NCBI RefSeq assembly: GCF_003206065.1
Contig: NZ_PZJQ01000004.1
Coordinates: forward strand, 1,337,965 to 1,401,964
DNA length: 64,000 bases
Direction of reading: 5' to 3'
Origin: Salinicola halimionae
Lineage (GTDB): Bacteria > Pseudomonadota > Gammaproteobacteria > Pseudomonadales > Halomonadaceae
The notes beneath the pieces were generated by a model. The model was not told the DNA's origin and did no database searches. It saw only the letters and a list, made by a program, of their open reading frames with translations. Numbering within the stretch: the stretch's first letter is position 1; every line of letters begins with the position of its first letter. The translations under genes were made by a program, and so were the position numbers. This document shows, piece after piece, positions 1 to 64,000 of this stretch.

Positions 1-1000
1 TGGCAGCCACTTCGCAGCCAAACATGTCTTGCCACAGAGGATGACGCATCAAAGACAATGAAAATTATCTAATAAATTTTAAACACGCTACCGCCCCAAG
101 GTAATAACGGCATTCCCCGAAGCCACTTTCATCATTCATGCACAAACTTGATTCAAACAAACCAACATGACATCAAAATGTCTCTGACCTGCTGGCTTCC
201 TTGCTAATCAAATTTTATCGAATACTAAAAATCGAACGTAACACTACTAACGACTGACCGACGCAAAGCGCACTAAATTTGAGTGAGACCAATCCTTGTC
301 TCAGCCTGCCTACAAAGCAACCAATGCCAATTTCGTGCCAAGTTTATAAAAAAACACAATAAGATTACTATGTGGATACAAAACCACATAAGGAACTGTG
401 CAAAAACCAAGGCTTTGATGTTTTCACACCATCTAGACGTATTACTGATAGCGCCAAGGTGTGACGATTTCGCGACACGAAAAATGAAAAAACAGATTGG
501 AAAACACATACATGCTCATTAAAAAACAACAAAATAACACTATTTACTTTTAGAAACACATTTCCACAACCCCATATCCACGGCATATTTTTCATAAACT
601 TACGGACTTTTTGGTCCGAAACCGCATGTCCTGTAGGCAAAACGCGGAAAAAATCTACGCTACACAATAGACACAGAACCTGGATCAGCGAGCTGGATAG
701 CGCTTTTCCTTAGACTTACGAATAAGGCATGTCGCCGATTATAGACAAATTAATTTTTGGCGAAACCATATACTAACGCATTGTTTCATAAAGACACATT
801 TAAGTTTTCTTGCATCGCCATCAAAAATTTGCACCAGTATGAACAAAGCTAATTTTACTTGTTGCTTATCAGTGCAGGGTGATACACAAGCGCACCCAGG
901 AAGCCGGCGACTCATTCCTGACACATTGCCTTTATTCGCTAGATACGAGATAAATCACAAGTTATAATTGCCCCATCGTCTAATATTGGTAAGAATAAAG
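1..1000. other. AT-rich non-coding stretch upstream of yjbE
   Basis: Markedly more AT-rich than the coding DNA that follows. The open frames here are short (60-100 codons), lack ribosome binding sites, have odd composition (many Cys, Phe, His) and overlap each other on both strands, so I call no gene. A weak hairpin (CGGAC, six-base loop, GTCCG) lies at 603-618. The stretch may hold upstream regulatory DNA for the yjb operon or may be a scar of transferred DNA. Confidence 0.6.
963..968 (+). promoter_or_regulatory. Candidate -10 box of the yjbEFGH promoter
   Basis: A perfect TATAAT lies 89 bases upstream of the yjbE start. No good -35 hexamer is visible at 16-18 bases, so this would be an activator-dependent or stress-sigma promoter if real. 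Transcription from here would place the two hairpins at 1001-1035 in the 5' leader. Confidence 0.45.
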
Positions 1001-1035
1001 GTGGTCTTCGGACCACACTCGTTGGTTTAACCAAC
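1001..1035 (+). promoter_or_regulatory. Two tandem hairpins in the yjbE leader
   Basis: First hairpin 1001-1016: GTGGTC, loop TTCG, GACCAC, a six-pair stem with a UUCG tetraloop. Second hairpin 1021-1035: GTTGG, loop TTTAA, CCAAC. They end six bases before the AGGAGG ribosome binding site at 1041-1046. They could stabilise the abundant yjbE message or control access to the ribosome site; neither has a U tract, so they are not terminators. Confidence 0.55.
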
Positions 1036-1051
1036 AATTCAGGAGGTACTT

Positions 1052-1285
1052 ATGAAGAAGCTAGCCATCATGGCAGTCGCTTTAATGGCTGTCTCTTCTC
1101 TCGCCGCCGCCCAGGAAGTTGCAACGGGCAGTGCCGCCGGTGCCGGTACCGCTGCTAGCGCGTCGACAGCTTCGGCTGCCGGCACAAGCGCTGCAGCGTC
1201 GTCGGTCGGCGCACTGGCTGCTGCAGGTGGTAGTGATGGTACTACCGGAACGACCGGTACCACCGGTACGACCGGGACCCGGTAA
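1052..1285 (+). CDS. yjbE: YjbE-like small secreted Ala/Ser/Thr/Gly-rich protein
   Basis: First gene of a yjbEFGH operon, which in E. coli directs production of an extracellular polysaccharide. The 77-residue product has a clear signal peptide (MKK start, hydrophobic core, Ala-rich cleavage near residue 20 before QEV). The mature part is almost only Ala, Ser, Gly and Thr, ending in Thr-Gly-Thr repeats encoded by 9-bp DNA units. E. coli YjbE has the same size, low-complexity body and Thr/Gly-rich tail. The AGGAGG site at 1041-1046 fixes the start. The stop overlaps the next ATG (TAATG), but a terminator-like hairpin lies just beyond, so this gene is probably expressed more than those downstream. 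Molecular role unknown in the family. Confidence 0.85.
   Translation: MKKLAIMAVALMAVSSLAAAQEVATGSAAGAGTAASASTASAAGTSAAASSVGALAAAGGSDGTTGTTGTTGTTGTR
1241..1276 (+). repeat. Four 9-bp in-frame repeats in yjbE
   Basis: Units at 1241, 1250, 1259 and 1268, each a variant of ACGACCGGT, encode the Thr-Thr-Gly tail of YjbE. Copy-number change would alter only the length of the tail. Confidence 0.8.
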
Positions 1286-1983
1286 TGACAGCAGCACGTC
1301 ATTTCCGCTTGGAAGGCCGCCCTCGGGCGGTCTTCTTTTGTTTCCCCATGTTCGGCCTAACCGCCGCGAGTCTTGCCCTTTCCGGGTGCTCGATCGGCAG
1401 TGGACAATCGCCTCTGGACGTCGTCCCTGGGTTTTCCGGCGACGATACATCTGCTCGAGCGGAGTCGATTTCCTACGCATCATTGGATTTCCACGTCGCA
1501 GGCTTCGGCGGATTGGTCATTCTGGCGAGTCAGGCAGAGGACATGACCTATTGGCAGTTCCGCGATGAAGCGACGATCGCTTTGAAGGATGGCTATCTGC
1601 ACAGCAGCGCTGGCCTGGAACAAAACTTGATAGATACCCGGATTACCGACAGGGACGGCAATGACCTCGACAGGCTCCCCTGGCGTCAGGCGTCATCGTC
1701 GGTCTCCTACCGCATCACTCGCGAGTGGCGAACGTCGGAAGGCTACGCGCATCGTGGACAGGCAGACGCCACGCTGAGGTGCGAAGCCAGCACCTCGAAC
1801 ACCGAACTGCCGTTAACCTCTCGCGCACTGCAAACCTGCCACGAGACGCTCGACTGGGATACCGGCGACGTCACGCAGAGCACGCTATGGCGGGCTCCGG
1901 GGGATGGGCGTCTATGGGCCGTTGAAACTCAGCCGTGGCCTGATGCACCAACATTCGACTGGAAAGTGGCGCGTCCGTGGTGA
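1285..1983 (+). CDS. yjbF: YjbF/GfcB family outer-membrane lipoprotein
   Basis: Second gene of the yjb operon, family of group-4-capsule GfcB/YmcC lipoproteins. A lipobox (LALSGC, Cys at residue 35 from this start) marks lipid attachment; the body (about 195 residues) is soluble and beta-rich in style. Start is uncertain. The ATG at 1285 overlaps the yjbE stop and gives an arginine-rich n-region but a long 34-residue leader. The ATG at 1348 gives a 13-residue leader without positive charge, lacks a ribosome site, and would place the start just after the hairpin at 1313-1334. I keep 1285. A 247-base gap with no convincing gene precedes yjbG. Confidence 0.8.
   Translation: MTAARHFRLEGRPRAVFFCFPMFGLTAASLALSGCSIGSGQSPLDVVPGFSGDDTSARAESISYASLDFHVAGFGGLVILASQAEDMTYWQFRDEATIALKDGYLHSSAGLEQNLIDTRITDRDGNDLDRLPWRQASSSVSYRITREWRTSEGYAHRGQADATLRCEASTSNTELPLTSRALQTCHETLDWDTGDVTQSTLWRAPGDGRLWAVETQPWPDAPTFDWKVARPW
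1313..1340 (+). terminator. Terminator-like hairpin (attenuator) between yjbE and yjbF
   Basis: Ten-pair stem AAGGCCGCCC (1313-1322), loop TC, GGGCGGTCTT (1325-1334) with one G-U pair, then a T-rich run to 1340. It sits just past the yjbE stop and inside or just before the yjbF leader. It probably ends most transcripts after yjbE, with read-through for yjbFGH. Confidence 0.65.
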
Positions 1984-2230
1984 CTAACTGCACGCCCATA
2001 ACGAATAGCCCGGACAGCGTGCGGATTGCCCAAGGTCACAGTTGTGAGATGGGCATCGAACGAGACGAAAACCGAACAAGATCGCCCGACGTATCGCAAC
2101 ACGAAAAGTGAGCGGATGAGCTTAGCCGAACAGGTCTTTAGCCGGAAAGCGTTCCGACTGGGTAAAGGTTGGACGAAATGCGTGACGAGACAGGGATCTC
2201 CGTGAAGCCAATCAAGGATGAGATCGACAC

Positions 2231-3046
2231 ATGGTAACCCCCCATAACCGGCTGCCACAGACCGCTCGCTGGATACTCGCGATCGCACTGTGGGGTCTGG
2301 TCAGTACGGCTGAAGCTCAGGATGACACCGAGCCAACATCGACCTTCACCATTGATATCGAAGGACATCAACCGCCGTCGCAATCTCCTTCTCTCCTCGA
2401 TGCCTGGCTCACAGTGGAACGCGAAGCCCCCGTGAACTGGTCACGCGCCTTTGTGGTGCGCGACGCATTGGCAGCAGAGGGTCGGCAACGTCAACGACGG
2501 TTGGAAACAGAGCTCGACGGACTCGCCATGCAAGCTCGATTGTTGAATGCGCCGGCGATTGGTGACGGGCTCGAGTCCTGGAGAGAAGCCCTGAACAAGC
2601 TGAACAAGGGCCGAGTGCCCGGCCGGGTTGATCCTACCTGGTTAATGGCGCATCTGCGTCAGGTGCCGCGTATCGAAGACGTCGACGAACTGGGTTGGTG
2701 CAGCACCCCTGACTGGGTCGAAGCGTGGACCCCGCTGGGCGTCAAACGCCTGGCATGGCAACCGGGAATGACCACGGACACGCTGATGGATCAGCTCCCC
2801 AAGGATGCCTACGCGCGCGCCGATACTTTGCAACTGGTGACCCCTCAGGGAGAAATACGCAAGTTGGGTATCGCCGCCTGGAATCATGATCAAGCACCAC
2901 TGGTACCCGGCATCCGCGCGATTATCGCCTTGCCGCTGGAATCGGTCGGAGCGCAATGGGTTGATATGGCACTTCCCCAGTTTCTATCCACCCGTTTGCC
3001 CGGTGATGACTGCATCACGGTCGATCCCGCCAATCTTTATCAGTAA
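2231..3046 (+). CDS. yjbG: YjbG/GfcC family periplasmic polysaccharide protein
   Basis: Third gene of the yjb set; the GfcC/YjbG family is periplasmic and needed for export or assembly of capsule-like polysaccharide. 271 residues. The signal peptide has an Arg-containing n-region, hydrophobic residues 14-26 and an AEA-Q cleavage near residue 29. The body has the GfcC pattern: a helical first half and a C-terminal part with an LPLxSVGAQW-type segment and a late conserved Cys near residue 259. A modest AAGGA site precedes the start. It lies 3 bases from yjbH, so the two are surely co-transcribed. Confidence 0.8.
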   Translation: MVTPHNRLPQTARWILAIALWGLVSTAEAQDDTEPTSTFTIDIEGHQPPSQSPSLLDAWLTVEREAPVNWSRAFVVRDALAAEGRQRQRRLETELDGLAMQARLLNAPAIGDGLESWREALNKLNKGRVPGRVDPTWLMAHLRQVPRIEDVDELGWCSTPDWVEAWTPLGVKRLAWQPGMTTDTLMDQLPKDAYARADTLQLVTPQGEIRKLGIAAWNHDQAPLVPGIRAIIALPLESVGAQWVDMALPQFLSTRLPGDDCITVDPANLYQ

Positions 3047-3049
3047 GCC

Positions 3050-5191
3050 ATGCTCATGACGACACTTGCAGATCGCCGCTGGACCCTGCTGCGCTTTCTC
3101 ACGCCGGCGATGGGCGTCTCGCTCCCGATGTTGATAGCTTACTCGCCGATCGCCCATGCGGAACTGGGGCAGGCTCGAACCGATTTCGGCGGCATCGGGT
3201 TGATGCAGACCCCGACAGCACGCATGGCGCCGCTGGGAGACATTTCTCTCAATCACAGCCATGTATCACCTTATCTTCGCTACAACATCAGCTTTCAACC
3301 CATGGACTGGTTGGAAGCAGGCTTTCGTTATACGGCGATCACTAACCAGGATTACCCCGCCTCCAGCGACCCCGGGCGTTCTTATCTGGATAAAGGCATA
3401 GACTTCAAATTGCGGCTATTGAAGGAAGATCGCGACTCCCCCGCCGTGGCGTTGGGATTTCGCGACTTCGGCGGTACCGGTCTGTTCGGTAGCGAATATT
3501 TGGTCGCCAGCAAGCGCTGGTACAACTTCGACTTCTCCCTCGGATTGGGCTGGGGTTACCTGGGGGCTGGAGGGGGTATCGACAATCCCTTATCTGCCCT
3601 ATCGGACCGTTTCGATGAACGTTCCAGTGAAAATCCGGAAGAAGCGGGTGATTTCGAGTTTGGCAATCTGTTCAGTGGCGACATGGGCCTGTTCGGCGGC
3701 GTCGAGTATCAGACCCCATGGAGTCCGCTCACGCTGCAGCTCGAGTACGATGGTAACGCCTACCGCAGCGAACCGTTCGATAGCCCTATCTCGCAAGACT
3801 CCCCGGTTAATTTGGGAGCTCGACTGGCGCTCAATGACAACATTTCTCTGAGCGCCGGCTGGGAGCGCGGCAATACAGCCATGTTCGGGATTACCTTCCG
3901 AGGGAATCTCGCCGGCGTCTCACAACCCAAGACGAACGACCCGTTACCCGCCACGCTACAGGCTGCACCTCGTCACACCACGCGAGACTGGGATAAGGTC
4001 ACGGCGGATCTGCAGGACAATGCCGGCATGCGCGTACGGCGTATCACCCGTGATGACGACGAACTGATCGTCGAGGCGGAAGCGACCAAATACCGTTCGA
4101 TGCTGGAAAGCGAGGATCGCGCCAATCGCATCCTCAACAATCACACGGCGGAAAATATCGGAACCTACCGCTACCGTTGGCAAAGCGTCGGCATGAGCTT
4201 GCGCGACGATGTCCACGATCGCCAAGCCTATCTCAACGCCGCCAGCTCCGCCGCCCACGATCAGCAATATCATTACGGACTGTATGCGTCGGCACTAACC
4301 CAGCCGAGCGACATCCCGCCCAGCGGCGACGTGCTCTATCAGAGTAATCTGGACCAGTTCACCTGGAGCCTGTCACCCGGTCTAAACCAGAACCTGGGCG
4401 GCCCAGACGGTTATCTCTATCAGCTCTACGCCAAGCTGGATGCCGAGTACCGCACGGATCCGAACGGCTGGTTCAGCGGTCGCGCAGCGCTGAATCTGGC
4501 CGATAACTTCGACGACTACGAATACGTTGCCAACTCGCAGCTGCCGCGTGTGCGCACCAATATCAACCGCTATCTGGAGGAGACCAGCCTCGGGATCTAC
4601 AATCTGCAATACACCCGCACCATGCGTTTTGGCCAGGACTGGTACGGCATGGCCTATGGCGGCCTTCTCGAAATGATGTATGCGGGCGCCGGCGGCGAAG
4701 TGCTCTACCGCCCGTTCAACAGCCCGGTGGCGTTCGGCGTCGATCTCAATTGGGTCAAACAGCGCGATTTCGATCAGCGCTTCGACATGCGTGACTACGA
4801 CACCTGGACCGGACACGCCACGGCCTATATCGAAACCGGTATCGAGGACGTGCTGGCTCAGGTCAGCGTAGGTCGATACCTGGCACAGGATGTCGGTGCA
4901 ACGTTCGACCTGTCTCGCCAGTTCGATTCGGGCGTTCGGATCGGCGCCTGGGCAACACTAACGGATGCCGGCGATGACTACGGTGAAGGCAGCTTCGATA
5001 AGGGACTCTACGTCTCGATCCCGTTCGATGCCTTCTTCTCCGAATCCAGCCGTAGCAGCACGACCATCGCCTGGCAGCCGTTGACGCGGGATGGCGGCGC
5101 GCGTCTCGCCCGTCGTTATACGCTGTACGGGCTGACTCAGGATCGCGACATGGGCCACTACTGGGACGACTACGACCAGCTCTGGAAGTAG
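3050..5191 (+). CDS. yjbH: YjbH/GfcD family outer-membrane beta-barrel protein
   Basis: Last gene of the operon. YjbH/GfcD (DUF940) proteins are large outer-membrane barrels thought to export or anchor exopolysaccharide. 713 residues, near the family norm of about 700. Signal peptide with AHA-ELG cleavage around residue 37. The start of the mature protein (FGGIGLMQTPTARMAPLG, near residue 46) is the hallmark N-terminal motif of the family. The rest alternates aromatic and polar residues as expected of beta strands and has the recurrent LxAxY/LxLxxN patterns. A strong terminator follows at 5224-5248. Confidence 0.87.
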   Translation: MLMTTLADRRWTLLRFLTPAMGVSLPMLIAYSPIAHAELGQARTDFGGIGLMQTPTARMAPLGDISLNHSHVSPYLRYNISFQPMDWLEAGFRYTAITNQDYPASSDPGRSYLDKGIDFKLRLLKEDRDSPAVALGFRDFGGTGLFGSEYLVASKRWYNFDFSLGLGWGYLGAGGGIDNPLSALSDRFDERSSENPEEAGDFEFGNLFSGDMGLFGGVEYQTPWSPLTLQLEYDGNAYRSEPFDSPISQDSPVNLGARLALNDNISLSAGWERGNTAMFGITFRGNLAGVSQPKTNDPLPATLQAAPRHTTRDWDKVTADLQDNAGMRVRRITRDDDELIVEAEATKYRSMLESEDRANRILNNHTAENIGTYRYRWQSVGMSLRDDVHDRQAYLNAASSAAHDQQYHYGLYASALTQPSDIPPSGDVLYQSNLDQFTWSLSPGLNQNLGGPDGYLYQLYAKLDAEYRTDPNGWFSGRAALNLADNFDDYEYVANSQLPRVRTNINRYLEETSLGIYNLQYTRTMRFGQDWYGMAYGGLLEMMYAGAGGEVLYRPFNSPVAFGVDLNWVKQRDFDQRFDMRDYDTWTGHATAYIETGIEDVLAQVSVGRYLAQDVGATFDLSRQFDSGVRIGAWATLTDAGDDYGEGSFDKGLYVSIPFDAFFSESSRSSTTIAWQPLTRDGGARLARRYTLYGLTQDRDMGHYWDDYDQLWK

Positions 5192-5223
5192 CATGTCTCA
5201 TGGCCTGAACGTTTTGCTTTGCC

Positions 5224-5248
5224 ACGGCGCCTCCGAGGCGTCGTTTTT
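5224..5248 (+). terminator. Rho-independent terminator of the yjb operon
   Basis: Stem ACGGCGCCT (5224-5232), loop CCG, AGGCGTCGT (5236-5244) with one G-U pair, followed by TTTTT (5244-5248). It lies 33 bases after the yjbH stop. Confidence 0.85.
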
Positions 5249-5379
5249 CTGGCTGTCTTCTGGGCCGATGGATCGCTGAAGTTCGATACCCAGATCGACA
5301 CCATTGAGTGCCGGATCCGGCCAGTCAATCCATGGACAGGCGTTACAATGGCTCCGAGAGATGACCAGGACTCGCCACC

Positions 5380-6747
5380 ATGCTCGATCCTCAACAGTGC
5401 CGAAGTGCACGTTTGGCCCGTGACGCCCGATTCGATGGCAGCTTCTTCATTGCCGTCAGTACCACAGGCATTTTCTGTCGCCCCGTCTGCCCGGCGACAC
5501 TGCCGCAGGAGCGCCACGTGCGCTACTTTGAATCGGCCGTCGCCGCATCCAGCGCCGGCTATCGCCCTTGCCTGCGCTGCCGACCGGACAGCGCGCCGGA
5601 TTCCCCCGCCTGGCTGGGTACCCGGACCACACTAACGCGTGCAATACGCCTGATCGACGACGGCGCGCTACAGGATGGCGATATTTCCTCTCTCTGCAAG
5701 AGGCTGGGTATCGGTGAACGCTATCTGCGCCAGCTTTTCCAACGCCGCTTCGGCGTGTCGCCCAAAGCCTACTCGCTTTACCGTCAGTGCCTATTTGCCA
5801 AGAAACTGCTTCACGAAACGGCGCTGCCGGTCGTCGATATCGCTCATGCCAGCGGATTTGCGAGCCTGCGGCGGTTCAACGATGCCTTCAAACGTCAGAT
5901 GTTGCTGACACCCACTGACATCCGGCGACGTCGCAGTCGCCAGAGTGCCGCCCTGAACCTGAAACTGGCCTACCGTCCACCCTATCGATGGGAACGGTTA
6001 CGCCATTTCTACGCGGTTCACGTCATCGAGGGCCTGGAGTGGATCGGCGAGCACTCGATCGGCCGCACGATCCGCTATGGGACAACGACCGGTCACTTCG
6101 AGGCCGTACACGACCCCGCGCGCAATCAGTTCGACGTGACGCTGGAATTGAGCGAGCTTGGCGATCTCAACGCGATCGTTCGCCAGATCCGCCGTATGCT
6201 GGACCTGGACGCCGATACCCAAGTCATCGAGGATCACCTGAGGCAATGCGTTCCCGATCTGGCGCTCGCCGAGGGGCTGCGTTTGCCGGGATCCTGGGAC
6301 GTGTTCGAGGCCGGCGTCCGCGCCGTCCTGGGCCAGCAGATCTCGATTGCCGCCGCCAACCGGCTAATCCAGCAGTTGGTCGATCAGCTCGGCGAAGGCG
6401 GCGATCAGAAGCGCCGGCGCTTCCCCACTCCTGAAGCCATCGCCGCCAGCGATCTGAGCTTTCTGAAATTGCCCGGTAGCCGCCGCGAGACTGTTCGCCG
6501 GTTGGCGACTGCCTACGCCAGCGGTGAGATCGACAATGATCCCCAACAATGGCTCTCGCTCAAGGGGATCGGCCCTTGGACGGCCAACGTGGTCGCTTTC
6601 CGTGGTCATGGAGATCCGGATATCTGGCTCGATAACGATGTCGGCGTGCGTCGCGCACTCGCCGCACTGACGACATCGATCGACCCCGCTGTCGCCTCGC
6701 CTTGGCGCAGCTACCTCACGCTACAATTGTGGAATCAGATCCTATGA
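5380..6747 (+). CDS. alkA: Ada-type/AraC/AlkA fusion: DNA-3-methyladenine glycosylase II
   Basis: Removes alkylated bases from DNA and probably senses methylation. Domains: Ada zinc/methyl-acceptor domain, residues 1-80, with Cys33, Cys37, Cys64 and Cys67 (FCRPVC and CLRC motifs; the first Cys of FCRPxC accepts methyl groups in Ada); AraC-type helix-turn-helix, about 85-185; AlkA N-terminal domain; HhH-GPD glycosylase domain with the hairpin LKGIGPW at 394-400 and the catalytic Asp expected at 418 or 420 in WLDNDVG. The Ada C-terminal methyltransferase domain is absent and is supplied by the next gene, whose ATG overlaps this stop (ATGA). So the pair divides between two chains what Ada and AlkA do in E. 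coli. Length (455) is normal for this fusion class. Confidence 0.9.
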   Translation: MLDPQQCRSARLARDARFDGSFFIAVSTTGIFCRPVCPATLPQERHVRYFESAVAASSAGYRPCLRCRPDSAPDSPAWLGTRTTLTRAIRLIDDGALQDGDISSLCKRLGIGERYLRQLFQRRFGVSPKAYSLYRQCLFAKKLLHETALPVVDIAHASGFASLRRFNDAFKRQMLLTPTDIRRRRSRQSAALNLKLAYRPPYRWERLRHFYAVHVIEGLEWIGEHSIGRTIRYGTTTGHFEAVHDPARNQFDVTLELSELGDLNAIVRQIRRMLDLDADTQVIEDHLRQCVPDLALAEGLRLPGSWDVFEAGVRAVLGQQISIAAANRLIQQLVDQLGEGGDQKRRRFPTPEAIAASDLSFLKLPGSRRETVRRLATAYASGEIDNDPQQWLSLKGIGPWTANVVAFRGHGDPDIWLDNDVGVRRALAALTTSIDPAVASPWRSYLTLQLWNQIL

Positions 6748-7274
6748 AACGCTTCTTGCCCTTCGATGATCCGCGGCTTCCGGCACGTCATGACGACTAC
6801 GTGCATATTTATCACCCGCCTGCATCGACTCCGCTCGGCCCCATCGTGATACGCGCAACCGACCACGGCCTGACCTGGCTGGCGTTTTCTAACGGCACCG
6901 ACGTCGCCGAGCAAACCAATGCCATTACCGAGCGCTGCGCAGAGCAGCTGGAGGCGTATTTTCGAGCTGAGCTGACAGTATTCGATTTACCTCTCGCGCC
7001 ACGCGGAACCGACTTCCAGATTCGCGTGTGGCAGGTGCTGCAAGCCATCCCCTTCGGTCAGACGCGTAGCTATCGCGAAATCGCCGTCGCCATCGGCACA
7101 CCACTCGCGGTGAGAGCGGTCGGCGCCGCGAACGGACGCAATCCCCTGTCGCTGATCGTTCCCTGTCACCGAGTCATTGGGAGCAACGGCAAACTGACCG
7201 GTTACGCTGGCGGGCTCGATAGAAAGCGCTGGTTACTCCAACATGAGGTATCCATACTTCAGCGCTCATCATGA
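6744..7274 (+). CDS. ogt: Methylated-DNA--protein-cysteine methyltransferase
   Basis: Suicide repair enzyme that moves the methyl group from O6-methylguanine to its own Cys. 176 residues with the active-site motif PCHRV (Cys141), an upstream RAVGAANGRNP helix and the C-terminal LTGYAGGLDRKRWLL segment, all standard for Ogt/MGMT. The start at 6744 is chosen because it forms a 4-base ATGA overlap with the glycosylase stop; an upstream in-frame ATG at 6702 would overlap that gene by 46 bases. The coupling suggests both are induced together by alkylation through the Ada-like domain of the first protein. Confidence 0.92.
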   Translation: MKRFLPFDDPRLPARHDDYVHIYHPPASTPLGPIVIRATDHGLTWLAFSNGTDVAEQTNAITERCAEQLEAYFRAELTVFDLPLAPRGTDFQIRVWQVLQAIPFGQTRSYREIAVAIGTPLAVRAVGAANGRNPLSLIVPCHRVIGSNGKLTGYAGGLDRKRWLLQHEVSILQRSS

Positions 7275-7310
7275 ATGAGTGCTTTTACCTGTATCAGTGG
7301 CCAATAATCA

Positions 7311-7343
7311 CCGACAGGGCAATGCCATTCGTCACCCTGTCGG
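7311..7343. repeat. Inverted repeat after ogt
   Basis: CCGACAGGG (7311-7319) and CCCTGTCGG (7335-7343), perfect 9-bp arms around a 15-base gap, 37 bases after the ogt stop. There is no T run, so it is either a factor-dependent terminator or a protein site. Confidence 0.4.
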
Positions 7344-7552
7344 CCGAAACTTAAAAGACCCTAAAAAGACTGAAGCAAGTCTCTATAAGATAGGATTATC
7401 GGCCGTTATCTCTTTATCTTTAGCGTTTAATCCCCCAATAAGTTGACTAAAAAACCAAAATGTAAACAAAAGTAACAAAGCAAGAAGCGTAGTCGACTAA
7501 CCAAGGTCATCCGCTTACTTTTCAGCTACCAACCTAAATTGAGGTAGCGATC

Positions 7553-9223
7553 ATGCTTGGTTCATTCCGACAGATCCGCATTAAATATACGCTAGCGTTT
7601 CTCTTCATTCCTCTCGCACTGATGGTCGTCTACATCGCCGACTATCGTCTGATCGAATCGATCAAATATCGCATGCAGGAATTTGGCGGCACCTTCAATG
7701 TCGCGATAGGCGCGGTTCTGAATGGAGACCGCGATCTTTATCAGTCCCGAGTTGCCGAACTTGAATACCTTCAAGCCCCGCCAGGATCCGAGCGGGCCGC
7801 CCAGGCTCTGTCCGACTACAAAGAAAATGCGAAACAAGCCTTGGATCGCATCACCCGCTTTCAATCGCTGATGGTCGACTATCCCGCCGTAACCGCAACG
7901 ACTGAGGATTTCAGTAGCAACTACCAGAGTTGGTTGGAGGCCTCCGGACGGACGTTCCAGCTGCATGATAGTGGCAATACTCTAGCGGCCCGGACTCAAC
8001 TCGAGGGAAGCTCTCTGAACGCCTTCGAAAATCTTCGCACTATCTACGATCTTGCCGGGCAGAGTGTTGCAGATGCCATCGACGAACTGGAATCAGACGC
8101 GCTCTCCCGTGCCGACGCACAGGAAGCCGTGATCCTCGGTTTCGGTATCATCGTCATGATTGCTTCGATTTCTCTCGCGCTGGGCGGCCCACTGCTAATG
8201 TCCCGTTCCCTTCGACAAATAACCGCCCGTATCAAGGAAATCTCTGAGGGAGACGGGGACTTGACCGCGCGGATCACCAGCCGACGACGTGATGAGATCG
8301 GCGACCTTGCCACCCAATTCGACATTTTCATTGCGCGCATCGACAAGTTGCTGCAAGGCGTTCGTAACAGCACGGCGTCAGTCAGCGTCGCCGCCAAGGA
8401 GATCGCCACTAGCAGCGACGACCTCGCTTCACGTACGGAGCAGTCAGCGTCGAATCTGCAGGAGACTTCCGCCTCGATGGAGCAGATTTCCGCGACGGTC
8501 AAGAATACAGCGGATTCGGCTCAACAGGCCTCCCGGCTGACGCAGGACACCGTCGACAATGCCCGGGCAGGCCAAACCACGATGCAGTCGGTGATAGCGA
8601 CAATGGGCGATATACGCGATTCGTCGACACGGATCAGCGAGATCATCACGATGATCGACAGCATCGCTTTCCAGACCAATATTCTCGCCCTCAACGCTTC
8701 GGTGGAAGCGGCCCGTGCCGGCGAGCATGGTCGCGGTTTCGCCGTCGTCGCCCAGGAAGTCAGAATTCTGGCGAGCCGATCCAGCGAGGCCTCGAACGAG
8801 ATACGCGCTCTGATTGACAATTCAGTGGCGCACGCACGCAACGGCGCGGAACTTGTGGATCAAGCCGGGGGCGCGATGCAGCAAATCGTCCAAAGCGTCC
8901 AGCACGTCAACGATGTCATCAACGAAATCAGCGCGGGCACCAAAGAACAGAGCATCGGTATCGGCCAGGTCAACACGGCCGTCTCCGATCTCGACAGTAT
9001 GACCCAGCACAACGCGTCGATGGTCGAGCAGTCGCGAGCCGCCGCGTCGGAAATGCGCGACCAGGTCTTGCGGCTGGACGAGCTGCTGTCGAGTTTCAAG
9101 CTCAGCCAGACCACTCCGCCAACCAGCTCCAGCGCCAGACCAGCGCTACCGGTAGCAAGTCCACGTTCCAATACCGAAACCACGCCCAGGGCCACACAGG
9201 AAATCGAATGGGAATCCTTCTGA
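7553..9223 (+). CDS. Methyl-accepting chemotaxis protein
   Basis: Inner-membrane chemoreceptor signalling to CheA/CheW. 556 residues: TM1 about 13-31, periplasmic four-helix-type ligand domain about 32-192, TM2 about 193-216, HAMP about 215-268, then the cytoplasmic coiled-coil with the highly conserved tip (FQTNILALNASVEAARAGE, from about 373). The protein ends in EWESF, which fits the xWxxF pentapeptide that tethers CheR, so this is probably a high-abundance, well-methylated receptor. GAGGTAG at 7541 is the ribosome site. Ligand cannot be told from sequence. A weak sigma-28-like -10 (GCCGTTAT, 7402-7409) lacks a good -35. Confidence 0.93.
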   Translation: MLGSFRQIRIKYTLAFLFIPLALMVVYIADYRLIESIKYRMQEFGGTFNVAIGAVLNGDRDLYQSRVAELEYLQAPPGSERAAQALSDYKENAKQALDRITRFQSLMVDYPAVTATTEDFSSNYQSWLEASGRTFQLHDSGNTLAARTQLEGSSLNAFENLRTIYDLAGQSVADAIDELESDALSRADAQEAVILGFGIIVMIASISLALGGPLLMSRSLRQITARIKEISEGDGDLTARITSRRRDEIGDLATQFDIFIARIDKLLQGVRNSTASVSVAAKEIATSSDDLASRTEQSASNLQETSASMEQISATVKNTADSAQQASRLTQDTVDNARAGQTTMQSVIATMGDIRDSSTRISEIITMIDSIAFQTNILALNASVEAARAGEHGRGFAVVAQEVRILASRSSEASNEIRALIDNSVAHARNGAELVDQAGGAMQQIVQSVQHVNDVINEISAGTKEQSIGIGQVNTAVSDLDSMTQHNASMVEQSRAAASEMRDQVLRLDELLSSFKLSQTTPPTSSSARPALPVASPRSNTETTPRATQEIEWESF

Positions 9224-9880
9224 GCCTACGACGATAAGCAACATCATTACCCCCATATCCCGACCCAGTTGTGAATTATTCATCGCCACGATCGACTGTA
9301 GAGAATTTCGAAACGAGGCAATATAGCTTTCCAGTCTCCTTTGGAAGAGCGGGAAGGCAACCGAGAGAAGTGTGCTGGCGGGTAGCCCGTCTGCGACCAG
9401 CGTGCGAAAAAGACAGAATGGCCGAAGGTAACCCTCAGAATCGCCTGGACTGAAAGGATGTCGTTGGCACGCGCGACATCGGACTCTAGGCCTCTCTAGA
9501 ATTCAATTCGGGCTACCCGCCCGACGGATAGAGGATGATGTCTTCGCGTCTCAGGTCAAGACAGTCATCGAAAAGACAGACCACGAATATCGGCCCGTAA
9601 TCGAATCGGTAGCGGCTTCCCTTTGGCCGTCAGTTCAGCAGCGCTGCCAGCCACACTTGGGCGATAACCCCCATGCTGTAGTCAACATCCTGCTAATCAA
9701 TAGACCACCAATCAGCAAACCGCAAACCGACAATAGCTCCTACCAACACGCTCATTTTCATCATTTCCTCATGTCTTTTGTCGACTATATTTCGAGTCAC
9801 GTAATCCAGGCTGTAGACGTTGTGACGGTATGGCAGACTGGACCACGCGCGAATCGATATTTGGACGGCTGAGAGGATTC
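9224..9880 (+). other. 657-base intergenic stretch after the chemoreceptor
   Basis: No believable gene: open frames are 60-71 codons with no ribosome site and unlikely composition. The only notable content is the candidate structured RNA at 9337-9458. Confidence 0.6.
9337..9458 (+). ncRNA. Candidate structured RNA with a glycine-riboswitch-like core
   Basis: Elements in order: TCCTTT (9337-9342), which can pair with AAAGGA (9453-9458) as a closing stem; GGAAGAG directly inside it; a GC-rich hairpin region (GCTGG...CCAGC with an inner CGGG-TAG-CCCG, about 9373-9401); then GCCGAAGG (9421-9428), CCCTCAG (9432-9438) and GGACTGA (9448-9454). The order GGAGAG-like, CCGAAGG, CTCAG, GGAC is that of a glycine aptamer, but the CTCAG-to-GGAC linker differs from consensus. 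No glycine-related gene follows; the next plus-strand gene is the response regulator. It could be a degenerate or unrelated RNA. Confidence 0.3.
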
Positions 9881-10585
9881 ATGACGACATCCATGCACAT
9901 CGGCGTACTGGAGGACGACCCGGATCAACAGGCCTTCATCGAGATCTGTCTCGAGGGGGCCGGCCATCGGGCGCGCATGTTTTCCCGCGCCAGCGAATTC
10001 CGTCGTGGACTGCAGCAATATCAGTTCGACATGATGATTCTCGATTGGTACCTGCCGGACGCCAGCGGCATGGATGTACTGGCTCATCTCCGATTACACG
10101 ATGGCTGGAAGGGACCCGTTCTTTTCGTGACGGCCAGCCAGGAGGAAGAAACGGTCGTCAAGGCGCTGGCACTGGGTGCGGATGACTTCCTGGGAAAACC
10201 GCTGCGCCCGCGGGAACTCGTTGCAAGGGTGAACGCGTTGGCGCGTCGCATTACCACCCCCGCCCCCCGTGAGCGTCACCGACTCGGCGAGTATGAACTT
10301 CATGCGAGTCAGCGCCAGGTGTCATTGGCCGGGAGGCTGATACTGCTAACGGAGAGAGAGTACCGTCTTGTCAGCCTGCTTTTCGCTCACGCCGGAGAGC
10401 TGCTTTCACGGGCTCATCTGCTGGAGATAGTCTGGGGTCAAAAAGGAGACATCGCGACACGCACGGTCGACACTCACATCAGCCGACTGCGACGAAAGCT
10501 GGAGCTGGATGGCCGTCATGGCATCAAGCTCCAGAGCATCTACCAGCATGGGTATCGCCTCGACGTCCAGCTATCGCCGCCTTGA
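9881..10585 (+). CDS. OmpR/PhoB-family response regulator (orphan)
   Basis: DNA-binding regulator switched by phosphorylation. 234 residues: receiver about 5-125 with acidic pocket EDDPD, phospho-acceptor Asp55 (MILDWYLPD) and conserved Lys106 (LGKPLRP); winged-helix DNA-binding domain about 140-232 (RTVDTHISRLRRKLE, then the HGYRL wing). Start at 9881 is preferred because GAGAGGA lies just upstream; longer versions from 9830 lack a ribosome site. No histidine kinase is adjacent, so partner and targets are unknown. The first residues MTTSMH allow a start four codons later. Confidence 0.9.
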   Translation: MTTSMHIGVLEDDPDQQAFIEICLEGAGHRARMFSRASEFRRGLQQYQFDMMILDWYLPDASGMDVLAHLRLHDGWKGPVLFVTASQEEETVVKALALGADDFLGKPLRPRELVARVNALARRITTPAPRERHRLGEYELHASQRQVSLAGRLILLTEREYRLVSLLFAHAGELLSRAHLLEIVWGQKGDIATRTVDTHISRLRRKLELDGRHGIKLQSIYQHGYRLDVQLSPP

Positions 10586-10808
10586 CTTATGGGCGCCTTT
10601 ATCAAATGTTTCACTCCGTGTGTTACACGATGCATTAGCGTGTCAGCGTTTCGTCATATCTTTCTGTCAGGCCTGAGTCAGCTCTTCACCGCCCGCCTCT
10701 TTGGACTTTCGCAGAATGCGACATAACCACACACCCAGCCGGCCATGATTGGCGGGAAAACCGCTTACAGGTAGAGTCTCGGTCTAACGACGGCGTCCTG
10801 GAACGGAT

Positions 10809-11201
10809 ATGACGCATTTCTGGCATCGCTGGTATCGCTCGCTGACCGCGCTCGCGCTGTTCGCCATGCTGATGGCGTTCACGGGCCCGTTGATCAGCCA
10901 GATGCAACGGTTGATGGAAATGCCGACGGGTGCCGTGGCAGGCATGCCACGCCAGGTCGACTCCAAACTTCCCCCCCATGGCGAGTCCCGGATGGTCGAT
11001 ACCCATATCGTCCATCATTTCGACATGACCGCGTGCGGCTATTGTGAGCTCTTCCTCCATACGCCAGGGCTCGCGCCGCCACGAGTGATGCCGCCGCTGA
11101 CCCCGCCACCCGCGGGCTTTCTGACGCTGACGATCGAGACGTCGTCAGCGACCGCTCCGGTCTATCCTCGCTACGCCTCTCGAGCGCCACCCCGAACCTG
11201 A
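10809..11201 (+). CDS. DUF2946 family membrane-anchored protein
   Basis: 130 residues. One hydrophobic segment (about 12-30) acts as signal or anchor, then a periplasmic part with Met/His-rich stretches and CGYC (Cys76, Cys79) in the HFDMTACGYCELFLH context typical of DUF2946. Members sit beside PepSY-TM proteins and TonB-dependent receptors in metal (copper or iron) uptake loci; here the PepSY gene follows but no receptor does. The tail is Pro/Thr-rich. Function in metal handling is inferred from the neighbourhood and from the Cys/His/Met residues. Confidence 0.7.
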   Translation: MTHFWHRWYRSLTALALFAMLMAFTGPLISQMQRLMEMPTGAVAGMPRQVDSKLPPHGESRMVDTHIVHHFDMTACGYCELFLHTPGLAPPRVMPPLTPPPAGFLTLTIETSSATAPVYPRYASRAPPRT

Positions 11202-11341
11202 ATCCATTTGTTTTCCATCGTCACCGCCCTTCTGGCCTACGGGACCATATCCTTCGGGCCTACATGGGCGGCGACATCCAGTGCACGCTCGAGACTTCGA
11301 CATCGCTGCGCTGCACATCGGTTCAGGCTTGGAGTTCATTC

Positions 11342-12817
11342 ATGGGCACCGTTTCCTCGGCGGTCGATCGCCGCGCGCTTCCCGCATGGGTCGCACTGAT
11401 CACACGTCTTCATTTTTACGTCGGCCTGTTCGTCGGCCCCTTCTTGCTCGTCGCCGCACTCTCCGGCATTGCCTATGCGCTGACCCCACAGCTCGAGAGC
11501 TGGCTCTATCGCGACGCCCTGACAACGCAGAGCAATGGCGAACCTCAGCCTCTGTCACGCCAGATCGAGGCCGCCCAGTCCGCCGCCGAGCTGTCTCCTC
11601 GGCTCCCCGATGTCAGGCGACCGATTCAATCCCCGGAAGCCGGGCACTTTATTCAATCCCCCGAAGCCGGACTCGCCCAGCCCCCGGCCGCAGTTCGTCC
11701 CGCGCCGGAACCCGGAACGACGACACGGGTGATGTTCAGCGGTGAGGCCTACGGCGCCTCGGAACATCGTGCACTGTTCGTCGATCCGGTGACATTGGAG
11801 ATTCGAGGCGACATGCCGGTCTACGGGACCAGCGGTGTATTACCGCTGCGCACGGCCATCGACCAGTTCCATCGTAGTCTGTTGCTGGGCGACGTCGGCC
11901 GACTCTACAGCGAGCTGGCAGCCTCCTGGCTGTGGATCGCAGCGCTAGGCGGCGGCTTCCTGTGGTGGTGGCGCCGACGTGTCAGTCGTCGAGTGGCAGG
12001 TCCGCAACGCTTACGCCAGCGTCATGCCACCCTTGGCATCATCGCGCTGATCGGTCTGCTATTTTTTTCGGCAACCGGATTGACCTGGTCCCAGTGGGCC
12101 GGCGGCAATATCGCGCAGTTGCGACATGCCTGGGGCTGGGGTACGCCGAGCGTTTCCACCGATCTGGCAGCGCCTTCCGCCTCGGCGCATAACGCGGATC
12201 CTCACGCCGCGCATCATGCCTCTAAGCAGCACGCCGGGATGGACATGACCCACGACACGGCGCTGTCGCTGGACGACTTCGACCATGCACTTCACGCAGC
12301 AAGAGCCGCCGGCATCGATGCCGACAAGATTGAGATCATGCCACCCGACTCGCCGCAAAAGGCTTGGCAGATTCGCGAGATCGGCCGCGAATGGCCGACC
12401 CAGGTCGATCAGGTCGCGTTGGACCCGCAAACATTCGCCGTTACCGATCGAACCGATTTCGCCACGTTCCCGCTGGCCGCCAAGCTGACCCGGTGGGGAA
12501 TCGACATGCATATGGGTGTGCTGTTCGGGCTGGCCAATCAGCTGGTGCTGATAGCCTTCGCAACGAGCCTCGCCACCTTGATCTGTTGGGGCTACGCGAT
12601 GTGGTGGCGACGGCGATCTACCGGCTCCCGCGAGGCGCAGACGCTGACCGCGATCTTCCGGCGGATGGGCCGACGATCGCGGGCCTGTGTCGTCCTCGTC
12701 GCGCTTGCCTTCGGCTATGCGCTGCCGGTGATGGGAGCCAGCTTGGCGTTGTTCGTGATCGTGGACTGGCTACGCTGGCGAGCAGGCGCTCATCAAGAAG
12801 TCGCGCAGACGGCATGA
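11342..12817 (+). CDS. PepSY-TM domain membrane protein
   Basis: 491 residues, inner membrane. TM segments near residues 22-44, about 195-215, 232-252, 395-420 and 445-470, with large periplasmic loops carrying PepSY modules. PepSY-TM proteins accompany siderophore or metal uptake and may act as reductases. One loop is rich in His/Met (HAAHHASKQHAGMDMTH), a likely metal-binding stretch. A second loop holds the duplicated peptide IQSPEAG, from a recent 27-bp duplication. Start 11342 has GGAGTT just upstream; the longer frame from 11264 would add 26 non-membrane residues. Probably co-transcribed with the DUF2946 gene. Confidence 0.82.
   Translation: MGTVSSAVDRRALPAWVALITRLHFYVGLFVGPFLLVAALSGIAYALTPQLESWLYRDALTTQSNGEPQPLSRQIEAAQSAAELSPRLPDVRRPIQSPEAGHFIQSPEAGLAQPPAAVRPAPEPGTTTRVMFSGEAYGASEHRALFVDPVTLEIRGDMPVYGTSGVLPLRTAIDQFHRSLLLGDVGRLYSELAASWLWIAALGGGFLWWWRRRVSRRVAGPQRLRQRHATLGIIALIGLLFFSATGLTWSQWAGGNIAQLRHAWGWGTPSVSTDLAAPSASAHNADPHAAHHASKQHAGMDMTHDTALSLDDFDHALHAARAAGIDADKIEIMPPDSPQKAWQIREIGREWPTQVDQVALDPQTFAVTDRTDFATFPLAAKLTRWGIDMHMGVLFGLANQLVLIAFATSLATLICWGYAMWWRRRSTGSREAQTLTAIFRRMGRRSRACVVLVALAFGYALPVMGASLALFVIVDWLRWRAGAHQEVAQTA
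11624..11670 (+). repeat. Direct repeat (20 bp, offset 27) inside the PepSY gene
   Basis: Copies at 11624-11643 and 11651-11670 differ by one base. They encode IQSPEAG twice, in frame, in a proline-rich loop. This is a young in-frame duplication. Confidence 0.85.
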
Positions 12818-12893
12818 GCCAATGGTTTCAAGGCGAGCGCCCGTGTTGCGACCTGTGTTAAAACGAGTGCCTCGTCACCACCATGATGCTGCC

Positions 12894-13310
12894 ATGACCC
12901 GTACTCACCACCCTACGCCGCGCTTCCAACTTCGCCTGGTCGCCGACAAGGAAATCGTGATTGGCCCCGGCAAGATCGAACTGTTGGAGGCGATCGAGCG
13001 GCATGGCTCGATCGCCGCGGCGTGTCGCGAGATGGATCTGAGCTACAAGAAGGCGTGGCAACTCCTCGATACCATGAATCGCCATCTGGCCGCTCCAGTG
13101 GCCAGTACCGCCAGTGGTGGTACCCAGCGTGGTGGCGCGACGCTTACCCCCCTGGGGCGGGAACTCATCGATCATTATCGTCAATTGATGGCCGATGTGA
13201 CGCAGCACCCCAGCGGCCAGGCATTGTTGAAGTCGCTCTCACACGACCACGATGCCGAGTCGGGCGCGGATGCAGCCAAGGGTAACAAGACTGACTCGAC
13301 ATCTGTCTAA
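12894..13310 (+). CDS. modE: ModE-like molybdate regulator, DNA-binding domain only
   Basis: 138 residues: a winged helix-turn-helix of the LysR/ModE type (KIELLEAIERHGSIAAACRE, then DLSYKKAWQLLDTMN) and the GGTQRGGATLTPLGRELI wing typical of ModE. The C-terminal molybdate-binding Mop/TOBE domains of E. coli ModE are missing, and the tail is short and polar. Such one-domain forms are common, but how they sense molybdate is unclear. The start at 12894 avoids an arginine-rich leader with no family match. It sits upstream of modABC, and a ModE-type operator lies at 13448-13471. Confidence 0.85.
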   Translation: MTRTHHPTPRFQLRLVADKEIVIGPGKIELLEAIERHGSIAAACREMDLSYKKAWQLLDTMNRHLAAPVASTASGGTQRGGATLTPLGRELIDHYRQLMADVTQHPSGQALLKSLSHDHDAESGADAAKGNKTDSTSV

Positions 13311-13447
13311 ATCGTCTCTCCCCTACCTATCTCTAGCGTCTCTCTGGCACTTGTCTTCCGATATTTTTCACTGACGCGTACCGACACGAAACATTGCATG
13401 ACCGTCTGACTCTCGACCGCTATGTCACCGAGGGCTATAGTGACTCC

Positions 13448-13471
13448 CGTTATTTCCATTTATACATAGCG
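13448..13471. promoter_or_regulatory. Candidate ModE operator upstream of modA
   Basis: CGTTAT, 12 bases, ATAGCG: the same half-sites (one mismatch) and the same 24-base span as the E. coli modA operator (CGTTAT-N12-ATAACG). It ends 8 bases before the modA GTG, so binding would block translation start or early transcription and repress when molybdate is plentiful. Confidence 0.7.
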
Positions 13472-13479
13472 AGAAACCC

Positions 13480-14274
13480 GTGATCGCCTCAGTTCGACTC
13501 TCTACTTTCTGTCTGCTGGTCATGGGCACGGCCCTCCCATTCGGCGCGTATGCTGCCGACGATTCTCGAGTGCGGGTTCAGGTCTATGCCGCCGCCTCGA
13601 TGACCGATGCCATGAACGAGGCGATTCACGCTTATGAGTCCGGCCATGACATCGATATCGTTCCGGTCTACGCGTCCTCTTCGACGCTGGCGCGTCAGAT
13701 CGCCAGCGGTGCACCAGCCGATGTCTATATCTCCGCCAATGAGCAATGGATGGATTGGCTCAGTGATCAGAACGTGCCGGTCAGCCGACGTGTGGATCTG
13801 CTTCAAAACCGACTGGTGTTGATTGCACCATGGCAAAGCGACGTCCAGGCGTTCACTCCGGGTGGCGATATCACGATCGCCTCGCAGCTCGGAGGCGATC
13901 AGCGGCTCTCTGTCGGCGAAACCAGCCATGTGCCGGCCGGCATCTACGCCAAGCAGGCACTGCAATCGATTGGCGAATGGGACGCGCTGGAGTCGCGCCT
14001 TGCCAACGGCGACAACGTGCGTGCCGCCATGGCCTTGGTCGAGCGAGCCGAAACCCCGCTGGGCATCGTCTACGAAACCGACGCCAAGGCAAGTAATCGG
14101 GTCAAGGAGGTCGGTGTGTTTCCCGACGACAGCCACGATCCCATCACGTACCCCCTCGCCGTGGTCAACCCGGAACCGAGCGATGCGACCGACGCGTTTC
14201 GGCAATGGCTGGGCGGTGATCATGCGCTGTCGATATTTTCACGTTACGGGTTCACGCCCGTCGAAGCCGACTGA
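13480..14274 (+). CDS. modA: Molybdate ABC transporter, periplasmic binding protein
   Basis: 264 residues. Signal peptide MIASVRLSTF... with cleavage near AYA-ADD (about residue 25). The mature start VYAAASMTDAMNEA carries the AAASM oxyanion-binding turn of ModA, followed by YASSSTLARQI and the GAPADVYISA motif of the family, then the EVGVFP hinge region. GTG start with a weak GAGAA site right after the ModE box. It is 14 bases from modB and clearly first in modABC. Confidence 0.92.
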   Translation: MIASVRLSTFCLLVMGTALPFGAYAADDSRVRVQVYAAASMTDAMNEAIHAYESGHDIDIVPVYASSSTLARQIASGAPADVYISANEQWMDWLSDQNVPVSRRVDLLQNRLVLIAPWQSDVQAFTPGGDITIASQLGGDQRLSVGETSHVPAGIYAKQALQSIGEWDALESRLANGDNVRAAMALVERAETPLGIVYETDAKASNRVKEVGVFPDDSHDPITYPLAVVNPEPSDATDAFRQWLGGDHALSIFSRYGFTPVEAD

Positions 14275-14288
14275 GTTTCGATCCTCAG

Positions 14289-15002
14289 ATGTTCCTCGAG
14301 GCGATAGCACTCTCCGAGACCGAATGGCAGGCCATCACTCTTAGCCTGAAAATCGCTGGCAGCGCGGTTGGGTGGATTCTGCTCCCTGGCATCGCCGTTG
14401 CCTGGCTACTGGCGCGCTACGAGTTCCGGGGAAAAGCCCTGCTCGACGGACTGCTGCACCTGCCGCTGGTGCTGCCGCCGGTGGTGGTGGGCTATCTGCT
14501 GCTACTATCGTTGGGCCGTAACGGCTGGCTGGGCCAGTGGCTGTATCAAGGCTTTGGCTTCTCGTTGCCCTTTACCTGGCAAGGCGCCGCCATCGCTGGT
14601 GGCGTAATGGCGTTTCCACTGCTGGTTCGTGCCGTCAGGCTCTCGCTCGAGGCTGTCGATCCCAAACTGGAAGCGGCCGCGGGTACGCTCGGCGCCAATC
14701 GTTGGCGCGTACTGTTGACGATCACGCTGCCACTGGCGACACCGGGATTGTTGACCGGAACGGTGCTGGCGTTTGCCCGCGCACTATCGGAATTCGGCGC
14801 CACCATCACCTTTGCGTCCAATATCCCCGGTGAGACGCGCACCTTGCCCCTGGCGCTCTATACCCTGATCCAGACACCTGGCAAGGAAGCCGCCGCCGCC
14901 CGACTCTGCGTGCTGTCGATCGTGATCGCCATGCTCTCGCTGATGGCATCTGAATGGCTGGCTCGCCGTGCCAGGCGACGTCTCGAGGAGCGTGATCGAT
15001 GA
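14289..15002 (+). CDS. modB: Molybdate ABC transporter, permease
   Basis: 237 residues with five to six hydrophobic segments. The ABC-permease EAA loop sits near 127-150 (EAAAGTLGANRWRVLLTITLP), which docks on ModC. The LPLVLPPVVVGYLLL and ALSEFGATITFASNIPGETRTLPLALY motifs are diagnostic of molybdate permeases. The stop overlaps the modC start (ATGA). Confidence 0.94.
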   Translation: MFLEAIALSETEWQAITLSLKIAGSAVGWILLPGIAVAWLLARYEFRGKALLDGLLHLPLVLPPVVVGYLLLLSLGRNGWLGQWLYQGFGFSLPFTWQGAAIAGGVMAFPLLVRAVRLSLEAVDPKLEAAAGTLGANRWRVLLTITLPLATPGLLTGTVLAFARALSEFGATITFASNIPGETRTLPLALYTLIQTPGKEAAAARLCVLSIVIAMLSLMASEWLARRARRRLEERDR

Positions 15003-16135
15003 AAGATGTCTCCCGCCATCACGCCTATCGTGCGAGCGACGCCGGCGCCGACAGCAACGCCCTGGACTGTCGCGTACGAAAACGACTGGGTGACTTCGAC
15101 CTGGATATCTCGCTCGCGGTGCCGGCTAGCGGAGTGACTGCGGTGTTCGGCCAATCCGGTAGCGGCAAGACCAGTCTGCTGAGATTGATTGCCGGCCTCG
15201 ACCGTCCGGATGCCGGGCACGTCCGACTCGGCGAGCGCTCGCTGACCGATGTCGCGAACAATATCCGGGTTCCGATTCACAAGCGCCAGCTGGGCGTGGT
15301 GTTTCAGGAAGCGCGGCTGTTCCCGCACTACCGCGTTCGCGGCAACCTGATCTACGGCATGCCATCGGCCGCACGGCCGCGTTTCGACGATCTGGTGGCC
15401 CTACTGGGTATTGGGCACCTTCTCGAGCGCCTCCCCGGGACACTCTCCGGCGGCGAGGCCCGGCGCGTCGCGATCGGCCGGGCCCTGCTGACCCAGCCAC
15501 GGATGCTGTTGATGGACGAGCCGCTGACCGGACTCGATGGCGAACGCAAACAGGAGTTGTTGCGCTATCTCGTTCGCTTGACCCGTGAGATCGACATTCC
15601 GGTGATCTACGTCAGTCACGATACCGCGGAAATCGTCGCGATAGCCGATCATCTCGCGCTGGTCGAACAGGGCCGTCTGATCGCTCACGGACAACTCGAC
15701 GAGCTGATGATGCGGCTCGATCTGACCGACCGGCTGGGCGGATTCGACGCTACCACACGTCTTAACGCCACGGTGGTCGATCACGACAACCGCTATTCGC
15801 TGACACGGGTTGCCCTTGGCGACGGCCAGACGCTGCGTATTCCCGCGGTCGACCAGCCCAAAGGTGCGTCGATACGTCTGCATATCGGTGTACGTGACGT
15901 CGCGCTGGCCCACACGATGCCCCGAGGCACCAGCTATCGAAACGGCCTCGAGACGACGATCGAGACGATCGAGCCCTCTCCGCAAGAACCCAGCGCCAAT
16001 GAAGTACGCCTGATTTTCGGGCGCCAACGACTGCGAGCGCGTCTTACTCGCCAGGCCTGTGACGAAATGCAACTCGTGGTAGGAAAATCCGTGATCGCGC
16101 TGATTCGAAGCGTCGCATTCGATTCGCGATTTTAA
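14999..16135 (+). CDS. modC: Molybdate ABC transporter, ATP-binding protein
   Basis: 378 residues. Walker A GQSGSGKTS at 51-59, signature LSGGEARR near 149-156, Walker B LLMDEPLTGLD about 171-181, switch His in YVSHD. A C-terminal Mop/TOBE region (about 290-370) fits the regulatory molybdate-binding domain of ModC. An N-terminal extension of about 22 residues precedes the first strand; a later start is possible, but the 4-base overlap with modB supports 14999. No T-tract terminator follows at once; the next element is the candidate small RNA. Confidence 0.93.
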   Translation: MKDVSRHHAYRASDAGADSNALDCRVRKRLGDFDLDISLAVPASGVTAVFGQSGSGKTSLLRLIAGLDRPDAGHVRLGERSLTDVANNIRVPIHKRQLGVVFQEARLFPHYRVRGNLIYGMPSAARPRFDDLVALLGIGHLLERLPGTLSGGEARRVAIGRALLTQPRMLLMDEPLTGLDGERKQELLRYLVRLTREIDIPVIYVSHDTAEIVAIADHLALVEQGRLIAHGQLDELMMRLDLTDRLGGFDATTRLNATVVDHDNRYSLTRVALGDGQTLRIPAVDQPKGASIRLHIGVRDVALAHTMPRGTSYRNGLETTIETIEPSPQEPSANEVRLIFGRQRLRARLTRQACDEMQLVVGKSVIALIRSVAFDSRF

Positions 16136-16251
16136 TTCAGAAACAGAGACTTGAAGCAGGCCGGGAAACGAGACCGGAAATTAATGTATCTCTTTGTAAC
16201 GAAAGGGATTTTTAGCCCATTTCCCATTCGCTTTGTGAATCTTTTCTCGAC

Positions 16252-16257
16252 TACAAT
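16252..16257 (+). promoter_or_regulatory. Candidate -10 box of the Csr-type small RNA
   Basis: TACAAT, matching the sigma-70 consensus at five of six positions, about 6 bases before the first GGA hairpin. The -35 is poor. A TGTA-rich stretch at 16194-16200 is too weak to call a GacA/UvrY site. Confidence 0.45.
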
Positions 16258-16261
16258 GCGC

Positions 16262-16433
16262 GAGGCAGGATGCCGCTGCGGCAAGGAGGCACCTTCAAGG
16301 ACGATGCGCACTCGCAAGGAGCGCGATCAGGGATAGCATCCAGGGATCGACAGCAGTGCAACAGGATGTTGCCGGCCCTCAAGGTTGAGACTCGACAGGA
16401 AGTCGAGCGCGAAGGGACTCGCTTCCGATTTTG
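16262..16433 (+). ncRNA. CsrB/RsmZ-like CsrA-sequestering small RNA (candidate)
   Basis: About 170 bases with nine GGA triplets (at 16268, 16285, 16299, 16318, 16331, 16344, 16364, 16398, 16415), nearly all in the contexts AGGA, AAGGA or AGGGA. Several lie in loops of small perfect hairpins: GGCA-GGA-TGCC (16264-16274), CGC-AAGGA-GCG (16313-16323), GCAAC-AGGAT-GTTGC (16358-16372), CTCGAC-AGGAA-GTCGAG (16391-16407), GCGA-AGGGAC-TCGC (16409-16422). GGA in a short loop is the CsrA/RsmA binding motif, and multi-hairpin RNAs of this size titrate CsrA. A -10 box at 16252 and a terminator at 16399-16432 frame it. Such RNAs are usually driven by GacA/UvrY and promote biofilm over motility, apt near cellulose and flagellin genes. 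Ends are estimates. Confidence 0.72.
16399..16432 (+). terminator. Terminator of the Csr-type small RNA
   Basis: Stem GAAG(T)CGAG (16399-16407, one bulged T) with CTCGCTTC (16418-16425), a 10-base loop holding the last GGA, then CGATTTT ending at 16432. It competes with the two last GGA hairpins, as CsrB-type terminator arms often do. Confidence 0.6.
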
Positions 16434-16537
16434 AATCAGTGGTTATTGTCTTCGCTCTTTTGCCCCGCCATTTTTCATCCTATTTTCCTCCCCGTCCCGA
16501 TGATCGTCGTCAGTTGCCGGCACGGACCGAAGGTTCG

Positions 16538-17227
16538 CTAGCGCGCGCCGCATCCTTTGATGATGACCTGGCACAGGAAGTCGCTGGCCGATCGAAAATC
16601 CTCGTCCCCGAGCTTTTCGCGATGCGTGATGCCGACAATCTGCGTCTCGAAGTCCGCGTAGTGCTGCGTCGCCGACCAGATCAGGAATATCAGCCAGACC
16701 GGATCCACCGGGTCCATCAGTCCACGCTCCGCCCACTGCCGGAAAACCTGAGTGCGGGCTTCCATCCATTCTTGCATGTCGCCGAAGAGCGATTCTTTCA
16801 GGAAAGGCGCCCCTTGAAGTATCTCGTTGGCGAATAGTCGTGAACTCTGGGGATGGGTCTGGCTCAGCCGCATCTTGCTGCGAATGAAGGCTTCGAGCAC
16901 TTCTGCCGGGTCATCGTCGACGCTGATATCGCTCAACATCTCGTTCCACCGCCACATCGTGCGTTCCAGCAACGTGATATAGAGTCGACGCTTGCTACCG
17001 ACATAATAGAGAACGTTCGACTTGGGTAGTCCGGCGGCGGCAGCGATCGCCTGAATACTAGCGCCACGATAACCATGCCGGGCAAAGATGTTCTCCGCGG
17101 CGTCGTGAATTCGCAGCTCATTGCGCTCCCGAACCGTCGCCTCAGAAAGATCGTGATTCACCACCGACTCCTTGCGTACATCAATCAGACTGAATTTCCG
17201 GGCCCCAGGGCTGACAACTCGATTCAT
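16538..17227 (-). CDS. TetR-family regulator, RutR-like
   Basis: 229 residues. N-terminal helix-turn-helix about 38-85 (AAENIFARHGYRGASIQAIAA, then GLPKSNVLYYVGSKRRLY). The C-terminal half has the RutR signature SRLFANEILQGAP and the IFLIWSATQHYADFETQ stretch, very close to the wording of E. coli RutR, which senses uracil and also controls purine catabolism. About 20 extra N-terminal residues precede the domain. Divergent from xdhABC-guaD; a perfect palindrome at 17359-17374 between the two starts is the expected operator. It therefore probably controls purine breakdown; the ligand (uracil, xanthine or another base) is not predictable from sequence. GAGAGG upstream supports the start. Confidence 0.85.
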   Translation of the reverse strand: MNRVVSPGARKFSLIDVRKESVVNHDLSEATVRERNELRIHDAAENIFARHGYRGASIQAIAAAAGLPKSNVLYYVGSKRRLYITLLERTMWRWNEMLSDISVDDDPAEVLEAFIRSKMRLSQTHPQSSRLFANEILQGAPFLKESLFGDMQEWMEARTQVFRQWAERGLMDPVDPVWLIFLIWSATQHYADFETQIVGITHREKLGDEDFRSASDFLCQVIIKGCGAR

Positions 17228-17358
17228 CGAGCAAACCTCTCGAGGCTTCCGGTACCGATGCTATGCTGAATCCGAGGGGTTGTCTGCCAAAGGTCCAGTT
17301 TTCGGAGCCGGCAGAGAGCACTTGCCATGCCACTCGGAATCGAGGACGCTATCTAAAG

Positions 17359-17374
17359 CTGACCGATCGGTCAG
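17359..17374. promoter_or_regulatory. Palindromic operator for the RutR-like regulator
   Basis: CTGACCGATCGGTCAG, a perfect 16-bp palindrome in the divergent TetR/xdhA gap. The RutR consensus is TTGACC-N4-GGTCAA; the TGACC-N4-GGTCA core is identical. It lies 100 bases upstream of xdhA and 131 from the TetR start, so it can serve both. Confidence 0.75.
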
Positions 17375-17474
17375 GATTTTATGACGAGCGCGTCTTTTCT
17401 ACTCGCGTATCGATGGCGACGGTATTGAATGGCGACTCTCACGATGACCAGACAATGATAACGACGGTTCCCCG

Positions 17475-18956
17475 ATGATCGAATTCTTTCTCAATGGTCA
17501 ACGTCAGCGTGTGGCGAGCACACCCGATACGAGCATTCTCGAGCTACTGCGCGGGCCGCTCGCCCTGCAAGGTACCAAAGAGGGTTGTGCTTCCGGTGAC
17601 TGCGGCGCCTGCACCGTGGCCATCGCCCATCCGCAAGAAGGCCAATGGAAAAACCTGCCGCTGGCATACCGCACCGCCAATGCCTGCATTACGCCGGCGC
17701 ACCAGCTTCAGGGCGCGCACCTGATCACCATTGAGGGACTCGCCCGGGGCGATGCGCTGCATCCGGCGCAAGCGTCGATGGTGGCCTGTCATGGCAGCCA
17801 GTGCGGCTTTTGCACCCCGGGCATCGTAATGTCGCTGTTCGCGCTGCACGAGCAGCAGCGCACGGCCGCGAGCCAACCCCTGGATGCCCATCGGCTGGAA
17901 GCGGCCCTGGGCGGCAACCTCTGTCGTTGCACCGGTTATCGCCCGATTAGGGATGCCGCCTTGAGCATGAACGACCATCCCGACACTCGCCCGCCCTGGG
18001 CCAATGATCCGACGCTCGAGAGCGAGCTTCATGGCTTGTCACAGAGCGTGGTTAGCGAGAGCGAAAACCAGGGCGGCTATCAGACCCCGACGACGTTGGC
18101 GGAGCTCATCATCGCGATGCAGCGCCATCCCGAAGCGTCGCTGGTGGCTGGTGCCACCGATCTGTGGCTCGACGTGACTCAGCGGCTAGCGCGGTTCGAC
18201 ACACTCATCGATCTTCGCCAGGTCGAAGAGCTCCGCCAGATCGCAGAGACCGCCGAGGGCTGGTGGATCGGCGCCGCAGTGACCTACCGCGAATGGGAAC
18301 CGCTACTGGCCGAGCACTACCCGGGGTTTGCGCATCTGCTGACTCGGCTGGGATCGGCCCAGATTCGCAACCGCGCCACCGTCGGGGGCAATATTGCCAA
18401 TGCCTCGCCAATTGGCGACACACCGCCGGTGCTGCTGACGCTGGATGCCAGACTGCGCCTGGCCGGCCCCGAGGGCGTGCGCGAATTGCCCCTCGAATCG
18501 TTCTTCCTGGACTACAAGAGGACCGCACTCGAGCCCGACGAATGCATCGTCGCCATCTATATGCCCAAACCCCAGCCCGATCATGAGCTGAGAGTATGGA
18601 AGCTCTCCAAGCGGCGTGAAGACGATATCTCGACACTGCTGGGCGCTTTCCGCTGGCGATTGAGAGACGGCGTTCTGACAGACGTGCGGATAGCTTACGG
18701 AGGCATGGCGGCGGTTCCGCTACGTGTCACAGCCGTCGAAGACGCGCTGGAAGGCCAGACGCCCGGCGAGGACGCCTTCGAGATCGCCAAGCAGGTGCTA
18801 CGAGATTCGCTCACGCCCATGAGCGATGCCCGAGGCTCTCGCGAGTATCGCCTCACCGCCGCGATCAATTTGCTCGAACGCTGGCGGCTGACGCTGGCCA
18901 GGGCCGACTCGAACGCTCCGACGCCGGAGGTGGCTCTCGATGCGTACGCTCACTAA
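17475..18956 (+). CDS. xdhA: Xanthine dehydrogenase small subunit (2Fe-2S and FAD)
   Basis: Electron-transfer subunit of the enzyme that oxidises hypoxanthine and xanthine to urate. 493 residues: plant-type ferredoxin domain 1-80 (EGCASGDCGACTV cluster ligands), second [2Fe-2S] domain about 85-155 (CGFCTPG and CRCTGYRPI), FAD-binding domain about 200-380 (VAGATDLWLDV and the GGNIANASPIGDTPP flavin motif), CO dehydrogenase flavoprotein C-terminal domain to about 480. All expected Cys residues are present. It overlaps xdhB by 17 bases. Transcription probably starts near the palindromic operator upstream. Confidence 0.94.
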   Translation: MIEFFLNGQRQRVASTPDTSILELLRGPLALQGTKEGCASGDCGACTVAIAHPQEGQWKNLPLAYRTANACITPAHQLQGAHLITIEGLARGDALHPAQASMVACHGSQCGFCTPGIVMSLFALHEQQRTAASQPLDAHRLEAALGGNLCRCTGYRPIRDAALSMNDHPDTRPPWANDPTLESELHGLSQSVVSESENQGGYQTPTTLAELIIAMQRHPEASLVAGATDLWLDVTQRLARFDTLIDLRQVEELRQIAETAEGWWIGAAVTYREWEPLLAEHYPGFAHLLTRLGSAQIRNRATVGGNIANASPIGDTPPVLLTLDARLRLAGPEGVRELPLESFFLDYKRTALEPDECIVAIYMPKPQPDHELRVWKLSKRREDDISTLLGAFRWRLRDGVLTDVRIAYGGMAAVPLRVTAVEDALEGQTPGEDAFEIAKQVLRDSLTPMSDARGSREYRLTAAINLLERWRLTLARADSNAPTPEVALDAYAH

Positions 18957-21501
18957 ACGACTATTCAAGGCCTCGCGCGGCGCATCAAAAAACACCAAGG
19001 CCGGCAGTGGCGAGCCGACAGAAGCGACTGCGTCCGAAGCTTCGCTGGAATCCCGAATCGAAGGCGAGTTATCGGACACGGGACAGGAACTCGGCCGTCT
19101 CGAAGGCGACGAACCGGTCGCACGCGATACGGTTAAGCCGTCCCCTGGGCCAAATGGCTCCCGACATGCGCAGGCCCACGAAAGCGGCATCAAGCATGTC
19201 ACCGGGCGCGCCCGCTATATCGACGACCTGCCTGCGCCATACGGCACGCTGCATGCCATGGTGGGGCTTAGCGACGTGGCCCACGGCCGCGTGACGCGGC
19301 TCGACCTGAGCAAGGTTCTGGAGATGCCTGGCGTCGTCGACGTGATCACCGCACAGCATATCCCCGGGCATCGCGATATCGGCCCGGTGTTCCCCGGCGA
19401 TCCGATGTTCGCGGATGAGACAGTGAGCTACGTCGGGCAACCGCTGTTCGCCGTGGCCGCCAATAGTTATGCGGAAGCACGTCGCGCCATCCTAGCGGCC
19501 GTCGTCGAGATCGAGCCGCTCTTGCCCAGATTCGATCCGATTGCCGCCGCCGCTGCCGGCGAATTCGTGCGCCCGACTCACGTTCAGGTCAGCGGTGATT
19601 GGCAGCAGGCGCTGGAGGGTGCCTCACACGTGCTCGAAGCCGAGCAGTTCGTCGGTGGTCAGGAACATTTCTATCTCGAGGGCCAGGCCTGTCTGGTCAT
19701 ACCCAGCGAGGACGAAGGCGTCATCGTCTATACCTCCAATCAGCATCCCAGCGAGACCCAAAAGCTGGTCGCTGAAGTGCTCGATATTCCGTTCCATGCG
19801 GTAACGGTGGAAAATCGGCGCATGGGCGGCGGTTTCGGCGGCAAGGAAACCCAGGCAGCGCCCTGGGCGTGCATGGCAGCCCTGTTGGCACGCCGGACCG
19901 GACGAGCAATACGCCTACGCCTGCCGCGCGCCGAAGACACACGCGCCACCGGCAAAAGGCATCCGTTTCACAATCGTTATCGTCTGGGTTTCGACAATGA
20001 CGGCGTGATCGTCGGCGGCGACATTACGTTGATCGGCGACTGTGGGCATTCGCCGGACCTATCGGAAGCGGTGGTCGATCGCGCCATGTTTCATGCCGAT
20101 AACGCCTACTCGCTAGGCGCGGCTAGGGTGACGGGGCATCGAGCCCGCACCCATACTGCTTCAAATACCGCCTTTCGCGGCTTCGGTGGCCCCCAGGGGA
20201 TGATGATCGTCGAGCTGGCGATGGACGATATCGCCCGCCATGTTGGCGAAGACCCGTTGACCGTTCGCAAACGCAATCTCTATCGCCAAGGGCGCGATAC
20301 CACGCACTATGGTCAGCATGTCGACCAGCACCCGTTGATGGTAGAAATCATCGCGCGTCTGGAACGTAGCAGTAATTACTGGCAGCGACGAGACGAGATC
20401 CGTGAGTTCAACCGTCAGAGCGCCATCATCAAGCGCGGCCTGGCGCTGACGCCGGTCAAGTTCGGCATTTCGTTCACCGCCAAGCATCTCAACCAGGCCG
20501 GTGCCCTGCTCCACGTCTACACTGACGGCAGCGTGATGATCAATCACGGCGGCACCGAAATGGGACAGGGGCTGCATACCAAGGTGTGTCAGGTCATCGC
20601 CCGTGAGCTCGGCATCGATTTCGAATCGGTACGGATCAGCGCTACCCGTACCGATAAGGTGCCCAACACCTCGCCCACCGCGGCTTCCAGCGGCGCCGAT
20701 CTGAACGGCATGGCCGCTCGCGATGCTGCCAGCCAGATCCGCCAGCGTCTATTCGACTTCGCCGCCGAGCATTTTTTCCAAGGTCAGCAATCGGGTGGCG
20801 GAGACATGCGGCTGGAAGACGGTGAGCTGATTGCCGGCCACGCCGAGGGCGAACGCCGTATCGCCTGGGGTGATCTGGTACAAGCCGCCTATCTCGGCCG
20901 GGTCTCGCTATCGGCGACCGGCTTCTATTCCACGCCGCTGATTCACTACGACCGTGATCGCGGGCAGGGGCGGCCATTCTATTACTTCGCCTACGGCGCG
21001 TCGGTCAGCGAGGTCAGTGTCGATACGCTGAGCGGCGAGTACCGGGTCGAGCGCGTCGATATCCTTCATGACGTCGGCGACTCGCTCAACCCGGCGATCG
21101 ATTTGGGCCAGGTCGAAGGCGGTTTCATCCAGGGCCTGGGCTGGCTGACCAGCGAGGAGCTGAAGTGGAACGATGACGGCCGCCTGCTCACCGACGGCCC
21201 CGCCACCTACAAGATCCCGACCTTCGGCGATCTGCCACCGATCTTCAATGTCGAACTGCTCGAGGGACATCCCAACTCCCAGGCCAGCATCTATCGCTCC
21301 AAGGCGGTGGGCGAGCCGCCGTTCATGCTCGGCATTTCCGTGTGGTCGGCACTGCGCGACGCGCTATCGAGTCTCACCGACTATCGCGTCAGCCCGACAC
21401 TGGATACTCCGGCCACGCCGGAACGAGTGCTGATGGCCGCCGAAGCATTGCGCGTCGGAGAGTGGAACGCCAGAAAGTCGAGCGCCGGAGCGTCACGATG
21501 A
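18940..21501 (+). CDS. xdhB: Xanthine dehydrogenase large (molybdopterin) subunit
   Basis: 853 residues, catalytic subunit. The family body begins near residue 70 (AHESGIKHVTGRARYIDDLP). Molybdenum-site motifs follow: GGGFGGKE near 290 (Gln/Gly loop by Mo), FRGFGGPQG near 411, and the C-terminal AVGEPPFMLG with the base-providing Glu. The first 65 or so residues (Ser/Thr/Glu-rich, with KASRGASKNTKAG) have no counterpart in typical XdhB and look disordered. The start codon lies within the end of xdhA, so an internal start is possible but none has a better site. It needs MoCo maturation by XdhC; modABC next door supplies molybdate. Confidence 0.94.
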   Translation: MRTLTKRLFKASRGASKNTKAGSGEPTEATASEASLESRIEGELSDTGQELGRLEGDEPVARDTVKPSPGPNGSRHAQAHESGIKHVTGRARYIDDLPAPYGTLHAMVGLSDVAHGRVTRLDLSKVLEMPGVVDVITAQHIPGHRDIGPVFPGDPMFADETVSYVGQPLFAVAANSYAEARRAILAAVVEIEPLLPRFDPIAAAAAGEFVRPTHVQVSGDWQQALEGASHVLEAEQFVGGQEHFYLEGQACLVIPSEDEGVIVYTSNQHPSETQKLVAEVLDIPFHAVTVENRRMGGGFGGKETQAAPWACMAALLARRTGRAIRLRLPRAEDTRATGKRHPFHNRYRLGFDNDGVIVGGDITLIGDCGHSPDLSEAVVDRAMFHADNAYSLGAARVTGHRARTHTASNTAFRGFGGPQGMMIVELAMDDIARHVGEDPLTVRKRNLYRQGRDTTHYGQHVDQHPLMVEIIARLERSSNYWQRRDEIREFNRQSAIIKRGLALTPVKFGISFTAKHLNQAGALLHVYTDGSVMINHGGTEMGQGLHTKVCQVIARELGIDFESVRISATRTDKVPNTSPTAASSGADLNGMAARDAASQIRQRLFDFAAEHFFQGQQSGGGDMRLEDGELIAGHAEGERRIAWGDLVQAAYLGRVSLSATGFYSTPLIHYDRDRGQGRPFYYFAYGASVSEVSVDTLSGEYRVERVDILHDVGDSLNPAIDLGQVEGGFIQGLGWLTSEELKWNDDGRLLTDGPATYKIPTFGDLPPIFNVELLEGHPNSQASIYRSKAVGEPPFMLGISVWSALRDALSSLTDYRVSPTLDTPATPERVLMAAEALRVGEWNARKSSAGASR

Positions 21502-22478
21502 GCACTTGCGACTCTATCGAAGTCCTGGCCGGCCGCGAAAGCTGGCATGCCGCGCTTCATCGACTGCAGGAGAGCGCGACGCCCCACGTGTTGGCCAGCG
21601 TGGTCGGCGCTGCCGGCTCGACCCCGCGCGAGCCCGGCGCCAAGCTGATCGTCACTGTGAGGGAGGTCGTCGATACTCTGGGCGGCGGGCACTTCGAGCA
21701 GCAGGTGATCGAGACGGCCCGCCAGCATCTGGCGGCACCCCCTGTGTCGTCAAATACCTACCTCGAGGCGTTTCCGCTGGGTGGTCGCTCCGGCCAGTGT
21801 TGCGGCGGCTTCGTCCACGTGCTGCTCGAAGTGTTCTCCGGTGCCGAAGGCCACCTGACGCTATTCGGTGCGGGGCATGTCGGTCGGGCGCTGGTCGAGC
21901 TACTCGCGCCGTTACCCTGGCGCATCGACTGGTACGACAGCCGGCCCGAGGCATTTCCTGGCCTGAACGATCGCTCGGGCGATCGTGAGGATCATCACGA
22001 GAGCTACCCTGCCCGCATTCAACCGATGGCTTTGACGCCAGACGCCGAGGGCATTGATCGCGCCGTGGCGGCGATTCCGACAGAGAGTCACGTGCTGGTG
22101 ATGACCCATGACCATGCGCAGGACCGCGCGCTGATCGCGGCGTTGCTATCTCCTCAACATTCGGGGCGCGAGGATTCGAAGACCATCGGCCTGATCGGTT
22201 CGAAGAGCAAATGGGCCGGCTTCCGCTCCCGCCTGGCCGCCGCCGGGTTCGATGACGCTGCGCTGGCCCGGGTTCGTTGCCCGATTGGCCTGGGTACGAC
22301 TGAGTCCAAACGCCCGCACGAGATCGCGATCAGCGTTGCCGCCGAGTTGCTTGTCCAGCAGCAACCTTCGAGCAAACCGGCACAGCGTGGCGCCGCGCCG
22401 GAGACCCTACGCAACGTCTTTTCCTCCTCCGAACCTGTCGAGAGCGCCTCATTCGTCAACGATCCCGCTAGAGAGTGA
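21498..22478 (+). CDS. xdhC: Xanthine dehydrogenase accessory protein XdhC
   Basis: Binds molybdenum cofactor and delivers its sulfurated form to XdhB. 326 residues. N-terminal XdhC/CoxI domain with the GSTPREPGAK motif and the Cys pair in GGRSGQCCGGF, then a Rossmann-type domain (FGAGHVGRALVELL near 117-130), and a C-terminal region with the IGLIGSKSKWAGF and CPIGLG motifs of the family. The start at 21498 makes an ATGA overlap with xdhB; an earlier in-frame ATG at 21342 would run 53 codons inside xdhB. The C-terminal 40 residues are low complexity. Confidence 0.93.
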   Translation: MSTCDSIEVLAGRESWHAALHRLQESATPHVLASVVGAAGSTPREPGAKLIVTVREVVDTLGGGHFEQQVIETARQHLAAPPVSSNTYLEAFPLGGRSGQCCGGFVHVLLEVFSGAEGHLTLFGAGHVGRALVELLAPLPWRIDWYDSRPEAFPGLNDRSGDREDHHESYPARIQPMALTPDAEGIDRAVAAIPTESHVLVMTHDHAQDRALIAALLSPQHSGREDSKTIGLIGSKSKWAGFRSRLAAAGFDDAALARVRCPIGLGTTESKRPHEIAISVAAELLVQQQPSSKPAQRGAAPETLRNVFSSSEPVESASFVNDPARE

Positions 22479-22480
22479 CC

Positions 22481-23803
22481 ATGAATACTCACCAACGCCT
22501 GCTTCGCGGCCCCCTGTTCACCTGCCTCGACGACCCCGGCGAAGAAGCCACGCCGCTAGCCGGCACCATGCGGTATCTGGAGGACGGTGCAATCTGGATC
22601 GTCGACGGGCATATTCAGGCTGTCGAGCCTTTCGATGCCCTGCTCGACCAGCTGCCGCCCGGGATCGAGATCGTCGATTACCGCGACAAGTTGATGATGC
22701 CGGGCTTCATCGATAGCCATGTGCACTACGTTCAGCTCGACATCATGGCGTCCTACGGCCGCGAACTGCTCGACTGGCTCAACGACTACACCTTTCCCGC
22801 CGAATGCCGGTTTGCCGATGCTGCTTATGCCCAGGCCGGTGCCGAGCGCTTCCTGGACGAGATGCTGCGCGTCGGTACTACCACCGCCCAGGTGTTCTGC
22901 TCCTCGCACCCGGTCTCGGTCGACAGCTTCTTCAGTGCCGCTCACCGCCGCCAGCTACGCATGATCGCCGGCAAGGTACTGATGGACCGGAACGCGCCGG
23001 ATGTCCTGACCGACGATACGCTGGGCGGCGTACGCGACAGCGAACGTCTGATCGCCGATTGGCACGGCCGCGGTCGTCTCGGTTACACCCTGACGCCGCG
23101 TTTCGCGCCGACCTCCACCCGTGAACAGCTCGACGCCGTGGGCGGCGTGTTGAATAACGCCCCCGACCTCTATCTGCAGACCCATCTGTCGGAGAATCGC
23201 AGCGAAGTCGCGTGGGTCGCGGAACTGTTCCCCGAAAGCCGGGACTATCTCGACGTCTACGAGCGCTACGGTCTGGTCGGTCCACGCAGCACCTTCGCCC
23301 ATGGCATTCATCTGAATGGCGATCAACGTCATCGTTTGGCTCAGCGTGGCGCCAATATCGCCTTCTGTCCGACATCGAATCTGTTTCTGGGGAGCGGGCT
23401 GATGGACCGTCTGGCGTGTCGTGATGCGGGTCTGACCACATCGCTGGCCAGCGATGTCGGCGGCGGCACCTCACTCTCCGGCCTCGGCACGCTACAAGGT
23501 GCCTACCAGGTCGGCGCGCTACTCGGCCAGGCGTTGACCGGATGGCAAGGTTTTTACCGTCTCACGCTCGGCAACGCGCGGGCTTTGCACCTGGCCGACA
23601 GAATCGGCAGCCTTCAGTCGGGTTTCGAAGCGGATATCGTCGTTCTCGATCCGAACGCGACCCCGCTGATGGCACGCCGCCTGTCCCAGACCTCGATATT
23701 GGCGGAGCGCCTGTTCGCAATGATGATGCTGGGCGATGACCGCACGGTGGCGGCAACCTGGGCTAACGGTCGCCGGGTTCACGACCGTGACGCGGCACCG
23801 TGA
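22481..23803 (+). CDS. guaD: Guanine deaminase
   Basis: Zinc amidohydrolase converting guanine to xanthine, the substrate of XdhAB just upstream. 440 residues. Metal motifs of the superfamily: SHVHY after PGFID near residues 78-85, THLSENRSEV near 233, AHGIHL near 273 and the SDVGGGTSLS Asp near 323. The start at 22481 has GAGAG six bases ahead; a GTG at 22475 overlapping the xdhC stop would add two residues. Last gene of xdhABC-guaD. Together with the operon it gives guanine to xanthine to urate; no uricase is seen in the window. Confidence 0.94.
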   Translation: MNTHQRLLRGPLFTCLDDPGEEATPLAGTMRYLEDGAIWIVDGHIQAVEPFDALLDQLPPGIEIVDYRDKLMMPGFIDSHVHYVQLDIMASYGRELLDWLNDYTFPAECRFADAAYAQAGAERFLDEMLRVGTTTAQVFCSSHPVSVDSFFSAAHRRQLRMIAGKVLMDRNAPDVLTDDTLGGVRDSERLIADWHGRGRLGYTLTPRFAPTSTREQLDAVGGVLNNAPDLYLQTHLSENRSEVAWVAELFPESRDYLDVYERYGLVGPRSTFAHGIHLNGDQRHRLAQRGANIAFCPTSNLFLGSGLMDRLACRDAGLTTSLASDVGGGTSLSGLGTLQGAYQVGALLGQALTGWQGFYRLTLGNARALHLADRIGSLQSGFEADIVVLDPNATPLMARRLSQTSILAERLFAMMMLGDDRTVAATWANGRRVHDRDAAP

Positions 23804-23830
23804 CCGCTTCGTGACGATGATGGGACGAGC

Positions 23831-24796
23831 TTATCCGTTGGCCGTCTCCGGCAACGGATAGCGGCGGCTCGATGGACCGGCCTTGATCACCTGACCCGGC
23901 ACTTCATGGCCGATCATTCCCGGTAACAGCTCGGCGGCAGCGAGCAGGCGTTCGAGATCCACACCGGTATCGACACCCATCTGCTCGAACATGTGGACCA
24001 GGTCCTCTGTGCAGACGTTGCCGGTCGCTCCCGGGGCGAAGGGACAGCCGCCCAGGCCACCCAACGAGGCATCGAATCGGGTGATGCCGTGCTGCCATGC
24101 TACCAGCGCGTTGGCCAGCCCCATCCCGCGCGTGTTGTGCACATGGAGCGTTACCGGCAACCACGGCCATCGGCTCAATGTTTCTCGGCAGAGATCCGCG
24201 ACCTGGCGCGGGTTGGCCATGCCGGTGGTGTCGCACAGCGAAATCCCCTGCACGCCCAGTGCCAACAGCTTCTCGGTAATCCAGAGCACCCGCTTGAAGG
24301 GAACGTCACCCTCGAACGGGCAACCAAATGCCGTCGAGATCGAGGCGTTGACGAATACGCCACTCCCCTTGGTGATCTCGAGAATATGGGCGAAGCGTTC
24401 GAGCGACTGCTCCGCCGTCATGCGCAGATTGGCACGACCATGGCTGTCGCTGGCGGACAGCACCAGATTGATCTCGTCAACGCCGCAGGCCAAGGCACGC
24501 TCGGCGCCCTTCTCGTTGGGCACCAACACGACATAGTCGACACCGGCGACCCGTTCGATGCCATGCATGACCTCCTCGGCATCTCGCAGGTTGGGAATCG
24601 CCTTGGGCGAGGTAAATGACGTCGTCTCGATCTTCGCCAGGCCAGTGCGGGACAGCGCATCGATCAGCCGAATTTTCTCCTCCGTCGGCACGAATCGCGA
24701 TTCGATCTGCAGACCGTCTCGTGGTGCGACATCATTGATGGTGACGCGGGACCGCTTTGTGGTCCGATTCACCGAGTCGATTATCTGATCAGCCAT
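23831..24796 (-). CDS. HMG-CoA lyase family aldolase
   Basis: Cleaves a branched 3-hydroxyacyl-CoA (3-hydroxy-3-methylglutaryl-CoA or a related citramalyl-type substrate) to acetyl-CoA plus a ketoacid. 321 residues in a TIM barrel: NDVAPRDGLQIE near 22-33 carries the catalytic Arg-Asp; LHVHNTRGMG the metal-binding His pair; GLGGCPFAPGATGNV the signature loop with the catalytic Cys. All are present, so the enzyme should be active. Its ATG overlaps the stop of the upstream CoA-transferase by one base, so activation and cleavage are coupled. HMG-CoA is the default substrate, but the CoA-transferase partner suggests a free diacid as the growth substrate. Confidence 0.88.
   Translation of the reverse strand: MADQIIDSVNRTTKRSRVTINDVAPRDGLQIESRFVPTEEKIRLIDALSRTGLAKIETTSFTSPKAIPNLRDAEEVMHGIERVAGVDYVVLVPNEKGAERALACGVDEINLVLSASDSHGRANLRMTAEQSLERFAHILEITKGSGVFVNASISTAFGCPFEGDVPFKRVLWITEKLLALGVQGISLCDTTGMANPRQVADLCRETLSRWPWLPVTLHVHNTRGMGLANALVAWQHGITRFDASLGGLGGCPFAPGATGNVCTEDLVHMFEQMGVDTGVDLERLLAAAELLPGMIGHEVPGQVIKAGPSSRRYPLPETANG
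23832..23860. repeat. Inverted repeat at the guaD/lyase convergence
   Basis: TATCCGTTG (23832-23840) and CAACGGATA (23852-23860), perfect 9-bp arms whose 11-base loop can itself pair (GCCG/CGGC). It overlaps the end of the lyase gene between two convergent genes. No T run, so terminator function is uncertain. Confidence 0.4.
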
Positions 24797-26028
24797 CAGA
24801 TCACTCCTCTTTCGTGCATTTTGGCTTGGGTCTCACGGTCAATGCCCAACTCGTCGAGCACATCCTGCGTATGCTGACCCAGCGCCGGCCCGCCACCTTC
24901 GACCCGCCCCGGCGTGCGACTCAGCTTTGGCAAAACGCCGGGCACCTTGAGCGATTCGCCATTGCCTAGCCGAATCGTTTCGATCATCTCCCGTGCCAGA
25001 TAGTGCGGATCGGCGACGATGTCCTTGGCCGTGTACGGATAACCGACCGGAACGTGTGCGCCCTCCAGCACGTCGAGTACGTAGTCGCGCTCATGCTGGC
25101 GGGTCCAGTCCGCGATGGCGCCGTCTATCAGTTCGGCATGACGGCTGCGGCCATCGTTGTGGGCAAAACGTGGATCATCGGCGAGATCCTGGCGTCCGAT
25201 CGCTAGCATCAAGCGTTTGAAGATACTGTCGCCGTTACCGGCAATCAGCACGTACTCGCCACCCGTGCTTTCACCGTCCGCGCTATTGTTACCAGCACAG
25301 GGATAGGCATTGGAAGGCGTGATGCCGGGCAGAGCACTGCCGCTGGGCTCACGGATGACCTCGGCACCGTCGTACTCGGGGATCAGGCTCTCCATCATCG
25401 CGAATACCGACTCGTAGAGCGCAACATCGATATACTGCCCTTGGCCGCTGCGATGACGCTCCTGCAACGCCAGTAATGCACCGATCACGCCGTATAGCGC
25501 GGACAGGGAATCGCCGATGCTGATGCCAACGCGCACGGAGGGCTGATCCGGATGGCCGGACAGATACCGCAGACCGCCCATCGCCTCGCCGATCACCCCG
25601 AAACCGGGCCGGTCACGATAAGGGCCGGTCTGGCCGTAGCCGGAAATGCGTACCATGATCAGCTTTGGGTTGCGCTCGCTCAGCGTTTCCCAACCCAAGC
25701 CCCACTTCTCGAGCGTACCCGGACGAAAGTTTTCGACGACGATATCCGCTTCATCGACGAGACGTCGCACGACATCCTGGCCTTCCTCGGAGCGCAGATC
25801 GAGCGCCAGCGAGCGCTTGTTGCGGGTCTGGACGTGCCACCACAGAGAGGTGTCGTCCTTCAGCACGCGCCATTTACGCAGCGGATCGCCCGTTCCTGGC
25901 GGCTCGATCTTGATCACGTCCGCCCCGAACTCGCCCAGCAATTTGCTGGCGAAAGGTCCGGCGATCAATTGCCCCAGCTCCACCACCTTGAGCCCTGCTA
26001 GCGCTTGCGCGTTGTCACCGGCCGCCAT
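24796..26028 (-). CDS. CaiB/BaiF (family III) CoA-transferase
   Basis: Moves CoA between carboxylic acids, here probably from a donor such as succinyl-CoA to a diacid. 410 residues. Family III marks: the ALAGLKVVELGQLIAGPF start, EFGADVIKIEPP, NKRSLALDLRSEEG, the VVENFRPG loop and the DRPGFG/GLRYLSGHPDQP region where the catalytic Asp lies. The start at 26028 is set by GAGGAG upstream; the open frame runs 18 codons further back without a site. First gene of a two-gene unit with the lyase, divergent from a LysR gene. Confidence 0.9.
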   Translation of the reverse strand: MAAGDNAQALAGLKVVELGQLIAGPFASKLLGEFGADVIKIEPPGTGDPLRKWRVLKDDTSLWWHVQTRNKRSLALDLRSEEGQDVVRRLVDEADIVVENFRPGTLEKWGLGWETLSERNPKLIMVRISGYGQTGPYRDRPGFGVIGEAMGGLRYLSGHPDQPSVRVGISIGDSLSALYGVIGALLALQERHRSGQGQYIDVALYESVFAMMESLIPEYDGAEVIREPSGSALPGITPSNAYPCAGNNSADGESTGGEYVLIAGNGDSIFKRLMLAIGRQDLADDPRFAHNDGRSRHAELIDGAIADWTRQHERDYVLDVLEGAHVPVGYPYTAKDIVADPHYLAREMIETIRLGNGESLKVPGVLPKLSRTPGRVEGGGPALGQHTQDVLDELGIDRETQAKMHERGVI

Positions 26029-26215
26029 GTCGCTCTCCTCTGTGACCTTCATACAACTCCAATTGTTTAGAACCGCCGCCAACGATGTCGGCTATCGATA
26101 AGTAGAGGTTGGCCCAGCATGCCGGAGGCCACAATTAGGCGATCGTCAAGCTAGGCTTCGTCAATGGCGAACGCTAAAGTGGGAAGTCAAATCGCTGCAA
26201 GCAGATGCTCTCGTC

Positions 26216-27184
26216 ATGAAAAGACTCGACTTCGTCACTCTCAAGCTGTTCGTCGCCATTGCCGACTCGCGAAGCCTGACGCGCGCGGCCGAGCGGGAGC
26301 ATCTGGCACTGGCGGCCGTCAGCAAACGAATCAGCGATCTCGAGACCCAACTATCGACGACCCTACTCTATCGCCGACCTCGCGGCGTCGAGCTGACACC
26401 TGCCGGCCACGCGCTTCTTCATCACGCCCGCCACATGCTCGATAGCCTGGATCATCTCAACGCCGATCTCAGCGAGTACAGCGTGGGGGTCCGGGGTCAC
26501 GTCAGGCTGCATGCGAACACTTCGGCCGTGATCGAGTTTCTCCCCGACGATCTGAGCGACTTCACCTGGCGTTACCCGCAGATCCGCATCGACATGCAGG
26601 AACGCTTGAGCCACGAAATCATTGCGGCTGTTCGCGATGGCCTGACCGACATCGGCATCTTTTCGGCCCATATTCCCGCCGAAGGTCTCTCGATTCATGC
26701 CTATCGCCGGGATCGGCTGGTACTGGTCACTGCCCGCGATCATCCGCTGGCCAGCCGTGAAAGTCTGGCCTTTGCCGATACCCTGGACTACGACTTCATC
26801 GGCCTGGAACAGGACTCTTCGCTCCATGCCCTGATGCAGCAGGATTCGCAGCGGCTGGCGCGGCCGCTGCGAATGCGCATACAGGTACGCAGCTTCGAAG
26901 GCATCTGCCGAATGATCGATCGCGGAATGGGGATCGGCATTCTTCCCGCCCGCGCAGTGGCTTCCTACCGCGAGAGCCTGGCGCTGGCGACCGTCCCGTT
27001 GATCGACGAATGGGCGGAGCGTGAACTGGTCATCGGCGTTCGCGATCTGGAAGCGTTACCCCTGATCGCACGGCAGATGGTCGAACACCTGGCAAGCGCG
27101 AGCGCACGAGACGCGGATACCGAAACTACTGCAGAGCTGACGAATGATTCTGCAGCGCTCACAAACGTTACGACGAAGGTGTAA
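26216..27184 (+). CDS. LysR-family transcriptional regulator
   Basis: 322 residues: winged helix-turn-helix 1-62 (FVTLKLFVAIADSRSLTRAAE, then LALAAVSKRISDLE) and a LysR substrate-binding domain about 90-295. Divergent from the CoA-transferase/lyase unit and upstream of a TctC gene, so it probably activates both in response to their substrate. The last 30 residues are polar and not part of the fold. No clear T-N11-A site stood out by eye in the 187-base divergent gap. Confidence 0.88.
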   Translation: MKRLDFVTLKLFVAIADSRSLTRAAEREHLALAAVSKRISDLETQLSTTLLYRRPRGVELTPAGHALLHHARHMLDSLDHLNADLSEYSVGVRGHVRLHANTSAVIEFLPDDLSDFTWRYPQIRIDMQERLSHEIIAAVRDGLTDIGIFSAHIPAEGLSIHAYRRDRLVLVTARDHPLASRESLAFADTLDYDFIGLEQDSSLHALMQQDSQRLARPLRMRIQVRSFEGICRMIDRGMGIGILPARAVASYRESLALATVPLIDEWAERELVIGVRDLEALPLIARQMVEHLASASARDADTETTAELTNDSAALTNVTTKV

Positions 27185-27208
27185 AGCCTTCGGAAAACAC
27201 GAAGGCTT
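27184..27208 (+). terminator. Hairpin after the LysR gene
   Basis: Stem AAGCCTTCG (27184-27192), loop GAAAACA, CGAAGGCTT (27200-27208), starting in the stop codon; followed by GCTTGTTC, a poor U tract. Probably a weak terminator. Confidence 0.5.
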
Positions 27209-27339
27209 GCTTGTTCAAATATCAATATCTCCTCATCGCGCCGCTCGCTACAGTCCTCTTCAGCTACAACGCTGTGCCATAGGCTCCGAATGGAGCAAGC
27301 CATAGTGCAGATCGATAACAAAACGAAGAGGAACACGCC

Positions 27340-28326
27340 ATGATCCGACGTACTTTGATGACTTTCATTGCCGGCGGCCTGCTCTGCGGTGCGGCCAGCA
27401 CCTCCCAGGCTTTCGAGCCGGCCGGAAAGATCGACTGCATCGCCCCGGCCAACCCGGGCGGTGGCTGGGACTTCACCTGCCGCTCCGTCGGTCGTGTTCT
27501 CGGCGACCTCGACCTGGTCGATGGCAATGTCCAGACCATCAACATGCCGGGGGCCAGTGGCGGCGTCGGATTCTCCCATGTGGTGCAGAAGCGCGGCGGC
27601 CAGGAGAACGTGATCGTGGCCGCCAGCACCGTGACCACCACCGGCCTGGCTCGTGGCCAGTTTCCGGGCATGGACGCCAGCATGGTCAACTGGGTCGGTA
27701 CCCTCGGGGCAGACTACGGCGTGATCGCGGTCGCGGCGGACTCCCCGTACCAATCGTTGTCCGACGTGATGAAGGCACTCAAGGACGATCCAAGGGCAGT
27801 GACCTTTACCGGTGGCACCGCGACCGGCGGCTGGGATCATCTGAAGCTGCTGATGGCGGCAGATGAGGCCGGGGTCGACGATCTGGCACGCATTGCCTAC
27901 CTGGGTTACAACGGTGGCGGCGAAGCCGTGACTCAGACGTTGGGCGGCCATGTGGACGCCTTCACCGGCGATATTTCGGAAGTGATCAGCTTCATCGAGT
28001 CCGGCGACTTGCGCCCCTTGGCGATCCTCTCCGAGGAGCGTCTACCCGGCAAACTGCATCAATGGCCTACTGCTCGGGAACAGGGAATCGATACCATCGC
28101 TCCCAACTGGCGCGGATTCTATGTACCGGCGGAAATCTCCGGGGACGCTTATACCTGGTGGGTCGATACTATCGACACGCTATACGCCAGCGATGAGTGG
28201 AAAAGCGTGATGACCCAGAACGGACTGATGCCCTTCGAAATGCACGGAGAGGCCTTCACTACATTCGTCAACGATCAAATCGCCCAGATCGCCGACATAT
28301 CGCGCCAGATCGGCCTATCCCAATAA
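27340..28326 (+). CDS. TctC-family tripartite tricarboxylate binding protein
   Basis: Periplasmic solute-binding protein of the TTT family. 328 residues. Signal peptide MIRRTLMTFIAG... cleaved after SQA (about residue 23). The mature protein starts KIDCIAPANPGGGWDFTCR, where PANPGGGWD is the family loop, and carries GTATGGWDHLK and YLGYNGGGEAVTQTLGGHVD. No TctA or TctB membrane genes are in the window, so it is an orphan that must use a distant transporter or act as a sensor. Context with CoA-transferase and lyase genes suggests a dicarboxylate or tricarboxylate ligand. Confidence 0.88.
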   Translation: MIRRTLMTFIAGGLLCGAASTSQAFEPAGKIDCIAPANPGGGWDFTCRSVGRVLGDLDLVDGNVQTINMPGASGGVGFSHVVQKRGGQENVIVAASTVTTTGLARGQFPGMDASMVNWVGTLGADYGVIAVAADSPYQSLSDVMKALKDDPRAVTFTGGTATGGWDHLKLLMAADEAGVDDLARIAYLGYNGGGEAVTQTLGGHVDAFTGDISEVISFIESGDLRPLAILSEERLPGKLHQWPTAREQGIDTIAPNWRGFYVPAEISGDAYTWWVDTIDTLYASDEWKSVMTQNGLMPFEMHGEAFTTFVNDQIAQIADISRQIGLSQ

Positions 28327-28508
28327 CCGGAGCACCGCCGCATGAGCTCGCTCGGCGGCCCGGGTGAGCTCGTCTGCACAACTGATTTCCGTAAACACTG
28401 TCCGCGCTCGCCACCAGCGCCGAGCGGGACAAATACGATTTGAGACGAAAGTCGTAGCTAAAGCGCCTAAGCTGAGATGAGTCGACAACAGTAACAACAG
28501 GCTCATTC

Positions 28509-29930
28509 ATGAATGCATCGACCCTAAATGCGACAGCTATCGATACGGCATCCATCAATACCATGATCGCGCAGTGGCTCGATGCGCTACCGTTCTGGAT
28601 CACTGCGGCGGCCATCATCGGCGCGACCGTCATTGCCCACGCGCTACTCAAGTACGTTCATTTTCGCCTGCGATCGCTGGATGCCGGCCGCTTGCACCTT
28701 CTCGGTACGACGGCCAAGTCCATACACCCACCATTGGTGGGTGTGCTGTGGGTCTACGGATTGTTCGGTGCGACCCACTTCCTGATCCCTGAAGAGGTCG
28801 AGGGGCATTCATTGATCATGCCCGTGGCACATTTTGCTGCCGCTCTGCTCGGCGTCTGGCTATTGATCCGCCTCAGCCGCCGGCTGGTCACCACCATGGA
28901 TCGCTGGGGCGACTCGAGGACTTCGATACTGGAGCGCTTCCTGGTACCGTTCATGGCTCGGTGTCTCGCCGCACTGATCCCGATCTTCGTACTGTTTTCG
29001 ATCTTTCCGATTTTCGTCACATCGGTCAGTCTCGATTCCGCGCTACATGATCTCACCAGCCTGATTCTGATCGGCGCCATCGCCGGGGTACTGATTCACG
29101 GCGTCAACATCATCGAGCGGGCACTCAGCGAACGCTACAGGTTCGACGACGACGATGCCGTGGCACGCAAAGTGCACACTCAGATTACCGTGCTGCGCAA
29201 GCTGATCAACTTCGTCATTATCATCCTGGCGCTGGCCTCGATGCTGATGGTATTCGACAAGGTCCGTCAGCTAGGGGCCAGCATCCTGGCGTCGGCGGGT
29301 ATTCTAGGCGTAGTGCTCGGTTTCTCGGCGCAAAAGGTGCTGGGCAATCTGATCGCCGGGATTCAGATCGCACTGACACAACCGATCCAACTCAACGACT
29401 CCGTCATTGTCGAAGGCGAATGGGGCTGGGTGGAGGAACTGACTCTGACATATGCCGTCGTGCGCACCTGGGACTGGCGAAGAGTGGTGCTGCCGATCAC
29501 CTATTTCGTCGACCACCCTTTCGAGAACTGGACCCGCCGTGACAAGGATCTCATCGGCGTGGTCATCCTCTACGCCGATTATCACTTACCGATGGAACCG
29601 CTGCGCGCCGAGTGCCAGCGGATCGCCGAGGCGTCGCCGTTCTGGACGGGCCGGGTCTGCAAGGTGCAATTGCTGGAGATGACCGAGCGCAACAAGCAAC
29701 TGCGCGTGCTGATCAGCAGTAGCGGCGGCCCCAATACCTTCGATCTACGCTGCGAGATCCGTGAAGGTCTGATCGACTTCATCTGCCGGAATTATCCTGA
29801 GCACCTGCCGACCATGCGCCTGGATATGCCACAACGCGACGGCGGCAACACACGGCAAACACCGCTATCGGATTCGGCCGCTTCGCTGGCGAGGGGCGAT
29901 GCACAGGGCGATATACAGAGCAAGGCATAG
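28509..29930 (+). CDS. MscS-family mechanosensitive channel
   Basis: 473 residues. About five membrane segments in the first 290 residues (near 15-38, 75-95, 110-128, 148-172 and 230-250), then the pore-lining helix and MscS beta-domain signature (GVVLGFSAQKVLGNLIAGI and TQPIQLNDSVIVEGEWG). A cytoplasmic vestibule runs to about 440, and the polar tail is not conserved. Such channels release solutes on osmotic downshock, fitting a halophile. Extra N-terminal helices place it in the larger MscS class rather than MscS itself. No operon partner. Confidence 0.88.
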   Translation: MNASTLNATAIDTASINTMIAQWLDALPFWITAAAIIGATVIAHALLKYVHFRLRSLDAGRLHLLGTTAKSIHPPLVGVLWVYGLFGATHFLIPEEVEGHSLIMPVAHFAAALLGVWLLIRLSRRLVTTMDRWGDSRTSILERFLVPFMARCLAALIPIFVLFSIFPIFVTSVSLDSALHDLTSLILIGAIAGVLIHGVNIIERALSERYRFDDDDAVARKVHTQITVLRKLINFVIIILALASMLMVFDKVRQLGASILASAGILGVVLGFSAQKVLGNLIAGIQIALTQPIQLNDSVIVEGEWGWVEELTLTYAVVRTWDWRRVVLPITYFVDHPFENWTRRDKDLIGVVILYADYHLPMEPLRAECQRIAEASPFWTGRVCKVQLLEMTERNKQLRVLISSSGGPNTFDLRCEIREGLIDFICRNYPEHLPTMRLDMPQRDGGNTRQTPLSDSAASLARGDAQGDIQSKA

Positions 29931-29982
29931 GGCGACACACAGGACTATGCCCAGGGCAACGGTCAAGGCAGCCCTGTTCAGC

Positions 29983-30002
29983 CAGGCTCATGATCGAGCC
30001 TG
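29983..30002. repeat. Inverted repeat between mscS-type gene and manC
   Basis: CAGGCTC (29983-29989), six-base loop, GAGCCTG (29996-30002), between two convergent genes. Plausible weak bidirectional terminator without a T tract. Confidence 0.4.
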
Positions 30003-30006
30003 ATTG

Positions 30007-31449
30007 TCACTCCCGCCGGTAGACGTCATCGAACCGCTCGATATCGTCTTCGCCGAGATAGCTTCCGCTCTGAACCTCGATCAGCTCCAGTTCGATCTTG
30101 CCCGGGTTCTCGAGCCGATGAACGACGCCCAGGGGGATATAGGTCGATTGATTCTCTTCCAGCAGGAAGGTTTCGTCGCCACGCGTCACTCGCGCTGTGC
30201 CGCGGACCACGATCCAGTGTTCCGCACGATGGAAATGCTTCTGCAACGACAGCCGGCCGCCGGGGTTCACGCTGATACGCTTGACCTGATAACGCTCAGC
30301 GCGATGCACGCCGTCATAGCTGCCCCATGGGCGATGCACACGGCGGTGCTGGTCCCACTCGGGTCGATTCTGATGCCTGAGCGTCTCGGCGATCCGCTTG
30401 ACCGCCTGGGCGGCATCGCGATGGGCGACCATGACCGCATCCGGCGTCTCGATCACCATCAGGTCTCGGACCCCGACCGCCGCCACCAGTCGGCTTTCGC
30501 TATGAATCAGGCTGCCGGAAACGTCATCGACGACAACATCGCCGCGCAGCGCATTGTCTTTGTCATCCTTGGCCGAGATCTCCCACAGCGACTGCCATGA
30601 ACCCACATCCGACCAGCCGGCATTCAGCGCCACCACGCTGGCATCCGCGGTATTTTCCATCACCGCGCAGTCGATCGACTCCGCCTCGCAGGCACTAAAG
30701 GCCTCAACGTCGACTCTCAGGAAATCGAGATCGGCTTGACGACCTTCCCAGGCCCGGGTCACCGACGCCAGCATGGCAGGCCGGTACTGCTTCAGTGCTT
30801 GCAGGTAGCGATCCGCGCGCATCACGAACATGCCGCTGTTCCATAGATAGTGGCCACTATCGAAATACGTCTGCGCCGTTATTGCATCGGGCTTTTCGAC
30901 GAAACGCAGGATCGGCACCGCGTCATCGTTACCGGCCGACTCGTTCGCCTCGCGGCCATTCCCAATGTCGGTCTCGAGGCTTTTTTCGATATAACCGTAG
31001 CCGGTTTCCGCACGCGTCGGCGTCACGCCGAATGTCACCAGCTTGCCCTGCTCGGCCGCTGCCTGCGCTGGCGCCATCGCGCGGATCAGAGCGTCGGGAT
31101 TGGTAATAGCGTGGTCGGCAGGCAATACCAGCATGACGGCATTGGCATCACGGCTCATGGCCTGCAGCGCGGCCAGGGCGATGGCCGGTGCGGTGTTGCG
31201 CATCGCTGGCTCGAGCAGAATATCTGCCGACCAATCTGTCTCCCGTAGCTGCTCGGCAACCAGAAAACGGTGCGCTTCCTGACACACCACGATCGGCTCC
31301 GCGGGTGCCAACGGTTCGAAACGCGCCAAGGTTTCCACCAGCATGCTGTGCGTTCCGTTAATGGATAGAAACTGCTTGGGGTAGCTCGCCCGCGACATCG
31401 GCCAAAGACGAGTGCCGGAACCACCGGCTAGAACAACGGGAATCAGCAT
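30007..31449 (-). CDS. manC: Mannose-1-phosphate guanylyltransferase / mannose-6-phosphate isomerase
   Basis: Makes GDP-mannose for polysaccharides; type II members also isomerise mannose-6-phosphate. 480 residues: nucleotidyltransferase domain 1-290 with GGSGTRLWPMSR at 8-19, the LPADH motif and FVEKP; left-handed helix linker; C-terminal cupin domain about 350-475 (RPWGSYD, KRISVNPGGRLSLQKHFHRAEHW and the FLLEENQSTYIPLG barrel) that carries isomerase metal ligands. The start at 31449 has AAGGA seven bases ahead; an upstream ATG would add 24 residues unlike the family. Alone on its strand, probably serving the exopolysaccharide of the yjb locus or another polymer. Confidence 0.92.
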   Translation of the reverse strand: MLIPVVLAGGSGTRLWPMSRASYPKQFLSINGTHSMLVETLARFEPLAPAEPIVVCQEAHRFLVAEQLRETDWSADILLEPAMRNTAPAIALAALQAMSRDANAVMLVLPADHAITNPDALIRAMAPAQAAAEQGKLVTFGVTPTRAETGYGYIEKSLETDIGNGREANESAGNDDAVPILRFVEKPDAITAQTYFDSGHYLWNSGMFVMRADRYLQALKQYRPAMLASVTRAWEGRQADLDFLRVDVEAFSACEAESIDCAVMENTADASVVALNAGWSDVGSWQSLWEISAKDDKDNALRGDVVVDDVSGSLIHSESRLVAAVGVRDLMVIETPDAVMVAHRDAAQAVKRIAETLRHQNRPEWDQHRRVHRPWGSYDGVHRAERYQVKRISVNPGGRLSLQKHFHRAEHWIVVRGTARVTRGDETFLLEENQSTYIPLGVVHRLENPGKIELELIEVQSGSYLGEDDIERFDDVYRRE

Positions 31450-31942
31450 GCGCACATCCTTGGCATTTGCTGGAACAGCCAGTTCGTCGAGGCAGGGACT
31501 TGCCATGTAACGAGCCGGCAAGACAACAGATTACCGGACACGCGGGGGTCCGAACTCCGGTCCCCACCCAGGCTCGGTCAGCAAAAAGACACGGACCCGC
31601 CGAAAGACCTATAAATGATAATTTACGTGCCCCAATATTTTCGCTCGGGTCATTCGATCACTGACACACTGACAACGCAAGCTATCGGTTTACTCGGACA
31701 ATGCAGATGATTCCGTTGAAACCGACATGCTGAACATCAATCAAAAAATCAAAGCAATTGATATTAAAAATATTTCAGCGGCAACTTGGCCATACAACGA
31801 AACACAAACAAAAGAAGCTTCAGCGTCAACATCAAAGCATTCAATTACTTTCACAACACTATCGATGACCGGCGCGCCGAAGGCCATCGACATATTTCAT
31901 AGGCATTTTAAATTTTATTAACGATAAATTTCAAAACGCTTA
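31450..31942. other. AT-rich gap upstream of manC
   Basis: Holds the manC leader and about 340 bases of AT-rich DNA. A 64-codon plus-strand frame at 31727-31921 has no ribosome site and no family resemblance, so I do not call it. Base composition resembles 1-1000 rather than its neighbours. Confidence 0.55.
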
Positions 31943-32185
31943 TTATAATATTTTTTTATGCTCCAACAACGTGCTGAGCATTTTATACACACAGGTCTGG
32001 CTCAAGGCGTATTCGTCCATCAAACCCTGCACGCGCATCTCGAAGTCGGCGCGGGCGGCAGGCTCTTCCGAAGGGTTTGAGGCGGAGCGAGAATCGCCGT
32101 CCATCTCACGAAGGGCCTGGGCAAAGGCGTCATCAAGTTCACGAAACTTACGAAGCTTTTCACGTTCATCCATCGTACGAGGCAT
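31943..32185 (-). CDS. Small protein, possible truncated H-NS/MvaT-type oligomerisation domain
   Basis: 80 residues. An acidic N-terminal helix (MDEREKLRKFRELDDAFAQAL) and a second segment, FEMRVQGLMDEYALSQTCVYKML, whose LMxEYxxS wording recalls the region after the coiled coil in MvaT proteins. The DNA-binding half expected of MvaT or H-NS is absent; the frame stops right after LLEHKKIL and AT-rich DNA follows. If the resemblance is real this could be a dominant-negative partner. Ribosome site is weak; a start at the second Met (32173) is possible. Lies between manC and the cellulose operon. Function unproven. Confidence 0.5.
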   Translation of the reverse strand: MPRTMDEREKLRKFRELDDAFAQALREMDGDSRSASNPSEEPAARADFEMRVQGLMDEYALSQTCVYKMLSTLLEHKKIL

Positions 32186-32204
32186 AATATTTTATTAAAC
32201 ATCC

Positions 32205-32229
32205 TAAAAAACGACCCAAATCCGGGTCG
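32205..32229 (-). terminator. Rho-independent terminator facing the minus strand
   Basis: Read on the minus strand: CGACCC, loop GGATTT, GGGTCG, then TTTTTT (complement of 32206-32211). It lies 380 bases past the bcsZ stop and 20 bases before the small protein gene, so it can end cellulose-operon transcripts or an unknown short RNA. Confidence 0.7.
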
Positions 32230-32608
32230 ATAAAGTCTATTGATAAACGGCTTGAACCAGCGTTGACCGAAGTAAAAACTTGCTGACTGAAAATACTGCC
32301 GTGATTTCCATAAATATCGGATCAGTCTAGCGAAAATTGCTCCGAAAATCACTAAAGCCGAAATCCTCTCGAGCGCCGAATAGCGACAACGTGTGCTGAC
32401 CAAGGAGGAGAATCCGAATAGGTAACGAGTCGGCTGCAGTGATCGCTACTCACTTTGACTACGAGAATCGCTCAAAATTCCCGTTACCACGTCGAACGCA
32501 TACACGCTGTGTTGTCCCCCGCACTGTCTTGGAGGTAGACAAGGAATGGCACGTGGCATCGCCGCAACAGTGCGGCAACGATCACTGGACAGCGGGCTTC
32601 TCGAGCGT
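32230..32608. other. Gap after bcsZ
   Basis: No convincing gene on either strand. It contains a GCCGCA-ACAG-TGCGGC hairpin near 32556-32571 and the terminator just beyond its left end. A long 3' untranslated region of the bcs message, or a short RNA, would explain the distance to the terminator. Confidence 0.5.
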
Positions 32609-33646
32609 CTACCAGGCGCTCAGACTGAGCTGGGTGGCGGCTACCCGAGTCAGCAGCAGTAGCGTCGCAGAATAGTAGTTTTCGCCGGTGCTCGGCGTCG
32701 TACCGATGGCCCAAGGCCGACCGCTGAGCAGAGCATTGATCGCTTCTCCGCCCTCGGATAGGGGATAATCGGCCCTGTCTCCAGATGTAACGTCGATCCA
32801 GGCGGGAGGCGCAGACTGGTCCCAGAATCGAGCAATATTCTCGAGCGTGCCGACATTTCGCGCGCCTCCCCAGGTGAAGTAGAGCGGGGTCCGGATGTTT
32901 TCGAACCCGAAGCGCGGCGGCCATCTTTCGGCCGGCGTCAGTTCACCTGAAGTTTGCAAGCGTAGCCAGTCAGCGGGTAGCTGCTCCGAACCGAATTGCG
33001 CTCTTTCCAGAAGCTGGCGGCCACTATCGATAACGACCTGCCAAGGCTCATCCGGATAACGAGCGGCAAAATCGCGCAGCGCCGGGATAACCCAATAGGA
33101 CAGGTTGATATCGGCATACCCCTCCTGACGAAAACCTTCGAGCCCCGGTAGCAATATCTCGTAACCACCGATGTTATCGATCAAATGATCTCGAATGGCG
33201 CCACGTATGGCATCGGATCGCTGAGCGTACCGATCATCGCCCCACCGATCCGCCGCCAATTGCAGCGACCAGGCCACGAATAGATCACCGTCCGTCGCAT
33301 TGTTGTTGTCGGCGACCGGTGGCTGTGCGTGGGGGTCATAGCGCCAGGCATTGAGCGCGATATCCGGCCTCGCCAGGTTAGCCTCGGTCCATTGCCAGAT
33401 TCTGTCGAAAGTACGGCGGTCATCGAACTGGACCGCCAGGAACATGCCCCAGCCCTGCCCTTCGGTGTGGCTGACGTCGCCGTTGGCGGTATCGATGATG
33501 CGCCCTTCTGGCAATAGAAATCGCGTCTTGTAGTTCTGCCAGCCGGGATCGCTGGCGTTGAATCCCGCATTCGCCATCGTTGGCATCACGACGACACCAA
33601 GCAGCAGCAAGAGGAGTTTCAACCACCGAGTCGGTACGTTGTTCAT
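32609..33646 (-). CDS. bcsZ: Cellulose operon endoglucanase, GH8
   Basis: Periplasmic beta-1,4-glucanase that trims nascent cellulose and is needed for full output. 345 residues. Signal peptide cleaved after ANA (about residue 27). GH8 landmarks: HTEGQGWGM with the acid Glu62, NNATDGDLFVAW with Asp119/Asp121, QEGYADINLSYWVIPAL, and the C-terminal LSEGGEAINALLSGRPWAIG. Last gene of the bcs operon, its ATG overlapping the bcsD stop (ATGA). Confidence 0.93.
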   Translation of the reverse strand: MNNVPTRWLKLLLLLLGVVVMPTMANAGFNASDPGWQNYKTRFLLPEGRIIDTANGDVSHTEGQGWGMFLAVQFDDRRTFDRIWQWTEANLARPDIALNAWRYDPHAQPPVADNNNATDGDLFVAWSLQLAADRWGDDRYAQRSDAIRGAIRDHLIDNIGGYEILLPGLEGFRQEGYADINLSYWVIPALRDFAARYPDEPWQVVIDSGRQLLERAQFGSEQLPADWLRLQTSGELTPAERWPPRFGFENIRTPLYFTWGGARNVGTLENIARFWDQSAPPAWIDVTSGDRADYPLSEGGEAINALLSGRPWAIGTTPSTGENYYSATLLLLTRVAATQLSLSAW

Positions 33647-34194
33647 GCGCTACCGTAATGAAAGATCAATGACTGATGAAATCTGTTGCGCTGGTAGCTG
33701 ACCGCAGCCTGGCCACCCTGAGCACCAAGCCAGCCTTGGTAGAGACTGCCCAGAATCCATGACAGGCCGAGCAAGCGCAGACGCCCCGCCTCGCCGATGT
33801 CGTCGGAGCCCATGAGGGGATAATCGCCGTGCTCGATAACCAGGTGCCGACCCGCGTCACGAATCGAGCACCAGCCCCAGGAGAGCTGGGCCAGCCGACG
33901 ATTGATCTCCGACTCCAGCGCGGCTAGCGTCGCGGGCTGACCCAGAGGTAGATCATCGGCGAGTCGCAGCCCGACACGCTGTAGAAACGGTTGAGCTTCC
34001 GCCTCGCCGGCCGCCTGAATCAGCTCGTCGATCAACAGGTCGAGCACCTTCGGCCAATGCGGTGCATCTCCAAACGGTTCGCCATCGGGCTCAGCCGAGA
34101 AACGGGTAGCGGACGGCGCCTCGATCTCCGCACCATCCCACACATTCAGTAAACTCATGGCGTTGAGCGATGTATCGTACAAATATGGGTTCAA
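33643..34194 (-). CDS. bcsD: Cellulose synthase operon protein D
   Basis: In Komagataeibacter BcsD/AcsD forms a periplasmic octamer that guides glucan chains into crystalline ribbons. 183 residues with no signal peptide. The C-terminal half (LIDELIQAAGEAEAQPFLQ; the LSWGWCSIRDAGRHLVIEHGDYPL core; GLSWILGSLYQGWLGAQGG) matches the BcsD pattern. Presence of bcsD assigns this to type I bcs operons. An ATG 12 codons in (MSLLNVWDG) is an alternative start, but the ATGA overlap with the bcsC stop supports 34194. Confidence 0.85.
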   Translation of the reverse strand: MNPYLYDTSLNAMSLLNVWDGAEIEAPSATRFSAEPDGEPFGDAPHWPKVLDLLIDELIQAAGEAEAQPFLQRVGLRLADDLPLGQPATLAALESEINRRLAQLSWGWCSIRDAGRHLVIEHGDYPLMGSDDIGEAGRLRLLGLSWILGSLYQGWLGAQGGQAAVSYQRNRFHQSLIFHYGSA

Positions 34195-37100
34195 GGTCGA
34201 GCCCCCAGTTGATAGTTGAGATAAACCGACGCGGAGGTTTCGGAGTAGTCACCAAATGTGTCGTAACCCAGTGTGCCGCCCACGCTCAGATCCGGCGCCA
34301 ACTGGTAGCTGACATCGCCACCCAACGTCACTCCGAATCCTGACTTGCTCTCACCGTCATAGTGCGACTGCCCTACCAGCCCCGCGGCTGCCAGCGTATC
34401 CAGCGACGATTGCGCATCACCGTCTTCAGGGAACACGTCCGCGTCGTCTTCCTGATAGCTCTGGAAGCCGGGCGCAGCACTGATACGATAGGTCCACTTG
34501 TCCTGACGCTGCTGGTAGCTGACCGGGAATGCGAGACTGACGTAGTCCTGGGGGCTGAAATAGCCGCCGTGACCATACGTGAAGTAGCGCAGGTTTTTGT
34601 CGAATCCCATGTAGCCGAGATTGACCCCGACCTGTAATTGACGATCCGGCTCATTGATCGGTCGAACGTAGGCCCCCGTATCGAGATTGAACGAATGGTT
34701 ATCAGCGACGTTTTCCCCCCGATAAACGTAGGCGCCCGCACTGGCGTATGCGCCACTTTTACCATCGTCATACTCGATTCCGACTTTACCGCCGGTTCGC
34801 GTTACCGCCCCCCAGGTTTCTCCGGTCAACGGGTCCTTGACGCCCGCATAGGAGAGAACGCTGTCTTTCACGGCACGCCGCTCGGCGGTCACGCTGAGAT
34901 GGGTGTCCTCGCTGATCTGGGGGCGCCAGGTAATCCCGCCCACGACGTTGGATTTTTCAAACCCGAGCGGCGTGCTGCCGATATCGGCGTCGATCGAATC
35001 CAGGCGATAGGCGAATTCCAATCCCACCCCGGCATCGGTGATTGAATCCGGGCGACGTGCGGCTCGCGGCACCGCAGCCAGACGGCTCCCGATGCCCTGC
35101 TGAATTCGAGTCAGACTCTCTTCCAAGGCCTCACGCGCCGAGGTAAATTCCTCCGCGTCGAGATTGGAGAAATCGGCATCGAAAACGCTGTCGATATCGC
35201 CCAGCAACTGGGAACGCTCCGACGCCGATAGATCGTCACTGACGACGAATTGCCTCACCGCGGCGCGAAACTGCGACAATTGCGCGTCACTCAACGACGC
35301 CGTATCGATGCCAGCTTCAAATAGCGGATTGCGGTCGAGTGCCTGCTGGAAACTTTCGGCAGCCCGCGTCAACTGCAACTGGGTCAGTGGATCACCGGGA
35401 TTCTGCTGGTCCTGCAGGGCCAGCACCTGATAGCTGTCCGCCGAATCCTGAATGCTGTCCAGAATCGTCGAGACATCGGAGAGCCGCGTCTGCAGCGTTT
35501 CCGCTGCTGTCACGAAGGAATTGCTACCGTACCGTTCCCGGGCACTACCGCTCGCTTCTCCCGCAGAAACGTACTCTGGCGACACGGAAACCTCCAACCG
35601 CCCACGCTTGAACGGGGCTGCCGAAAACATCATCGTGCTGCCCAACGAGGTCAACTCGCTCAACCCCGACTCACCGTCGCGCTGTCGCAACGTAGCACTG
35701 GGAACCAGCCGCGGTGCCGTTTCGCCGTGTAATTCCGTCAGCAACCGATCGATTTCCCCCAGAGTCGTGTCGCCCCCGGACTCGGTGCTGACAGAATCAT
35801 CGGAAACACTCCGACTGCCCGAGCCCGTCGCGGTGATGGCATCCCAGCGGCTACCGTTTACCCGTGCCGCCTGCTGCGTTTGACGGAAAGGATTGCCGCT
35901 CACACCCAATTGGCCCGATGCCATCGCCGTCTGGGGCAATAGCGGGTTTTCTCCGTTCACGGCCAGTTGCTGATCTCGCGCCTGCTCAAGCAGCCGAATC
36001 GCCTGCTCGCGATCCCCCTGAGCACGGGCCGTTCGAGCCGCCAGTATCACCAACGAAGGCGAAGAGAGCGGTGCATGTTTGACCAGCAATGTCTCTGCCC
36101 GCTGGTCATCACCCTGCTCCAGCGCCGCGTTGACGGCGCCAGCCAGCACCTCATCGTTATCGGGCTGTGTTTCCAACAGATGATCGTAGACGCTCGCGGC
36201 GGCGTCGGGCATTTCGCCGCTGCTATAGAGCCTGCCAAGTGCCAGCAGCAACTGCGGGTCGTCCGGCGAGGCTTGCAGCGCAGGCTGCAGCACGTCGTAG
36301 GCATCGGCGTAGCGCTGCTGCTGGCGAAGCTGATCCGCCTGAGCAACCGCGATGCCACCCGCGGTGCGGGTCAACATCGCACGCTGCTCCGGGGACGACG
36401 CCGCAGCGTCCAGGCGCGAAAGCAAGGTTTTGGCTTCCTCGAAATGTCCCGCCCTGGCGAGCACCAGCGCGTGGCCGAGATACGCCGTTGGGGTTTTGGA
36501 GACATCGGCCTGAGCTAGATTCCGACGCACCAGCTCCAGCGCCATGCCGGGCTGCCCGGCATCGGCCAACGCCAGTGCCACGCTACCCACGGCATCAGGT
36601 GAGGATGGTGGATTGCGATACCATTGATACAGTGTCTCGCGAGCCGAGGGATCACGAGAGGCCATACGCCGCTGAACCGTCGCCAACTGACGCTGAAAGG
36701 CGACTCGTCCCTTGAGATCCGCCACCGCTTGCGACGTCCCGCTGTCAGCCGGTATTCGCTGCAACAGCGTATCGGCATCATCCCAGCGCTGCTGCTCGCC
36801 TGCCAGTAAAGCGCCCGCCTGCAGCGCTTCAGGCGTCGCCTCGTCACCCAGCAACTGGGACATGACGAAACTGGCCTGATACGGTTTGCCTTCAGCCTGA
36901 TACAGCCGCGCTAGATCGAGTCGAATCCACGGATCGTTCGGCGCCAGCTCGATCGCTTGACTGAACAGTCGATGTGCCTCGGCGTTATCGCCCGCCGTAA
37001 AGCGCTGATTGGCCTGCTCACGAAGTGACTGTGCTTGATCGCTGCGCGGGTCGCCCATGGAAGCGCGCACCTTCGCGGGCAATTGCTGTGCGAAGATTTC

Positions 37101-38414
37101 CGCTTCCTGCCAGCGTTGCTGGTCTCGCAATACGCCAACGAGCCCCTGAGTCGCTTCGATGTTCTTCGCATCTTCCGCCAGCACCTGCCGGTAACGTCGC
37201 TCTGCCGCATCGTCATTGCCCTGGCGATGCAATAGATCCGCTTCGAGCAGCCGAGCTGCGCGGCCGTCACGGCCATTTTCGCGAGTCAGCGGCGCCACGC
37301 GCGTCAACGCCGCCTTGTATTTGCCGCTTGCCGCCAGACGGCGAACTTCCGCCAGCTCCGCGTAGAAGCTGGCGCTACGAAACGCACTGGTCCACTGATC
37401 CGCCTGAGACGGCGCCATCTGGATGGCGCGTCCCAGTTGGTCCCGAGCCTGAACGAACTGCTGACGTCGTAACGCCACCAACCCAAGCCCGGCGATTGAC
37501 TCGGCGTCTTTTGTCTCTGGTCCGTCTTCAGCGGCCTCGAGTGCGGTCTTGAAGTTCGTCTGAGCCTGCGCCAGATCACCGTCGTCGAGCGCCTGATACC
37601 CTTTGCCACGAGCCTCTGACACCGGATCGGTTTCGGGCTCGGCGGCCGTGGCCAGAAAATACTCACGAACGGCTTTGTCATCGGGATAACGCTGCAGATA
37701 GCGTTCGTACAGCCCCTGATCGTCCATGCCCGCATCCAGCCAAAGTAAGGCCTGACGCCAGGCGGCGCGAGTCGAGGCACTGGGTGTCATCTGACTCAGT
37801 TGATCGATCGAGGTGCGCCGAGATTCGGCGCGATAACTCAGTACCCGCGCCGATGCCAGTGCCAGCGCTTTGTCGTCAGGAGCGCGCTGATGAAGATCGT
37901 CGAGCGCCTTGCTGGCCCGTGACCAGCCCCCATCGGTACCCGCAAGCGTCTCGTAATACTCTGCGGCGAGATCCCAGGGTGGGCCGTCACTGCCGAATAG
38001 CTGATCGTATTCGCGCAGCGCCCCCTGCAGGTTGCCAGCCTTGGCCAGCGCGCGCGCGCGCGCCAGTACCACCGGATCGATATTGCGTCGCTCCTTGGCC
38101 TGACGCAGACGCTCGACGCGGGAGTCATCGGGTGCGACCTGTTGCAGTCGGCTCAACCATTTGTCTGCGGCCGTTGTATCGTCGTTGTCGATTGCCAACA
38201 GTCCTAGCCGGAAGAGTGCCTCCCGATTCTGCGGATCGACCGACAGAATCCGCTCCAGCGACTCCTCCGCGAGATCGACACGCTGGCGGGACTGCCAGAA
38301 AACCGCCTGATCGAACAGCGGTTGCAAGCTGTCACCGACCGGCTGCGCCAGTAGCGGCGTGCTCCCGCCCAACATGCCAAGCAACAACAACCCGTACCAT
38401 CTATCGCGTTTCAT
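34191..38414 (-). CDS. bcsC: Cellulose export protein BcsC (TPR plus outer-membrane barrel)
   Basis: 1407 residues. Signal peptide MKRDRWYGLLLLGMLG... with cleavage near LLAQPV (about residue 25). A very long TPR scaffold, residues about 30-920, binds cellulose in the periplasm. The C-terminal BcsC domain, about 1060-1407, forms the outer-membrane beta-barrel and ends in an aromatic-containing strand (YLNYQLGARP). A serine-rich linker (about 905-950) separates scaffold and barrel. The start at 38414 overlaps the bcsAB stop (ATGA); the frame stays open 60 codons earlier inside bcsAB but has no site there. Confidence 0.92.
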   Translation of the reverse strand: MKRDRWYGLLLLGMLGGSTPLLAQPVGDSLQPLFDQAVFWQSRQRVDLAEESLERILSVDPQNREALFRLGLLAIDNDDTTAADKWLSRLQQVAPDDSRVERLRQAKERRNIDPVVLARARALAKAGNLQGALREYDQLFGSDGPPWDLAAEYYETLAGTDGGWSRASKALDDLHQRAPDDKALALASARVLSYRAESRRTSIDQLSQMTPSASTRAAWRQALLWLDAGMDDQGLYERYLQRYPDDKAVREYFLATAAEPETDPVSEARGKGYQALDDGDLAQAQTNFKTALEAAEDGPETKDAESIAGLGLVALRRQQFVQARDQLGRAIQMAPSQADQWTSAFRSASFYAELAEVRRLAASGKYKAALTRVAPLTRENGRDGRAARLLEADLLHRQGNDDAAERRYRQVLAEDAKNIEATQGLVGVLRDQQRWQEAEIFAQQLPAKVRASMGDPRSDQAQSLREQANQRFTAGDNAEAHRLFSQAIELAPNDPWIRLDLARLYQAEGKPYQASFVMSQLLGDEATPEALQAGALLAGEQQRWDDADTLLQRIPADSGTSQAVADLKGRVAFQRQLATVQRRMASRDPSARETLYQWYRNPPSSPDAVGSVALALADAGQPGMALELVRRNLAQADVSKTPTAYLGHALVLARAGHFEEAKTLLSRLDAAASSPEQRAMLTRTAGGIAVAQADQLRQQQRYADAYDVLQPALQASPDDPQLLLALGRLYSSGEMPDAAASVYDHLLETQPDNDEVLAGAVNAALEQGDDQRAETLLVKHAPLSSPSLVILAARTARAQGDREQAIRLLEQARDQQLAVNGENPLLPQTAMASGQLGVSGNPFRQTQQAARVNGSRWDAITATGSGSRSVSDDSVSTESGGDTTLGEIDRLLTELHGETAPRLVPSATLRQRDGESGLSELTSLGSTMMFSAAPFKRGRLEVSVSPEYVSAGEASGSARERYGSNSFVTAAETLQTRLSDVSTILDSIQDSADSYQVLALQDQQNPGDPLTQLQLTRAAESFQQALDRNPLFEAGIDTASLSDAQLSQFRAAVRQFVVSDDLSASERSQLLGDIDSVFDADFSNLDAEEFTSAREALEESLTRIQQGIGSRLAAVPRAARRPDSITDAGVGLEFAYRLDSIDADIGSTPLGFEKSNVVGGITWRPQISEDTHLSVTAERRAVKDSVLSYAGVKDPLTGETWGAVTRTGGKVGIEYDDGKSGAYASAGAYVYRGENVADNHSFNLDTGAYVRPINEPDRQLQVGVNLGYMGFDKNLRYFTYGHGGYFSPQDYVSLAFPVSYQQRQDKWTYRISAAPGFQSYQEDDADVFPEDGDAQSSLDTLAAAGLVGQSHYDGESKSGFGVTLGGDVSYQLAPDLSVGGTLGYDTFGDYSETSASVYLNYQLGARP

Positions 38415-41400
38415 CGCTCGACCTCGAACGGTGCCGATCCCGAAGCCGGGAGAGAAATCGTGGACTGGCGCTGCATCGCCCGACGTTTGAGAAGCGGATA
38501 CAGCACCGCCGTGCACAGAACGAGAGCGGCGATCAGCAACCACATCAGCCACCACGGGCGCTCGCCGAATACCCAGTACCAACGCTGGGGCCACGGCATG
38601 TTGCCGACCTGATAGTGATCAGCTACGCGGAAGGCCGATACGCTGCCGTCGCCGTCGATCAAGACGACATCCCCGCGCACCGCCTGGCTGACCCGACGAT
38701 CGTCCAACGCATCGACCAGACCCGGCAGAGCCTCGGATTCGTCGGCAGTAATGATCACGATGCTGCGACCGGCCTGCCACGGCGACTCCAGGCCCACCAG
38801 CGCATCGACATGACGACGACTCACCAGCGCCCTACGCAGGGCCCCATGATCGGTACGCCACTGCCCCTGCAACCAGCCCATCGCACGCTGTGCCCAGTCC
38901 GGATTTCTGACCTTTAGCCCACCGTTATCGATACCGATCCCCCCCTGGCTCAGCAGCGTCTTCATCATCGGCGCCTGGGTCTGCGCAACCACCAGCAGAT
39001 CCCGGTCGGCGTAACGCGCAGCGCCCGGGTTACCCAACCCCACCGCAACGCCATGCATGGCGACGCCGGTCGACTCGCCCAGACGCGAGGCTAGATTGAG
39101 GACGGTCGCCAGTTCGCTATTGTCGGGCTCCGCGGGTAACAGGATCGCGCTACCCGCCAGGTCCGGACGTCGAGTAAACGGGAAGCCCGCGCCCACGAAA
39201 TAGGAAAGGTTGGGCAGCGTGGCAAAGTGACGTGCCTGACTGAGATCCAGCGTCGAATCCGGTGAGATCTGGCTTAGCGAATCGTCATCGATCTCCTCTC
39301 CACGACTGCCTGTTTCGGCGTCTTGAGCACTATCAGAACCTCCGTCAGAACGGCTGTTTACGCTTCCGCTCGCCGCCAGACACCCGGCGTCATCCTTCGC
39401 CTTCAAGTTGAAGTAGAGACTCAACGTGTTCTCGCCATAGATCAGGTAAGGCGGAATGCGAATGATGCCGCCATCACGGCGGGCGTCACCGCCCAGTTTT
39501 CCCCATAGACGCTCGATGACACCGGTCTGATTGACGCCCAGCGACCCCAGGTAGGTGCCGTTGAGATTGACGTCGAGCCTGGAGCGCGACTCATCCAGCC
39601 AATCGGCATTGGGAAAGGTGTACTTGAGTGCCAGCGGCAAGTTCTGCCCGGGCCAAAGGAATAGATCGGGTGCCGCGCGAAAATTGATATCGATCGCCGG
39701 ATGCGTAAGCCCAGGGCTCTGCAGGTTCTCCGATGTCGTCAGCGAAGAAAGCGTCACCGGCTTTGCCGAAGAGATCCAGTTCGGTGCGCCGCTATCCGCG
39801 TATGCCGGCGCCTCGACCCGTTGCATCTCATGCTCGATGCCGGATAGCCGAGATTGATTGATGACGAAATCTCGCACCGATGCCAGCAACTGAGACGATG
39901 AATCGCCATGCAGAATCATCAAGGTGTGCGCAGGGTTCAACGGATTCGGAATCAACCGAATCCCGTTACCGGCCAGTTGAGAGGCATCCACTCCGGCGAT
40001 CGAATCATTGCCGGTCGCCAGCACGATAGCGTCGGCATCCGGCAGGCTCCCCTGCGATACACGAAATGTCAGTTCCCGAGATCTGGCCCGACTGCCCAGA
40101 TAAGATGCCAGCAATGTCGAGGCTTGCAGCGTCGTTTCACTGGGTCTGGTCGGCAGCACGATCTGCGCCGAGGCCGAAGATAACGCGACGTTGCTATAAA
40201 ACGGCAATGGGAAATGTGCGAGATCACGCTTTAGCGGCAAGCGCTTCAACGCCAGTTGCAGTAGCGAGCTTCGTCCTACCGTCAGCGCCTGTGAAGAATT
40301 CGACGGCGTCAGGCATTGATTCTCGCTTTGTCCGGAAAGCGCGAAATCCAGACGGTTGTGGGTCACCAGCAACGCCGGCGTTATCGGCAGTTCGAGGGTG
40401 AACCGCTCACCCGGTTGACGCTCGAGCATCTGGCTATGCAGCGGCTGGCCATTGAGCGAGACACTGAGTCGCTGGCGCTCGCTCGTTTCACCCTCGGGCA
40501 TGCGCAGGTCCAGCATCAATGAAGCCTGCGTGGCCAACTCGTCGGCTCGCACCGAGAATGGCACGCCCGCGCGCGCTTGGGCACCGCTCAGCACGATATC
40601 CCTGCCGCCAGTCAACTGGCCCAGCGTCACGCTTTCCCAACGCTCATCGCCCAATACCCGAGGCGAAGAGGGATCGGACTTCGCGGCCGCCGTGAACGGG
40701 TTCGCGGCGGCCGCGGGCGCGAATGGCTGAGACGCCGCGGCATCGTTCGCCTCCGTCATTGACGGGTTGGGTCGGGCCATCTCTTCCCGTGACGTCTGTT
40801 CATTACCCTGCGCTAATTCATTACCTGACGTCAGATCATCACTCAACGCCGAGCGCGCCGTCACCAGCAACAAGGCCGCCAACACCGCCAGCGCCATTAG
40901 CCGGCCAGCCGCCCAGAAGGAGCCGGAAGCGCGCGTTTCACCCGCGGCCACATGACGGCGCTGTTGCCATGAGGTAAAGAACAGCCCGAATACCGACTTG
41001 ACGACCCACCACAACGAACGCAGTGGATGATCGACATGGCCTGGGCGTGACAGCCAGGCATCGGCCCGCCCCATTACCGCACGCACCAGCTGACGCCGTT
41101 GGCCGATGTCCAGCCGGCTGAAACTGAGCCGAATCTGGCGCCCCTCCCGATGAATTTCGGTGACCGGGAAACTCGTGAACTGGCTGCCCTGACGCAGCTC
41201 GATCCACTCGATCGGTTCACCCGCCGTATCGCCGACCAGTTCCACCAGCGCGCCGCCCATCGACAAGTTGCGCGTGATCGCGGTCTCGGCGTGGCCATCC
41301 GTGCGGTAAGCGACGGTCGGCAGCTCGACGTCGACTCGCACTGTGGCTCGAACCTGGCGCGACTCCCGCGCCACCGCGATGGCGGCCAACAGCATCAGCA

Positions 41401-43102
41401 GACTGAAACTCGCCCAGAACAGGTTGAGCAGCATGACATTGCGCTCGATACCGAACGACTCGTTCCAGACCAGTCGCACTATCCCCCAGGCGATCGCCAC
41501 GATGAGCAGTCCGGCGACGATCAGATGCGGTCTTACGACCTTGAAATCGAAAAATCCTTCCGGCAACAACCCGCCTTTGTCGGTCACGTTGAATTTGCCG
41601 CGACGGGGACTCAACAGCGTCACCAACGTGACCTTGACCAGGTGAAACGACAGCACGGTTTCATAGATCTCTGCCCAGAAGCTGAACCGATAGCGCCCCT
41701 GCAGCAGCGAGTTGAGTACCAGGGTATGAGCCAGGTGAGGCAACGCATAAACGAAGATCATCCCGGCCGAGGCGGCGATGATGTTCTGGCCGATCAGCAG
41801 ATATGCCAGTGGCGCGGTCAGAAAGACGATACGCGGCAAGGCGAACTGAAAATGCAGGATGGCGTTGAGATAACAGAGCCGCTGCATCAACGACAGCCCG
41901 CGCCCGAACAACGGGTTGTCGAGGCGCAGGATCTGCGTCATGCCGCGTGCCCAGCGCATTCGCTGCCCAACGTGCAACGACAACCGCTCCGTCGCCAACC
42001 CCGCCGCCAACGGCACACCGAGGTAAGCGGTCTTCCAGCCAAGCCGCTGCAGCTTGAGCGCCGTATGCGCATCTTCGGTAACGGTCTCTACGGCAAAACC
42101 GCCAATCTCTTCGAGTGCCGAGCGACGGATCACAGCGCAGGAACCGCAGAAGAACGTGGCGTTCCAGTAGTCGTTGCCTTTCTGGATCAGACCGTAGAAC
42201 AGCTCGTCTTCGCTGGGCATGCGCTCGCCGACGCTCAGATTGCGCTCGAACGGATCTGGAGAATAGAAATGGTGCGGCGTCTGCACCAGTGCCAGATCGT
42301 CCTCGGCGACAAAGCTACCGACCGTCATCTGCAGAAAACCGCGGGTCGTGACGTGATCGCAGTCGAAGATGCAGATCAGCTCGCCCTGGGTCATCGTCAT
42401 GGCGTGGTTGAGATTGCCAGCCTTGGCGTGGTGATTGTCGTTTCGGGTGATGTAGCCCACCCCCGCCGCGGCCGCGAACGCGGCAAAAGCCTCCCGGCGA
42501 CCATCGTCGAGCAGATAGACTTTGAGCTTGTCACGCGGATAGTCCAGGTTTTGCGCCGCCAGCACCGTGTCCTGAACGATCTGCAGACTCTCGTTATAAG
42601 TCGGAATGTAGACATCCACGTTCGGCCAGGACGCTGTATCCGCCGGCAGCGGCGCCACTTTGCGTTCCAGCGGCCAGATATTCTGGATATAACCGAGGAT
42701 CAGAATGACCCAAGCATAGAGTTCTGCCACGAACAGGCCATAGCCCAGCGCCGCCTCCAGCCAGCTTTGGAACACCAGCGTTTCCGTGGCACGCCAATAG
42801 AGATAGCGAGTCGAAATCGCGGCCGAGAGCAGGATCAGAAAGATCGCAATGGGTTTAGAATTGGCTCGCAAGCGCAGCAGTACCAGCATCGCCACGACTG
42901 TGATCAGCCCGAACAACCCCTGATGCGAGACCGACATCGGCGTGGTCACGGTCAGCAACACGATCGGCAAGACGCCCAGCAGGATGACGACGGCAATCAG
43001 CACGGATAACCGTGAACTTCGTGCATTCGACCGAGGTCTCGGACCGCTACTTTGACTCTTATTCTTAGAGCGGTTAGAGCGATGAGAGGAATCGATGCTC
43101 AT
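38411..43102 (-). CDS. bcsAB: Fused cellulose synthase BcsA-BcsB
   Basis: Polymerises UDP-glucose and threads the glucan through the inner membrane. One uninterrupted 1563-residue frame carries both subunits. BcsA part: TM helices from about residue 32; GT2 motifs DDG (199-201), DCD (247-249), TED (342-344) and QRMRW (380-384); PilZ domain with RESRQVR (579-585) and NLSMGG (near 609-614), the c-di-GMP switch. A hydrophobic segment about 726-752 links to an Ala/Ser/Asn-rich linker and the BcsB part (about 830-1520, two carbohydrate-binding/flavodoxin-like repeats), ending in a TM anchor near 1525-1546. All catalytic and c-di-GMP residues are intact. E. coli encodes BcsA and BcsB separately; Komagataeibacter AcsAB is the known fused form. 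Confidence 0.93.
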   Translation of the reverse strand: MSIDSSHRSNRSKNKSQSSGPRPRSNARSSRLSVLIAVVILLGVLPIVLLTVTTPMSVSHQGLFGLITVVAMLVLLRLRANSKPIAIFLILLSAAISTRYLYWRATETLVFQSWLEAALGYGLFVAELYAWVILILGYIQNIWPLERKVAPLPADTASWPNVDVYIPTYNESLQIVQDTVLAAQNLDYPRDKLKVYLLDDGRREAFAAFAAAAGVGYITRNDNHHAKAGNLNHAMTMTQGELICIFDCDHVTTRGFLQMTVGSFVAEDDLALVQTPHHFYSPDPFERNLSVGERMPSEDELFYGLIQKGNDYWNATFFCGSCAVIRRSALEEIGGFAVETVTEDAHTALKLQRLGWKTAYLGVPLAAGLATERLSLHVGQRMRWARGMTQILRLDNPLFGRGLSLMQRLCYLNAILHFQFALPRIVFLTAPLAYLLIGQNIIAASAGMIFVYALPHLAHTLVLNSLLQGRYRFSFWAEIYETVLSFHLVKVTLVTLLSPRRGKFNVTDKGGLLPEGFFDFKVVRPHLIVAGLLIVAIAWGIVRLVWNESFGIERNVMLLNLFWASFSLLMLLAAIAVARESRQVRATVRVDVELPTVAYRTDGHAETAITRNLSMGGALVELVGDTAGEPIEWIELRQGSQFTSFPVTEIHREGRQIRLSFSRLDIGQRRQLVRAVMGRADAWLSRPGHVDHPLRSLWWVVKSVFGLFFTSWQQRRHVAAGETRASGSFWAAGRLMALAVLAALLLVTARSALSDDLTSGNELAQGNEQTSREEMARPNPSMTEANDAAASQPFAPAAAANPFTAAAKSDPSSPRVLGDERWESVTLGQLTGGRDIVLSGAQARAGVPFSVRADELATQASLMLDLRMPEGETSERQRLSVSLNGQPLHSQMLERQPGERFTLELPITPALLVTHNRLDFALSGQSENQCLTPSNSSQALTVGRSSLLQLALKRLPLKRDLAHFPLPFYSNVALSSASAQIVLPTRPSETTLQASTLLASYLGSRARSRELTFRVSQGSLPDADAIVLATGNDSIAGVDASQLAGNGIRLIPNPLNPAHTLMILHGDSSSQLLASVRDFVINQSRLSGIEHEMQRVEAPAYADSGAPNWISSAKPVTLSSLTTSENLQSPGLTHPAIDINFRAAPDLFLWPGQNLPLALKYTFPNADWLDESRSRLDVNLNGTYLGSLGVNQTGVIERLWGKLGGDARRDGGIIRIPPYLIYGENTLSLYFNLKAKDDAGCLAASGSVNSRSDGGSDSAQDAETGSRGEEIDDDSLSQISPDSTLDLSQARHFATLPNLSYFVGAGFPFTRRPDLAGSAILLPAEPDNSELATVLNLASRLGESTGVAMHGVAVGLGNPGAARYADRDLLVVAQTQAPMMKTLLSQGGIGIDNGGLKVRNPDWAQRAMGWLQGQWRTDHGALRRALVSRRHVDALVGLESPWQAGRSIVIITADESEALPGLVDALDDRRVSQAVRGDVVLIDGDGSVSAFRVADHYQVGNMPWPQRWYWVFGERPWWLMWLLIAALVLCTAVLYPLLKRRAMQRQSTISLPASGSAPFEVER

Positions 43103-43104
43103 AG

Positions 43105-43956
43105 TTAGAACCGCTCTCTCTCATTTGAGGTCCATCCACCCGAACCCAGGCCAGTCGAACCCTGGCCCGTCGAACTCTGACCAGTCGATGACAGGCCACT
43201 GAAGCGAAGCGGGAATCGCTGGGCCAGCGCTCGCGCGGTTTCCTCGATATCGCGCGCGGCGGCGCTGAACGGCGCCTGTTCGAACAGGCTACGCTGTTCC
43301 GCCAAAGCCTCGGCGATGGCTTCGTCACGATGTACCGAGCCCACCAGCGACGGCGACAGCCGGTTCAGCATCAGTTCGGTGATCTCTCGTTTCAGCCGCG
43401 CGCGGGTGTCGACCTGATTGAGCAGGTAGCCGACCCGCCCTTCTTCGCCGGCGCGGCGAAGACTCCCCACCTGAGCTTCCAGACGCGGCAACAGCGCCAC
43501 GGAGCCGGAGTCTGCCATCAGCACCAGCAGATTGAGATCGGCATCATCGATCAACGCCGGCGAAGCGCTCACCCGCGCAGCATGGGAGTCGACCAGAATC
43601 AGCGTATTAGGGCCCTGCGCCAGTGCTCGCAAGCGGCGCGACAATTCACCGGGGAGAGCCCGCATCGCCACGAAGCGGTCCCACTGCGCATCGGATGCCA
43701 CCCCGAAAGGCAGCAACTCGAGCCCCTCCGTCAGCCCTATCAGGTAATGTCGCCAGTCGCCGGCAGAATCGAATCGATCGATCAAGCCGCGCTCGTCGCC
43801 CATCGGGAACTGAAAGTGCAGCCTCAGCGCGTTCTGCGGATCCAGGTCCACCAGCACGATCCGATACCCCAGCTGTTGCAATGCCACACCGAGATTGGCG
43901 CACAGCGTGGTGCGACCCACGCCGCCTTTCGGCGAGAGCAGATTGATCAGCGTCAT
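43105..43956 (-). CDS. bcsQ: ParA/MinD-like cellulose synthase localisation ATPase
   Basis: 283 residues. Deviant Walker A SPKGGVGRTT at 8-17, VDLDPQNALRLHF, and the NQVDTRARLKRE region typical of BcsQ, which positions or assembles the synthase at a cell pole. The C-terminal 25 residues are Ser/Thr/Gly repeats (SSTGQ-like, from degenerate 15-bp DNA units near 43145-43190), not part of the ATPase. Two bases separate it from bcsAB, and it overlaps the upstream gene by ATGA. Confidence 0.9.
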   Translation of the reverse strand: MTLINLLSPKGGVGRTTLCANLGVALQQLGYRIVLVDLDPQNALRLHFQFPMGDERGLIDRFDSAGDWRHYLIGLTEGLELLPFGVASDAQWDRFVAMRALPGELSRRLRALAQGPNTLILVDSHAARVSASPALIDDADLNLLVLMADSGSVALLPRLEAQVGSLRRAGEEGRVGYLLNQVDTRARLKREITELMLNRLSPSLVGSVHRDEAIAEALAEQRSLFEQAPFSAAARDIEETARALAQRFPLRFSGLSSTGQSSTGQGSTGLGSGGWTSNERERF

Positions 43957-44663
43957 GACGAAACCCTCTGTAATACGCTGGCCAGGGAGGCTTCCTGCCC
44001 GGCCACCTCGTTCCCACGGGCATTTCGGGACAACCGTAGAAGACCGCCCCCCTGGCGACGCTCAGCAGGCTGCGGAATTTCCACGCTGGATAGGCCGTTG
44101 ACTCCAGCCTCGCCCGTGTCTGAAAACTCGGCTCCCTTGGCGTCCCAGGATGCGTTGCTATTAGACGCGTTGCTATTATTCGCGCCCGAGGACGTCGCTC
44201 TAATAGCGCCCGGGGAAGCACTTCGCCCATCGGCCGGAAAAGAGGTGGCCAAAAAAGAGGGAGAGCTATCACCGTGTTGGGCTGCTCGGGGAGTCAAGGA
44301 CGGCACCACGAAGGCGTCATCGCGGGAGCGAGAGTGACTCGACTCCTGGAACGGCACGTCGTTCATGACCGGCCTCAGGGGCGTTTCCTGCGCGCTTGGG
44401 TTTTTCAGGGGAGGATGTACCAAGCCAGGGCCCCCGGATCCCCGGCCCGTCAAGGCTGGGTCTACCGAAGCCGAGGTTGTCGAAGCCAGAGCTGCCGAAG
44501 CAGGGGCTGTCGAAGTGACACACTCGGGCGCCAGTTGCCTCAACAGCCGCCAATGGGAGGTCGCCGGCGCACTGGCCAAGCCGTCACCGATAAACTCTTG
44601 ATAGGTAACATCGTCGATACCGGCGGTCGCCAGCAGCGTTACAACATCCTGGGGAAGCGTCAC
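43953..44663 (-). CDS. First gene of the bcs operon, BcsR/BcsP-like N-terminus with disordered tail
   Basis: 236 residues. The first 45 (DVVTLLATAGIDDVTYQEF, then HWRLLRQLAPE) resemble the short N-terminal motif of BcsR/BcsP-type proteins that precede bcsQ in many operons and partner with it. From about residue 46 on the chain is Ser/Ala/Pro/Gly-rich and likely disordered, partly built of degenerate 15-bp repeats (44464-44518). The conserved-looking tail (GGGLLRLSRNARG near 210) precedes the bcsQ overlap. Assignment to the BcsR/BcsP group is tentative. Confidence 0.6.
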   Translation of the reverse strand: MTLPQDVVTLLATAGIDDVTYQEFIGDGLASAPATSHWRLLRQLAPECVTSTAPASAALASTTSASVDPALTGRGSGGPGLVHPPLKNPSAQETPLRPVMNDVPFQESSHSRSRDDAFVVPSLTPRAAQHGDSSPSFLATSFPADGRSASPGAIRATSSGANNSNASNSNASWDAKGAEFSDTGEAGVNGLSSVEIPQPAERRQGGGLLRLSRNARGNEVAGQEASLASVLQRVSS

Positions 44664-44742
44664 TTGATCACCCTGCGTCGTTTTCTTTTTCTGTCGCCAA
44701 CTTGGCCGGTGGCACCCCGGCTTTATGTGTCTTTATGTAACT

Positions 44743-44748
44743 ATTATA
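44743..44748 (-). promoter_or_regulatory. Candidate -10 box of the bcs operon
   Basis: Perfect TATAAT on the minus strand, 80 bases upstream of the first bcs gene. The -35 (ATTAAA-like) is weak, suggesting activator dependence. The two ACATAAAG direct repeats (minus strand) lie just downstream and could bind a repressor. Confidence 0.45.
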
Positions 44749-44922
44749 ACGTCTATCAGGTAATTTAATGTTACAAAAAAGCCGATATTGTGATCTCACT
44801 TTCTTGCATTAGTTTTCTCATACTCGCACTCATCGCCCGCTCATTGCCATAGCCACGCGGCCTTGCGCCTCTCGATGCTCAAATTCATCGAGGGCGTCCA
44901 TCAAAAATTTCTCAAATTGGGC

Positions 44923-44949
44923 TAAAGCGAAATCCGGTAGCGCCGATAA
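44923..44949 (+). promoter_or_regulatory. Sigma-28 (FliA) promoter of flagellin
   Basis: TAAAGCGA (44923-44930), exactly 11 bases, then GCCGATAA (44942-44949). The E. coli FliA consensus is TAAAGTTT-N11-GCCGATAA: the -10 is perfect and the -35 matches in its first five bases. It lies 128 bases upstream of the flagellin ATG. Confidence 0.9.
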
Positions 44950-45077
44950 CTGGATCAACGGCAACGGAGCCGTTGCAGCAAGGTCCGGCAACACCTGCCA
45001 TGAGCGCAGCGGATCAGGCCTAAGGTTGCGGTCTCTTTTGAGAAGCGCCCTCTTAACCGAGATAAGGAATCACGACA

Positions 45078-46148
45078 ATGGCAGTTATCAATACCAACAT
45101 CACCTCGATGATCGGTCAGAACAACCTGAACAAGTCTCAGAACGATCTGTCCACCGCCATGGAGCGTCTCTCTTCCGGCCTGCGCATCAACAGCGCCAAG
45201 GACGATGCTGCCGGTCAGGCCATCGCCAACCGCATGACCTCTCAGGTCACCGGCCTGAGCCAGGCCAGCCGTAACGCCAACGACGGTATCTCGTTGGCAC
45301 AGACCACTGAAGGCGCGCTGGACCAGATCAACGACAACCTGCAGCGCGTGCGTGAACTGACTGTGCAGGCCCAGAACGGTACCAACTCTGACAGCGACCT
45401 GAGCTCCATCCAGGACGAAATCGATGCTCGTCTAAACGAAATTGATCGCGTCTCTGCTCAGACAGATTTCAATGGCACCAAAGTCCTTGATGGTTCGAAA
45501 ACCTCCATCGCGATCCAGGTTGGTGCAGACGACAATCAGACAATCTCCATTTCACTACAGAAAATGGATTCCGCCTCACTTGGCCTGGGCAGTTTTGACG
45601 TTAGCAACCTCGCGAAATCAGTGTCGGCTGGAGGCTTAAACGACGGTAATGGTACAGCCGCTGCCGATGCCACCTTTGATTTCACAAATAACGGGAGTGG
45701 ATCTACTGATGGACTGACCGTTCTTAAAGGCAAAGATGATGCTTATTATGTCCAGACATCAGACGGCAAAACCTACTCTGCTGCAGTAGCTACGGTAACT
45801 GATGACGATGCAACTGTCGGAGTTACTTTCGATGACACCACAGAAATTGATGCAGCCACTGCATCTGCTGCTGGCCTGTCTCCCCTCGCGGACTTGGATT
45901 CTGCTCTTAGCAGCGTCGACGGCATGCGCTCTGACCTCGGTGCGGTTCAGAACCGTTTCGAATCTGCCATCGACAACCTGAGCACGACTTCTACTAACAT
46001 CTCCGCTGCCAAGTCGCGCATCGAAGATGCCGACTACGCGGTCGAAGTCTCCAACATGACTCGCGCGCAGATCCTGCAGCAGGCCGGCACTTCGGTTCTG
46101 GCCCAGGCCAACCAGGTTCCGCAGGGCGTTCTGTCTCTGCTGCAGTAA
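45078..46148 (+). CDS. fliC: Flagellin
   Basis: Filament protein, exported by the flagellar type III system. 356 residues. Conserved D0/D1 N-terminus 1-135 (MAVINTNITSM, then the LSSGLRINSAKDDAAG motif) and C-terminus about 275-356 (RIEDADYAVEVSNMTRAQILQQAGTS, ending QGVLSLLQ). The short D2/D3 centre (about 140-275) is Thr/Asp/Ser-rich and less GC-rich than the ends, as expected of a variable surface region. AAGGA precedes the ATG. Preceded by a sigma-28 promoter and followed by a strong terminator, so monocistronic. No other flagellar gene is in the window. Confidence 0.96.
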   Translation: MAVINTNITSMIGQNNLNKSQNDLSTAMERLSSGLRINSAKDDAAGQAIANRMTSQVTGLSQASRNANDGISLAQTTEGALDQINDNLQRVRELTVQAQNGTNSDSDLSSIQDEIDARLNEIDRVSAQTDFNGTKVLDGSKTSIAIQVGADDNQTISISLQKMDSASLGLGSFDVSNLAKSVSAGGLNDGNGTAAADATFDFTNNGSGSTDGLTVLKGKDDAYYVQTSDGKTYSAAVATVTDDDATVGVTFDDTTEIDAATASAAGLSPLADLDSALSSVDGMRSDLGAVQNRFESAIDNLSTTSTNISAAKSRIEDADYAVEVSNMTRAQILQQAGTSVLAQANQVPQGVLSLLQ

Positions 46149-46175
46149 TTCGCAACACGCAGTTGAAGTAGTATT

Positions 46176-46204
46176 AAAAAGCCGGCGAAAGCCGGCTTTT
46201 TTTT
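46176..46204 (+). terminator. Rho-independent terminator of fliC
   Basis: AAAAAGCCGGC (46176-46186), GAAA tetraloop, GCCGGC (46191-46196) and eight T's (46197-46204). Textbook strength; the A run on the other strand allows weak bidirectional use. Confidence 0.95.
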
Positions 46205-46291
46205 ATCTAAACCTAGTCGCCAATAAACCACTACAACGTCTTCCTCCTTGGCTTACTGACCCACGACTCAACGTGATCTAATGCGTCAAAC

Positions 46292-46534
46292 ATGGCGTTT
46301 ACCCGGTTGGCCGCAATGACAATAGAAGATTACGAACTCGTTCTGGAAGAACTGCAGCAGGTGATCGATGACGCCAAGAATTTGATGGCGAGATTCGAGG
46401 CCGAAGAGGCGGACCAAACGATGTCGGCGGAGTACCACAATCTTCATGAATTGTATCAGCGTGCCGTGACATCGCAGCGGGCTTATACGCGGGAGATGCT
46501 CGATACGCTGGAAAGTCAGATGGCGGCTGGTTGA
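46292..46534 (+). CDS. Small acidic helical protein after flagellin
   Basis: 80 residues or, from the second Met (46316), 72. Strongly helical and acidic (EDYELVLEELQQVIDDAKNL, then RFEAEEADQT), with no Cys and no membrane segment. I do not recognise the family. Size and position after fliC recall flagellar chaperones, but it has no clear match to FliT or FliS and the terminator separates it from fliC. Codon choice looks coding. No good ribosome site decides the start. Confidence 0.5.
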   Translation: MAFTRLAAMTIEDYELVLEELQQVIDDAKNLMARFEAEEADQTMSAEYHNLHELYQRAVTSQRAYTREMLDTLESQMAAG

Positions 46535-46659
46535 AGACTTTTCCGGCACTCGGCGCCGCTAGGACCCGCCGATCATCCAAGCCCAGCGCATCTCGTATTC
46601 GCAAACCCTCCCCGCACCTCTTACGCTAAGTCCACTTAACCTTTGCAAGGACGTGGCTG

Positions 46660-47613
46660 ATGCCCAAGCATTTCTCAATGACGAGACTGGCGACAAAAAC
46701 TCGCTGCCTCTTGTTCACCTTGCTACTGCCGCTGGCCCTGACTGGCTGCACCACTTACGTCAACGCGCCCAACGGCGATTTATCTGGATCAGCACGACAG
46801 CCCTACGATCTCGATTATCGTGTCGTCGAGGATCAGACCTACACGCCACCCGATTGGCCCCAGCCCCTGCAGGCAGATGTCTATCTACCGGAAACTCACG
46901 GAGAAGCGCGACGGCCGGCGGTGATGATGGTTCACGGTGGCGGTTGGGAAGGCCGCACGCGGGATGATATGACGCCAATTGCCGAGCGGTTCGTCAAACG
47001 CGGCTACGTGGTGATTAACGTAAGCTATCGGTTCGCGCCGGAGTACCGGTTTCCGGCACAGTTGAATGACCTGCAGGTGGCGCGACACTGGATCAACGAC
47101 CACGCGAACGAGTGGCGTGTCGATTCCAAACGGATCGCGGGTTTTGGCTACTCATCCGGTGCACACATGGTCAGTTTGCTGGCACTGGTAGCCGGTACAG
47201 ACAGCAAACTGGATTCGCCCTATGGCGGTGAAGATACCGGTCTCGCGGCGGTAATATCCGGAGGTACGCCCGCCGATTTACGCCTTTGGGATAGCGGACG
47301 CCTGTTGATCCAGTTGATGAACGGCACCGAGGCCGAGCGCCCGACCGCCTACGCCGAGGCATCGCCGATCTTTCACGTTCACCGTGACGCACCACCCTTC
47401 TTTCTATTCCATGGCAACTGGGATGACCTGGTGCCGCCCGAACAGGCCGAGAAATTCATGCAGGCACTCGAGAATGATGGCAATCATGTCGAGCTGCTCT
47501 GGATGAACGGCCGCGGGCATATCACCACGTTTTTGTTTCGCGGCAGCGCGGAATCGGCGGCGCTGGACTTCCTGGCGCGAGAAATGCCAGACCCGGACGC
47601 CGCCGGGCAATGA
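46660..47613 (+). CDS. Lipid-anchored alpha/beta-hydrolase (esterase/lipase)
   Basis: 317 residues. Lipoprotein signal with lipobox LTGC (Cys about residue 30). Hydrolase landmarks of the hormone-sensitive-lipase/BD-FAE type: HGGGW oxyanion-hole motif near 92, nucleophile elbow GYSSGAH near 169 (middle Ser), acidic residue in NWDDLVPPEQ near 255, catalytic His in GRGHI near 285. Complete triad, so active. Located in the envelope; substrate could be a short acyl ester or acetylated sugar. Stands alone with no operon partner. Confidence 0.85.
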   Translation: MPKHFSMTRLATKTRCLLFTLLLPLALTGCTTYVNAPNGDLSGSARQPYDLDYRVVEDQTYTPPDWPQPLQADVYLPETHGEARRPAVMMVHGGGWEGRTRDDMTPIAERFVKRGYVVINVSYRFAPEYRFPAQLNDLQVARHWINDHANEWRVDSKRIAGFGYSSGAHMVSLLALVAGTDSKLDSPYGGEDTGLAAVISGGTPADLRLWDSGRLLIQLMNGTEAERPTAYAEASPIFHVHRDAPPFFLFHGNWDDLVPPEQAEKFMQALENDGNHVELLWMNGRGHITTFLFRGSAESAALDFLAREMPDPDAAGQ

Positions 47614-47803
47614 TCACGCCGCAATTGACGCTGGCATCGATTGTGGCTCCGCATCCTGGGATGGGGCCCAATCTATCGATGGAGGCGCTAGAAACAGGGT
47701 CCAGGTCGCTAAGCGACTTGCACCCGCTGCCGAGGTCGCGCACCATCGAGCGCCTCGATATCCTATTCAACGATAAGCTTATTACCAGGAGCCTGACGAG
47801 ACG

Positions 47804-49804
47804 ATGAATCTGTGGCGCCGGCTGACGGGAAACGACTCGCGAGAGCAGATCCACTTCCGTGCCCGTCTGGCACGCTATTTCCCGATCACCAGTTGGGCGC
47901 CCTACTACAATCGCCACCTTCTCAGTGAAGATCTGGTCGCGTCCGTCATCGTCACGCTGATGGTGATCCCCCAGGCCCTGGCCTACGCCATTCTGGCCGG
48001 ACTACCGGCGATCACCGGCCTCTATGCCAGCATGCTGCCGCTGATTCTCTACTCGATTTTTGGCACCAGCCGCACGCTAGCCGTGGGGCCGATGGCGATC
48101 GTGTCGTTGATGACGGCCGCTGCGCTCTCTCCCCTATTTGCCAGTGGCACGGCGGCCTACAGTCAGGCCGCCGTGACCCTTGCCATGCTGTCAGGTTTGA
48201 TTCTCGCGGTGATGGGGCTGTTGAGACTGGGGTTCTTCGCCAACTTTCTCAGCCATCCGGTCGTTTCCGGGCTGCTCACGGCCTCGGGCGTATTGATTGC
48301 CGCCAGTCAGTTCGCCAGCCTGATCGGTATCGGCGGTTCGGGTTTCACGTTGATCGATCAGCTTACTCATCTGCTGACCCATCTGAACGCACTGCACTGG
48401 CCGACATTGGTGCTCGGCGTCTCCGCGCTGGTGTTTCTGCTGCTGATGCGCCGCGCGGGTCCCGTATTGCGAAAGATGGGGCTGAGCGCCGGTACCGCGA
48501 CCTTCATCGTGCGCCTGGGGCCGGTCATTGCCGTCGCCATCACCACGCTGGTCTCCTGGGCAATGAATCTTCCCGCACAGGGCGTGAACGTGGTCGGCGA
48601 TATTCCCGCGCATCTGCCGCCGCTGAGCCTGCCGTCGTTCGAGCCGGGATTGTTGCGCGACCTGCTGCTACCCGCATTTCTGATCAGCGTGGTCGGGTTT
48701 ATTGAGTCTGTCTCGCTGGCGCAGATGCTGGCCGCACGCCGCCGGGAGCGCATCTCTCCGGATCAGGAGCTGGTCGGGTTGGGCGCCGCCAACCTAGCGG
48801 CGGCATTCACCTCCGGCATGCCGGTGACGGGTAGTCTGTCGCGTACGGTGATCAACTTCGATGCCGGCGCCCGCACACCGGCCGCCGGTGCGTTCGCCGC
48901 GCTGGGCGTGGGGCTGGTGATCCTGTTTCTGACCTCACTGATTGCCTACTTGCCGATCGCCACATTGGCCGCCAGCATCATCGTTTCCGCCATGACGCTG
49001 GTCGATCTGCCCGGCCTCAGACGGACCTGGCATTACTCGCGCAGCGACTTCGCAGCGATGCTGATCACGATCCTGCTGACGTTTATCGAAGGCGTGGAGG
49101 CCGGTGTCATGGCTGGGGTCGGCGTGTCACTGGCGCTCTATCTCTATCGCACCAGCCGGCCGCATACGGCGGAAGTCGGCCGCCTTGCGGGTACCGAGCA
49201 TTTTCGCAACATCCAACGCCATGAAGCGGAGGTCGATGACGAAATCGCCCTGCTGCGTGTCGATGAAAGCCTCTACTTCGCTAACGCCCGCTATCTCGAG
49301 GATACCGTCTACGGAATGTTGGCCGACCGCGACAACATGAAACATCTGGTGTTGATCTGCTCGGCCGTCAACCTGATCGACGCCTCGGCGCTGGAGAGTC
49401 TGGAGGCGATCAACTCCCGCCTGAAAGATTCACAGGTCGCCCTGCATCTGGCCGAGGTGAAGGGACCTGTCATGGACCAGCTCAGCAAGAGCGATTTCCT
49501 GGACCATCTGACAGGTGAGGCTTATCTCAGCACCTTCGCGGCCTGGACCGATATTCGGCATCGGCTCGACGACGAACGAGCAGCGCTTTTGGCTTCGAAA
49601 GAGGCGTCGTCCGAAACCTCGACGGAGGCTTCGAAAGAGTCGTCGACGGAAGTTTCAAATGAGTGTTCAACGGAAGCTTCAAATGAGGCTTTGGCTGGGG
49701 AAACCAGTGAAGCCGATACCGAAGGCTCGGACAGGCAATCGGCCGAAACCCATGAGCCTGCTCCATCCGGATTAGACAAGCCCGCCCAGCCTTCAGACCG
49801 TTGA
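47804..49804 (+). CDS. SulP-family anion transporter with STAS domain
   Basis: 666 residues. SulP membrane domain about 25-440 with the family entry motif (DLVASVIVTLMVIPQALAYAILAGLPAITGLYA, in the first two TM segments) and the TSGMPVTGSLSRTVINFDAGA loop. STAS domain about 465-575 (VLICSAVNLIDASALESL). Substrate is usually sulfate, bicarbonate or a dicarboxylate and cannot be settled here. The last 70 residues are Ser/Glu/Thr repeats (EASxE, EVSNE-like) from degenerate DNA repeats. Its 3' end overlaps the convergent AGE gene by 12 bases. Confidence 0.9.
   Translation: MNLWRRLTGNDSREQIHFRARLARYFPITSWAPYYNRHLLSEDLVASVIVTLMVIPQALAYAILAGLPAITGLYASMLPLILYSIFGTSRTLAVGPMAIVSLMTAAALSPLFASGTAAYSQAAVTLAMLSGLILAVMGLLRLGFFANFLSHPVVSGLLTASGVLIAASQFASLIGIGGSGFTLIDQLTHLLTHLNALHWPTLVLGVSALVFLLLMRRAGPVLRKMGLSAGTATFIVRLGPVIAVAITTLVSWAMNLPAQGVNVVGDIPAHLPPLSLPSFEPGLLRDLLLPAFLISVVGFIESVSLAQMLAARRRERISPDQELVGLGAANLAAAFTSGMPVTGSLSRTVINFDAGARTPAAGAFAALGVGLVILFLTSLIAYLPIATLAASIIVSAMTLVDLPGLRRTWHYSRSDFAAMLITILLTFIEGVEAGVMAGVGVSLALYLYRTSRPHTAEVGRLAGTEHFRNIQRHEAEVDDEIALLRVDESLYFANARYLEDTVYGMLADRDNMKHLVLICSAVNLIDASALESLEAINSRLKDSQVALHLAEVKGPVMDQLSKSDFLDHLTGEAYLSTFAAWTDIRHRLDDERAALLASKEASSETSTEASKESSTEVSNECSTEASNEALAGETSEADTEGSDRQSAETHEPAPSGLDKPAQPSDR
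49592..49698 (+). repeat. Degenerate tandem repeats in the SulP gene tail
   Basis: Recurring GCTTCGAAAGAG, TCGACGGAAGTT and GCTTCAAATGAG-type 12-base units encode a Ser/Thr/Glu-rich tail (about residues 597-632). All are multiples of three, so the frame is kept. Confidence 0.7.
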
Positions 49805-51001
49805 CGCTGGCAGGAGCTCGCCGTGCTGGCGCTGCATGATCGGCAGAATATCGTAGCAGGCGCCCAACGTGTGGCAGTCGGTCTTGGGAGCCGGGCTTTT
49901 CTCTCTGGAATAGCGGCGATTGTCCGGGGTCAGAATCCGATACCAGGCGCCATGCCGGTGATCGATCATGTGCTGCCAACAGTAGTTGGCGATCTTGTCG
50001 TACCAGCGCCAGTACCGCGCCTCGCCGGTCAAGTCGCCGAGCATCGCGGCGGCGACCAGGCCCTCGGCCTGCACCCAGTACACCTTGTCACGATTGAGAA
50101 ATCGGCGATCGAAGTCCACGCCGCATACCAGCCCTCCATAGCGGCCGTCCCAGCCCTTATCGGCCGCCTCGATGAACAGCCGCTTGGCCTTGGAAATCAG
50201 CCAGCTTTCCATTGGACGATGTCGCGCCAGCACGACCATCAGTTTGGCCCAGGCGATCTGGTGCCCGATCTGAAAGCCCCAGGGCCGAAACAGGTCATCG
50301 GGCTGGTCGCGGTGATAGTCGAAGTCGATATGCCAGTCGCGATCATAGTGCTCCCAGAGCCAGCCATCGCCCATGGGCGCGAACTTATGCCACAGCGCTC
50401 GGGCGATGTTGAGTGCCCGGTCCAGAAAGGCGGCATCGCCGGTGGCCTCGGAGGCTGCAATCAACGCTTCGCAACTGCGCAGATTGGTGTTTTGTCCGCG
50501 GTAGCCATTCAACTGCCAGTGTGCATCCGCCTCATCGGCGTACAGCTGCCAATGTGGCTCGAAAAAGCGTTTGGTCTGTAAGTCATGCACACGATCGAGC
50601 CCGGCTCGGGCTTCGGTGACTCCCGCTTTCAGGGCCGTGGCATATGCCAGTAGTACCGAAGCCAAACCGTAACAGCGATGGGTGGTGTCGTCAGGCTTGC
50701 CGTTTTCCAACGTCCAGGCGTAGCCCTGGGTGCGGGACTGATAGTGCCTCTCCTCAATGAATTTCAGCCCGTGCCGCGCCCATTTCAGCGCTTCGGGCGC
50801 ACCGGTATGGAGCGCCCAACGCGCGTAGATGATGACATAGCCGGCACTGGAGACGAGATGCCGATGATGACGGTTGTAGAGATGCCCATCATCGGTGAAG
50901 TAGTGATAGAACCCCGCTTGAGGGTCGATGCAGCGCGGGTGATAGAACGCCATGGTCCTGGCGATGTGCTGCTCTATCTGGTGCGGCGTGGTCAGTGGCA
51001 T
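49793..51001 (-). CDS. AGE-family sugar epimerase/isomerase
   Basis: 402 residues in the (alpha/alpha)6 barrel family of N-acylglucosamine 2-epimerase, YihS aldose-ketose isomerase and bacterial mannose isomerase. Landmarks: CIDPQAGFYHYFTDDG near the start, RHLVSSAGYVIIYARW, NTNLRSCEALIAA, GWLWEHYDRDWHIDFDY, RPWGFQIGHQIAWAKLM, and KTDCHTLGACYDI near the end, with several His as expected for the catalytic pair. Closest in style to mannose/sulfoquinovose-type isomerases. No sugar operon around it, so substrate open. Confidence 0.82.
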   Translation of the reverse strand: MPLTTPHQIEQHIARTMAFYHPRCIDPQAGFYHYFTDDGHLYNRHHRHLVSSAGYVIIYARWALHTGAPEALKWARHGLKFIEERHYQSRTQGYAWTLENGKPDDTTHRCYGLASVLLAYATALKAGVTEARAGLDRVHDLQTKRFFEPHWQLYADEADAHWQLNGYRGQNTNLRSCEALIAASEATGDAAFLDRALNIARALWHKFAPMGDGWLWEHYDRDWHIDFDYHRDQPDDLFRPWGFQIGHQIAWAKLMVVLARHRPMESWLISKAKRLFIEAADKGWDGRYGGLVCGVDFDRRFLNRDKVYWVQAEGLVAAAMLGDLTGEARYWRWYDKIANYCWQHMIDHRHGAWYRILTPDNRRYSREKSPAPKTDCHTLGACYDILPIMQRQHGELLPASTV

Positions 51002-51180
51002 GACAGCCTCGCGTTACAACCTGTTGAGCGAGATCATGCGTTGAACGGCAACTCAAGACAATACACCTAAAGAAGATGATGTCGAATTGATATTATTTTC
51101 CGTGATTCACCCATGAAAAATCACGCCATGTGCGATGCACTGACGCGATTTTCCGTATCTCTGAAGAAACAAAATCCCTA

Positions 51181-51744
51181 TTATTTGTGGGGTAAAAGCA
51201 CCTTGTCAATGACGTGAATGACACCATTGGACTGCGCCACATCGTAGACGCTGATATTAGCCATTCGTCCAGCCTGATCGACCAGAACCAGGTTGTTCCC
51301 ATTCTGCTTGACGGTAAGCGTTGCACCATTCACGGTGGTTAGCGTGGTCATACCGCCACCCTGCATGACCGCTTTCTCGAGATCGGCATGGGTCATATTT
51401 CCGGAAATCACATGGTAGGTCAGTACCGCACGAAGTTTATCGACGTTGGCGGGATCCAACAGCGTGGGGACGGTGCCGGTCGGTAGTTCATTGAACGCGC
51501 TGTCGACGGGTGCGAACACCGTGAATGGGCCAGGGCCCTGCAGAGTCTCGACCAGGCCTGCGGCCTTGACCGCGCCGACCAAGGTCTCGTGATCTGCCGA
51601 ATTCATCGCGTTTTCGACGATCGTCTTGTTCGGGGACATCATTGCCCCTCCGACATCCGTCGGACCATGATTTGCCCACGCCATTGTTGTCATTAACATC
51701 GTAGCGGCGACCATCAACCCACGAAACAGAAAGCGCTTATTCAT
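51181..51744 (-). CDS. Secreted fasciclin (FAS1) domain protein
   Basis: 187 residues. Signal peptide cleaved after AWA (about residue 24). One FAS1 domain about 40-185 with both family boxes: GPGPFTVFAPVDSAFNELP and the C-terminal ISVYDVAQSNGVIHVIDKVLLP, plus the YHVISGNMT segment. Bacterial FAS1 proteins are adhesive or matrix-associated. Monocistronic, divergent from the GntR gene; sites resembling those at gcdH lie in the shared promoter region. Confidence 0.92.
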   Translation of the reverse strand: MNKRFLFRGLMVAATMLMTTMAWANHGPTDVGGAMMSPNKTIVENAMNSADHETLVGAVKAAGLVETLQGPGPFTVFAPVDSAFNELPTGTVPTLLDPANVDKLRAVLTYHVISGNMTHADLEKAVMQGGGMTTLTTVNGATLTVKQNGNNLVLVDQAGRMANISVYDVAQSNGVIHVIDKVLLPHK

Positions 51745-51830
51745 ATTATCACTCCCAGCATTAATGATCTCAGTATTGAGACCTCAGTAGCTTCTACGCG
51801 GGGTTCATCAAAGCAGATGCATAAAAATTC

Positions 51831-51887
51831 GTAGACAAAAGTCTAGACAAACGAAACCGTCACGGCAGAAAACACGAGACGTCGACA
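51831..51887. promoter_or_regulatory. Candidate GntR sites in the fasciclin/gntR gap
   Basis: GTAGACA (51831-51837), TCTAGACA (51842-51849) and GTCGACA (51881-51887). They match, in either orientation, the TGTCGACA and TGTCTACA boxes in front of gcdH, so they may be autoregulatory sites of the GntR protein. Confidence 0.4.
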
Positions 51888-51985
51888 ACGGAATGCATCA
51901 CATTATTTTCGAAAGATTAGTGCGTATAATCATGTCATCGAACGCTGTAACCCATTGACTACTCCGACGAACTCAAACCAATTCC

Positions 51986-52675
51986 ATGTCTCCCAGTTCA
52001 TCCATGCCCAATCAAGTGATCGACGCCTATCCGAAGCTCAAGCGCGACATCATCCGCGGGATCTATGTACCCGGTGAAAAGTTGTTGATGAGCCAGCTCA
52101 AGAGCCGCTACGGATGTGGCGTGGGTCCACTGCGCGAAGCGCTGACTCGGTTGATCGGCGAGCATCTGGTCACCGGTATCAGCCAGAGGGGCTACCGTGT
52201 CGCATCGATGTCGATCGCCGAGCTCGACGCCATCTACGACGCTCGGGCTGAACTCGAAAGTCTGCTGATTCGACTTGCCATCGAACGCGGCGATGACGAG
52301 TGGGAGGCGGCGGTTCTCGCTCGCGCCCATACCCTGGGCAAGGTCGACAGGGTTCAGGATGGTGAAGAGATGCTCGAGCGTTGGGATACACGACACCAGG
52401 CACTACACGATGCCATGGTCGCCGGCTGTCACTGCCAGCCGTTGCTGCAATCGCGTGCTGCGCTATTCGATCAGGCTCAACGTTATCGCCACCTCTGGCT
52501 CCGACAGACCGTCTTTTCCGAACAGGCGCTCGCCGACAAGCAGCGCGAACATCAGGCACTGCTCGATACGATCCTGGCTCGCGACGCTCGAGCCGCCAGC
52601 CAGTTGATGCGCGAACACCTGATGACGCCGGTGCCGATCATCCGAGAGCGGCTACAGGAACAGGACTGGATCTAG
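51986..52675 (+). CDS. GntR-family (FCD) regulator, probably of glutarate genes
   Basis: 229 residues: winged helix 10-75 (LKRDIIRGIYVPGEKLLMSQL, then CGVGPLREALTRLI) and an FCD ligand domain about 85-215. It resembles CsiR-type regulators, which control glutarate use in E. coli. The next genes, convergent to it, are a CoA-transferase and glutaryl-CoA dehydrogenase, and similar short palindromes lie before both promoters. Ligand probably glutarate or a relative (inference). No clear ribosome site; Met7 (52004) is an alternative start. Confidence 0.82.
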   Translation: MSPSSSMPNQVIDAYPKLKRDIIRGIYVPGEKLLMSQLKSRYGCGVGPLREALTRLIGEHLVTGISQRGYRVASMSIAELDAIYDARAELESLLIRLAIERGDDEWEAAVLARAHTLGKVDRVQDGEEMLERWDTRHQALHDAMVAGCHCQPLLQSRAALFDQAQRYRHLWLRQTVFSEQALADKQREHQALLDTILARDARAASQLMREHLMTPVPIIRERLQEQDWI

Positions 52676-52715
52676 GTTTTCCAAGAAGCCCTGGAGGCTG
52701 GCATCGACTTCCCGA

Positions 52716-53968
52716 TCACGGAATCGCGCCATCGAGGCGTAAAGCGGCCATCGCTTCGGCGTCAAGCGCCAGCCACTCCTGCAGCACGCGCTGCGTGTGT
52801 TCGCCCAGGCGGGGTGGCGGCTTTCGAGAGGTCATCCGCTGGCCGTCCAGCGTGATCGGGTTCCCCACCAGCGTGGCGCTGCGACCATCGCCAGTGATGC
52901 GCTCCACGGCCATCTCGCGATGACGCACCTGCGGGTCGTCGAAAACCTGATCAAGCGTATTGATGGGGCCGCAAGGCACGCCGTAGGCTTCCAGCAACAA
53001 AAGCCATTCGTCGCGTGACCGTAGGATCAGCCGTTCGCTCAATAGCGCAATCAGACATTCACGATGGGCAACCCGCTGCGCGTTGGTGGCGAAACGCGGA
53101 TCGACTCCCCATTCGGCCTCGCCGAGCGCTTCGCATAGACGTCGAAACTGGCTGTCGTTGCCCACCGTGACGATGAGATGTCCGTCCGATGCGGCAAAAG
53201 CCTGGTATGGCACGATGTTGGGATGGGCGTTGCCCATGCGCTGTGGCGTTTGTCCGCTGGTCAGATAATTGAGCGCCTGGTTGGCGAGCACGCCGACCTG
53301 AACATCCAGCAGCGCCATATCGATGTAGCCGCCCTCGCCGGTCGCGTCCCGACGGCGCAGTGCGGCGAGAATCGCGTTGGCCGCGTAGAGCCCGGTAAAA
53401 ATGTCGGTAATCGCCACGCCTGTCTTCATCGGCTCACCACCGCGGTCATCGGGTTCGCCGGTCAGGCTCATGAGCCCACCCATCCCCTGAATCAGGAAAT
53501 CGTAACCCGCTCGGCCAGCATAAGGACCATCCTGGCCGAAGCCGGTGATCGAGCAGTAGATCAGATCCGGTTTGAGCGGTTTGAGGCTGGCGCAATCGAG
53601 CCCGTAGGCGGCCAGTCCGCCGACCTTGAAATTCTCGATCACGACATCGGCCTTCAGCACCAGCTGTCGAACCAGGTGTTGCCCTGCCTCGGTGGAGAGA
53701 TCGATGGCGACCGAACGCTTGCCGCGATTGGCGCTGAGGAAATAGGCGGACTCTTTCGTTTCGTGACCCGAACCCGCACCGATGCCGGCGCCCTCGAGCC
53801 ACGGCGGGCCCCAGGCACGAGTATCGTCGCCGCGTCCCGGCCTTTCGATCTTGATTACCTCGGCGCCAAGATCCGCCAACTGCTGCGTGCACCAGGGGCC
53901 GGCCAGTACCCGTGAAAGATCGAGCACCTTGAGCCCCGCCAGTGGCCGAGAGGTCTCACCCGTCGCAC

Positions 53969-53972
<4 letters not shown>
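52716..53972 (-). CDS. CaiB/BaiF CoA-transferase, probably glutarate-specific
   Basis: 418 residues, family III. Marks: [55 protein letters not shown] and [20 protein letters not shown], where the catalytic Asp (in YDF) lies. Its start overlaps the gcdH stop (ATGA), so both are translated together. CoA-transferases paired with glutaryl-CoA dehydrogenase activate glutarate with succinyl-CoA, as in Pseudomonas gcdHG and human SUGCT. Specificity is inferred from that pairing. Confidence 0.88.
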
Positions 53973-55147
<1,175 letters not shown>

Positions 55148-55210
55148 GGTTTGGGCTCCTGGCATCGTCGATGCGGTTCGTAAGAACGACCAGAGTAACG
55201 CTGTCAATAA

Positions 55211-55238
55211 TGTCGACACTATTGGCAAAATGTCTACA
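55211..55238. promoter_or_regulatory. Twin candidate GntR operators upstream of gcdH
   Basis: TGTCGACA (55211-55218, perfect palindrome) and TGTCTACA (55231-55238), exactly 20 bases apart, on the same face of the helix, 64-91 bases before the gcdH start. Related half-sites recur in front of the gntR gene. Confidence 0.5.
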
Positions 55239-55240
55239 TT

Positions 55241-56917
55241 TTACTCGCGCGACTTTTCGCACAGAGATGATTCCGAAGGTGTTGGTTTTTCCCCGGCCAG
55301 CTTTCGATGCGCGGCGTGCTGAGGATCTTCGTGCAGTAGTTGACGCGTCACGCCATTCGTCCAACCGAAACCATCCTGGAGCGGATATTCCCCACCGCCG
55401 CCGCCGGCCGCACCCGTCTGAGTTGGGGTCAATATATATTTCTCGACCAGTTTGCTTTCGCTCTCATAGAGATTGCCGACAGTCATCAGCCAACGATGGG
55501 CGATATCCCGCGCCAGGGTCATTTCGCCATTACGGGCGAGCCCACGCATCGCCAACCATTGCAGCGGTGCCCAGCCGTTGGGACGGTCCCATTGTTGACC
55601 GCTGTGAACCTCAGTCGTGGCGATCCCTCCAGCGTCAAGCAGCCGTGCCCGGATCACATCGGCGATGCGGTGCGCCTGCTCGTGACTGGCAAGGCCGACA
55701 TACAGCGGAGCCACTGTCGCTGCGCTCAATGCCGTGCGGAGCTCATCACGCTGCCAATCGAAATCGAAAAAAGCGCCAACGCGCTCGTTCCACATCAGCC
55801 GGTTGATTGCGTCCCGGCGGGCGTCCATCTTCTGCTGGAAACGCTCGGCGGTCTCGGTATCTCCGCTCGCCACGCTCAATCGCGCAATCTGCGCTTCGAG
55901 CTTGAACATGAAACTGTTGAGATCGATAGGCAATAACGCGGTGGTGCGGATGCTCGACAGCTGCTGAACATCGTCGAGCCAACGCGAGCTGAAATCCCAT
56001 CCCGAGGCGGCACCGGCGCGCAGGTCGCGATACACCTCTTGTGCCGGCCGTGTCGTCTGTTGCGCCGTTTGTACATCCTCGAGATAGGCTTCCTCCCGCG
56101 GCGTGTCGCGATCGTCCCAATAGCGATTGAGCAATGTGCCGTCGCTCAGGCGGACACAGTGACGGTGCGCTTCACCGCAACTCAGCGTCTCGGCACCCGC
56201 CATCCAATAGGCATATTCCTTCCGTAACTGCGGCAAGTAATCACGCGCATTCCTGACCCCGTGATGCTCGAATAGATCGATCATCAGCGCGAATACCGGC
56301 GGCTGTGAACGACTGAGGTAGTAGGTGCGGTTGCCATTGGGCACATGCCCGTAGGTGTCGATCAGATAGGCGAAATTGTCGCCCATGGCTCGCAGCAGAT
56401 GTGGGCGGCCGCTCTCGGCAAGGCCGAGCATGGTGAAATACGAATCCCAGTAATATAGCTCGCCGAAGCGCCCACCCGGCACCACGTAGGCATAGGGCAG
56501 CGGCAGCAGCGAGGAGTATTGGGGATGCTGATGTGGATGTCGCGTGAGCACGTCCCACAGGCCATCGATATGGACCACCAACGACTGATCTGGCGGCGAA
56601 ACGTAATCGTTGGTCGGCACGTCCTCGTGAATGAAATGGTCGTGCACGAACGCGGCGAGGTCGAATCCCGATGTATCCTTACACGCGCGGTAGGCAGCAA
56701 GAATTGTCTCGGGTGACTGGCGCGGCACGCAGTCGACAAAGGTCTTGCTGTCAGCGAAAACTCGGCAACATTGCACGTCGACAAAAAGCTCTGCATAGCG
56801 CTCAGCGGGCGTCAGCGTATCGGCGGGTGCGACATGGGTAACCTGAGCCTGAGTATCGGCAGTGAAAGTAGCAAGATCATCCCTCACCTGATCGCATGGC
56901 TGAGCGTTCGGCTTCAT
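55241..56917 (-). CDS. treF: Cytoplasmic alpha,alpha-trehalase
   Basis: GH37 enzyme that splits trehalose to glucose. 558 residues. Both trehalase signatures are present: PGGRFGELYYWDSYF near 155 and QWDRPNGWAPLQW near 452, followed by the Gly-rich GAAGGGGGEYPLQDGFGWTNG stretch near the C-terminus. No signal peptide, so a TreF-type cytoplasmic form suited to turning over the osmolyte trehalose. The start at 56917 is set by GAGGAGC upstream; the open frame runs another 76 codons toward cydC without a site. It follows cydC by 112 bases on the same strand; co-transcription is possible but not required. Confidence 0.92.
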   Translation of the reverse strand: MKPNAQPCDQVRDDLATFTADTQAQVTHVAPADTLTPAERYAELFVDVQCCRVFADSKTFVDCVPRQSPETILAAYRACKDTSGFDLAAFVHDHFIHEDVPTNDYVSPPDQSLVVHIDGLWDVLTRHPHQHPQYSSLLPLPYAYVVPGGRFGELYYWDSYFTMLGLAESGRPHLLRAMGDNFAYLIDTYGHVPNGNRTYYLSRSQPPVFALMIDLFEHHGVRNARDYLPQLRKEYAYWMAGAETLSCGEAHRHCVRLSDGTLLNRYWDDRDTPREEAYLEDVQTAQQTTRPAQEVYRDLRAGAASGWDFSSRWLDDVQQLSSIRTTALLPIDLNSFMFKLEAQIARLSVASGDTETAERFQQKMDARRDAINRLMWNERVGAFFDFDWQRDELRTALSAATVAPLYVGLASHEQAHRIADVIRARLLDAGGIATTEVHSGQQWDRPNGWAPLQWLAMRGLARNGEMTLARDIAHRWLMTVGNLYESESKLVEKYILTPTQTGAAGGGGGEYPLQDGFGWTNGVTRQLLHEDPQHAAHRKLAGEKPTPSESSLCEKSRE

Positions 56918-57029
56918 TCGATAGCTCCTCTGGATGACTCTCTCTGGACGGTTTTCTCTGGAGAGTTCAGCAGGCTCGATCGCCTGGTTGATGCACTGAA
57001 CGAGTCCATCTTGACGCCAGGCGACAGCA

Positions 57030-58718
57030 TCACACCAACTTACCACCGGAAACCCCAGGCACCAGCCGCCAGCAGTGATCGCAGACCGGCAGCGCTTGAC
57101 GGTCATGCCCCAGCAGCAGCGCGGTACGGCCAGCCAGCCAGGCATCCAACGTTACCTTGAGCGCCGTTGCGGTGTCTGCGTCGAGACCGCTCAGTGGTTC
57201 ATCGAGAATCACCAGCGGCGAGTTGCGCAGCATCACTCTTGCCAGGGCAACGCGCCTGGCCTGTCCGCCGGAGAGCTGGCGCCCCTGCTCGCCGACCCAG
57301 GTCGCCAATCCTTCCGGCAGCGTCTCCGCCCAGCTTTTGAGTTCGACCTGCGCAAGCACCTTCCATAGCTCGGCGTCACTCGCATCCGGATCGCCCATGC
57401 GCAGGTTGGCAGCCAGCGTGTCATGAAACAGTTCGCTGCGCTGAGTGAGATAGCCAATTCTCGCTCTCAGTGAGTCAGGAGCAAGCCCGGCAAGATCCTG
57501 GTGATTGAATTCGACATGCCCGCCCTCGGGATCGAAGGCTCTGACCGCCAGTTGGGCCAGCGTCGACTTGCCGATGCCCGAGGCGCCGATGATGCCGATG
57601 CGCTGGCCAGGATCGATGGAGAGATTGAGACCACTGAACACGACTTGTTCACCGTGGGCAACATCGACGTCCTGGTAGACCAGCGACGGCGCGGCCCCGC
57701 TCGAAATCAGTGGCTCGTCTTTCACGGACGTGCCGGTCATCGGTGTCTTCAATTCGGCCTGCGCGTTGAGCCGCTCGGCCGTTCTCACCGTCGCGCCCAG
57801 CTGCGTGAACGCCATCGGCAGATTGCCCAATCCTTCGCTCACCGCCAGGGTTCCCAGCGCCAGCATCACCATCACCGGGCCACTCACGTTCCCCTCGCGC
57901 AATGCCGTCAGCCCCAACAACAGCACCGCCAAGGTCGCCAGTTGAATACCCAGGGTCACAACGAGATTGCCCGTCGCGGTACGCCGGCCAAGTTGGCGCT
58001 GGTCCCCGAGTAGCGACTGTTCTTCCCGACGCCAGAGCTCGCGATGAGCCTCCAGTGCCTGATACGCGCTCAGCTCGGCAAGACCCTCGACCTGCTCGAT
58101 CGCCCGCACGCGTAGCCGTTCCTGGCGATCGACCCGACGATGGCTGGCTCGCCACCCCCACCAGGCACAGCCGGCCGTGGCGATCAGTCCCAGCGGCAGC
58201 AGGATGGCAAACAACATGAGCCCGGCGATAGGCAAAAAGACAGCAGCGAAGGCGGCAAAGGCCACGACACTGATCAGCGCTACCAGTGGTGGCGCCATCA
58301 GCCGTAGATAGAGGTTATCGAGGGTATCGATGTCCGCCGTCAGTCGGTTGAGCCACTGCGAGGCTCGAGCCCGCGACAACGTTCGCGCATCCAGGGAGAC
58401 CAACCCCGCGAACACGCGGCCGCGAAGATCAGCCAACAGCCGTAATATCGTGTCGTGATTGTAGAGCCGCTCCAGATAGCGGCTGGCGGTCCGCGAGACC
58501 GCGAAGAAGCGAATGCCGCTTCCCGGCGTGAACACATCCAGATAACCGGAGGCGCTGAGGGCGGCGACCGCGGTCGCGGTAATGAACCAGCCGGAGAGCG
58601 ACAGCAACCCCAACGCGCTGAGCAGCGTGGCCAGCATCAGCATTGCACCGAGCAATAGGCGCCCTCGACGCTCGGCCAGCACGCCAAGCCAGGGTCGCAG
58701 AGCCATCAGCGCCTTCAT
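57030..58718 (-). CDS. cydC: Cytochrome bd assembly ABC exporter, subunit CydC
   Basis: Half of the CydDC exporter of glutathione/cysteine needed for bd oxidase maturation. 562 residues: six-TM domain 1-310 (RPWLGVLAERRGRLLLGAMLM and SLSGWFITATAVAAL are CydC-like), ATPase domain about 335-560 with Walker A GASGIGKST, signature LSGGQARRVALARV and Walker B LVILDEPLSGLDADT. Its ATG overlaps the cydD stop (ATGA). Last gene of cydABDC. Confidence 0.93.
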   Translation of the reverse strand: MKALMALRPWLGVLAERRGRLLLGAMLMLATLLSALGLLSLSGWFITATAVAALSASGYLDVFTPGSGIRFFAVSRTASRYLERLYNHDTILRLLADLRGRVFAGLVSLDARTLSRARASQWLNRLTADIDTLDNLYLRLMAPPLVALISVVAFAAFAAVFLPIAGLMLFAILLPLGLIATAGCAWWGWRASHRRVDRQERLRVRAIEQVEGLAELSAYQALEAHRELWRREEQSLLGDQRQLGRRTATGNLVVTLGIQLATLAVLLLGLTALREGNVSGPVMVMLALGTLAVSEGLGNLPMAFTQLGATVRTAERLNAQAELKTPMTGTSVKDEPLISSGAAPSLVYQDVDVAHGEQVVFSGLNLSIDPGQRIGIIGASGIGKSTLAQLAVRAFDPEGGHVEFNHQDLAGLAPDSLRARIGYLTQRSELFHDTLAANLRMGDPDASDAELWKVLAQVELKSWAETLPEGLATWVGEQGRQLSGGQARRVALARVMLRNSPLVILDEPLSGLDADTATALKVTLDAWLAGRTALLLGHDRQALPVCDHCWRLVPGVSGGKLV

Positions 58719-60580
58719 GAGTGCACCTCCCGGGACGAAATCGGACGTTCGACCCGCGACAGTCGCCCTGCTTCGATCGCGTAAACGCGGTCGGCCATCG
58801 CCATGATGGCCGGATGATGCGTGGCGATGATCAAGGTGCGTCCACTCGCCGCCAAACGCGTTAGCCCGGCAATCACGTCGCGTTCGGTCTCAGGGTCCAG
58901 CGCTGCCGTGGGCTCGTCCAGCAACACCAGCTTGGCCGGTGAGAGAAACACCCGCGCCAGCGCCAGACGCTGCCCTTCACCACCGGAAAGGCCGACGCCG
59001 CGCTCACCCAGCGGTGTATCGAGGCCCGCCGGTGCCGAAGCCAACCATTGGCCAAGCCCCGCCTGTCTCAATGCGCTTCGCAATTGTTCGTCGCTTGCGC
59101 ACGGCGCGACCACCCGCAGGTTTTCGGCCAGCGTGCCCTGAATGATCAGCGGCCTCTGGTCGAGCCAGGCAATGGCGGGATATCGCTGTACCTGCACCGC
59201 CCCCGCACTCGGCGCGATGAATCCGGCGATCATCTGCAACAGGCTGGATTTACCACTGCCGGAGGGGCCGATAAACGCGAGCACCTCACCTGCATCGACA
59301 CGGATCGAGAGAGGCCCGAGGATTCGCTCGCGTCCGGCGTGACGAAGCTCGACGGTTACCAGGCGTACAGCCCCCGGGACAAGCTCGGCCACATCGCTCT
59401 CCGCCTTATCGGGACGCTCGTCGTCGGCCACGACATTCGCCTCATCCGCGCCTGGATCGTCCACGTCTGGGTCGTCCACGTCCGGTTCGAGCAATGTGAC
59501 CAGACCCTCGGCGGCGCCCAAGGCCGAGGCGCGATCGTGATAATGCTGCGACAGCGTACGTAGCGGCTGGAAGAACTCCGGCGCCAGCAACAGAATGAAC
59601 AGCCCGCTGAACAGATCGAGCTGCTCGGCCGGCCCGTATTGGATGTAGCCCAGTAGACCCAAACCGATGTAGATAGCAACGACGGCCACCGATACCGCAG
59701 CGAAGAACTCGAGCACCGCCGATGACAGAAAAGCCACCCGCAGTGTCTTGAGGCTACGCCGACGATAGTCATGGGCGACCTCGCTGACTTCTTCGACGCT
59801 GCGCTCGGCCAGCCCGAAGAGCTGAAGTGTCGTGATGCCGCGCACACGATCGAGGAAATGCCCGGAGAGCCGAGTGACGGCCTGAAACTGTGCCTCGTTG
59901 AGGCGCTGGGCGCCCATCCCGATCAACGCCATGAACAGCGGAATCAACGGGGCCGCGATCAGCAGCCAGATCGCTGCCAGCCAGTTTAACCAGAACACAA
60001 CGATGAGATAGATCAGAGGAATCAGCGCTGCCAGCACCATCTGGGGAAGAAAGCGCGAATAGTAGCCTTCAAGCGACTCGACCTGATCCACCAACTGGCT
60101 GGCGAGACCCGCGCTATGACGCGAAGCCAGGCGTACCGGCCCCAACTGCTGCAAGCGTGCCAGCAACCGTGCCCGCACCTGCTGCTTGACCCGCAGGCCG
60201 CACTCTTGACCGCAAACTTCCTGCCCCCACTGCGCCAGAGAACGAACGACAATGGCGACCACGATCGTCACGATGCCGACACTCACCTCGCCGAGTGCCG
60301 CCTGGCTCGACACCGCTTGGTCGACGAGCCAGGCCAATGCGCCCATTTGGATCAACGTGGCAATACCCGCCAGCAAGCCGCAGCCGACGGCTCCGCGATA
60401 CCAGGGCCGAATATCGCCCGCCTGCCGTTTCAACCACGTTCGAGAAGCACTCGAACGTGGCGAGCTCTGGCTTGAAGAGCTCTGGCTTGAAGAGCTCTGG
60501 CTTGAAGAGCTCTGGCTTGAAGAGCTCTGGCGTGAAGCACTCGTGCGTGATGCCTTCGGGAATCGCCTTGCGGCGCTCAA
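58715..60580 (-). CDS. cydD: Cytochrome bd assembly ABC exporter, subunit CydD
   Basis: Partner of CydC. 621 residues: TM domain about 55-370, ATPase domain about 405-610 with Walker A GPSGSGKSS, signature LSGGEGQRLALAR, Walker B KLVLLDEPTAALDPET. The start is a TTG whose last bases overlap the cydB stop (TTGA), with a good GGTGAGGG site; no ATG occurs before the first TM segment. This gives about 45 extra N-terminal residues, mostly (QSSSS)n encoded by five 15-bp repeats, absent from normal CydD. The cysteine/glutathione exporter core begins at TWLKRQAGDIRPW. Confidence 0.9.
   Translation of the reverse strand: MSAARRFPKASRTSASRQSSSSQSSSSQSSSSQSSSSQSSPRSSASRTWLKRQAGDIRPWYRGAVGCGLLAGIATLIQMGALAWLVDQAVSSQAALGEVSVGIVTIVVAIVVRSLAQWGQEVCGQECGLRVKQQVRARLLARLQQLGPVRLASRHSAGLASQLVDQVESLEGYYSRFLPQMVLAALIPLIYLIVVFWLNWLAAIWLLIAAPLIPLFMALIGMGAQRLNEAQFQAVTRLSGHFLDRVRGITTLQLFGLAERSVEEVSEVAHDYRRRSLKTLRVAFLSSAVLEFFAAVSVAVVAIYIGLGLLGYIQYGPAEQLDLFSGLFILLLAPEFFQPLRTLSQHYHDRASALGAAEGLVTLLEPDVDDPDVDDPGADEANVVADDERPDKAESDVAELVPGAVRLVTVELRHAGRERILGPLSIRVDAGEVLAFIGPSGSGKSSLLQMIAGFIAPSAGAVQVQRYPAIAWLDQRPLIIQGTLAENLRVVAPCASDEQLRSALRQAGLGQWLASAPAGLDTPLGERGVGLSGGEGQRLALARVFLSPAKLVLLDEPTAALDPETERDVIAGLTRLAASGRTLIIATHHPAIMAMADRVYAIEAGRLSRVERPISSREVHS
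60462..60536 (+). repeat. Minisatellite: five 15-bp units at the 5' end of cydD
   Basis: Unit GAGCTCTGGCTTGAA (plus strand) at 60462, 60477, 60492, 60507 and 60522; the last has one T-to-G change. Read on the minus strand in the cydD frame it encodes QSSSS-type pentapeptides. Near-identity shows recent expansion. Fifteen bases keep the frame, so length may vary without loss of CydD. Confidence 0.95.
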
Positions 60581-61578
60581 TGGTAGCCCTCACCCACGCG
60601 AACCTTGCCGCGGAAGACCCAATAGGACCAGGCGGTATAGGTCAGTATGATCGGCACCACGAACAGCACCCCGATCAGGATGAAGAACTGGGATTCCGGC
60701 GCGGACGCGGCATCCCAGAGCGTGTAATCCGGCGGAATGACGTATGGCCAGCGGCTGACCAGCAGTCCCAGATAGGTAAAAATGAACAGGCCCAGCGTGA
60801 GCAGGAACGCCAGCCCTTCACGCCGGCGTCGGGTCGCCGCGTAAATCCCCACGGCACACAGCAGCGCGGCGAAAGGGAGCAGCCAGATCACTTGCAGGTG
60901 ATCGAACCAGCGCTCGAACACGCCCGGATCGATCCACGGCGTCCATAAACTGACGACGACGAATACCGCCAACACGGCGACCAGTAGCTTAGGAATCAAG
61001 CCCCGCGCCCATTCGCGCACATGACCTTCCGATTTCAGTACCAGCCAAGTGGCGCCCAGCAAGGAATAACCCACGACCAACCCGATGCCGGTGAGGACAG
61101 AAAACGGGGTCAGCCAGTCGAATGCGCCGCCGGTATAGACGCGATCAGCGGTCTCGAAACCCTGGATATAGGCACCCACCACGCAGCCCTGCGCAAATGC
61201 CGCGACGAACGAGCCACCAGCGAAGGCGGCATTCCACCAGCCGCGCGTTCGCTTGGACTTGAAGCGAAACTCGAACGCCACCCCGCGGAAGATCAATCCT
61301 GCCAGCATCAGAAATACCCCCAGATAGAGCGCCGGCAGCAGGATGGTATAGACCAACGGGAAAGCCGCGATGAGTCCGGCACCGCCCAGCACCAGCCACG
61401 TTTCGTTGCCGTCCCACACCGGTGCGACGGAGTTCATCATTACGTCGCGGGCGTCCTCGTCCGGGGCGAACGGAAACAGAATCCCCAACCCCAGGTCGAA
61501 TCCGTCCATCAGTACATACATGATCACGCCGAAGGCGATGATGACGGCCCAGATCAGCGACAGATCGTACATTTCCAT
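60577..61578 (-). CDS. cydB: bd-type ubiquinol oxidase subunit II
   Basis: 333 residues, shorter than E. coli CydB (379) and in the range of CioB. Eight or nine TM helices; N-terminal LIWAVIIAFGVIMYVLMDGFDLGLGIL is the conserved first helix; WDGNETWLVLGGAGLIAAFP and AFEFRFKSKRTRGWW are family motifs. Starts at 61578 after GGAG; an upstream ATG overlapping cydA is not used. Four bases after cydA. Confidence 0.93.
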   Translation of the reverse strand: MEMYDLSLIWAVIIAFGVIMYVLMDGFDLGLGILFPFAPDEDARDVMMNSVAPVWDGNETWLVLGGAGLIAAFPLVYTILLPALYLGVFLMLAGLIFRGVAFEFRFKSKRTRGWWNAAFAGGSFVAAFAQGCVVGAYIQGFETADRVYTGGAFDWLTPFSVLTGIGLVVGYSLLGATWLVLKSEGHVREWARGLIPKLLVAVLAVFVVVSLWTPWIDPGVFERWFDHLQVIWLLPFAALLCAVGIYAATRRRREGLAFLLTLGLFIFTYLGLLVSRWPYVIPPDYTLWDAASAPESQFFILIGVLFVVPIILTYTAWSYWVFRGKVRVGEGYH

Positions 61579-61582
61579 GGGC

Positions 61583-62995
61583 TTAACTCCTGGATGAAGC
61601 GGTGGTGACATCGAACGGCACGTGGGTGGCGGACAGCGGTCGCATGGGGCGATCGGAGTCGTGGACCTCCTCGCCCTCGCCGAGTGCATCCAAACCCTGA
61701 CGCACGACCTTGAACAAGTAGTAGACGCCGGCCCAGAAGATCACCGCGTAAACCGCGACGTAGCCGATGAGGGTCGCCAGCACCATGCCCCCGGTCAGCG
61801 AAGGCGTTACCGCATCGGCGTAGGAGAGCACGCCATAGACCAACCACGGCGAGCGACCGATTTCGGTCACGAACCAGCCCGCAGTGACCGCCAGGAAAGG
61901 CGAGATGCTCATGATCTGCAACACGTGCAGGAACCAACGCCGGGTGTATAGCTTTCCACCGCGACGCAGGACCAGTCCGGTCACGGCGCAAGCAATCATC
62001 AGCAACCCCAGTGCGACCATCACGCGGAAACTGTAGAAAACGATCCACACTGGCTGCTGCTGTTCGACGGGGATCTCCTTGAGTCCCGGCACCACGCCGT
62101 CGACATCGTGACGCAGGATCAGACTCGCGCCGTTGGGGATACCGATCTCGACACGATTGGCCTGAAGATCGCGATCCGGCAGCGCAAACAGCAGCAACGG
62201 TACGTTGGACTGGGTCTCCCAGTTACCTTCCATGGCCGCGATTTTCATCGGCTGGTGTTCCAACGTATTGAGACCGTGCTCGTCGCCCACGAAAGCCTGC
62301 AGCGGCGCCAGAATCAGGAGTAGCCACATGGTCATGGAGAGCGCTCGTTTGTGCGCTTCCACATCACGCCGCCGCAGCAGGAACCAGGCACTGACGCCGC
62401 AAACCACGAAGCCTCCCGTCAGAAACGCCGCCAGCGCCATGTGTGCGAAGCGATACGGGAAGGACGGGTTGAAAATGGCTTCCACCCAGGACGTGACATG
62501 CACCACCCCCTCGCGGATTTCATAGCCCTGTGGCGTCTGCATCCAGCTGTTGGTCGCCAGAATCCAGAATGCCGAGATAAAGGTGCCTATCGCGACCATC
62601 AGCGCAGCGAAAAAATGCACCGATGGCGAAACACGATGGCGCCCGAACAACAGCACGCCGAGGAAGCCCGCCTCGAGGAAGAACGCAGTGATAACCTCGT
62701 AACTCAACATGGGTCCGATGAAGTTCGAGGCGAATTGAGAGAAATTGCTCCAGTTGGTGCCGAACTGGAATGCCATGACGATGCCGGAAACGACGCCCAT
62801 GCCAAATACGACGGCAAAGATCTTGGTCCAGAAAAGCCCCAGACGGTCCCATACCGTATTGCCCGTGGCGACGAATAGCCCCTGTAGCAAGGCTACGTAG
62901 GACGCCAACCCGATCGTGAAAACCGGGAAGATGGCATGGAAGGTGACCACGAAAGCGAACTGCAATCGTGATAGCAGGATCGGATCTAATGCCAT
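61583..62995 (-). CDS. cydA: bd-type ubiquinol oxidase subunit I (short Q-loop, CioA-like)
   Basis: Quinol-oxidising, oxygen-reducing subunit. 470 residues versus about 522 in E. coli, because the C-terminal part of the Q-loop is missing, as in cyanide-insensitive CioA. Heme ligands are visible: His near 19-20 (FVVTFHAIFPVF), His near 185 (AHMALAAF), and a Met in the HVLQIMSISPF helix near 390. Quinol-site Lys and Glu are kept in MKIAAMEGNWET. The usual GRQPW motif reads GRSPW here. The start at 62995 follows GAGGAG. First gene of cydABDC; no FNR-type box is obvious upstream. Confidence 0.92.
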   Translation of the reverse strand: MALDPILLSRLQFAFVVTFHAIFPVFTIGLASYVALLQGLFVATGNTVWDRLGLFWTKIFAVVFGMGVVSGIVMAFQFGTNWSNFSQFASNFIGPMLSYEVITAFFLEAGFLGVLLFGRHRVSPSVHFFAALMVAIGTFISAFWILATNSWMQTPQGYEIREGVVHVTSWVEAIFNPSFPYRFAHMALAAFLTGGFVVCGVSAWFLLRRRDVEAHKRALSMTMWLLLILAPLQAFVGDEHGLNTLEHQPMKIAAMEGNWETQSNVPLLLFALPDRDLQANRVEIGIPNGASLILRHDVDGVVPGLKEIPVEQQQPVWIVFYSFRVMVALGLLMIACAVTGLVLRRGGKLYTRRWFLHVLQIMSISPFLAVTAGWFVTEIGRSPWLVYGVLSYADAVTPSLTGGMVLATLIGYVAVYAVIFWAGVYYLFKVVRQGLDALGEGEEVHDSDRPMRPLSATHVPFDVTTASSRS

Positions 62996-63459
62996 GGCTA
63001 ACTCCTCGCAAGCGTTCAGGGCAGCGGTTCCCTCATGCCCCGACGGCAGATGTTTCCTCGTTATGTGCCCGTCGATGGCCGTTGCAGCCACCGACATCCG
63101 ATATCATAGGGAACGCGCTACTGTCGGCCGCCGTGTCCCAATGTCGCACTCAAAAGTCGAGCGCTATTTTTCTCACCTCTAGACACCCTAGGCAATAGTA
63201 TCGAAAGTCGCCAATGACGCGGGTTTTAGACAGGTTTACAGGCCTTTTAAAAAGCTTCTTCGGCGCACAGGGGCATTCATACCTGCGACAATTTGCCAGC
63301 CTCAGCCAGGCTCCAATCTGTGTATTTCCCTCTTCCTGTTCCAAGATGTCCTCGTCAGCAAGGCTTTGGCCAAATAGTCATACAAAGCCAAATCGCGTAA
63401 GGTCCTAATGGCTACCACGCTATGGGCTTACCCGATAACCCCTTTTCACGAGGCACTAA
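62996..63459. other. Divergent cydA / MFS control region
   Basis: 464 bases without a believable gene; open frames of 64-88 codons lack ribosome sites. It must hold the cyd promoter (minus) and the exporter promoter (plus). I see a TTGCCT at 63191-63196 on the minus strand but no paired -10 of quality, and no TTGAT-N4-ATCAA site. Confidence 0.5.
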
Positions 63460-64000
63460 GTGACCGACCCTGCCACTTCGGCGCCGAAATCCACGTCCGA
63501 GTCCACGCCGGCAACGCAAGCCACGTCGGCGTCCGCAGTTCCTGCGCTATGGATGCTGGTACTGATCACGCTGGCCGGCACGCTGGCCATGCATATTTTC
63601 GTCCCCGCGCTGCCTATTGCAGGCGAATCCCTGCATGCCGACAACGCCGAAATGCAGTTGACGATCAGTCTCTACATCCTCGGTCTGGCCATCGGCCAGT
63701 TGTTCTACGGGCCACTTTCGGATGCGCTGGGACGACGCCCGGCATTGATGCTGGGAATGGCGATCTATAGCGTCGCGGGCGTGGTGGCATGGCAGGCGCA
63801 AAGTGTCGAGATGCTGATCACGGCAAGGTTCTTTCAGGCGTTCGGGGGCTGCGCGGGGCTAGCGCTCGGACGCGCCATGATTCGTGATACGGCAGCGCCG
63901 GATCGCGCAGTACAGCGTCTGGCGGTTCTCAATCTGGTCGTTGCCATCGGCCCGGCCATGGCCCCGCTGATCGGGACTCTGCTGACAGCCACGTTGGGCT
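63460..64000 (+). CDS. Bcr/CflA-family drug/H+ antiporter (partial, cut by window end)
   Basis: Inner-membrane exporter of the major facilitator superfamily (12-TM DHA1). The visible 180 residues have a Ser/Thr-rich cytoplasmic start, TM1 (ALWMLVLITLAGTLAMHIFVP), the LPIAGESLHAD segment typical of Bcr/CflA, TM2, motif A (GPLSDALGRRPAL, with Asp and paired Arg), and TM3-TM5 (RFFQAFGGCAGLALGRAMIRD is the family-specific motif). GTG start with GAGG ten bases ahead. The C-terminal half lies beyond the window. Substrates unknown. Confidence 0.88.
   Translation, partial: MTDPATSAPKSTSESTPATQATSASAVPALWMLVLITLAGTLAMHIFVPALPIAGESLHADNAEMQLTISLYILGLAIGQLFYGPLSDALGRRPALMLGMAIYSVAGVVAWQAQSVEMLITARFFQAFGGCAGLALGRAMIRDTAAPDRAVQRLAVLNLVVAIGPAMAPLIGTLLTATLG

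Follow-up and report, generated by a model that had tools for sequence, protein, structure and literature searches.

The + strand at positions 16264–16433 of the window, by which we mean the whole 64-kb stretch of DNA analysed, very probably encodes a small RNA of about 165–170 bases that titrates CsrA; from the sequence, we give this reading a probability of about 0.9. The modC-linked RNA, as we call it after its upstream neighbour, would best be read as a new sequence family, titration as a mechanism being already known. Upstream of it lie a modE-like gene, modA, modB and modC, with a spacer of 128 bases between the modC stop and the RNA, and downstream follow a RutR-like regulator and then xdhA on the opposite strand. 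Since the RutR-like gene is encoded on the opposite strand, the RNA is not its leader. The RNA and its two direct neighbours are:

14999–16135, + strand: modC, the upstream neighbour (TIGR02142, 390 bits, cut-off 285)
16264–16427, + strand: predicted body of the CsrA-binding RNA (covariance model R1 matches 18/18 genomes of the genus; identity drops to 0.53 in 16430–16449)
16538–17227, − strand: RutR-like TetR regulator, the convergent downstream neighbour (scores best with the RutR model, at 174.5 bits vs a cut-off of 368)

The + strand of the RNA carries GGA at 16268, 16285, 16299, 16318, 16331, 16344, 16364, 16398 and 16415, whereas the − strand of 16264–16433 has two GGA. Six of the nine sites read A-N-GGA and the remaining three CAGGA. 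The preliminary description had reported nine GGA in 150 bases, most of them preceded by A or AG, with at least five in loops of perfect 3–6 bp hairpins. All nine were confirmed, each following A or AG, and a strict Watson-Crick scan placed six GGA in loops closed by stems of at least 3 bp, five of these with stems of 4–6 bp. Nine GGA alone are only mildly unusual, being reached by 112 of 5000 dinucleotide shuffles. Six A-N-GGA sites were reached by 2/5000 shuffles and five hairpin-loop GGA (stems of at least 4 bp) by none of the 5000, where the mean was 0.46; neither can be put down to chance. Furthermore, when 170-base windows were slid over the whole 64 kb (6383 per strand) with a threshold of four hairpin GGA, nine windows passed on the + strand, all inside 16231–16480, and 0/6383 on the − strand. 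At that density of at least four per 170 bases, the GGA-hairpin cluster is unique within the 64-kb window on both strands. Several hairpin-loop GGA and A-N-GGA sites on a single strand are what is expected of a CsrA-titrating RNA. The parts of the RNA, with the share of alignment cells that are paired and the conservation of each GGA among the 18 species, are:

16264–16274, + strand: hairpin 1, GGC-AGGAT-GCC (96% paired, with two-sided changes at two pairs; GGA at 16268 exact in 16/18, within at most five columns in 18/18)
16281–16290, + strand: hairpin 2, GC-AAGGAG-GC (86% paired; GGA at 16285 exact in 13/18, within at most five columns in 18/18)
16295–16304, + strand: short hairpin 3, TC-AAGGAC-GA (83% paired; GGA at 16299 in 18/18)
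16312–16326, + strand: hairpin 4, TCGC-AAGGAGC-GCGA (66% paired, the least kept; GGA at 16318 in 17/18)
16329–16346, + strand: two A-N-GGA sites outside the modelled hairpins (GGA at 16331 exact in 11/18, at 16344 in 18/18)
16358–16372, + strand: hairpin 5, GCAAC-AGGAT-GTTGC (93% paired, with two-sided changes at two pairs; GGA at 16364 in 18/18)
16378–16389, + strand: hairpin 6, CTCA-AGGT-TGAG, with GGT replacing GGA (GGT in 16/18; the two species that diverge most have GGA)
16391–16407, + strand: hairpin 7, CTCGAC-AGGAA-GTCGAG (100% of cells paired; GGA at 16398 in 18/18)
16409–16422, + strand: hairpin 8, GCGA-AGGGAC-TCGC (100% paired, invariant; GGA at 16415 in 18/18)

In hairpin 5, ACAGGATGT resembles the high-affinity CsrA site.

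The RNA is conserved throughout the genus, which here comprises the genome of the window and 17 relatives. A BLAST search with 16140–16520 as query gave matches in 16/58 genomes, all of the same genus, and the covariance model R1, built from 16 species of the genus, matched all 18 genus genomes, including two species outside the training set (E 1.3e-21 and 2.7e-20). Elsewhere in the family R1 gave weak matches in 10/232 other genomes (best E 1.5e-5 to 0.025). Two of these look like chance matches, namely L046, which is coding-like by eye, and L043, as judged from the alignment. When a pattern was derived from the 3' part, which is conserved, it hit 13 records titled Salinicola and one titled ‘Gammaproteobacteria bacterium MFB021’ among 14 named ones, and the genus is accordingly called Salinicola here. 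Identity over 16 species is 0.71–0.95 in the bins from 16250 to 16429, and the homology of the RNA ends near 16427. The orthologous RNAs of the 18 species are 163 to 179 bases long with 7 to 12 GGA each, and the gap holds conserved A-N-GGA hairpins in 18/18 genomes of the genus. At six of the nine sites, at least 17 of the 18 species have an exact GGA, the sites being kept in relatives as expected of a CsrA-titrating RNA.

We weighed the possibility that the region encodes a structured RNA of another sort, or acts in cis, with GGA motifs that are incidental. The overall stability is in keeping with it, as the folding energy of the whole RNA is ordinary and not above that of shuffles (z −0.13), and so is the lack of any Rfam family at threshold. 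The GGA columns, however, are better conserved than the rest (mean identity 0.94 vs 0.79 over 18 species; 14 of 10000 random triplet sets do equally well), and most of them lie in hairpin loops, which makes incidental GGA motifs very improbable. The stems also covary: six pairs have changes on both sides (shuffle mean 3.1; 15/500 shuffles reach six), and the covariation score is 0.093 vs 0.070 in shuffles (1/500 reach it), counts to be read in the light of an alignment that was fitted to the structure, of closely related species, and of five two-sided pairs still found when the partners are slid by −1. A small protein encoded by the 54-codon + strand frame at 16270–16434 hardly merits consideration. 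Its ATG is kept in 10/18 species, the lengths of 163–179 bases do not change in steps of three, and conservation tracks the GGA triplets; the earlier statement that no protein frame is credible holds, and the RNA appears non-coding.

The RNA had been described as CsrB/RsmZ-type; it matches no Rfam family at threshold. A search with 4227 families gave no gathering-level match anywhere in the 64-kb window, and a scan of 15500–17500 up to E 10 listed none of CsrB, CsrC, RsmX, RsmY and PrrB_RsmZ. When 16180–16480 was scanned, again up to E 10, the sole + strand match was PrrB_RsmZ (11.3 bits, E 2.2), spanning 16290–16432 and collinear with the hairpins; CsrB, CsrC, RsmX and RsmY were not listed there. 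Two of nine orthologous stretches, L036 and L037, matched PrrB_RsmZ with 22.5 and 21.9 bits, in a scan in which three chance matches to a nematode snoRNA outscored it. Among eight other stretches, L044 matched CsrB (29 bits, E 1.3e-4), L036 PrrB_RsmZ, and L048 RsmY (19.6 bits), all of clan CL00106 and all below threshold, and in that scan L038, L039, L045 and the window locus had no match to the clan. At genome scale RF00166 exceeded its 44-bit cut-off in 0/18 genus genomes. A lax RF00166 search (E up to 10) listed three weak hits for this genome; one is L140 (see below), and the window locus is not among them. This search gives no support because 12/14 control genomes also match at E up to 10. 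Membership was rejected at threshold, as RF00166 requires 44 bits. Since the Rfam matches are below threshold, the RNA is called CsrA-titrating by its anatomy and is not filed as an RsmZ.

Among known RNAs, it is like PrrB/RsmZ of Pseudomonas (RF00166) in length class, in its array of A-N-GGA hairpins and in the collinear sub-threshold match. Unlike PrrB/RsmZ it is without a separate terminator by scan and scores below 44 bits in 18/18 genomes, and the gene neighbours of Pseudomonas PrrB/RsmZ differ from its own. With CsrB of E. coli (CsrB/RsmB, RF00018) it shares the density of GGA, 5.3 per 100 bases here vs 6.0 by the same count, whereas it is about half as long, has nine GGA vs 22 and has no Rfam match to that family. 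CsrB and CsrC of Marinomonas mediterranea are likewise A-N-GGA-bearing, computationally found sRNAs of a marine gammaproteobacterium that bind CsrA, binding being predicted for the RNA described here (PMC8523701, available text). They carry a GacA box, whereas no significant one was found before the modC-linked RNA, and the same text reports lower amounts of both by RNA-seq when the BarA/UvrY-like pair was mutated (PMC8523701).

Two conserved elements precede the RNA:

16186–16199, + strand: conserved element GTATCTCTTTGTAA, some 70 bases upstream of the RNA (among 16 species 9/14 columns, G57, T58 and T64–A70 of the alignment, are invariant or conserved to at least 90%)
16252–16257, + strand: −10 box TACAAT (first T, A and final T invariant in 16/16 species)

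The TACAAT box just before the RNA, already pointed out in the preliminary description, is present, with these three bases invariant, and transcription would start near 16263–16265. A scan of 16100–16560 found no consensus promoter or sigma-70 pair. We considered whether the RNA is instead a processed 3' untranslated end of the modABC mRNA that binds CsrA, in the manner of RsmW of Pseudomonas aeruginosa, with neither a promoter of its own nor activation by GacA. According to the available text of PMC4950607, RsmW is derived from a 3'-UTR and is not activated by GacA; it carries seven GGA, and like the modC-linked RNA it follows a coding gene and is without a close GacA box. An origin of this kind is also consistent with the position of modC, which lies directly upstream in 18/18 genus genomes, including two added species in which the 1.5 kb examined showed neither the RutR-like gene nor xdhA, and with the absence of a terminator by scan between modC and the RNA. 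The RNA is, however, set apart from modC by the 128-base spacer, and in contrast to RsmW, reportedly cut from its 3'-UTR (PMC4950607, same text), it has a conserved promoter-like region before it, with the −10 box and the element some 70 bases upstream. We regard processing from the modABC mRNA as improbable, and prefer separate transcription.

Control by GacA/UvrY, claimed earlier, is not supported by a site. In the 100 bases upstream of the 18 RNAs, the best match to the GacA box TGTAAG-N6-CTTACA averages 7.5 of 12 vs 7.1 in shuffles. The variant boxes GTAAC-N5-GTTAC (7.2 vs 6.2 of 10 in shuffles) and GTAAG-N6-CTTAC (6.6 vs 6.2 of 10) are not taken as proof, and the upstream element GTATCTCTTTGTAA has no significant GacA-box match. 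For comparison, GacA sites lie 75 and 196 bases upstream of rsmY and rsmZ according to the available text of PMC4950607. Because the box score is close to that of shuffles, any GacA control is deduced from the presence of the system and not from a site.

A csrA gene was found in 38/38 genomes examined, with a single match in this genome that scores 122.5 bits with NF002469 (cut-off 73), so CsrA is present. A UvrY/GacA-like gene occurs in 18/18 genus genomes. Its best model is the UvrY/SirA/GacA family with 240 bits, below the cut-off of 280, and in this genome it is adjoined by genes read as uvrC and pgsA, the same order as in E. coli. A BarA-like hybrid kinase is also present, with BarA as best model (249 bits vs a cut-off of 890); the kinase search returned nothing at E 1e-50 and recovered it at 1e-8.

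On this basis we lean slightly towards activation of the modC-linked RNA by the GacA-like regulator. That it titrates CsrA under a regulator other than GacA is a serious possibility, if the less probable one. It would fit the insignificant GacA box, the FNR/Anr-type boxes found instead at some sister RNAs of the genus, and the description of Csr RNAs without GacA activation (PMC4950607, available text). Against it stand the retention of a gacA/uvrY-like gene in 18/18 genomes and a similar RNA of a different genus, at L047, with a near-perfect GacA box, TGTAGGTTATTTCTTACA, seen by eye at L047 225–242, about 65 bases before that RNA. Another RNA of the Csr type lies on the − strand of L039 (1460–1710), beside a hybrid sensor kinase that is BarA/GacS-like by eye.

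A hairpin plus TTTT had been described just after the RNA; the TTTT is present at 16429–16432, but a scan of 16100–16560 found no standard intrinsic terminator. A conserved 3' hairpin may serve as the terminator of the modC-linked RNA. The sequence CTTCCG (16422–16427), which closes the conserved block and is mostly unexplained by hairpin 8, takes part in a second possible structure:

16398–16426, + strand: alternative 3' hairpin, GGAAG-U-CGAG (16398–16407) paired with CUCG-CUUCC (16418–16426), which excludes hairpins 7 and 8

This hairpin would pair the GGA at 16398 and keep that at 16415 in the loop. Over the 18 species 98.1% of its cells are paired vs 36–48% when the partners are slid, although 102/500 shuffles also reach 98.1%, as most columns never vary. 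In its exact-pair form it is weaker by energy than hairpins 7 and 8 together in 18/18 species. When the isolated 3' segment was folded freely, with extra pairs allowed, the alternative type was the minimum-energy fold in 14/18 species, and in the species of the window it reached −13.8 vs −13.1 kcal/mol. The alternative hairpin may be the terminal one, a switch, or neither.

A genome-wide pattern of three spaced AGGA gave 78 matches (43 forward, 35 reverse; a control pattern gave 24 and 21), of which four, L140, L141, L142 and L145, were inspected. L145 was dropped, as it failed the test of four hairpin GGA. The other three are candidate Csr-type RNAs:

L140 1060–1200 (G000:C7:24859–24999), + strand: candidate with six GGA, three of them hairpin GGA, after an NsrR-like gene
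L141 928–1085 (G000:C7:857327–857484), + strand: candidate with seven GGA, three of them hairpin GGA, before a Crp/Fnr-family gene
L142 965–1200 (G000:C4:99264–99499), − strand: candidate with 13 GGA, seven of them hairpin GGA, in 235 bases

Among the four places, only L142, which follows a PAS-LuxR-type gene, has at least four hairpin GGA per 220 bases. L140 has a hairpin and a T run by eye. It is similar to L141, and relatives of the two occur in other species. As each of the two has three hairpin GGA, below the threshold of four, their candidacy rests on inspection by eye, on these relatives and on their mutual likeness. A joined L140 and L142 query found the L140 type (at least 98 bases) in 14/18 genomes and the L142 type in 5/18. 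This genome probably has about four such RNAs, with the modC-linked RNA among them. The latter had been proposed as a Csr antagonist of the organism, either ‘the’ or ‘one of the’ RNAs with this role. The wording ‘one of’ stands, in view of the hairpins in 18/18 genomes, csrA, the GacA/BarA-like genes and the weak matches to clan CL00106, and ‘the’ falls with the three further candidates.

The candidates appear to differ in their promoters. A putative FNR/Anr box, TTGAT-N4-ATCAA, occurs upstream of the L141 type and, in some species, of the L140 type; it is perfect at 6/27 distinct places listed and has one mismatch at five more. In this genome L141 has a perfect box of the FNR/Anr type upstream, TTGATCTGTATCAA, which several relatives keep at a similar distance, and the sequence upstream of L140 has four mismatches to it. 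L144 1010–1190 (G002:C136) holds a further GGA-hairpin array. A perfect TTGATCCGGATCAA box precedes it, a repeat resembling a terminator was seen by eye, and a second array of the L141 type follows after some 1.3 kb.

Two further groups were seen in relatives. A class of Csr-type RNA at L048 1500–1660 and L064–L067 occurs in 4/18 genus genomes and is absent from this one; by eye it has a T run and a hairpin resembling a terminator, and its best Rfam match is the sub-threshold one to RsmY given above. The second group, from a different genus of the family, is a Csr-type RNA flanked by genes read by eye, at L038 and L040, as eno and fdxA-mutS (L038 1515–1705 and L040–L042). Pseudomonas rsmZ also adjoins fdxA. 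Orthology with the modC-linked RNA was considered: the 3' ends are similar, but the gap of this genome that matches the eno/fdxA locus holds only a terminator-like repeat by eye.

In the proposed mechanism, a promoter just upstream of 16264 would drive, on the + strand, a non-coding RNA of about 165–170 bases. Its nine GGA sites, mostly in hairpin loops, would bind several CsrA dimers, and when abundant the RNA would draw CsrA away from mRNAs and thereby relieve the genes that CsrA represses. A special tie to the nearby cellulose, yjb and flagellin genes, as suggested earlier, does not follow from adjacency, because the RNA would act in trans. A more elaborate model, which we consider rather unlikely, is that of a distributed CsrA sponge. 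About four Csr-type RNAs would stand under the promoters of different sensors, the modC-linked one in every species and others with FNR/Anr boxes (the L141 type here, the L140 type in some relatives). The 3' end of the modC-linked RNA would have two states: CGAG (16404–16407) would pair either with upstream sequence, which leaves two CsrA loops exposed, or with downstream sequence, which buries one of the two in a terminal hairpin, and CsrA could itself set the number of open sites.

Halomonas anticariensis belongs to the same family as Salinicola. For its GacS-GacA system the sRNA entry reads ‘Unknown’ in the table of a 2020 review (PMC7366521, available text). The open-licence literature, as far as its text was available, yielded no named Csr/Rsm RNA for Halomonas, Halomonadaceae, Chromohalobacter or Salinicola, and an earlier naming is possible. 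CsrA of Halomonas hydrothermalis has been modelled in a paper whose available text does not contain ‘CsrB’ (PMC12889724). The available text of PMC5568370 does not mention Halomonas, and that of PMC13414033, PMC9049629 and PMC6471967 holds no Csr-type RNA of this family. The mechanism is not new in kind, and the gain lies in a new sequence family together with paralogs that have different promoters, some of them apparently wired to oxygen. In the Halomonadaceae, the candidate loci would provide the step that is missing between GacS-GacA and CsrA.
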